The notes beneath the pieces are model-generated. The model ran no database searches and was not told the DNA's origin. It saw nothing but the letters and a program-made list of their open reading frames with translations. 39,844 bases of DNA. Origin: Gracilariopsis chorda. Lineage: Eukaryota; Rhodophyta; Florideophyceae; Gracilariales; Gracilariaceae. This document shows, in pieces, positions 1 to 39,844 of this stretch. The stretch is from contig NBIV01000404.1 of the NCBI GenBank assembly GCA_003194525.1, forward strand, positions 1 to 39,844. Direction: 5' to 3'. Numbering within the stretch: position 1 is the first letter of the stretch; each line of letters opens with the position of its first letter. A program made the translations under genes and the position numbers.

Positions 1-392
1 GGGTAGGAACCTCGAGAGTGGGGTAAGGGAAATACGGGGGATGCCCGATTGGGGGCGACGGGGGTGTGGGCCAACGGGACCACGAAAAAAGGTACAAAGG
101 AACCCTATACAGGGGCGAGAACACGGCGGTGGTGAATTAAGTGACAAGTGCCCAAGGCGGTGATACTCCTAGTGACGCATGGTGGATAGGTCTACCGTTA
201 GTAACGCGGCTTTACCTCCGAGGAGTGTAGAAGACTCGCGAAAGCGGAAAAGACTTAGAGCCAAGACCCCTGGTTGGGGAAGTTTACTCAGTGTCAGGGC
301 GAGGTCGCCGAGCCACTATATAGTGTAGTAATCTACCTACTGTAGCGTAGCTAAATAATAAATAATAAATATAAGTTAACTAAATGTCCACA
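1..392 (-). mobile_element. Partial LTR of a Ty3/Gypsy family (reverse strand, cut by window edge)
   Basis: Read on the minus strand, the segment starts TGTGGA at 392 and shares ordered blocks with the LTR at 32133: an AT-rich TTATTTATTATT stretch, AGTAAAC-TTCCCCAAC, TTGGCTCTA, a CTACTCCTC-GGAGG-like block and CCCTGTATAGGG. The related LTR is 656 bp, so this copy is cut by the left edge. Its body, if any, would lie to the left, because a Helitron begins to the right. Identity to the other copies is clearly well below that of a recent pair, so it is a distinct old subfamily. The five bases next to it (393-397, CCGTG) would be one arm of a target duplication. It could be a solo LTR. Confidence 0.7.
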
Positions 393-671
393 CCGTGGTG
401 CCAACCTCCTCTTGACTATCCGTGTCACACGTGGTCCATTCACGCCTTGGGCGGCACACGGCGCATGCACAGGTGTGCACCTGGTGCACAGTGCGGATCT
501 GCTGAGGGCTGAGACACCCGTTAATAGCGGTAGTAATCATAAACACGCGAGAGCGGCAAAAACACCAAGTCCACAGGGCATCGCTGAGTCTTCCTCCTTG
601 AGGATTGCACTTCAGCGAGAACGCACACACGCTCTCCTCCTGCCCGTACGCGGAGTGGACATTGAGAATTC
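393..671. other. Unassigned spacer between LTR and Helitron coding region
   Basis: I see no convincing gene here. It may contain the 5' flank of the Helitron, but I could not identify a Helitron 5' terminus. Confidence 0.4.
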
Positions 672-2993
672 ATGGCTGCAAGTACTGCGGATGCGTTTTT
701 GCTTGGGAAAGAGACCAATGGATTGTGCTGTGGAATGAAAAGAATTTCAGGGTGGGGCGTCACCTTCCACAGAAGGCATAGCAGCGAGTTGGGTCGCAGT
801 CTTTATAGCCTGAGAGCCTTTCACAGCCATTTTCTCAACTTGAATACGCTCTTCGCGATTATGCAAGCGATCATGGACATGTCGTTTGTGACGGGAGGCG
901 GTCCCTCCTTTCTCAGACTTGAGGGCAACGCAGCTCTCGCTCTGCCCACGCAGAACCAGAACAACACGCGCTACAGCTTTTTGTGGGGTACCGGTCCGCC
1001 TTCTTTAGATCCATCTCACTATGCTCGTGCCAATATGCGTGCGTTCATTCAGGACATCAACGTAAGATACATCGTACCCAAATTGTATGATGTGATCCAG
1101 CCGAAGCCAGACGTGGTGCGCGAACGTTACCGATCCTTGCTTAGCACGCAACAGCAACAACAACAACAAAACGCGGAGACTGTCGTGGATATCAGCGTGC
1201 AAGCAGCAGAACAAGGAGTAGTCGTACGTGGATACGAAGGAACCCGAAGTGCTACAGTCAGTACTCCTCATGCAGGTGCTGGCCCTCTCCCTGAAGATGT
1301 TCCGGGTGGGGGGCCAACCATGATGAGAACACTGGTTGATCCCACTGGCCTGTACCGAGTGGAGTCTCAGGTACCGCGCTTGGTAGAAGGAACCGTAACC
1401 AGATAGCACGCTGCAGTGACCAGTGCTGCTGCTGCTGGAGCAGGGGCGACTGCGAATACCTCAAACAATGCGCAAGTGCGGTACCGACTTCTAAAACCGG
1501 CATCCAAACTTGCAGAGAAGGGCACTTTACCTCTGCTCTAACCGTACGGGGATCAGCACGAACCGTTTGACATCTGCCTGTTCCTGGATGCAAGGAACTC
1601 CACACAGCAAAGGTCAGGTCTCAGCGACAACGAGTGGAAGCTCCGAAAGCTCACCTGGGCTCAGAACGCGAAGAGACGACTGTACTCGGACAACATCCTC
1701 CTCAACAGTGGACCGTTGATGCAGATGTAGATGCTCCGCACTCACACGAACATTGAGAACAAGCGACTACGTTTCCTGAAGAGAGAGCAACAGGCACGTA
1801 TTGTACAAGAGCAAGAGATCCAGCAAGCACAACAGCATACAGCTCATGTGTCACCATCACAGTTCCCGCAAATGGGACGCATATTTCTGCCCGATGAATC
1901 GGTCAACTCAGCAGCATACTGGAAGAACAAGCGCATGGATGTACAGGCGATCGTGGCGCGGAGAGGACCGCCTTCTCTGTTCATTACAATCACCATGAAC
2001 ATCTGGCGAGAGGACATCCAGCGACTTGGGATGGACACCACTAATCGGGGGGCATTTACGGCATGGAGTAACCGCCCTTGACCGTTTGACTGACCGGATC
2101 TGATTGAAAGGGTGTACAACCAGTACGCAAACGACTTCATGAAGGACTTGGAGAAGAACTCGGAGCAAAGTTTTGGATTGAAGTGCCTGGGGCTTGCATC
2201 AAAGCTCGAGTTTCAAGAGCGCAATGTGCCTCATCACCGTATTCTCGTGTGGGTCGAAGGAGGCGTGACTGAAGACGTTGATGTGATCGACGAGCTCATT
2301 CGTGCAGAACTTCCCCTTCCCGGCGAAGAAGACGCGTTATGTGCCGTCATGCGTTCCATGCACAGGCACCAGCATTCCCCATATTGCTGGAATTGTGCTG
2401 GGCGTTGCAAGTTTGGATACGACGGCAACATGATTGTGCCGGAGACGTACATTGAAAAAGGCACGAATCGCGTGGTATACCACAGAAAAAGGCAACAAGA
2501 CCTCAAGACAGTGCCGTACAACCCAACTCTGACCAACAAGTACCGCTCTCATATCAACGTAAAGCGCACGCAAGGAGGGGGCGCAGTGGCTTATCTGATG
2601 AAGTACGCGTTTAAGCAGCCCAAAGATCAGGACGTGGTGCTCAATGTGAGTGGTGCTAATGAGACAGGCACACACAACGACCAGCAACAAGAGCCGCAGG
2701 CGCAGAATGACATTCTTGTATACATGCGAGCACGTGTGGTAGGCACTTTCAACGCAGCTTGGAGAATTATTGAGTTTCGCCATGTTCAAATTGTACCTAA
2801 AGTAGAGCGACTGGCCATTCACTTGAAAGAAGAGCGTAAATTTATGGTGGGAGGTCCAAACCAGCTCCTTTCTGCATTGCAGCCGTCTACATTGGAGAGA
2901 TACGTTGCAGGGCCCGAAGCATACGCAAACCTCGATACCTTTAGTACTTTGAAAAAGCGCGATTTTATCGCACGCTTCCTACCCACGTGCTGA
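672..2993 (+). pseudogene. Helitron Rep (HUH/Y2 endonuclease) part of RepHel, broken
   Basis: This is the replication-initiator half of a rolling-circle Helitron transposase. One frame stays readable from the ATG at 672 to 2993. It is interrupted only by in-frame stops at 1404 (TAG), 1539 (TAA), 1728 (TAG), 2079 (TGA), 2091 (TGA) and finally 2991. Recognisable blocks, in order: an N-terminal Helitron-like segment (DMSFVTGGGPSFLR), a polyglutamine run, GPPSLFITITMN, the nuclease metal-site region PHHRILVWV, a Cys/His segment (C-W-N-C-A-G-R-C), the block HINVKRTQGGGAVAYLMKY, and both candidate catalytic tyrosines with the following lysine (YLMKYAFK). The usual H-x-H of the HUH motif here reads H-H-R, so the second ligand appears altered. 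It is followed directly, with one frame change near 2975-3000, by the helicase half. Confidence 0.9.
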
Positions 2994-4777
2994 ACCAATA
3001 GGACGGAGACAGCACTCAGGTGCCCATATACGACTGCATTCCGCCCATGTACGTGGTAGAGCGCACGGAAGACGAGCAGTGCGTCGCAAGGATCAGAGGT
3101 GTTTCACGGTCTGACGTTGAGCTGTTTGCTCTTCGCTTGCTGCTCATGAATCACGGCTCGAGCTCTTATGAAGACGCAAGGACCTTCAACGGACAGCAGT
3201 ATGGAACGTATCGTGAAATTGCGATTGTAAGCGGACTGCTCGTGGACGGATACGAGTTTGATATTGCGTTCCAAGAAGCAGTGCAGATCTACAGCATTCC
3301 CTCCGAGATACGACGTCTGGTTGTCACACTATACCAAAAAGGCACAGACCGAGATAAAATGGCCTTCGATATCTGGGAGGCGCTATGTAGCGACATACAT
3401 ACAGGATATGAGCAGCAACGAAAGCAAGAAATGTATCGACGTGTGGTGGAGATCTCAGACCGGTACGGAGGACGACTGCTTCGCGATCACAGCTTCTCCT
3501 CCCAACACCTACAGCAGGATCATACAGCATTGACTGAGGCGAATCGAGCTACAACAACTCGAGACGCGCGAGTGGTGCGAAATTCGTCAACTTTGCAGTC
3601 AAGAAACGCCAACTTAAAACCTCGCCAAAGACAAGTCATTGACACCGTCATTGCCGCATTGCAACAACGACAGGCGCTGCAGGAGCGAACAAGCACTCCT
3701 CGAAACGTGTTCTTTGTGCAAGGATCCGCAGGAACCGGAAAGACATACGTGCTCAACCTCCTTCGTGATATCGTTGAGTCGGAAGGAATGCTCGCCGAAA
3801 TGCCTGCTACAACAGGCATTGCAGCTTGGTTGTAAGAAGGTGGCCGTACTTTACATAGCCTGCTCGGGCTGGTTGTAGCTCATAGGGACAGCACAAACAG
3901 CACTACAGCCACTTTGTCAAATTACGGTCTCCGACCTCAAATTACGGAACTGCTACGCGAAAGAAAACTGCTCTTCTTGGATGACGCGTCCATACTCTCA
4001 TGGAAGCTCTTCAAACTCATGAATGCATTGCTCAAAGATCTTCGCTGCAGTGGAATGGAAACCCCACCTCCGCTTGGGGGCTTGACCATCATTCTATCCG
4101 GGGACTACTCACAGCTACTTCCAGAGGTGCCGCAGGTGTACATGGAGGCCGAGCCAAGTGGAAATGTGAGACGAGTGTACACAAACATTCTCAACGAATT
4201 GCCGTAGAAGAGTGATATGTGGACATTGTGCTCGGTTCAAGTGCTGTACCTCACCGAAAAAGTACGCCAAGCCCATGATCTGGCATTTCCGTCAGTGTTA
4301 CGTTCCATTGCACGGAACAAAATATCCAACATCACTCCACTACCACTGAGATCTACCGGTGGCATGCAAACCGCCTACCAATTCCTGTGGAAGTGGCTCA
4401 CAAAACGACGCAAGGAGGATGTAGATCACAGCAAAATGCTCATTGCGTCCACAAATCAGTTGGTCGATGAACACAATGCGGCAGCGCTGGATCTGTTTCC
4501 TGGTGAATGCTTCAATCTTCTGTCAGTGACACCCGTGCAACTTGATCTTGGACAGAACTCAGAATCTGAAATCGCCAGTACTATCGTTCCCGAGTTTGCA
4601 TATCAGTATCTTCCTACTGGAGTAGCGCCTCATAACTTGGAATTGACGATCTGTGTGCCCGTTATGGTAATTTGGAACTTTCTGGCAGTGCCAGCCAATT
4701 ACACTCCACTGTATGGTACATACACAACAGCAGTGCCAGCCACTCACAAACGTGCGGGCGCTCAATTTCAACTCTAA
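2975..4777 (+). pseudogene. Helitron PIF1-like helicase part of RepHel, broken and 3' truncated
   Basis: This is the superfamily 1B helicase half of the Helitron protein. The frame differs from the Rep half, so a frameshift lies at about 2975-3000. It then stays in a single frame to 4777 with in-frame stops at 3833 (TAA) and 4205 (TAG). Visible blocks: the Rep-helicase linker (ALRLLLMNHGSSSYEDARTF), the helicase Q-like start KPRQRQVID, Walker A GSAGTGKT near 3727, TGIAAW, GGRTLHSL just after the stop, Walker B LLFLDDAS with alanine and serine after the acidic pair, and LSGDYSQLLP (motif III). A conserved LTEKVRQ segment and a C-terminal region (NLELTICVPVMV) follow. Homology stops near 4680, where a TIR-bearing repeat begins. 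The final helicase motifs and the Helitron 3' terminus are therefore missing or displaced. Confidence 0.9.
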
Positions 4778-5175
4778 TCCATAGTCATTCTCGGCGCCGC
4801 GGCTCTTATTGGTTTGCGGGCCGTTTACGAGCGATAGCAAGCAGCAACGGCTGCCACATCCCCCGACGTCACCCGAATTCAGCCGGGCGCAGCGCCGCCC
4901 GCGGTCGAAGGCCGTTTCCTCTTGTCTCTCCATTATAATGATTTACTCGACAAAAGGTGTGTGTTGTTGATTGATGGGAGGCGTTTCCCCAAAAACTCCC
5001 CTTCTATGCTCCCTTCAGCGCAGGTAAAAAAGGCGTTTCGCGCAAAGCTTCCCTTCCACTCAACCAATTCAGCAGCAGTGGCAGCAGCAGCATCAGCACC
5101 AGCAGCAGCAAAGGTCAAAGCTCATTGTCTGCTGCTGCATGTTGACTGCCGCAGCTGCTAAGTGGCTGGCACTGC
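4684..5175. repeat. Nonautonomous TIR element (MITE-like), copy 1
   Basis: The left end reads GGCAGTGCCAGCCAATTAC. The right end (5163-5175) reads TGGCTGGCACTGC, its reverse complement apart from end bases, so the unit has terminal inverted repeats of about 13 bp. A second inward copy of GCAGTGCCAGCCACT lies at about 4733. Copy 2 follows directly and matches over GCGCCGCGGC, ATTGGTTTG, GAGCG-TAGCAAGCAG and GATGGGAGGCGTT. There is no coding content. It appears to replace the end of the Helitron helicase. No target duplication was identified, so the superfamily is unassigned. Confidence 0.55.
5069..5112. repeat. CAG-rich imperfect microsatellite
   Basis: An interrupted CAG/CAT/CAC triplet run inside copy 1 of the TIR repeat. 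The equivalent region of copy 2 (about 5576-5592) keeps a shorter version. Confidence 0.7.
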
Positions 5176-5184
5176 AGTCATTTT

Positions 5185-5700
5185 GGCAGAGCCAGCCAAT
5201 TACAATCTACTGTAATCTACACAGACAACTGCATTGCTCGCCAATATCATTCGTGCAGGCGCTGAATTGAAACTCTATTCCATATTCACTTTCCGCGCCG
5301 CGGCCGTCATTGGTTTGTAGGCCGTTTGCGAGCGGTAGCAAGCAGAAAGGGCCTGCATATACCCTAAAACCACCCCTATTCAGCGGCGCGCAGCGCCCGC
5401 CGTGGCCGAAGACCGCTTCTACTTGTCTCAACACCCCACTCTAAAGCACTTAAATGCGGATGGGGGGGTGTTGTTGACTGATGGGAGGCGTTGCGCCACC
5501 AAACGCCTTTGCAAGCCCCCGTAAACACATGCAAAACGCCCACTTCATGCAACGCCTCCCTACCATTCATAATATTCAGCAGCAGCGGGAGCAGAAAAGC
5601 TGGATGCTTGGTGGCTAGCACTTTCATAATGACTGCAGTCGGCCAGCTACAGAAGGCAACGTGTCACGCTTTACAATCATTGCCTGTTACTGCAGTCAAT
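5185..5700. repeat. Nonautonomous TIR element (MITE-like), copy 2
   Basis: Begins GGCAGAGCCAGCCAATTAC, nearly identical to the start of copy 1, and keeps the same order of blocks (GCGCCGCGGCCGTC, ATTGGTTTG, GGGAGGCGTTGCGCC). It ends near TGTTACTGCAGTCAA, which resembles the bases around the end of copy 1. The right TIR is more eroded than in copy 1. It lies about 10 bp from copy 1 in direct orientation. Confidence 0.5.
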
Positions 5701-6040
5701 TTAGGGACATATAGATAATGACCTGTCGCTCTAGTGTCCATAGGACCGCTGAACTCATATGAGGTCGAAACAATCAACTTTACCTTTAACTTTAGTTATT
5801 TTGATTGGATGTTTTTGCCTTTTTTAGTCTGTATAAGTTATGAAACACGTTTTTTGTGTAGTAAAAATTCTAAGCTTCTGCTGTTTATGCTAGGTGAGAA
5901 GCAGAAACGTAACAAAAGCAGATGGTTTAGTACCAATGTGCTGTTAAAATATGCCTAATTTTCTAAGAAGCTTCAGAAAACAAGCTCATTTGATATATAG
6001 AACTTACTTTTGATTCAAAACCACCGTTTTTGAGGGGTGT
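5701..6040. other. AT-rich sequence, nothing recognised
   Basis: Short open stretches occur, but none starts with ATG in a convincing context or resembles a known protein. Confidence 0.4.
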
Positions 6041-6304
6041 ATGAAAGTTTCAAAAACCTTCAAAAAACTATCATTTGGCGACATTTCATCCGGGCGGATA
6101 TACACTAGCTACTCTATGTGCTGCGGCGCCCCGGGGTTCTACGAACGCTATTGCGAGTGTAAGCAAGCAGAGTGCTCGGAAAGCCTCCGAACGCTACTAA
6201 ATGAACAAAGCTACACAAACAACGTGGCGCGGAGGGCCGTCCGCGGCTTCTTCGTGTCTAATCTAATTAAGAATTTCTGCAACAACGACCTTTACACCCC
6301 CTAA
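6041..6304 (+). CDS. Small cysteine-containing ORF of unknown function (87 codons)
   Basis: An ATG-initiated frame ending in TAA. The product has a cysteine-rich centre (CCGAPGFYERYCECKQAEC) and a basic C-terminal half, with no signal peptide or membrane segment. I recognise no family. It lies between a TIR repeat pair and a hairpin cluster, so it may be a fragment of a mobile element or a chance frame. Nothing around it suggests expression. Confidence 0.2.
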   Translation: MKVSKTFKKLSFGDISSGRIYTSYSMCCGAPGFYERYCECKQAECSESLRTLLNEQSYTNNVARRAVRGFFVSNLIKNFCNNDLYTP

Positions 6305-6318
6305 AAAATTAGTAAAAT

Positions 6319-6367
6319 GCACGATTTGGTTTTTTTGCGCAATCTGCGCAAGCATCCAAAATCGTGC
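6319..6367. repeat. Nested hairpin
   Basis: An outer stem GCACGATTTGG / CCAAAATCGTGC (one-base bulge) encloses a perfect inner hairpin TTGCGCA-ATC-TGCGCAA. Confidence 0.7.
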
Positions 6368-6420
6368 TTTATGCTCATTTTGTCAACCTTTTTGGTGCGC
6401 CAACTTTCTATGCCAATGAT

Positions 6421-6454
6421 AATCAAACGTTTTGCACCTCCAAAACGTTTGATT
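6421..6454. repeat. Perfect 14-bp stem hairpin
   Basis: AATCAAACGTTTTG, a six-base spacer CACCTC, then CAAAACGTTTGATT: a perfect inverted repeat. It adjoins the palindromic repeat unit at 6470. The 31.95 kb relative has a homologous but eroded flank (GATCAAACTTTTTTG). Confidence 0.85.
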
Positions 6455-6469
6455 TTCAGGGTTGTGAGC

Positions 6470-6562
6470 GCTCAAGCTACCACTCTTTCCTGCAGGAAAG
6501 AGGCAGACGTCACAACTGCAGGAAAGAGTGGTAGGGCGGAAGGCCCTTCTTACCCTTGTATC
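6470..6562 (-). repeat. Single unit of the CCTGCAGGAAAG palindromic repeat
   Basis: The reverse complement matches the 31.64-31.97 kb array: ACAAGGGTAAGAAGGGCCTT, then ACCACTCTTTCCTGCAG, TTGTGACGTCTGC, CCTGCAGGAAAGAGTGGTAG and GCTTGAGCG. Here there is a single palindromic unit; the plus-strand relative has four in tandem. It is probably the same small transposable element in opposite orientation. Confidence 0.75.
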
Positions 6563-6604
6563 CGGTAAAAGAACAGGGCTCAATAATATTGACATGCTAG
6601 GCAC

Positions 6605-9600
6605 CAGATGAACATCGACTGCAATACTGATAGAGATCGTTCACTCTGCAAACCAAGTTTCACGTCATGGCTATAGTTGCTTTCCCTGACCGTACTAGGA
6701 CCTCAGGCGAGTTCAGATTCCATAATTTAAACAATATTGTATGAATAGGTTCTCATTCCTTAATCCAGCTGTTTCCCGAACCCATTACAATACATCAGAC
6801 GAGATCATATCCAAATAAGTGCTAGTACCACATGTGCAAGACCATTGCTGGGATGCATCTGGAGAAAGACTTTCCATAGTCGCCAGTATCTCCCTGTACC
6901 ATAGTATACGCCGTATGGTCTTTGTGGTGAACGTCTTGTAAATATTGCCATACCCAGAGAGGTATTACTCAGACGAAAATTAGCAGGTACTGCAGGTACG
7001 GAACTTGAAAGTGATCGTAACCAACAAAACGAGACTTGTGCTATTGGATCAAATATTTATATAGATGAGTTTGGCAAGTAATACAAGAACAAAAACTGTT
7101 ATAGTGGAATCTGTTGTATTTCACCTATTCTCAACTCTGGATCAGGTAACCTTCTTCTGTTGCCTTTATCGAATGGCAAAACCTTCTTAAGGAACTGGGT
7201 GACCGTATAAAAATTGCTGACTTACGAATATTTCGAACGAGTAGCTTACGTTTGTGACTTTCGGTCACAATAAGAAGGCTTGCAGATGGCTCTGGTTTGG
7301 ACGTTTTTATTGCTAAGAAAATAACGATTTCAACAACTTATCATTTGCACAAGACATTGTTGATGTGAATGACAACTATTTGTAAATAGAGTTTCACATG
7401 CGAAGAAAATCTGAGATGATCAGCAGAGAGCAGGCTTTTCTAGACACCGCGAAAGCGCATTATTTTTAGATTTACATATAAATTACCTTCGATTGAGTAG
7501 AGTTGGCTCCAGAATTAGTTTTAACCTGTCTACCACACCCATTTTTATTTTACTCTATCTCCTGAAGGGAACAGTTCCCTATTGTTCATGAGTACCTGCT
7601 CTCAAAACCAAGTTGCAATCTTTTGTGACATACTGTCCATATGACATAACAAAATGCTTATTTCAGAGATGTTCTGACCAACCACGTGGACACGTTAGCT
7701 CTGAAGAACAGGTTACGTACTACTTACAACGGTGAAAGAGACATCACACGGTACAGGAAAGATCAAACAGTCATGAAAGATTCTCGAAAGATGCATGCCA
7801 AGTCATCATAGGTACCCTAGGTTCATGCCAGATCATGAGGACCATTCCAACACTAGCAACCACGCATCCAGAAGCACCGAACCTCAAGAACACATAGAAG
7901 CTAAAGTGCAGCAAGAACTCTCATCATCCTAGCACAGGGCTGATCTAGACCGCCAACGTCTGCCTTGGCGTCTTCAAAATGCTAACAATGAAGCACGAAT
8001 GAACTTCAGAGGTAACAGCAGAGACAAACGTGGCCACTACATGGCATCACACTGCAAAGATGAGTCATCAAAAGTTTTTCGTGCTCTTCGTGCAGGTTGG
8101 GAAGAACTTTTGAGCCATTACAGATACACCACACTACACTTAATAATAAGCAATTATCAATAATTTCTATAAAACTACCATCGTTTACGCGGAAACGCGA
8201 GGCATTAATACTTAGGAGTCGTTCATCGCCAATTATAAAGTTTCAGAGACAGCTAAGTAATCACGGAAAGAGAGTAAAATTTACTTTCTCGTCACAACCA
8301 CTTTGATAACTGTGGAGCAATATCACTAGGTGGGAAATCCTCTCAAGGTGTTGTCGGCTTTGCTCTCTTGCGAGTTATGCACAGCGACAGGGCTCTCCGT
8401 ATCACACGGTGTTCGGGTGTAAAAACCGACGTGGCTTCCGGCTATACCGAGGGAGGTGTTACCGGGAATCGGGTTACAAGCCTGCAAACTTAGTGCATTG
8501 GTCCATACAAGCGGTGTCCCGGTCCATGGAAAATCCAGGAGGAAAAGGGAAAACAGGGAAGAAACCAACGGTACAACCGGTAATTCGTGCGGAAATCCGA
8601 AAGAGACCCGTTGATGGGGGTTTTGCTTATTCAGCCAGCACAGCAGAACTAAATACTCATTCGAACTGCTATCTGTTATCAGAATAGAAAATACGCAATC
8701 TGGGAAATCAATTGAATACTGGGCAAACCCACGGGGTATGACAGACCAGCAGTTCTGGTTGATACTGTGCGGGAGAGTATAACGAGACCGAATGCGGTGA
8801 AAACCCAGGAGAGGTTGGTCATTTTGCACAGGCGATAAACTCAGAGCCGAGTCACGGCTTATCTTTATTCCGCTGTGAAACAGCAGGGCCATACTCCCTT
8901 AAGCTTTATTGGTTTATAATAAAACTAAGTATAATTCTACTGTAGTGTGCCACATTTGTGGTCCACACATTTGTGTCGTTGGGCAGAGTGGCTGGCGACG
9001 GCGCAACACGACACGTGTGAATCATGTCAGCCATGAACAATATCCGTACGCATACCCCCCGTCCATCTATTCCAGACATTATATAAATCACCCACGAAGG
9101 TTTCAAGAAACCAACTAAAATTCACATCGAATTTAACCCAAAGTTTTCAGGAGTCCACTCATTCCTGAGTTGAACCGATGCCACGTCGGTACTCAATCTT
9201 TCATGATCCACCCAGCCTACAGGATACGCGTATACGCATTGCTCTACAATATCTACCTCCGTAACTTACGAATTCAGAAACTTGTATGAACGAGCTTTTT
9301 ATTGAGAGATGATTCATCGAAAACGGGTTTCATCATTCTTGTCGTTGACAAGCTCGACAGCTGCAATATTCTTCACTTGTTAATTGAAAAGATCCATCAA
9401 GAAATCGGATCTATTTTATCGGGAAACAGATATGCATTTGCAACTCTTTTCGACATATTGACTTGGAACCCATCTTGGTGAATTATACGCCTCTAAGAAG
9501 GACATCTGGTGACTCGGTTAGTTTTAAGAAGGGTTTAATAGTGTGCATCATGTTTAGAGCCGATATAAATGTTGACCCGCTGAGGTAGTGATTCGAACAC

Positions 9601-9658
9601 GTAGGAAACGGCAGAGTCAGCTCTTGGTTGACAAGAGTTGTGAACGAGAATTACATAT
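6605..9658. other. Long noncoding or fully decayed region
   Basis: I see no supported gene in about 3 kb. Open frames on both strands at 8.3-8.9 kb lack recognisable domains and overlap each other antisense. A short stretch near 8005-8055 translates to RDKRGHYMASHCKD, faintly like a retrotransposon zinc knuckle that has lost its first cysteines; I do not call it. No repeat boundaries were identified. Confidence 0.4.
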
Positions 9659-10283
9659 TGTGGGATGAACTCTAGTTAGTTTTATTTATTATTTTACACC
9701 TATTTCTTGGATGGTTCGTACTTATTGCGACGGCTTACCCACCACCACACCAGTAAACCATGCCCAGCAAATGTTCTCTGGCTCTAGAAATTGTCGCCTT
9801 CGCAAGTTGTCTACTCCTCCAGCAAGGGTAAATAGGGTGTAGACGGCTGTAAAATAAAGAGACCCTTCATAGGGCGTGTTGCACCAACCATTTTGGTCTC
9901 GCTTTCGTAACAGGTTTGCCGTCAGCATCGTTGTTTCGCCTCCTTAATCTCCTGAATTGTGGTACAACCACGTGGGTGTCGAGTACTAGGTGAGTTGTAT
10001 TGAAACGGATCTTCGGACATGAGTGAAGGACTACGTTCATATAGAGGTAGTACGAAACGATTGGATGCGTCTCAGATGAGTGAGGGAGAGGCCCTGGATG
10101 CGATGTGAGGGATCGCCCGGAGTCCTGTGCTTACCTAAATGGGGAATCTTGTATGAATGGTCTTTAGCTCTGTTGGGAGTGTGGACGTAGTGGAATACGT
10201 GTCCGGTGAGCGAAAGTTTACGTCGATAATCTCCTAAACCGGTCACACACACGTGTACGGTTTGGCCAGGCGTGTGGGCCACA
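9659..10283 (+). mobile_element. Probable solo LTR related to the 32.1 kb Gypsy LTR
   Basis: Begins TGTGGGA and ends GGCCACA, the same TGTGG...CCACA inverted ends as the 32133 LTR. Shared blocks follow in order: TAGTTAGTTTTATTTATTATTT, CACCAGTAAAC, TGGCTCTA, CTACTCCTCC and GACCCNTCA. The size (about 625 bp) is close to 656 bp. The middle and right part are too diverged to align by eye, so the right border rests mainly on CCACA. No primer-binding site or gag follows, hence solo LTR. The flanking pentamers (CATAT and ATAGT) do not match. Confidence 0.55.
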
Positions 10284-11793
10284 ATAGTTGTTTAAGTTTT
10301 TGCTAAGTTTCTAGACTAGTGTCTCAGAGCGATCGCACTTGACCTACGGCCTCATGGCCGCTGTCGGTAATTAAAGGAAAGCAGGTTCGGCTCTACTCAG
10401 ATTTGCCAACACGCGACTGCGACTCAACTCCTGACAACATCCGTGTTGCTTTGGGCTTGACTACCCGTTCTGACTCTCTGAAGAGTGAGCCCGCGCTAAC
10501 GGTTTTGTGTATTGATTGTCTATTTCTGTTGTCCATTGTACCGTTTCTTCCCTGCCCTGTCTTACAGGTTGCTATCGTCCCAGTGATAAAGATTGGCCTT
10601 GTTTTCCTCCCTTCGCTCGATTTACGTCAGGGTCATTTCCTTTGGTGCGGGCCCTCTAACACCCCTTTTTCTCTTTCAGGACCTATCTTTCGTACACACG
10701 GATACCTTATACTCCATTTGCAAGTTAAAAAGCAGTCACTCCGGGTTACATTCGTCCAGTGCCGATCTTATCGGCGCCCTCAATCACCGAGTCTACCTTT
10801 TACAGGGGAAAGCATTCGGACACTTTTGGTGTTCATCTCCACCCGCACGGTTTTGCACCACACCTGGCAGTGCGTTTGCATAATCTTTGGAGGGAACGTA
10901 GCGAGAGCTCAACATGAAGGGCGAAAGTTTGGTAACCGAATGAGTGTGGCAGCACCAAACCACTAGGAGCGCCAGATATCCAGGCTGGGTAACCGTAACC
11001 AACTGGTAGACTTGGTCGTACGTTGCACACAGGCTATTAAAGCCAGAAGAGTCTTAGCTAAACCAGAAGGCCGACTGAAAAAACCAAATAATAACACACT
11101 TAGCCAATGGGGTGCATGGCTTTACCATTCTTGGAGAAGGAGCGCTGCACCCACCTTAAGGGTAGGTGAAGCTCAATGTCAGGTGCACCGTACTACGTGG
11201 CATACAATGGGGCCGGCCCTAGTTTCATGGACCTAAGCTACCGCAGCAAGGTGTTACTACCTACCTAAAATCAATAATTAAATTAGCACTCTAATTGGTT
11301 ATCTCTTCTATCCAATGTGGCATACTAACCAATCGGTACAGCTTGCGTTGCACTTCTCACGTGGTCAGACCTCACCGTATTACATTATTACCCCATGTTT
11401 ACCTCTTTTCCTCTCCAATAAGTAGGGCAGCTTTCTGCTATCCATCATTTGTGCTCTACCGTGCTCGCACTTGCAAAATCTCGGAGAACCGACACTTTAA
11501 AGGTCACGAAAAGCAGGCTTTGCTCCTACACCCAACCTATTTGTCTCATTCCCCGAACCTTTTTAGCGCAAATTTAACTTAGTACAGGAAGATCCCAAAC
11601 GTGTTCGTAGCGTTACCTGACTTCGAGCATTGCAGTACACTTCGATAAGAATATTTCAATTGAAATTATGACTGATTCAAAGAACTGATGTTTGACGTAG
11701 TAACTTAGAGCTCGTAGATCTATAAAAATTGAATGATGAATGACACTTGAACAGTTGACAAAGCATATTCAAACCATGAAAGCTCTGATGTTG
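10284..11793. other. Unassigned region with splice-acceptor-like tracts
   Basis: No recognisable protein. Two strong pyrimidine tracts ending in CAG or ACAG (about 10545-10567 and 10661-10679) look like 3' splice sites. An open frame across them (10403-10966) begins at a non-ATG codon and resembles nothing known. Confidence 0.35.
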
Positions 11794-11798
11794 GATAT
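11794..11798. repeat. Target-site duplication GATAT (left), Gypsy 1
   Basis: Matches 18539-18543 exactly and abuts the TG of the 5' LTR. Confidence 0.9.
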
Positions 11799-12860
11799 TG
11801 TTGGTCGCGAATGTTGCAGAATGTGCCAGACATTGCTGGAACACACGTGTAGAATGTTCCAGTAGTGTCTAGCACATTGCAAGCTTTGTTGGCCCAGCAA
11901 AGACTACAGTATTTTAGTGATGCTGGCGCAAATTGTCGCTTTATTATTGGTTAGTGTGCAGCTCCAGAGGCTTCTAGAAGCCAATGGAGTAACCTAGACG
12001 CACACATGAGTAACTAGCAAGTAGAAATGCGTATTTGGCTCGTTTGTAGTGCCTCTAAACACTACAAAAAGAGGTTCTGAGCTTCGGACTTCGGTCTGAA
12101 CTCACCTCAACAATCGACCAACATCTAAGCCCCACCCCCTATCCACCTTCAGCCACTTCAACTATCATCAACAACCAGTGAGGCGTTCGCCGCTGGATAA
12201 AGGGCTTCTAGTGAGGCGTGTGCCGCTAGTTGTCCAATAGGGTGGGGAAGTACCGTCGCTAAGACCGGTTGAAGCGCCTTAGGCGTGGATGGGAGACGGG
12301 TAGTGTGTACCGAAGGTGTTTCTGTCGTCTTTGAGCCCCACCGGAGCTTTGCTCGGATAACGGTGTCGGTCTAAAGACCTGGTGATTTCTGGACGGAAGT
12401 ACTTGACGGGAAGCTATCCGCAGGCGACGTGCCGTGCAACCTTTCCTGCAAAGGGCAAGCTTGGGTATAGAGTGAAAGCATATCCCGCTGTTATTAGCTC
12501 TCCTCGGGAAGCCCTGTAAGGATTGTATGCGCCTGCTTCTTGTTAGTGCAGAGGTAGGTAGGCTGCAGAATCCACCTCACATCCGGAGTGTCTGACCGGA
12601 AGCCGAGGGTCTGACCCATAGTGATCCTTGACATAATTCTTGGGTTGCGCGCCGTTTCAACAAGAATTTAAGAAGTTTTATTTGAGGATTGAGCCTCTTG
12701 CTCTCCCTAGTGTTGTTATATTTCATCGAGTGGGTTTAGGTCTTTTGATCCCACTGTTTTCAACTTGTTTTGGGGCTTTTAGCTACGAAGAGCACCCTTT
12801 TGGCTTTTATTATTACAAACTTTTGGCCCCCTGCGTCACCGTCCCGTGATGGCGCCCACA
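11799..12860 (+). repeat. 5' LTR of Gypsy 1
   Basis: TGTTGGTCGCGA at the start and GCGCCCACA at the end, 1062 bp, the same length as the 3' copy. The gag ATG (12849) lies 12 bases before the LTR end. Confidence 0.95.
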
Positions 12861-15800
12861 TGGTACTCTCCAGGAGGGAGCTCTTCTGACTCTTACGCTG
12901 CATTTACTTCTTATGACGGTTCTTCTATTGACGTCGTAAAGTTCTTCTTTTACTTTGAGAATGTTGCGATGAGAGGAAAGGCTGACGAGGACATGGCACT
13001 TGAGTTGCTTGGTTTCCTTGAGAACAAAGCCTTTGAGTTCTACTATGATTCTTATGCTGTTAATGTTTCACTTTCGGAGGAAGCAAAGGACTACCGCTCC
13101 GTTAAGCATGCTTTCATCGATGGTTTTGGAAAAGCCGAGGAGCCTGAGGAAGATATACGCCTTGCAATTTCTGCTAAATTGGATTATGCAGACTTGGTTT
13201 GTTCCTTGACCTATATGGACAACCTCTTCTTAAATGCAGGATTCCACGCTAAGGCTAAGTTTGGTGTTTTGAAGAAAGCTGTAATGGAATACGCTGATCT
13301 AGCCCAGTTCGTTGTTTTCCGTGGCGCTGATGATTATGATGAGTTGAAGGTTCAAGTGAAAGCCTTCGATGCTGCCCGGAAAGCAATGGGGAACTACGTT
13401 TCATTAAGTACCCCACCTAAGCGTATTGTCCAAAACCACAGGTCTTCTGAAGAAACTATCTCCCATGCTTTGGAGTCTAAGGTCGACAAACTCTCTGAGC
13501 AGTTTGCTCAGCTGTCATTAATGGTTAAGAAGATACAGACGGAGCGTCGAGACTACGAAAAGGCTTGTTCATACTGCAAGAAGCCCGGACATTATGCCTC
13601 ACAATGTGACTCTAATCCGCACCGAGATACGCGATGCCCGCGTTGTGGGAAAATTGGACACTCAGAGATCACTTGTTGGCGAAGAATCCGACCCGAAGAA
13701 ACCCGCAAAGTATGGGATACCAATGAGGAATCTAAAGAGTCAGCATCTGATCTTCAGAAAGGATCCGACCCCGTATCAATTGTCACCGAAAACGCCGGGA
13801 ATGCTGATGTAGTGGCCACAACCAAGAGAAGTGCTGACGGTGAAGCGTTGCCTAAACAGCGCCGTTCAGACGGTGGTGAACCCATCCCACTTTTGCTCAA
13901 TCCAACAAGATACGAAGAGAGAGTTCGTAGAAATAAGGTTCATGAACAGAAAGTCAAGAAGCCGAAACAGAGGAAGTCAAAGAAGCAGAGTCTTCAAGAC
14001 CATGCAAGCAAATATAACGTTCTCACTGAGCTCGCGAATGCCTCTTCCGGACTAACCTTCGGACAAATTATCAGAGGAGACCCAGATGATGCGAAGAAAG
14101 AGATTCGTAAGCTCATCGGTCGCAAAAGCAATGTTCGACGCCCTTTTGTTGGGCCAGTCGGTAAGCAGCCTAGACGTTTTAAGGCGGTCCCCGTTATGAT
14201 ATATGGGACTGAGACTGAAGCTTTGCTCGACTCTGGACCTGTTCCAAACCTTATGTCAACCAAGCTGTGTGACAGGCTAGCACTGGAACCCAAGCATACG
14301 ACGAAGAAGATAATTGTTGCCAATGGACAGAGCGCGGTGTGCAGAGGAATACTATACGATATCTCTATATCCTTCAGGGGCGTCTCTGTTCCATTAGACT
14401 TTCTTGTTATTGATGGTCCGCCATTCTGCATCATTGTGGGTTGTCCAACACTTGAATCGTTACAAGCCTGCCTTGACCTCGGAAATCAGCACGTGAAGAT
14501 GAATATTGATGGAAAAACAGTAACACTTGGCTTTGAATATGCTTGCGTTGAGATTTCAGACTAAGAGGGTTTCCAGACGGATAGCGACGACTTCACTTCA
14601 GATTCTGACGCCGCTATTGACTCTGATACTGCTTCTGAAGATGACGAACAACTCGTGGTTGCTCTAACAGAAAAGAACCATGGCGAGACTCCCGAACTGA
14701 TCCCGCAATTGGACATCAATACCGATGAGCAGCACAAGAAGTTACTCTTTTCAAAACTCTCGCACATTTCAGAGGATGAAAGAGACGACTTGGTTTCTTG
14801 TCTGAAGGACTCGAATGTAATCGCTTGGTCATTGAAAGACTTACGCCCAGACGATGTGCCTGGTTCTCACTCTTTCGAGTTGACAGTTGACAAACCAATC
14901 TACTTCAGAGCCAGGAGGATGTCGCCGAAGCACAACGAGTTCGTACGCAAGGAGATTGATCTTCTTCTCGAAGCTGGTATCATTACCCCTTCAGCCTCTG
15001 CTTGGTCGTTTCCAATTGTCATTGCCTCGAAGAAAGATGGAAGCGCAAGGTTTTGTGTCGATTACAGAGAGAAGAACAGAGTCATGAAAGCTGACCGCTG
15101 GCCTTTGCCACGCATGGAAGAGATCTTTGACGAACTTGGAGGTTGCTGTGTCTTCACTACGCTCGACCTGTTCTCTGGATACTGGCAAGTCAAGATGTCT
15201 GAGGATTGCAAAGAGATGACGACCTTTGTGTGCAGATACGGAACTTTCATGTTCGAAGTCATGCCATTTGGTCTCATGAATGCCCCTTCCACCTTTCAAC
15301 GGATGATGGATCATGTGCTAAGAGGACTTCCATTCGTTCGGGTTTACATTGATGACGTTGTCATAATCTCGAGAAGCCTCTGAGAGCACGTGATTCACTT
15401 GAAGGCTGTGATTGGTCGGATTGCGAAGCATGGATTGAAGCTCAAACTGTCCAAATGTTTCTTTGCACTATCGGAGGTGTCTCTTCTAGGCCATGTCATC
15501 AACGGAGATGGAGTGCACGTGGACCAGGAGAAGATTGCTAAGATCCAGGATGCCCCAATTCCTGCCACCACTACGGAACTACGATCTTTTCTGGGACTAG
15601 CCGCGTACTATCGAAGGTTCATCAGAAACTTTGCTGAGACCTCCGCCGTGCTTCACAGTGCTACCTCGGGGAATAAGAAGCTGAGTTGGACCGGAGAGAT
15701 GCTAGAAGCTTTCCACGGTCTGAAGAAAAAGATGACTGAGCCTCCGGTACTTTCATTTCCAAACTTCGAGCAGCCTTTCATTGTGGAAACGGACTCCTCT

Positions 15801-17369
15801 AGTGTTTCACTCGGCGCAGTTCTCTCTCAGAAAAAGGAAGATGGGAAGATACATTCTCTGCAGTTTGCCAGTCGTACTATGACCGCTGCGGAAAAGAACT
15901 ACTCGGCATGTGAAAGAGAAGCATTGGCAGTTATCTTTGCTCTCAAGAAGTTCAGATTGTATCTACTCTCGTCTGTTCCATTCAAGGTAATCACGGACCA
16001 TATGGCTTTACGATATGCATTTCAGAAGCGCGATATACATGGACGCTTAGCTCGCTGGCTAGACTTTCTGGCCGAGTATGACTTTGAAATAGTGTATCGC
16101 GCAGGCAAGGAGAATGGCGCAGCAGATTATCTGTCAAGGATAGTTCACGGAGACGAGGTCGAGCCGTTAGAAGATGAAGGCGACCTTGCTTGTATGGCTG
16201 TTGAGCCTGACGACTTCTCCAGTCTTGAACCATAATACGCAAACATTGCGCACTTCTTGTGTGGTCTGCCTACAGATGAGACTGATGCACGTCTCCGCCA
16301 AGCAATCCGACGGAATGCGAAGAAATTCCTGGTCTGGGAAGGAAAATTGTTCAGAAGGATGCCAAACGCACTGCGAGTTGTTCCTGTTATTGGTCGGCGA
16401 CAGATCATTATCAAGTCATTTCATGATGAAATTGGACACTGGGATTTGAAGACTACAAGGAAGTTCATCACTGAGAGATACTGGTGGCCCACTATGCATG
16501 AAGATATCGGCAACTACGTCAAGAGTTGTGACGAATGCCAGACACTCGCACCACTACCAAGGTATTACAGCAACCTTCGGACTCCCATTTCCTCTCTCTT
16601 TGACGTCTTCTCGATTGATTTTGCAGGTCCTCTTCCGACTACCGAATCCGGAAACCGTTTCATTCTGGTTTGTGTTGAGCATTTGACTGGTTGGCCACTT
16701 GCCGTAGCGACAAAATGGTCTACGTCACAGGAGGTCATAGACTTCGTGAGAAAAGAGATCATTGCCGTGTTTGGTTTCCCTCGTATCGTGGTGTCGGAGA
16801 ATGCTACATGCTTGACTTCTAAGTCGCTCGTCTCATTCATGGAGGACCATGGTATCAAATGGAAAACGGTCTTGGCGTACGCCCCCATATCCAATGGCCG
16901 AGCTGAAAGGATGGTTGGTACTCTGAAAAGAGCAATAGGAAAGAAAGCTCTGGATAATCGTTCAAGTTGGGACGAACACCTGCCTTCGGTTCTGTACGGA
17001 TACCGGCGCAGACATCTTGCCAGTGGGATCTCTCCGTTCGAGTTGCTTTACGGCGTGAAACCACGTATGACCTCCGAGGAAGGTGGTGTCGTGGCACGAG
17101 TTGGGGACTCCTCCGACCGGTTCCGCTGAGTGGAGCTGCTCGCATCAAGGAATCATAGAGCTAAACGTTCTGCTCAGAGGCCTTTGAAGGAAGTTGATGC
17201 AGTCTCCATTACGAAGTTTGAAGTCGGTGATCTGGTCCTTGTGGCTCGTGGAAAGGCCCTGAACACTACCGTGAAATGGCCTGCGTTTTCCTCTAAGTAC
17301 TTTGGTCCATGTCGTGTGCTGAGGGCTCACCATCCAAGGTACACGTTGGTTTCTCCACACAACCGGTAA
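12849..17369 (+). pseudogene. Gypsy 1 gag-pol polyprotein with four in-frame stops
   Basis: A single reading frame runs 1506 codons from the ATG at 12849, which lies inside the 5' LTR, to TAA at 17367. It is broken by TAA 14562, TGA 15381, TAA 16233 and TGA 17127, with no frameshift. Domains: a capsid-like region; two zinc knuckles CSYCKKPGHYASQC (residue 240) and CPRCGKIGHSEITC (residue 263); protease with LLDSGPVPNLMS (Asp 461; proline replaces the usual alanine after DSG); an acidic linker; RT with YIDD at 15345; RNase H (ETDSS, CEREALAV, ITDHMAL); an integrase zinc region and catalytic core. The integrase acids are D at 16617, glutamate where aspartate is usual (SEN, 16797), and E at 16905 with the standard 35-residue gap. 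A GPxxV-like C-terminus follows. The stop at 14562, between protease and RT, could be a natural gag/pol boundary; the others interrupt conserved domains. Confidence 0.92.
12861..12872 (+). promoter_or_regulatory. Primer-binding site of Gypsy 1
   Basis: TGGTACTCTCCA immediately follows the LTR, as expected for pairing with a tRNA 3' CCA end. It lies inside the gag reading frame. The match to a specific tRNA cannot be tested here, and beyond about 12 bases the sequence does not look like a T-arm complement. Confidence 0.6.
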
Positions 17370-17476
17370 ACTCGCCATGGAATACACGCCTGTCGTTTGA
17401 AGAAGTATATTGCGCGCCCGATGGAAGGTTAGGTTTTCAGGTTGCCGCGGCGTGGCAACCCTTGAGGTTGGGGTTG

Positions 17477-18538
17477 TGTTGGTCGCGAATGTTGCGGAAT
17501 GTGCCAGACATTGCTGGAACACACGTGTCGAATCTTCCAGTAGTGTCTAGCACATTGCACGCTTTGTTGGCCCAGCAAAGACTACAGTATCTTAGTGATG
17601 CTGGCGCAAATTGTCGCTTTATTATTGGTTAGTGTGCAGCTCCAGAGGCCTCTAGAAGCCAATAGAGTAACCTAGACGCACACATGAGTAACTAGCAAGT
17701 AGAAATGCGTATTTGGCTCGTTTGTAGTGCCTCTAAACACTACAAAAAGAGGTTCTGAGCTTCGGACTTCGGTCTGAACTCACCTCAACAATCGACCAAC
17801 ATCTAAGCCCCACCCCCTATCCACCTTCAGCCACTTCAACTATCATCAACAACCAGTGAGGCGTTCGCCGCTGGATAAAGGGCTTCTAGTGAGGCGTGTG
17901 CCGCTAGTTGTCCAATAGGGTGGGGAAGTACCGTCGCTAAGACCGGTTGAAGCGCCTTAGGCGTGGACGGGAGATTGGTAGTGTGCACCGAAGGTGTTTC
18001 TGTCGTCTTTGAGCCCCACCGGAGCTTTGCTCGGATAACGGTGTCGGTCGAAAGACCTGGTGATTTCCGGACGGAAGTACTTGACGGGAAGCTATCCGCA
18101 GGCGACGTGCCGTGCAATCTTTCCTGCAAAGGGCAAGCTTGGGTATAGAGTGAAAGCATATCCCGCTGTTAGTAGCTCTCCTCGGGATGCCCTGTAAGGA
18201 TTGTATGAGCCTGCTTCTGGTTAGTGCAGAGGTAGGTAGGCTGCAGAATCCACTTCACATCCGGAGTGTCTGACCGGAAGCCGAGGGTCTGACCCATAGT
18301 GATCCTTGACATAATTCTTGGGTTGCGCGCCGTTTCAACAAGAATTTAAGAAGTTTTATTTGGGGATTGAGCCTCTTGCTCTCCCTAGTGTTGTTATATT
18401 TCATCGGGTGGGCTTAGTTCTTTTGATCCCACTGTTTTCAACTTGTTTTGGAGCTTTTAGCTACGAAGAGCACCCTTTTGGCTTTTATTATTACAACTTT
18501 TTGGCCGCCTGCGTCAACGTCCCGTGATGGTGCCCACA
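17477..18538 (+). repeat. 3' LTR of Gypsy 1
   Basis: Starts TGTTGGTCGCGAATG after a weak purine stretch (GAGGTTGGGG) and ends GGTGCCCACA, directly before GATAT. It is 1062 bp with no net indel against the 5' LTR. Confidence 0.95.
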
Positions 18539-18543
18539 GATAT
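18539..18543. repeat. Target-site duplication GATAT (right), Gypsy 1
   Basis: Exact match to 11794-11798. Confidence 0.9.
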
Positions 18544-19467
18544 GTAACCTCTGCAGACCATCCCGCTGGTTGTTTTCTCGAAACGTAAAAGCGGTGTTGC
18601 TCTGCAGCCAGTTTCGTTGTATAAATATGTTCTAGATATTCATTGATTTATACTTAGTGAATTGTCCCGAAACTTGTAAGCAATAAATAACTAGAAATAA
18701 ATTTCATGACTCCTCACCCGTTACTGGGAGTGATAAAGAAAAAGAGATGAGCCAAACTATCTCACTATTTTTGCGGATAGAGAAAACTTGTCCTGCTCTC
18801 TAATCATCCCAAAAGTTAAAGACAACGGTTTGAAATGCTACATGTGGTGCTGCGTTCATGTGTTTAGCAAATAGAAAGGAGACTGATTTCTTTCTCCGTG
18901 CATTTGGAAAGAAACAGAGAACGCAGCGCGACCCCGATTTCAATTTTTTCAATTCATTCATCTAAAACTATTATTTTAAGCTTTACGTAGCAAATAGAAC
19001 TCTTCTTCTGGGCCGTCTCAGCTCTCGATAAGACCAGTTTATTCCTGAGGCGTATTAATTTACGACACTCAATTCATATTTTGATAATCGCTACCAACAG
19101 CAGAGTTGCACTGTAGTCGACAAAAGCCTTGTTTTGTTATTTTTTTGAAACTGTCGAACCATTGGGTGCCCTTTACGCGTTAAATGACGGTAAAAAAGTT
19201 ACTATTACGGTGTTGAGGCTCTCCGTAACTACATGTATCCAACCGTAAGAGATGCTTGTGTTTGCCCGAAGTTTCTGTCCTAAATCAACGGCACAGCAGG
19301 GTCTTAGGAATCAGCGGGAGCCTTTGGCCCCTTTCTACACTAGAACGTTTCAAGGTGCATACTGTCTAATATACCTTGAGTTTGAAGGATTTCCCATTTT
19401 CTAGGACGCCGACAGAGCTGTTCAAAACCTCACTCATTTTGGAGTAGCTGAAAAGCGACCCCAGCTT
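18544..19467. other. Noncoding sequence, nothing recognised
   Basis: No supported gene or repeat seen. It may contain the 5' end of the adjacent Harbinger relic, but I found no terminal inverted repeat. Confidence 0.4.
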
Positions 19468-20520
19468 TTGACCCAAATACCCAACTCAAGCATAAAAATG
19501 CACAGTCGCCAATGCCCCAATATTGCCATCATCAACACCATTTCTGACGAGGACGACGCTCTTGAACTTTTTGTGGCAAACTATCTCTTATCAACGCAAT
19601 GGCGTTCAACAGCAGTTTTGACAAATGTATATTGGCGCGGTGGGTCCGAAGGACGAATGTGGGAACGTCGAAGAAAATCACCCATATGGTTCTTTGATCA
19701 TGACGTAGCCAGCGACTACATGGCAGTGCATCATGGAGGAGTACTTTCCGAATTACCTACTCCTTCTTCCAGAAAATATCCAACGACCTCCGACCACTTA
19801 TAGGAAAAGCACTTCAAAATTCGCAAGGCTCTTCATACAGATATCAAATTCGCTGCTTTCTTTCTTTACTTCGTTGTTTCAACTTGCGAAAGAGGTGCTG
19901 CTCAGCATAAAAATTCGTCCAATGTATCTGCAACTGCCGGCTCTGTGCCAAAAGCAACTGCCCAACGACACTGCGACATGGTTTTGTTTCCTGCACTTGA
20001 GCAGAACATTGCCACTGCAATGAGAGGTTGTCAGAACATCAGAAGGCTTCAATAATGTAGTGGTGCGATCGACGGAATGCACATCAAATGGACTGCATGT
20101 CCCCAGCAGCAATACTACGAGTTTCGGTGTTATAAAGGGTACCCAAGCATCGTACTATTTGCTGTTGTCAGGGCAATTAGGAAGAATATATATATAGAAA
20201 TTGAAGAACCAGGGCTTCTGGGGACTTATACTATCTAAAAACGTTCACGCTTAAAGCGCAACATAACCGAAGGTGTTTGGTTGCGTTCTAATATTCCGAA
20301 TCTTGTCGAAGAGAATGTTTCTGTTCGCTCCTACATCATTGGCGATTTTGCGTTTCTATTGAGTGAGAAAGTGATGAAAAGTTGTACAAAAGCCGAGGCA
20401 GACGCCAATGTGGTATTGAATACAGGTGACACGGTGACGTAAAAAATAAAAACGGTAGATCTTGCTTTTGGTAATGTAGTGCAACGCCTCAGGCAGGGGA
20501 AAGAGACAAAACAGCCAAGA
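19468..20520 (+). pseudogene. HARBI1-like (PIF/Harbinger) transposase relic A
   Basis: This is a DDE endonuclease for cut-and-paste transposition, readable only by switching frames. An N-terminal ATG-less region (DDALELFVANYLL) is followed by a helix-turn-helix-like part (STFRITYSFFQKISNDLRPLI, then HTDIKFAAFFLYFVV) around 19740-19880. The first catalytic block GAIDGMHIKW starts at 20062, followed by CPQQQYYEFRCYKGYPSIVLFAVV. The second acidic block SYIIGDFAFLLSEKVM is near 20330-20380. The third region TVDLAFGNVVQRLRQ is near 20455-20500, with D where E is usual. In-frame stops lie near 20236 (TAA) and 20440 (TAA), and at least three frame changes occur, one just before GAIDG. It is clearly dead. 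No terminal inverted repeats were found. It differs from the relic at 21.06 kb. Confidence 0.8.
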
Positions 20521-21061
20521 AGACGTTCACGATCTTCCTCTTGCGAGGTTAGCAAAGTAATTGGAGCAACTCCAGGGGAGCTCACCGCAAGACGGGTGGT
20601 GAACCGAGAACAACCGGTCAGGCAGTACCTAGGCCTATACGCAAGTACGAAGACCCTCCAGATCCGGACTAGATCCACCAGTGTGGCGAAAGGAGGACCA
20701 ATGTGAAACAGCGTAAGCCAAGAACCAACCAACGACAAGAAAACCAAAAGGGGATAAGAGAAACCACGTATGTGGAGAAAATACAATATACCAAAAAGCA
20801 AACTTAATACTGGGGCCAGTACACGACGATGTTCAAAAATCGGTGGACAGAAAGATCGGTTATACTCCAAGCGTATCTCTACCCGATGACCCTATTCGCC
20901 TCTCTAACGAAAAATTTCTGGCCAAGTGCTCAATGTGAATTGGGTATATCTATTGCTCTAATTCCCTGCACAATTACCGGAATAGAATCGCAGCGCAACT
21001 CTACCGCAGTGTTCACATGTAACCTATTGCACACAAAAGTCTGCCGTGGTGCTGACCAGAT

Positions 21062-21617
21062 GTGGATATCAACCTTTCAAGGCTGTACAATGGCAACGTC
21101 TCAAACTTGCGACCCCCTCCTCCGATCTTCTATTCTGATTCCAGCGATCACGAGGCTTTATCGTACCTGGTCATGATTGGAATAATACCCAATGGGACAG
21201 GAACAGAGCCTGCTCACGAGCGACTTGGCTCAAAAAAGGCAAACGAGGCAATCTCAACCGTGATTTCCATGCTGCCCTTACACGTTTCATGCGAGACTAC
21301 TTCGCCGCAAACCCCCTATCCTCCGATGTATCATTTGAAAGGCGTTTCAGACTGCCACGCACATTATTCAAACGGTTGTATCAGGAACTCGACGGGGATG
21401 GTATCTTTGTTTGAAGGAAGGATGCGCTGCAACACGGGGGGTTCATCCTCTACAAAGAATGGTAGCTGCAATTCGCATGCTCTCCTATGGTACAGCAGTG
21501 GAAGTTTTAGATAGGTATGTCAGAGCATTCAGGCTTGCAGTCACTAAAGTCGTTCTGTTCTACCGCTATCCGTATGTTCGGTGTGACACGTTCAGGTCTC
21601 TGCTTAGCAATCCTTAA
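21062..21617 (+). pseudogene. PIF/Harbinger transposase relic B, N-terminal fragment
   Basis: Three frames together give the N-terminal half of a plant/algal Harbinger transposase. They are a serine/acidic start (YSDSSDHEALSYLVMIG); the conserved block RDFHAALTRFMRDYFAANPL followed by FERRFRLPRTLFKRLYQEL (about 21257-21400); and, after a stop and frame change, GVHPLQRMVAAIRMLSYGTA with DRYVRAF (21430-21530). The DDE catalytic half is absent downstream: the sequence leaves homology near 21600. A Myb/SANT-like gene lies tail to tail 240 bp away. This combination is typical of autonomous Harbinger elements, so both probably belonged to one transposon that lost its transposase 3' half. Confidence 0.8.
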
Positions 21618-21857
21618 ACGCACCTGTTTACCAACGTATTGTGACGAGAGGGAGTAGTTACATCGGCGTGAAGCACCGCAAAAAGAACGGCGTCCGGGGG
21701 GCACCACCCCCGGCGTATGGACGGCAACGAGGCCGTAGAGCGCTTATTTGCATCTCCGCGGGTCGTTATCGCCTCTCAGGCCTCCTTAGCGAGTATTTCT
21801 GCACCACCCATGGGCAAAGGAGCTGTCACTAAAGGGGTGCTTTTGCACTGTCTCTAA

Positions 21858-22981
21858 TGACCATGGCGAGCAGATGACGATCTGCTTAAATTGTTCGTCT
21901 CGTCCGTCGACTCCATTTCGAGTGCCGTAACTTCCGCTAGTGCGACCATGGCGCGCTTGAGCGCTTGTGCAACATGCGACGCCCGGATTGCAGAGAAAAA
22001 CTGAGCAGTCGCCAGAAGAATGGCGGCTTATGGGCAAGAGAACGCTGCGATAGCATTTCGCTTTTCTAATACTTCTGAATTTCGCTTCGCTGACTCCGCC
22101 AGTATGCGCACAGCTTGCGTTGTGAGTTCTTCTTGACGGACTAGCTTTGCGCTCCGGGCGCCCTGACCGTACCGTTCAGCATTTGTTGTCGGCATCGCGG
22201 CTTCCTGCTCCTCACTATTTTGTGTAGAAATCTCTCCGCTTGACTTCAATTGACTCTCGTCTGGCTGCGTTGCTTGCGTTGCAGTAATAGAGCTGCCAGT
22301 AGAAGGCACGCACGACCACTTCGAATGATTTCGAAGTACTTTCCAGTCTCTGTAGTGAACTCATTTGTCCTTCTTGAAGTTCTTGTAGTCGTATTCCATT
22401 CTTTTGGTGTGCTCAAGGTGAATGGCGACTGCCATTGAAACTAAGACGTCGTCGTCAACCCCAGTGGGATTGCAAGCGCGCACTTTGCCAAGTGAGACCA
22501 AGAACTTCTGCACATCGGAAGGCATATCGCTAAAATTCTTCTTTATGCTCGCCGCACCTTGGTACTCATATTTGTTTTCCAGCCCGAGTTGTCGTTTGGG
22601 ACCCTTCTCAATAAAATGGCAGCGGATGGTGTCTTGGAATACTTTGCATGTCTGGTCCGTACCGGTTATTGGATCTTCAGACGCTGCAATCCATGCGCGA
22701 GCAAGGACATCATTCTCCTCGGCATCCCAGTTCTTCCAGCGCCCCATGGATGACAGGATGCAAGTGCGAGCAGAATGCTTGCAAGTTGCGCAGCGGGTAA
22801 CATAACAGCTTCGAGGGGTTTGCATTGGTTTACAGTTTTGCTGGGGGGCTACAACTGCGTCACTAGCCAATCTGGTGGGGGTTCGTGTCATATCTAATCC
22901 ATAGAATAGAGCAGAATGCCGGTCTAATGAGGGTTCGAATAGATCCAGGTCGTGCTCTACTGTATTGGGAAATGCTTTCAA
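21858..22981 (-). pseudogene. Myb/SANT-like (NAM-associated type) Harbinger accessory protein, broken
   Basis: This is the second protein of Harbinger transposons, a DNA-binding partner of the transposase. On the minus strand the frame runs from about 22981. No in-frame ATG starts it; the first Met is the one in LDMTRTPTR. A Myb/SANT-like helix block WKNWDAEENDVLARAWIAAS leads into EDPITGTDQTCKVFQDTI, followed by YDYKNFKKDK. A TGA at 22361-22363 interrupts, and the same frame continues with VHYRDWKVLRNHSKW, the typical end of that domain, so one nonsense mutation is likely. A Ser/Gln-rich linker and a helical segment to 22028 follow. After one more frame change a helical tail (AAILLATAQFFSAIRASHVA) runs to a TAG at about 21858. 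Confidence 0.75.
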
Positions 22982-23462
22982 TAGATTAGCAACCTGTGGG
23001 GTAGAGTGACGGTTTTTTGTGAGGACTGAAAATTTGTCATTGGAATGGAGAATAGACGCCCGCTAGAGATGCTCTATGCGACGCAAAGGCGGATAACTAT
23101 ACGTGAGCTAACACGGCTTACACTCTGAAATTGGTGTATAGACCGTCAAAGTGAAGTATATCGAGCCCGAAACCTCTTAGTTGAGTACAGGATGTTTAAT
23201 GAGGAAACAGAGCTAAGCCTGTTCATTGGTACAGTTGGCATAGGTCCTGAGAGTAGGCGCCCCGACTGCGAAAATATCTACTAAAAATATCTAAATGAAC
23301 GGCAATACTCGCACGGCCTTCTTGACCAAGCGCACAACACGTGCGCACATCACTCACATAGCAGCGCTTGACTACTCTGTATGACGTTTACAGCACGATC
23401 GCGATCAGATAGCATTGAGGTGTAATTCCTCGGTAGCAGCAGTACAACTCATATATCGTACT
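22982..23462. other. Noncoding sequence, nothing recognised
   Basis: Contains no supported gene; ends at the target site of the young Gypsy element. Confidence 0.4.
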
Positions 23463-23467
23463 ATGCA
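23463..23467. repeat. Target-site duplication ATGCA (left), Gypsy 2
   Basis: Exact match to 30188-30192; abuts the 5' LTR. Confidence 0.92.
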
Positions 23468-23491
23468 TGTAGAACATCGACGAAGATAGTC

Positions 23492-23551
23492 GGTAATTTG
23501 GGTAAGAATTTGGCTTCGAATGGTAATTTGTCCAGGAATTTGGCTTCAAAT
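23492..23551. repeat. Two 30-bp tandem repeats in the Gypsy 2 U3
   Basis: Each unit starts GGTAATTTG and ends GAATTTGGCTTC plus RAAT, with a variable middle. The position upstream of the TATA box suggests duplicated enhancer-like sites (inference). Confidence 0.8.
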
Positions 23552-23647
23552 GAACAATGATAAGGAATGTTTTATTGTAGTTCTATAGATTAATACTACG
23601 TTTACTGCTATCTCTACAGAGCGTCCACTTTCAATAAAGAAAAGGTC

Positions 23648-23676
23648 TATAAAAACCTTCTCTCTCAGACGAGAGA
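23648..23676 (+). promoter_or_regulatory. TATA box and start-site hairpin of Gypsy 2
   Basis: TATAAAAA at 23648-23655. About 25 bases on, TCTCTC-AGAC-GAGAGA forms a 6-bp stem, so transcripts would begin within or near a small hairpin. The start site itself is inferred. Confidence 0.6.
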
Positions 23677-23773
23677 CACAAGGGCGACCAAGTTCGAACT
23701 TCAGACCTTTCTCAGACCTCGGGGGCCCCCATCTTCATCCTCTTTCAACAACAATCAACCTGTCCGTTCCGTC

Positions 23774-23793
23774 ATATTATTATATAATAATAT
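23774..23793. repeat. Perfect 20-bp AT palindrome in the LTR
   Basis: ATATTATTATATAATAATAT equals its own reverse complement. It lies 14 bases upstream of the GTAAGT splice donor and is repeated in the 3' LTR at 30123-30142. Confidence 0.85.
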
Positions 23794-23807
23794 ACCCAAA
23801 TACAAAA

Positions 23808-23874
23808 GTAAGTTATTTTAATCAGTATAACCGCTACAAAGTCGTAGCATCGCACTAACCAATACTACTTTAAG
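23808..23874 (+). promoter_or_regulatory. Putative 67-nt intron crossing the LTR/leader boundary
   Basis: Donor GTAAGT at 23808-23813, branch-point-like CACTAAC at about 23852-23858, and acceptor CTTTAAG ending at 23874. Exon 1 ends in A (23807) and exon 2 begins TG, so the join makes ATG in the context ACAAA-ATG-TC, in frame with the zinc-finger ORF, which has no methionine of its own. The intron contains the last 31 bases of the LTR and the expected primer-binding region. Confidence 0.7.
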
Positions 23875-24356
23875 TGTCTGAGCAAAAGAAAAGTCCCCCA
23901 AAGGAAGAAATAAGTAAGGAAAAATTTATTTTACCACCTTCGATTACAGCCGATGATTTATATGAAGACGATGATGTATCAGACTTTGAAGATGTATCTG
24001 TAAAAGAGGTACCTATACCACGCACTGACAAAAGCAACTTTTGCAACTACTGCAACAATAATAAGAAGGAAACATCTTGGGGAGAGCACAACGTTTCTCA
24101 GGAACATTACGTCGCGCTATCGAAGGCGTTCAACTTTAAACTTTATTGTGACTATTGCCGTCATCTATTCAACTCTACATTCGAGTACTACGCGCACTTA
24201 CGCGTTGCAGAGCATATCAATCGTCGACGCAGGGTGGCGCAAGTGTACCGCGCGGCTCGTAAGGCTCATAACGCTCCCCCGCTAACGAGGACCACTGGGG
24301 CAGTACCTCCATTTGGAGTTGTGAAAGAGATACTTAAATTTCTTAAACGTCAGTAA
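23875..24356 (+). CDS. Accessory zinc-finger ORF upstream of gag (U1/matrin-type C2H2 pair)
   Basis: An open frame of about 160 codons, directly preceded by an in-frame TAA and containing no Met. The start is therefore best explained by splicing (A at 23807 plus TG at 23875). The N-terminal 50 residues are acidic and lysine-rich. Two fingers follow: C-x2-C-x11-H-x5-H (CNYC...HNVSQEH) and C-x2-C-x12-H-x5-H (CDYC...HLRVAEH). This spacing is that of U1C/matrin RNA- or DNA-binding fingers. A basic stretch NRRRRVAQVYRAARKAH comes next. Gag has its own knuckle, so this is an extra nucleic-acid-binding protein, not nucleocapsid. Possible roles (inference): RNA export, splicing control or packaging. 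I know no standard Gypsy counterpart. Confidence 0.7.
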
Positions 24357-24866
24357 CCGTTCACGGTACATATGAATAAAATTTAATTGATTTTCTGCAT
24401 TTTACTACTTGTGCACAATTGCCTCTACAGTACTCCAGAAGAAATAGAAAACTAATTAGAAATCATTTCTATTTATTAATCTATCGTCAAACGTATCTTG
24501 TACTATAGAGAGCCAAAATACAGTAGCCATTACAGAATAGAAATACGAATAACATTAAGTATACTCAATTTTCTAATCAAAGAGCTATCGGCTACTCTCT
24601 AACAGACCAGTACAGTACTACACATCAAGTAGATATTCAAATAGCACAAACAAATATAGTAAAATACACATTTCAATTGAAACATCAATACGACACAGTT
24701 TATTCAGGGACAGGATCAGACATAATCCTAATTCTAGTTGTAGAGACCGAAAACGATAAGTATTATCTATGTTGTAGTAGCACCAAATAACAATAGCCCA
24801 ATTAATTAAATGCAATCTCTCTAGAACCAAGAAGTATATTATTTACTCTAAACCCCTGAACACAAA
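24357..24866 (+). other. 510-bp leader between accessory ORF and gag
   Basis: No supported ORF on the plus strand. The minus-strand frame at 24618-24830 is probably chance. An acceptor-like ATCTCTCTAG ends at 24824, 42 bases before the gag ATG, and would remove upstream ATGs if joined to the LTR donor (inference). Confidence 0.45.
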
Positions 24867-25712
24867 ATGGAAGGAGATCTACTCGAACTACAAAATAGGA
24901 TTAATATATTATCCCAACAAATGAATCAAGTAATGCAAGTGAATAATCATCTGAGTAATGCACTCAATCAAAATATGCACAACACGGATGCCTTAAAAAT
25001 AGGCAAGCCAGAAAAGTTTTCAGGTAAATATGCAAGGTCATGGTTACAATCGTTAGAAAATATATTTTCGAACGTAAACGAAACAACCTCAGAAGAAAAG
25101 AAAATCAAATATGCAGTTAGCTTTATGACTGGCCAAGCCTTAGAATGGTGGGAACTTATAAATATAAACGATGAGATAAATATTGACTCATTCAATATAT
25201 TCAAGAAATTGTTGTTGGAATATTTTGAACCAGCAAATAGGGAACTTAACGCAAGAAGAATACTATCCAGTATTAAACAAATGGGAAAGCTATATAGCGT
25301 CACAAATTATAATAGAGAATTCACAAAGTGGTTATTGCAAGTACCAACAATGTCTCTTGAAGAACAAATATTTCTATATAGCAAAGGGCTTAAACAGAAT
25401 ATTCGCATTGAACTTGAAAGGGCAGAACCAAATAATCTACAAGAAGCAATGAATATTGCCGATAGAATGGATGCCATTTATTCTTCACAAAGGTTTAATT
25501 ATAACTTTCGTCCCTATAATCAAAATAGAAAACGAAATAATAATGATGAACCTACTCCAATGGAAATTGGAAATATTCAACGTTTTAGTAATAAAAACAG
25601 ACTAACGCCGGATGAAAGACAGAGACATATAAAAGATAATCTATGTTTCAAGTGCCATAGAAAAGGGTGTCGTCCTTGGAAGCATAGAGAGTTTAACAAC
25701 TCAAAAAACTAG
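24867..25712 (+). CDS. gag: Gypsy 2 gag (capsid and zinc knuckle)
   Basis: 281 residues from ATG in the context ACACAAA-ATG-G. The start is helical and Gln/Asn-rich with a coiled-coil look. The retrotransposon gag domain follows (KPEKFSGKYARSWLQSLENI, ALEWWELI, LLLEYFEPANRELNARRIL, LYSVTNYNREFTKWLLQVP, IADRMDAIY). It ends with a linker (PTPMEIGNIQ) and a knuckle CFKCHRKGCRPWKH, spaced C-x2-C-x4-C-x4-H, in which Cys replaces His and His replaces Cys of the CCHC norm. It builds the virus-like particle and binds element RNA. The ORF closes with AAA AAC TAG, a -1 slippery site at the stop. Confidence 0.92.
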   Translation: MEGDLLELQNRINILSQQMNQVMQVNNHLSNALNQNMHNTDALKIGKPEKFSGKYARSWLQSLENIFSNVNETTSEEKKIKYAVSFMTGQALEWWELININDEINIDSFNIFKKLLLEYFEPANRELNARRILSSIKQMGKLYSVTNYNREFTKWLLQVPTMSLEEQIFLYSKGLKQNIRIELERAEPNNLQEAMNIADRMDAIYSSQRFNYNFRPYNQNRKRNNNDEPTPMEIGNIQRFSNKNRLTPDERQRHIKDNLCFKCHRKGCRPWKHREFNNSKN

Positions 25713-25750
25713 GAATGATGGATTCGGATCAAAACAAGGGACCCGAGTCC
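25703..25750 (+). promoter_or_regulatory. -1 ribosomal frameshift signal between gag and protease
   Basis: The heptamer A AAA AAC (25703-25709) is in the correct gag phase and followed directly by UAG. Ten bases after it GGATTCGG (25720-25727) can pair fully with CCGAGTCC (25743-25750), allowing one G-U. A -1 slip reads into the protease frame, which is open there. Confidence 0.75.
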
Positions 25751-26491
25751 TTTAAGATTGTACAACATGAAATCGCAAAAAAACACAAAAACAACACAAA
25801 ACCAAAGAAAAACACAAAAACAAATACAATTGCTTTATGTGCGTTTAAGAATAGAAATAAGTGTTCTAATCTACTCATATTTTCAGGAGAAGGTATGAAA
25901 TTGAATAAAATGGAAAAGTGTAATATTCTAATTGATAGTGGGTGTGAAGATATTTGTATTTCAAAGAAGTATGCTGATCAGCTAAAATTAAAAAGAAAAC
26001 CAAGTGAGGTTAAAGCAGAGCTTTGGGATGGAACATTAGTCCCCATGGATGAATGTTTAGACGTTCTTAATATCCAAATTGGTAAAGCTAAGTTTAAAAC
26101 AAATCCATTCATAGTTGATTTAATCGGCTATGATGTTATTCTGGGAAAAACGTGGCTTAAGCAGTACAATCCACGAATAAACTGGAAAAGAAATACTGTA
26201 CTAGTCAATATTGATAACAAGAACTTCTTTCTGGACGCAGAATCTGTCAAAAGACAGAGCTCCCGTGAAGAAGCCCTACTAAGTAAAAAACAGTTTGCAA
26301 AACTCGTGAAAAGGCAAAAGAGTAAAATATACCTTGTTACAATACACCCAAAAACGAATCAATGTGAGCAAGACATTGAGAAGAACATATCTGATTCAAA
26401 AGATGATGAATTACAGAGAATACTTGAGGAGTATAAAGATGTATTTCCAGAAGATTTACCAAAAGGTTTACCACCCAAAAAGGCAAGTTGA
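25709..26491 (+). CDS. Gypsy 2 protease and pre-RT linker
   Basis: About 260 residues reached by -1 frameshifting; an ATG pair at 25715 would also allow reinitiation. A lysine/asparagine-rich stretch precedes the aspartic protease: CNILIDSGCEDICISKKYA with the D-S-G triad, then YDVILGKTWLKQYNPRINW as the second conserved part. The C-terminal portion (DELQRILEEYKDVFPEDLP, then KGLPP) is the conserved segment just before RT. It processes Gag and Pol in the particle. The frame ends GCA AGT TGA, exactly where the pol frame takes over one base ahead. Confidence 0.88.
   Translation, partial: LGMMDSDQNKGPESFKIVQHEIAKKHKNNTKPKKNTKTNTIALCAFKNRNKCSNLLIFSGEGMKLNKMEKCNILIDSGCEDICISKKYADQLKLKRKPSEVKAELWDGTLVPMDECLDVLNIQIGKAKFKTNPFIVDLIGYDVILGKTWLKQYNPRINWKRNTVLVNIDNKNFFLDAESVKRQSSREEALLSKKQFAKLVKRQKSKIYLVTIHPKTNQCEQDIEKNISDSKDDELQRILEEYKDVFPEDLPKGLPPKKAS
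26483..26491 (+). promoter_or_regulatory. +1 ribosomal frameshift site between protease and pol
   Basis: GCA AGT T followed by GA to make UGA. Skipping A at 26486 lets GTT (26487) be read and enters the pol frame (V-E-M-E-I). Yeast Ty3 uses GCG AGU U for its +1 shift; this differs in one wobble base. The in-phase stop directly after is expected for such sites. Confidence 0.72.
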
Positions 26492-29300
26492 AATGGAAAT
26501 TAAGATGAGAGATGACACCGCACCCGTAATGGGACCAATGTACAAACTATCTCCTAAAGAATTGAAAGAAATGAGAAAACAAATAAAACACTTACTTAGC
26601 CATGAATTTATTATGCCAAGCATAAGCCCTTGGGGAAGCCCTGTTTTATTTACTCCCAAAAAGGATGGTTCACTACGCATGTGCGTAGATTACAGAGCAT
26701 TAAATAAAAAGACGATTAAGAATAATGTACCACTACCAAGAATTGATGAAGTGTGGGACCAACTTGGAAACGCCAAATACTTCACTACTTTAGACCTTAG
26801 AGCTGGCTATAATCAAATACGAATTAAAGAGAATGATATACCTAAGACAGCATTCCGTACAAGATACGGGCAATTTGAGTATTTAGTCACACCATTTGGC
26901 CTAACCGGCGCACCAGGTTGTTTCCAAACTTTAATGAACAACATATTTAGACCACATCTTGACGAATTTGTCATGGTTTACTTAGATGATATATTAATAT
27001 ACAGCAAGACAAGGAAAGAACATTTAAAACATCTTAGAATTGTTCTAGATACTCTACGAAAAGAGAAACTTTATGGGAAATTATCTAAGTGTCATTTTAT
27101 GACCCAAGAAGTTGAATACCTCGGTCATATCATAACACCAGCTGGAATTAAGGTTGATAAAAGAAAGATAGAAGCTGTTGCTAAATGGCCAATACCGACG
27201 ACTGTTAGAGACGTACAAAGTTTTATTGGCCTATGCAACTACTATAGAAAGTTCATTAAGGACTTTGCCAAAATAGCTACACCTCTCACAGAACTTACAA
27301 AAGAAAAAAATGACTTTGTATGGAACAAAGCAGAACAAGAGGCTTTCGATCAACTTAAGAAAAAACTAGTAAGCGCACCCTTACTAAGATGTGCGAACCC
27401 ATCCTTACCATATGAAGTAACTACAGACGCTTCAGCCACAGGTCTAGGCGCAGTGTTAATGCAAGAAGACGAAAATGGTAAACGACCAATAGCATATGCC
27501 TCTAAGAAACTTAATGAAGCAGAGCAAAACTATTCTACCGGAGAACGAGAGTTACTAGCAATTATATTCGCCCTGAAAACATGGAGATCTTACCTACATG
27601 GCTCTAGATTTACTATTCTAACAGATCACCATCCCCTTAAGTTTCTAGAAACACAGAAGACATTATCTAGGAAACAAGCTAGATGGGTTGAATATATGCA
27701 ACAATTTGATCACACAGTATCCTATATAAAAGGGAAAGAAAATAGAGTAGCCGATGCATTATCCAGAAAGAATACAGAAGTATGCAAAACCTCTACAACC
27801 ATTATCAAATCTCTTTTTAACCTATCAACAATAAGAGTTAGTGAAAATACTCTAAAAAACCTTGAAACAGATTATAAGAGTGATCCAGAATTCTCACAAC
27901 TACTAGGTGGTATAAAAGAACCATACAACATAATAGGAAAAAGGTTATATTTTGAGAATAGGTTATGCATTCCAAATGGTAAGATAAGAAAACAAATTCT
28001 CCACGACAACCATTACTCACTACAAGGAGGACATAGATCTTATCAGAAGACACTTTTGCTCCTTAGAAAGCAGTATTACTGGAAAAAGATGAAGAGTGAC
28101 GTGAAGAAATATGTAACTGAATGTGAAAGGTGTCAAAAGGCAAAATCTATGAATAAAGAAATGCAAGGATTACTACATCCTTTTCCTCCACCTGTTAAAA
28201 AATGGGAAGTTATAACAATGGATTTTATATTTGACTTACCAAAAAGCGAAGACTATACAGGTATAATGGCTATTGTAGATAAGCTATCGAAGCGAGCTCA
28301 TTTCATTCCACTTACTGATAAAAGTAAAGCACCAGACATTGCTCACATATTCTATAAAGAAGTATACAGACATCATGGTCTTCCACGAACTATTGTATCA
28401 GACCGGGATAACAGATTTACCAGTGTATTCTGGACTACACTAATGAATCTTTTACAGATTAAGCTGAATTTGTCAACATCGTTTCATCCACAAACCGATG
28501 GACAAACGGAACGAATGTTCAGAACACTAGAAGAAATGCTACGATGCTATATCTCCTATACTCAAAGAGATTGGATAAAATACCTACCTGGTCTAGAGTT
28601 CGCATACAATAATCACACGAATAGTACAACCAATCTATCTCCATTCTTCTTAGAATATGGGCAAGACCCAATTACAATTAATGATCTTCTACATACTGAG
28701 GAACGTAAACCAGAGAATAACACATCTTTTGATTTCTTAAGGAATATAAGAAAAGCGGAGGAAGCTGCTAAATCTGCCATAGAAATAGCAAACACCAGAA
28801 ACAGTGACAATATAAACCAAAGGAGAAGACCTCAGAGTTTCAATATTAATGAGTACGTTTTACTATCCACAAAAAACCTTATGATTCCCAAAGGAAGATC
28901 GAAGAAGTTCATTCAGAAATACATTGGACCATTTCGTATCATATCATTCAATAAAAACAAAACATCGTATAAACTAGATCTTCCAAAAGAATATAAATTG
29001 ATACACCCAACATTCCATGTATCGCTATTGAAACCATTTAATAGTACTTATGACGCTAAACAAAGTATGGATATCCAAAAACTAATACATAAGGATAATT
29101 CTATTCCAATACACATCATTGGACATAGAATATGGAATAATGTTATTCAATATCTTCTTCGTACAGGACAGGACGATTCTGACGACATATGGCTCAATGA
29201 AAATGATACACGTATCACTACAGAGTTACTTGATTCTTACAAATCGAACACACAGAAGTCTATAAAAGGAAAGACTTCGCTTTCTTTTCTAGTCAACTAG
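26487..29300 (+). CDS. pol: Gypsy 2 pol: reverse transcriptase, RNase H, integrase, chromodomain-like tail
   Basis: About 938 codons, uninterrupted, with no own conventional start; it is entered by the +1 shift. RT blocks: SPWGSPVLFTPKKDGS, MCVDYRALNK, TTLDLRAGYNQI, FRTRYGQFEYLVTPFGL, YLDD at 26979 and YLGHII. RNase H: TTDASATGLGAVLMQ, GERELLAIIFALK, ILTDHHPLKF, ENRVADALSR. Integrase: a zinc region with H/H and CERCQ, then catalytic D at 28221, D at 28401 and E at 28509 (exact D-x35-E). A GPF module (KYIGPFRI) and HPTFHVSLLKPF come next. The tail IQYLLRTGQDDSDDIWLNE with TTELLDSY resembles a degenerate chromodomain, placing it among chromoviruses. It makes cDNA and inserts it. All motifs checked are intact. 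Confidence 0.93.
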   Translation, partial: VEMEIKMRDDTAPVMGPMYKLSPKELKEMRKQIKHLLSHEFIMPSISPWGSPVLFTPKKDGSLRMCVDYRALNKKTIKNNVPLPRIDEVWDQLGNAKYFTTLDLRAGYNQIRIKENDIPKTAFRTRYGQFEYLVTPFGLTGAPGCFQTLMNNIFRPHLDEFVMVYLDDILIYSKTRKEHLKHLRIVLDTLRKEKLYGKLSKCHFMTQEVEYLGHIITPAGIKVDKRKIEAVAKWPIPTTVRDVQSFIGLCNYYRKFIKDFAKIATPLTELTKEKNDFVWNKAEQEAFDQLKKKLVSAPLLRCANPSLPYEVTTDASATGLGAVLMQEDENGKRPIAYASKKLNEAEQNYSTGERELLAIIFALKTWRSYLHGSRFTILTDHHPLKFLETQKTLSRKQARWVEYMQQFDHTVSYIKGKENRVADALSRKNTEVCKTSTTIIKSLFNLSTIRVSENTLKNLETDYKSDPEFSQLLGGIKEPYNIIGKRLYFENRLCIPNGKIRKQILHDNHYSLQGGHRSYQKTLLLLRKQYYWKKMKSDVKKYVTECERCQKAKSMNKEMQGLLHPFPPPVKKWEVITMDFIFDLPKSEDYTGIMAIVDKLSKRAHFIPLTDKSKAPDIAHIFYKEVYRHHGLPRTIVSDRDNRFTSVFWTTLMNLLQIKLNLSTSFHPQTDGQTERMFRTLEEMLRCYISYTQRDWIKYLPGLEFAYNNHTNSTTNLSPFFLEYGQDPITINDLLHTEERKPENNTSFDFLRNIRKAEEAAKSAIEIANTRNSDNINQRRRPQSFNINEYVLLSTKNLMIPKGRSKKFIQKYIGPFRIISFNKNKTSYKLDLPKEYKLIHPTFHVSLLKPFNSTYDAKQSMDIQKLIHKDNSIPIHIIGHRIWNNVIQYLLRTGQDDSDDIWLNENDTRITTELLDSYKSNTQKSIKGKTSLSFLVN
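29276..29292 (+). promoter_or_regulatory. Strong 3' splice acceptor upstream of the 3' ORF
   Basis: CTTTCTTTTCTAG is a pyrimidine tract with TAG at 29290-29292, the best acceptor-like sequence in the element. It lies 44 bases before the ATG of the 3' ORF. Joined to the LTR donor it would yield an env-like subgenomic mRNA (inference). Confidence 0.5.
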
Positions 29301-29336
29301 CTTGTCGTCTCTACCAAGCCTACAAACTTTCTACAA

Positions 29337-29768
29337 ATGAATATCTACCACGTACAGGAATACGGACTGCTATGGGTCGCAGGCAACTACATGAAGAACC
29401 ATCTTCGACCTGTACTACAAGACCGTTACAGTCAAGACGTATTACTATATGAAATGATTAATATTAGCCTCGGCTATAAACAAATCAAAGATAATCTACT
29501 TACCGAAAATGATAAAAATATGGTTCTAGCACTATTTGAGCACCTTAATTCTTCTGTCACTGGTCTACTACAAGAAGACTTTTTAGTCCAATTTCACTAT
29601 CTCATTGTCGGAATGTATGGACACTTACCAAAACATGGAAACTACATTTCCATAGTTCAAGAATCAATTTCCAAATTAATTGATAACAAAGAAACATTTA
29701 TCCACATAAAATGCAACGATGGAAACCCTCATCTTATATATCCCAGCAAAGAAAATCTTACAATATAA
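29337..29768 (+). CDS. Unknown 143-codon ORF after pol
   Basis: ATG in the context CTACAAATGAA, matching the gag start context, ending TAA 48 bases before the 3' LTR and its purine tract. The product (starts MNIYHVQEYGLLWVAGNYM) looks soluble and mainly helical. It has no signal peptide, no membrane segment and only one cysteine, so it is not an envelope protein. I recognise no family. Its place is that of env or accessory genes in retroviruses. It is open in an element with nearly identical LTRs, which argues for selection or very recent insertion; the two cannot be separated from one copy. Confidence 0.65.
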   Translation: MNIYHVQEYGLLWVAGNYMKNHLRPVLQDRYSQDVLLYEMINISLGYKQIKDNLLTENDKNMVLALFEHLNSSVTGLLQEDFLVQFHYLIVGMYGHLPKHGNYISIVQESISKLIDNKETFIHIKCNDGNPHLIYPSKENLTI

Positions 29769-29802
29769 AATTAATTGGTTTGAGGACAAACCGTTAAAAA
29801 AG

Positions 29803-29816
29803 AAAAGGGGGAGAGT
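29803..29816 (+). promoter_or_regulatory. Polypurine tract of Gypsy 2
   Basis: AGAAAAGGGGGAGAGT directly before the 3' LTR, the plus-strand primer for cDNA synthesis. Confidence 0.85.
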
Positions 29817-30187
29817 TGTAGAACATCGACGAAGATAGTCGGTAATTTGGGTAAGAATTTGGCTTCGAATGGTAATTTGTCCAGGAATTTGGCTTCAAAT
29901 GAACAATGATAAGGAATGTTTTATTGTAGTTCTATAGATTAATACTACGTTTACTGCTATCTCTACAGAGCGTCCACTTTCAATAAAGAAAAGGTCTATA
30001 AAAACCTTCTCTCTCAGACGAGAGACACAAGGGCGACCAAGTTCGAACTTCAGACCTTTCTCAGACCTCGGGGGCCCCCATCTTCATCCTCTTTCAACAA
30101 CAATCAACCTGTCCGTTCCGTCATATTATTATATAATAATATACCCAAATACAAAAGTAAGTTATTTTAATCAGTATAGCCGCTACA
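29817..30187 (+). repeat. 3' LTR of Gypsy 2
   Basis: 371 bp, one mismatch to the 5' LTR by eye, followed by ATGCA. Confidence 0.95.
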
Positions 30188-30192
30188 ATGCA
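30188..30192. repeat. Target-site duplication ATGCA (right), Gypsy 2
   Basis: Exact match to 23463-23467. Confidence 0.92.
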
Positions 30193-30655
30193 GGTCCTGT
30201 CGCATATTAACCCAAGTCCTGAAAAGAATGCCTGGGGGGTGCGGAAATTCATTAAACCAGAACTGAAAAGCTATTGTGTCTGCCAATCTTATTAGTTACA
30301 TGATGTTCTTGGAAGAAGGTTTTCTAAAAAAGATAATGACTTTACTTGCTGGGATCTGGTTACAAATAACAAGTTTGTAGAATGCTAACGAAAAATAGCT
30401 GAAAGTAAGTAAAGTACTGTTTATTTGTCTTTTAGAATACTCTGCACTACTTTATAATGTTTAATTTAGTACCAAGCTTTGCCAATATTTTGTTGTGTAT
30501 GTCAATACAATTTACTCTAAATACGCATTGAAAAACAAAAAAAACAATTTAATCTTGAAATACCGGTCCCTCGTAGAAAACCAAAAGAAAGACAATACTC
30601 AAAATCGAAAAGAAGCAATAATTGTGCTTTGAAATGTTCTGGCGATATCTATTGC
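30193..30655. other. AT-rich noncoding sequence
   Basis: Nothing recognised. It may contain the 3' end of the adjacent minus-strand transposase element. Confidence 0.4.
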
Positions 30656-31509
30656 TCAAAACAAAAAAAAATTCATTCTCGAGTTCAAGCATTCGTGTTC
30701 AGCCCGCTGCCAAGCAAAACCATGCCTAGATTGTGGCGGAATATCACCTTGGTTCAAACAAACATCATCTTGATACCGTTGATCACAATCAAATCTTTCA
30801 TTTTCAATTAATCTGGGCTGAAGGTCTTGTCTCAAAATGCAAAGATCTGTATGAGAACCGCAGGAAAAAGGTCTAGTAGCCCACAAAATATTTCCAGTTG
30901 CGATCGAAACACCAATGTCGTACCGAAGTTTAGCTGATTTAAATTTGTGCAAGTACCACTTCTTGCTAAAAGGCTGTGGTTCATTAACTGCAAAATCCAC
31001 TCCGTCAATAGGCATATACCCCCAAGGTATTTCTGATTCGAATAAAATGCGATTGCTCAATTTTATCTTGGAAAAAATGGTTAGTACACATAAGTGTATA
31101 AGAAAGAGTACCAATGTCTCAAAACGTACTATACGTAAATTGAATATTGCCTCTATAATCTTCCATACCACTTTCGAAAGGATTTTTCATTTACTCTTTC
31201 GATATTTGCATGTACATGCTTACAAGAGTATTGCTTCAAAAACAGAAGCCCCAAAGAAGATGTTTTGACTTCATTTGTCCCATCTACAACTGGCAAAATA
31301 TCTTTAGAAATCGTGCTGCAAATTATCGGTGAAGCCCCGAAAAGAGATCGATAGGTGCGCCGTAGTACACAAGAGCGTTTAGTAGACAAGTTTGGAATGA
31401 TGGCTTCTGCTTCAAGAACGAAGTCAAAGCCTGAAAAGAAGGTTGTATTCGACATAGTACAGAGAACAAGAAGATCTGCAATTGTTTCTTCGCAAAAGAA
31501 AGGCAACAC
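30656..31509 (-). pseudogene. Harbinger-like DDE transposase relic C, one frameshift
   Basis: Minus strand, two overlapping frames joined at about 31155-31170 (FRKWYGRL and VWKIIEAIFNL overlap in meaning). N-terminal part: RRTYRSLFGASPIICSTI, SSLGLLFLKQY and RVNEKSFRKW, the helix-turn-helix region. Catalytic part: PIDGVDFAVNEPQPFSKKW (first acid), then YLHKFKSAKLRYDIGVSIAT, CGSHTDLCILRQDL (second acid) and RAEHECLNSRMNFF (glutamate). This matches the DDE_Tnp_4-like transposases common in algae and protists, a lineage different from relics A and B. About 280 residues, nearly complete apart from the frame change; no other stop interrupts these blocks. No conventional start or TIR was identified, so the 5' boundary is uncertain. 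Confidence 0.75.
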
Positions 31510-31639
31510 TTATGAATGTCGCTTTTTATTTGTTTTGCCAAAGATCTACAATTTTATATCTACTCCCTGAAGATTGTACAATTCGTTAACAATGTTACTT
31601 ACAGCGAAGATAATCATTTCTCTTTGTAATTTTTATATG

Positions 31640-31965
31640 TATACAAGGGTGAGAAGGGCCTTCGGCCCTAGCACTCTTTTCTGCATTTGTGACGTCTGCA
31701 TCTTGCCTGCAGGAAAGAGTGGTAGGGCCACCCTACCATTCTTTCCTGCAGTTGTGACGTTTCCATCCTGCCTGCAGGAAAGAGTGGTAGCGCCGCCCTA
31801 CCACACTTTCCTGCAGTTGTGATGTCTGCATCTTGCCTGCAGGAAAGAGTGGTAGCGCCGCCCTACCACACTTCCCTGCAGTTGTGATGTGTGCATCTTG
31901 CCTGCAGGAAAGAGTGATAGGGCCGGAGCTTGAGCGGTGATAAACCTGAGGATCAAACTTTTTTG
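31640..31965 (+). repeat. Tandem array of a 65-bp palindromic unit (about four copies)
   Basis: CCTGCAGGAAAGAGT begins at 31706, 31771, 31836 and 31901, a period of exactly 65. Each unit pairs with itself twice: CTTTCCTGCAG with CTGCAGGAAAG, and GTGGTAGNGC with GCCCTACCAC. The left border ATACAAGGGTGAGAAGGGCC and right border GAGCTTGAGCG-GATCAAAC are shared with the single-unit relative at 6.5 kb. Confidence 0.9.
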
Positions 31966-32132
31966 AAGTGCAACGCCCTCAGGCAGGGATTCTGGGTACT
32001 TGAACGCTTTCCCGATATTATCGGTTGTGTAGTGTGTATATGAACTACGCCCCACTATGGTGGATATGGACACGTGGGACACGGTTTTGGGTCAATTGGC
32101 GGTTGGCCACAGTAGTGGATGTTGCCACGAAA

Positions 32133-32788
32133 TGTGGAGTATTTTAGTTAATATTATTTATTATTTTCACACCCATTTCTGGGAAGCTAGTACTTAGTGC
32201 GATGGCGCACTGCCGTCGCACCAGTAAACATTCCCCAACAAGGGACCCCAACCTGGGGAATTGGCTCTAGTTGTTGCCGCTTGCGCGCGTGCTCTACTCC
32301 TCCTTGGAGGGAAACGCCGTAAACCACGGGACATCTAACCCCCTTGCACATCTAAAGGGACCCATCACTGGGAGTATAATTGTTCCAATTGCATTGGGGT
32401 TTCGCCCTGTATAGGGATATTGTTACCGGCATCGCCGTTCGTCCCCGTCGCTCTCGCGACTCACATCGTCCTCTCTTCCTCCTCTTCGCCCTTCCTTTTC
32501 CCCCTTTTTAGGGTAGCAACTCCCGCTATCCGCCGCCCTCGTGTACGCATCCGCTCACACTTCCCCACTTACGTGGAAACATACCTCTAGTGAGGACCAC
32601 ACCCCGCTCACGTGGATACCGATTCTTCGCCTTCACCTCCCTGCGCGAGTCGCGACAGGTGTCCCTGGTCTTACAAACCGGCTTCGCCGTGACACCTCTG
32701 GGAGGGCTCTACCCAACTGGGTTCACCTCGTGAGAGGAAGATCCCGAACGTCTTTCGGTGTTTTTCCCCTTTGGGGCATTGCACCACA
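32133..32788 (+). repeat. 5' LTR of Gypsy 3
   Basis: 656 bp, TGTGGAGT at the start and CACCACA at the end. Left flank pentamer CGAAA (32128-32132) is the presumptive target site. Start and homology are supported by two other copies in the window. Confidence 0.8.
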
Positions 32789-32791
32789 AAG

Positions 32792-32812
32792 TGGTCTCCC
32801 GACCTAGAATCG
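32792..32812 (+). promoter_or_regulatory. Primer-binding site of Gypsy 3
   Basis: TGGTCTCCCGACCTAGAATCG, three bases after the LTR. Its complement ends CCA and lays out as a tRNA 3' half: A73, a 7-base acceptor strand, a 5-base T-stem beginning C61 and a T-loop C-G-A-T-T. This fits a tRNA primer over about 21 bases; the amino-acid identity is unknown. Confidence 0.7.
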
Positions 32813-32893
32813 GTTTTTGTTTTCCCTCTTACGAGGTTTGTTTTTATTTACCGGACGTTCCGTGATCGTTTCCCGTCGTAACGGTATTTTCTC

Positions 32894-35067
32894 ATGTCGA
32901 GAAATCCCTCCGACGCGGAGCCAGTGTTTACGCGTAGTCGCTCCCGCGACAACGCGGACACTTCCGAAGTTCGGTTCGTAGCCCGTATCCCTATACGGAC
33001 AAGTTCCAGCCGTGCTGGCGCCGCCTCATCGCGGAATGATACCCCCGAACGGGAACCCCAGAACCTCCTTTTGCCCTCGTTATCACCCCCGCAGGAGAAT
33101 GCAGCATCGACTCCGGCTGTTGCCGCAGTGCCCCAGGCACCCCGGCCTGCTTCCGCTGTCGCGGCTTCAAGTCCCCGTGGAACGGGCGATAACACCCTCC
33201 AGGGGACTTCCCTGGAATCCCAGGTCCGCGCTCTGTGGACCGCCCATGACACCCTTGTAGGGGAACTAAAATCCCTCCAAGAGGTGGTCTCGGCAACCCC
33301 TGTAAAGGAGGTCGCCGAGGAACTCCGTATTTTACGGTCTGACGTCAACTCCGTGTTGGAGAGTTTGGGACAACCCGCCACTTTCATCGAAGGAGTTGAA
33401 GCCCGATTTGATCGGATTGGTGCCCGCCTGGAGACGCTGGAGCAGTTCGTCCTCATGGACAAACCATCCCCGGATGATCCGGTAAACGGGGCATCGCACA
33501 ACGACCAGCTTGCTGGGAAGAAGAAACGCCGTCATTGACGGAAACACCACCGAAAATATTCGGACTCCGATTCTTCGACATCGTCGGAATCATCCCGAAA
33601 CCATTCGGTTAGCTCGAGCTCCTTGGACTCCGACTCGGAGGACGAGAAGCGAGGCTACTCCTCCCGCTCGAAGCGGTCATCGGCCACTGAGGGTGTGGTC
33701 CGAGCCCGCCAGAAGGGGAGAAGACACCCCGGTCTCCGGGAATTGAAACCGACTAACCCGGATTACCGAAAGCTTTTATCATACCGGTACTACCGGCTCG
33801 AAGACTCGTCACTTGGACGTACGCCCCGTGGTACGGAAAAGGTGCGAGAATGCATTAAGCGAATGCAGCTCTCGCTCCGCAACCAGTATTTTACTGGAGA
33901 GGACCCAGTCCTAGTACTGGATTTCCTATCCCGCTTCGTAGCGGAGGCCGATATCCTCGGTATGAATGAGGTACAAGCCTATTTGGCTTTACCGTATTTC
34001 TTACGGGGAGTGGCGGAGGACCAATACACCTCTGTCAGAGGATCTTCTCGCGCCTCCGAGGGAGGAGTTACTTGCTGGCCGGAGGCTGTGCAGTATCTTC
34101 TGCGCTCCTACGCCACCAACACTGCTATTCAGCAGGCTATCCTCGCTTTGCGAGATACACGCCAGCGTGCTGGAGAGACCGAGACCGATTACTCGGTGCG
34201 CCTTAACAAGGCTTTCCACAGATGTGGTAACTTATACCCCGCTGGGGAGCGCAGTACCATGTTCATGGATGGTCTTGACCCGGCAATCCGGAGTTTAGTT
34301 ACCCGTTATCGGGAGGACAAGCGGAGGATCACCTACCTCGAGCTGGTCCAACACGCTCGAGCGGAAGGGGATGCACTTCGTGCAAGAACTCCGAACAATC
34401 GGTCTAAATCCGCCAAGGTGTTGTTGCTGGAAAGCGAAGCTTCCTCTCTCCCGCTCACCGCGGATGGGAACCCTGGACAGGGATTTGATACCGTGCATTT
34501 AGTGCAGGGGATGGTGTGTCGATACCCACCAGTGATTTGCCGTCAACGACGGAGATGACCCGTGATACGGGAACGGAAGACCCCGTTTTGTACAGTGGTA
34601 ACAGTCGGGTTCAACCCCAACGACTCCCGTTTTCAAACGGTCAATCCCGTTATCAACGGCCTGGATGGACTGACACCCGCCCTGCGGTTCGCTTCTCCGA
34701 TACTCGGAATAATAATCCGCGTGTCGCGGTGCTGGCTCCTATTTGCCACCTGTGCTATGCCCATGGCCATACCTCCCCTCAGTGTATTTGTTCACTGAAG
34801 GATATGGCCAAGGTGGTGGCAAATTATGAGGCCCTCACTCCAGAGGAGAAACGTTCCGTCCCGACGGCTTCCTACCTCCGTGCTAAAACGGACTTTTCCC
34901 ATGCCCTACCACAGACCCTGCGTGCGCGGCAAGCTTCATACACCCCGATTCGGGAGATCACGCAACCATCCGTTGCAACCCCCGCTTATGCGGATAGAAA
35001 CCCCCGTCAACGGGAGGAAGCACTCGTTGTCGAGGAAACCAACCCACCGCCGAAGGCGGAAAACTAA
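32894..35067 (+). pseudogene. Gypsy 3 gag, one stop and one frameshift
   Basis: ATG at 32894. Region 1 is Arg/Ser/Pro-rich, then a coiled coil (SQVRALWTAHDTLVGELKSL and following). TGA at 33536 interrupts RRH-[stop]-RKHHRKYSDSD, and the frame resumes with a serine/acidic stretch. The capsid domain covers about 33740-34400 (CIKRMQLSLRNQYF, FLSRFVAEADILGM, WPEAVQYLLRSY, MFMDGLDPAIRSLV). Near 34500 the frame shifts by -1 or +2, so the zinc knuckle CHLCYAHGHTSPQC (about 34748) lies in the next frame, which ends TAA at 35065. The shift inside gag has no slippery heptamer and is probably a mutation. Confidence 0.88.
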
Positions 35068-38000
35068 CTGAGGGAGTCTCCCCTTTGGGAGAGGCGTCCT
35101 CAAGAACGAGGCTGTTGGCGCCCGAGGCGTCCTCGCCTCGCTCCCCGGTGAAAGTCCTCTCGAGGAAAGACACCGCTGACGCGGACTCTGCGCACCTCGG
35201 TCTGTTGCGTCGTCCGTGGATACGGAGTAAAAATCCCCGGATTCCCGGTAGAGTGTTGGTCTTGGCCAAACGCAATTACAAGGTCTATGCCGACCTTGGC
35301 CTTGATCCCCAGTTTATGGTGAGGTTTCTCACCGTCCTGGATACAGGTGCAGGCCCCAACTTTGTTGTGGAATCATTGTTACCCCCGCTTGTGCGGTCGC
35401 GTATCCGCTCTGACGCGGTCCCCGACATTTCGGATGCGAACAACAATCCGTTACAAACGGTGGGCACAGTGGACCTCGTCGTGAGACTTGGTACCTCTGT
35501 GGTGAAGTCGGACGTCATCGTTTGCCGTTCATTGGCAGCACCAGTGATACTGGGATGTGATTACTGCGACAGATCTGTCGACGCAATCAGGCCCCGCCTC
35601 AGGCGTGTAGAACTTGACGACGGATCGTCGGTTCTGATTGTTCGCCGCCCGCTAAAGCGGTCCTCTCGGAAACAAGTTCCGCTCCCTGCTGCGCAGGAAC
35701 CACCGCCCGCGTCCCGCGAGTCCACCAAGCTCCGCGTCGCTGCCTCGGTTTCTATACCGGCTGAGTCCCAAGTCTGGGTGCAGGTAAATTCCCGTCAACA
35801 CGGTCTTCGGGTTATACAACCCCTCGCCTCGTTGTACGAGAAATCCCAGCTGGCGCTGGCTAATGGAATTGTCTCCATTTCCCCGGATGTCCCTTTCCGG
35901 ATATTGGTTGCCAAACTTGGCAAACACCCCCAGTATCTGGTCAAACACCAAGTAATTGGGAGTGTAACCCCCCATCCTATGGGAATGCTGCAAACAAAGA
36001 TGACAGCCGCCGATGTACTCGGAGTTACCACCTCCTCTGAGGAGTTCGCCCCGCCGTCCGAAGACTTCAAGTCTAAGGAGGGGGAGGAAACCGCTACTTC
36101 AGCGTCGAACACACCGAGTAACTCGGAATTGCGAACCACACCTGTTCCACAGGACAATGCTCCATCGAGCAACGACCGGATTGATCCGGAAAAAGCACTT
36201 GAAGCGCTGGACTTCAGCCACGTGCCAGAGTCGCACCGCGACAAACTCCGTACTATGTTACGGGAATTCACCACAATGTGGGATGGCTCGCTTGGCGAGA
36301 TTAATGCAACGGAACACCGGATCGATTTAATCCCCGGTGCGCGACCGGTTGCACAACCCCCTTACAGGGCAGGTCCGAAAGCTCGGGAAGAGGAGCAGTC
36401 CCAAGTGGACAAGATGCTCCGCGCAGGTGTGATTGAGCCCGCTCAATCACCCTGGGCATCCCCAGTTGTACTGGCTTTAAAGGCCGACGGAACCTGGAGG
36501 TTCTGTGTCGACTACCGCCGGCTCAATGCCGTGACTGTTAGGGACACGTACCCCATCCCTCGTATGGACGAGTGCATTGACTCCCTTGGAGACGCCACTG
36601 TGTTCACGGCCCTCGATGCCAATTGGGGATATTGGCAAGTACCTGTCAGACAGGAGGATCGCGACAAAACCGCATTCACCTGCCATGCATGAACGTACCG
36701 CTTCAAGCGGATGCCATTTGGATTAACCAACGCCCCCGCCACCTTTCAGCGTGCAGTAGATATTCTACTCAACCGCTTTAAGTGGCGGAGTTGTCTGGTC
36801 TACCTTGATGATATTATCATCTTCTCCAACTCGTTGGACGACCATCTCACTCACGTCCGAGACGTGCGGACCGTACTCCGCGATGCGGGAATTACCCTCA
36901 AGTTGAGGAAATGCGAGTTTTTCACAGATACTGTGAAGTATCTGGGTCACATTATCCGTCCTGGACGGTTAGCGATCGAGAAAGCTCGAGTCAAATCCCT
37001 CGTTGAGGCGAAAGAACCCGTACTCAAACGGAACTGCGCTCCTTTCTGGGGCTGGTCAACGTCTATCAACGGTTTATCCCGAACTTTTCGGATACTGCGG
37101 CGCCCCTAAACGCGTTGTTGCGAAAGGGAACCCCCCAAAACTGGGAACACTTACGCCCGAGCAATCGGAAGCCTTGAACTCCTTAAAGGAGGCTGTCACA
37201 TCAGCACCAATCCTACATCTCCCAAAACCTGGGTTGCCATACTCCCTAGATACGGACTCGAGCGACTACCAAGTCGGGTGTGCTCTTTTTCAAACCACCC
37301 TCGAGGGGGAACGACATCCAATTGGTTATTGGTCGCGTTCGCTCAATGTTCATGAGCGGAACTACTCCGTATCGGAGAAAGAGTGCCTCGCCGTCGTATG
37401 GGCGATGACCACTCTGCGCCACTACCTTATGGGAATTCACTTCACCGTGTACACGGATCATTCCTCATTGAGGTGGTTGATGAATATCTCCGACCCGTCG
37501 GGACGCCTCATGCGCTGGAGACTCCGCCTCGCGGAATATGACTTTCAAGTCATTTATAAAAATGGTGCGCAGAACACCCAGGCCGACGCTTTGTCGCGGT
37601 TACCCACAAGTGGGGAAGCACTCCAACGGAGGATGATGAAGTCCCATGTTTCATGGCTATAGACCCGGATGATCCGGAACATGCCGTCGAGGCTAGGCCA
37701 GAAAACTGGGACGAGGATGCTGATTTTGACGAAATACTCGCATCGCGAGATAAATCTGAGAACCCGTTACCGGGAAACTTTGTACCGGTATCACCGGAAG
37801 AAATGATCCGAGAACAATTCGGCGACCCATTCTGTACGAGAATTCGTGCCCGTATCAACGGTGGTGAAGATCTTCCTTTCGGGGTAAACGACAAAGGCTT
37901 ACCTCGTAAGAAAGGTCGAAGCCCGCCCACAGATTGTGGTACCTCATTCCCTGCAGTCGCGGGTGTTACATCTATTACACTACGCCCCCATTGGATGTCA

Positions 38001-39019
38001 CCCAGGTGGGAGGAAACTCTACCTAACCCTGCGAAGGGATTTCTATTGGCCCGCAATGGCGGTGGATTGCTACGCAACTGTGCGGTTTTGTAGCGAATGC
38101 GCGAAGAATCGCGTCAAACTCCGCAAAAATGCGAAGAAGATGAAACTATTCCCCGCAAGGGCGCCACTCGAGTTTATCGCAATTGATCTTCTCGGACCAC
38201 TACTCACCACAAAACGTGGAAACAAGTTTCTACTTGTCATCACCGACCACTTTTCTAAGCTGGTACGGACTTTCCCTCTTCGGAGGATAACCGCTCTCAC
38301 GGTGGCCCAGGCTCTGGTGACGCACTGGATTTTTGTCTACGGCCCCCTGTGGAGGTGCTCTCCGACAACGGGAAGCAGTTCGTGAGCAAGTTCTTCCAGG
38401 ATGTTTGTCGCATCCTGGTTGTCAAGAACTTGTTCACGACTACCTACCACCCCCCCAGTGTAATGGGCAAGTTGAACGGTTTAACCGGACGTTACTCGCG
38501 GCGTTACGTTCCTACGTCGCAGACCACCCAAATAACTGGGACATTTACGCTGATGCGGTAACCTACGCGTACAATACGCAGGTACACCGGACTACCGGAG
38601 TTTCGCCATTCGAGTTGGTTCTATCTAGAACACCCCCGCCTGTGGCGCTGGAACCCCAAGCTACCTTGGACAATTTCCCATCTGTGGGTATCTACCGGCA
38701 GCAATGGAAGCAATGGCTTTCCAAGCTGGTCCCCGCTGCGCGGAAGTCTATGGCACGGGCCCAAGCCGCTTACAAGCGGGATTTTGACGCTCGCCTGCGA
38801 GGAAAGACCCCCCCGATTCGGGCAAATAACTACGTCTTCATCAGGAAGGAGTACTACAACCCGGAACGGGAGAAGCGTCACAAACTCTCGCCTGTGGCGG
38901 ATGGACCCTTCAAGGTCATCTCTGTTAACACCGACACTGTCGTGGTAGAGATGGGCGACACGCACGAACGGATTTCCCGTGATCGTGTTGTCCTTGCCCT
39001 CCTCCCTCGTCAGAGGTAG
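35052..39019 (+). pseudogene. Gypsy 3 pol (protease, RT, RNase H, integrase), multiply broken
   Basis: The frame overlaps the end of gag and is -1 to it. Protease: FLTVLDTGAGPNFV near 35330 and VILGCDYCDRS. RT: RFCVDYRRLN, FTALDANWGYWQV, TGA at 36690 within the usual CHA-G-TYRF motif, MPFGLTNAPATFQ, YLDDIIIF. Frame changes near 37025 and 37135 flank SFLGLVNVYQRF. RNase H: LDTDSSDYQVGCALF, EKECLAVVWAM, YTDHSSLRWL, NTQADALSRL. Integrase follows with frame changes near 37660, 37940, 38335 and 38450: zinc region, IAIDLLGPL, VLSDNGKQF, NGQVERFNRTL. The C-terminal part HKLSPVADGPFKVI ends at TAG 39017. No chromodomain was seen. At least six lesions make it nonfunctional. Confidence 0.9.
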
Positions 39020-39844
39020 CCCTGGATCCAGGCAACCCGTTTCTACGGACTCTGCAACACCGGAACCATCCGGGAGTACTAGACCTACGGTACTACCACA
39101 CCCCAGCCGGGGACTCTCAGACTTACCGACTCTGTTGGAACTCACCGGCTCAGCCGGGTAATTCGGGCCCCTCAGCGCCCGCCCCTACCACGTTGCCCCA
39201 CTGGCGCACATCTATACCCGCCAGGCGGGGAATGTTATCCTTATCCCGCCGCTCCGTCTAAGGAGGGGGAGGAGGAACACTCGTCTTCGAGGAACGATAT
39301 CGCCGTCGCAACGGGAAACACACCGTAACATACGGAAACACTGACCGTGGAGCACGGAGTATGTCACGCGACACTAATACCGTTCCCGGACAGTGCTGTG
39401 CAACAGGAACAAGACGCGCAGGGCCCGCAAAAGCGGCAAATACACCGTTTGTAACGGGGAAAACGAGAAGCCTCACTCCAATACCGCAGCAGCGGAAAGG
39501 CATTCGCCCGATCCATCTCCGGAGGCATCGCCACAAACGCCGAAAACATACCGTGCTACACGGGAAGTTGAAGCGCAACTACCGCACACCCTGTCAGGGA
39601 AGGATCCCGATAAGGGAGTATGGTGACGATTAGCCCCCAATCCCCTGAGCAGGGCGATGCCTCGAAGCGCCGTTGGCGGAAGTCCCCGCGGAAGCGGTTC
39701 AATCAGGTCGATCAGACCCGCGCCCTGCGGAGAAGACGCGCCCAGATACACCAGCGCCGCTGGGAAATCCCACTCCCAACCTGGGGAAAAAGGCAGCCAA
39801 GCCGCAGTCGAAGTTCTAAGCCCTGGCTCGCAAGCACCGGAAAC
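39020..39844 (+). other. Post-pol region of Gypsy 3
   Basis: No recognised protein. Low-complexity Pro/Ser/Arg-type translations occur in several frames. The strand is dense in small hairpins (for example 39101-39112, 39145-39157, 39217-39229). A purine run at 39260-39275 is not followed by an LTR start, so the true polypurine tract and 3' LTR lie beyond the edge. Confidence 0.5.

Follow-up and report, generated by a model that had tools for sequence, protein, structure and literature searches.

The stretch of DNA analysed here, called the window throughout, covers 39,844 nucleotides of a contig of the red alga Gracilariopsis chorda and contains a young Ty3/Gypsy element at positions 23468-30187 (Table 1). 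Its two 371-nt LTRs differ from each other at a single position. Membership of Ty3/Gypsy (Metaviridae) is indicated by the order reverse transcriptase, RNase H, integrase, together with the LTRs, a target site duplication, a polypurine tract and a tRNA primer site. Besides gag and pol, the element carries an accessory frame before gag, ORF1, and a 3' ORF; the latter gave no Pfam match at the default threshold, and no conserved acceptor was seen before it. The protease and pol frames of the window copy are split (26450-26500). A database protein of 1194 aa (P0002), 99% identical to the pol of the window, reads through as a single ORF, so intact copies of the element exist.

Table 1. Features of the element and of its predicted intron, in window coordinates
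Feature	Position	Strand	Basis or remark
Target site duplication ATGCA, left copy	23463..23467	.	same as 30188-30192
5' LTR, 371 nt, TG...CA, TATAAA at 23648	23468..23838	+	direct repeat with 29817-30187
Predicted intron, 67 nt, LTR tail to ORF1 start	23808..23874	+	consensus ends and branch site; motifs kept in divergent families
Predicted 5' splice site GTAAGT, within LTR	23808..23813	+	conserved in near and divergent copies
Primer binding site, initiator tRNA-Met, 12 nt	23842..23853	+	complement of tRNA 3' end with CCA added
Predicted branch site CACTAAC, touches primer site	23853..23859	+	CTAAC conserved in near and divergent copies
Predicted 3' splice site AG, then TG	23873..23874	+	AG/TG conserved in near and divergent copies
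ORF1, accessory protein, two C2H2-like motifs	23875..24356	+	predicted AUG from A 23807 and TG 23875-23876
gag	24867..25712	+	Ty3_capsid and Retrotrans_gag (Pfam)
Protease region	25697..26491	+	RVP_2, gag-asp_proteas
pol: reverse transcriptase, RNase H, integrase	26493..29300	+	RVT_1, RT_RNaseH, Integrase_H2C2, SH3_Tf2-1
3' ORF, ATG at 29337	29337..29768	+	57-63% identity in 9/11 relatives
Polypurine tract 5' of 3' LTR	29796..29815	+	sequence
3' LTR, second donor copy at 30157	29817..30187	+	direct repeat of 5' LTR
Target site duplication ATGCA, right copy	30188..30192	.	same as 23463-23467

A search of the element's own genome (91.3 Mb) returned 41 candidates, 40 of which were scored. Of these 40 places, 19 are near-identical 5' copies, 10 consist of an LTR only, and the other 11 are relatives with 65-68% identity. 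When gag is read in its correct frame, its best pieces are 54-69% identical in all 11 relatives, and 45% in a third family described below; no relative of the element was found in viral contigs. Copies on contigs C755, C84, C509, C225 and C943 are spaced at about 6.35 kb, like head-to-tail elements with common LTRs, possibly through unequal recombination or as an effect of assembly. In the neighbourhood of the insertion, the window contains a 233-codon ORF at 22361-23062 on the minus strand, whose product looks somewhat Myb/SANT-like, a tandem repeat of 65-nt units at 31665-31924, and, judged by eye, a putative second retroelement downstream at 33539-36692, whose ORFs include a reverse-transcriptase-like stretch (DANWGYWQV).

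A predicted mini-intron enclosing the primer site

The predicted intron begins inside the 5' LTR, and the LTR end (23838) falls within it, so that 31 nt of the LTR would be cut out. GTAAGT, CTAAC and AG are present at workable spacing, with the branch A (23858) 16 nt from the AG end, as judged by the general spliceosomal consensus. A preliminary description had proposed this intron, with its donor at 23808, CTTTAAG at 23868-23874 and a total of 67 nt, and a base-by-base check bears out all three; its branch word CACTAAC is present as well, at 23853-23859 rather than at about 23852. As it also stated, the last base of exon 1 is A (23807) and the first two of exon 2 are TG (23875), which together would make an ATG in the frame of a 160-codon ORF (23874-24353, with the stop codon to 24356) that contains no Met and directly follows a TAA (23871-23873). 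The contexts of three starts had been called equal: this stands for the joined start and the gag ATG at 24867, both reading ACAAAATG, and fails for the 3' ORF, which reads ACAAATG, one A fewer.

The description had also placed the missing primer site within the intron, and the site can now be identified, wholly inside it. After the LTR end, the family reads TGGTAGCATCGC, a perfect primer-site match, in 17 of the 19 near copies; the window copy and one other (L016) have one mismatch each. The primer tRNA is thereby predicted to end GCGATGCTA-CCA. None of 60 of the 61 tRNAs first found (63 of 3277 candidates scored) fits as primer. When a plant initiator tRNA-Met served as query, four host places matched, all of them tRNA-Met(CAT) genes ending GCGATGCTA, which identifies the site as one for initiator tRNA-Met. 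The word of the branch site starts at the last base of the primer site. Genome-wide, the exact 12-mer of this primer site occurs 243 times, versus 3 times in a reversed control; the initiator-Met primer is common among LTR elements of this genome and provides a quick handle for locating them. A candidate hairpin located where the LTR meets the primer site, GCTAC...GTAGC, was discarded, as paired changes do not maintain it in four relatives (L035, L036, L037 and L039).

Conservation across three families

The comparison of other genomic copies, which the preliminary description had put forward as a check, found the donor, the branch site and the A/TG junction conserved both in near copies and in divergent families. 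Near copies retain the donor in 19/19 cases, the branch site in 18/19 and A/TG in 18/19; in the near copy L016 the branch site and the TG are both lost. Of 16 divergent ORF1 places retrieved, 15 were counted, leaving out L044, a distant, single and decayed copy in which neither primer site nor intron is recognisable. Many of the 15 are decayed too; 10 of them keep GTRAGT, 13 CTAAC and 11 AG/TG, and the donor is lost in five. Wherever a divergent copy keeps the donor, the final base of exon 1 is A (10/10). Among the first 11 divergent copies, ORF1 is uninterrupted in three only. L031 retains all splice signals. The branch site is a variant in both L036, whose other signals are intact, and L038, which has also lost its AG and carries ATG as its second codon. 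An intact relative with an ATG of its own had been named in advance as evidence against the intron. L038, a single copy, approaches this case: it departs from the intron model and fits it badly.

In these first two families the predicted intron measures 57, 62 or 67 nt (66 in one copy). The LTRs of the window element and of L031 share short matches only (22, 14, 11 and 13 nt), and the exact 14-nt match, ATACAAAAGTAAGT, is the donor with its flank. Not one of the 30 genomic copies that span the region is without the intron, as one would expect if copying of spliced RNA were impossible.

A third family emerged from a pattern search that combined the donor with the primer-site core and CTAA, ORF1 being no part of the pattern. 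The search matched 28 places, versus none in the reversed control: 18 of the window family, 6 of the L031 type, 3 of a new family (L146-L148) and a last one, L149 (C13), which has no A/TG and was taken as a chance match; 27 of the 28 are copies of the three families. The third family reads CAACA/GTAAGT at the donor, has the same primer site, then TACTAAC and TTTACAG/TG, and its intron would measure 70 nt. A/TG is present in two of the three copies, the other being without TG at the junction. Over 712 residues, the pol of this family shows 63% identity; its LTR does not notably resemble those of the other two families. Across the three families, the junction stays A/TG while the intron varies between 57, 62, 67 and 70 nt. 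Beside one third-family element lies a 632-codon ORF with acidic repeats (EEGNEPEKP...; L151:5221-7119).

As a control, we took 36 places among 100 listed of the 243 primer 12-mers, about every second one from the top, excluding the ORF1 families and not counting L146-L149. These 36 places form 14 sequence clusters, hence are not independent, and were counted whether or not they belong to whole elements. GTRAGT was found within 75 nt upstream of none of them (0/36), and CTAAC within 63 nt downstream of none (0/36), which indicates that the device marks one lineage rather than LTR ends in general. The comparison of copies points to conservation of the splice sites beyond neutral decay, and splicing of the 67-nt mini-intron appears very likely on these sequence grounds.

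ORF1 and its predicted start codon

ORF1 is conserved in relatives at the sequence level. Between the window and L031, dN is 0.26, dS is saturated and third positions are 44% identical (39-44%, again with dS saturated, for the second family as a whole). Among second-family copies, dN is lower than dS in each comparison: 0.053/0.154 for L031 and L036, and 0.104/0.256 and 0.103/0.216 for others. The predicted protein contains a paired CX2C...HX5H motif, which in the window consists of C56, C59, H71 and H77 followed by C91, C94, H107 and H113 (Met not counted); these residues are invariant in four aligned proteins, except that H71 is R in L036. Pfam returned weak zinc-finger matches only, below the cut-off, and the sole named relative, a hypothetical protein (43% over 65%), comes from the red alga Gracilaria domingensis. 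Two database copies of ORF1, P0001 and P0122, begin with M, which proves nothing, because a GTG start chosen by a gene finder would look identical.

In the third family, the corresponding frame has 296 codons without Met in the C439 copy, which has TT at the junction, and the frame of L147 has one internal Met. Its end may distantly resemble the double finger of ORF1: tblastn gave E 0.002 at 24% in a search against that one stretch only, and hhalign, for the same stretch, a probability of only 29% with E 0.00058. Purifying selection is not clear among the three young copies of this family (dN/dS 0.057/0.032, 0.052/0.065 and 0.042/0.062).

A common property of these frames is the lack of in-frame Met, with 0/159, 0/160 and 0/296 codons in the three families. 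At the Met frequency usual in the other proteins of the element (2.65%), the chance of finding none is 0.014 for 159 codons and 0.0003 for 297. Selection against out-of-frame AUGs within ORF1, suggested by a mononucleotide shuffle, was not borne out by synonymous shuffles (P 0.77, 0.98 and 0.36) and was dropped; for the leaders, dinucleotide shuffles gave P values for AUG depletion of 0.098 and 0.006, and 0 of 500 shuffles. From an assumed start at 23675, exon 1 contains no AUG, so that after splicing no AUG would precede the split one. Unspliced leaders, also counted from assumed starts, have 5-8 AUGs 5' of gag. One option for initiation at gag in unspliced RNA would be shunting, which has been described for foamy viruses (PMC5035957) and pararetroviruses (PMC5902531).

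Two possible fates of one RNA

We propose, with considerable confidence, a model in which unspliced RNA is both the genome and the Gag/Pol messenger, and spliced RNA is the messenger for ORF1. The LTR promoter would produce one primary RNA with two fates. Left unspliced, this RNA would retain the tail of the LTR as well as the initiator-Met primer site and could act as genome and as Gag/Pol messenger, ORF1 remaining silent for want of an in-frame AUG and with TAA directly before it. Joining 23807 to 23875 would give ORF1 its start codon, as the first AUG, and would remove the LTR's final 31 nt together with the primer site, leaving an RNA able to act as ORF1 messenger only. Loss of the primer site from spliced RNA, already part of the preliminary description, necessarily follows from splicing of this intron and holds up when copies are compared. 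That splicing takes place and is partial, where transcription starts and that there is any regulation, we infer.

A regulated switch between genome and messenger, in which the ORF1 protein might take part, would go one step further. In such a switch, tRNA annealing (together with reverse transcriptase or Gag) and U2 recognition of the branch site might be mutually exclusive, since branch site and primer site touch. A fate switch controlled by the element itself, with the ORF1 protein acting in feedback on how unspliced RNA is spliced, exported or packaged in a Rev- or Tas-like circuit, is a doubtful prospect at present.

The strongest competing reading accepts splicing and lets it serve ORF1 expression only: loss of the primer site would have no regulatory role, spliced RNA being left unpackaged anyway. 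It overlaps the two-fate model, from which it differs only on the switch, and we give it not quite an even chance. An intron running from an LTR donor to an acceptor ahead of ORF1 inevitably contains the primer site, and the spliced RNA of BARE is kept from replication by other means (PMC3735527). Nothing speaks directly against this reading; the absence of intron-less copies (0/30) fits exclusion from replication by whichever means. It is unlikely that the same donor is joined also to an acceptor before gag, which would leave gag RNA likewise without primer site. In favour are the AUGs upstream of gag and the stretches ending in AG that the window, L031 and L032 have shortly before it. Against it, AG is missing from L034, L036 and L038 at the L031/L032 position, and we saw no conserved acceptor directly before gag.

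Less probable still, indeed very unlikely, is the proposal that there is no splicing, that ORF1 is read from unspliced RNA through a near-cognate codon such as GUG 23874, and that the conserved stretches serve packaging or integration. ORF I of RTBV starts at AUU. Leaky scanning in that virus is aided by ORFs I and II without internal AUGs (PMC5902531), a feature that ORF1 shares within its own frame, and the LTR end and primer site do have duties of their own. The conserved blocks are nevertheless exactly the 5' splice site, the branch site and AG/TG, with variable spacing, and exon 1 ends in A in all divergent copies that keep the donor; packaging and integration predict neither. Functionless splice-like words near an LTR end are scarcely credible as an explanation, for each motif is short by itself but the 36 control places (14 clusters) yielded none and the motifs are conserved in three families.

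The two-fate model has partial counterparts in known systems. The preliminary description had likened it to retroviruses, a likeness that is closer for foamy viruses than for retroviruses with a donor downstream of the primer site. The major splice donor of foamy viruses (Spumaretrovirinae) lies in the R region of the LTR (PMC5035957), upstream of the primer site as in the window element, so their spliced RNAs must lack the primer site. Foamy spliced RNAs serve pol and other genes through distant acceptors, whereas the Gypsy element described here would use a 57-70 nt intron, covering no more than the LTR end and the primer site, and a split AUG; with regard to a foamy-type env gene, its 3' ORF gave no Pfam match. 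In RTBV (Caulimoviridae), splicing from a leader uORF expresses P4, and the leader has a Met-tRNA primer site close to its end (PMC5902531). Its spliced RNA should thus also lack the primer site while expressing an otherwise silent ORF; RTBV has no LTR, however, its acceptor is distant, and the start codon comes whole from the leader uORF.

Splicing itself is not unusual in Gypsy-class elements: errantiviruses such as Springer, with a GTAAGTG donor 43 nt downstream of the LTR and a spliced Env (PMC13097621), likewise carry gag-pol on unspliced RNA and a further gene on a spliced one. In Springer that further gene is env, unlike here, and the spliced RNA probably retains the primer site. What does appear unusual in a Gypsy-class element is a short intron spanning the LTR end and the primer site. 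BARE1 (Ty1/Copia) likewise has separate RNAs for translation and replication and a short intron, of 104 nt (PMC3735527), but that intron lies just beyond the gag coding domain, would leave the primer site in place and makes a stop codon rather than a start codon. Among plant Ty3/Gypsy elements, Ogre has an extra ORF before gag, Diaspora has predicted donors in the LTR, and a long leader is described (PMC1142308), all features recalling the window element; no intron upstream of gag is shown for them, unlike the prediction made here. In the open-licence literature we recognised no LTR retrotransposon that combines a primer-site mini-intron with a split AUG; older reports of insect elements whose env start codons are made by splicing may exist in subscription journals.

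The balance between messenger and genome in the RNA of LTR elements is called a major question in the BARE paper (PMC3735527). These elements use one transcript as both, and any RNA that is spliced must stay out of replication. If it is spliced, the mini-intron, conserved in three families whose LTRs are dissimilar, would serve both ends with a single cut of 57-70 nt: ORF1 would gain its start codon and the RNA would lose its primer site.
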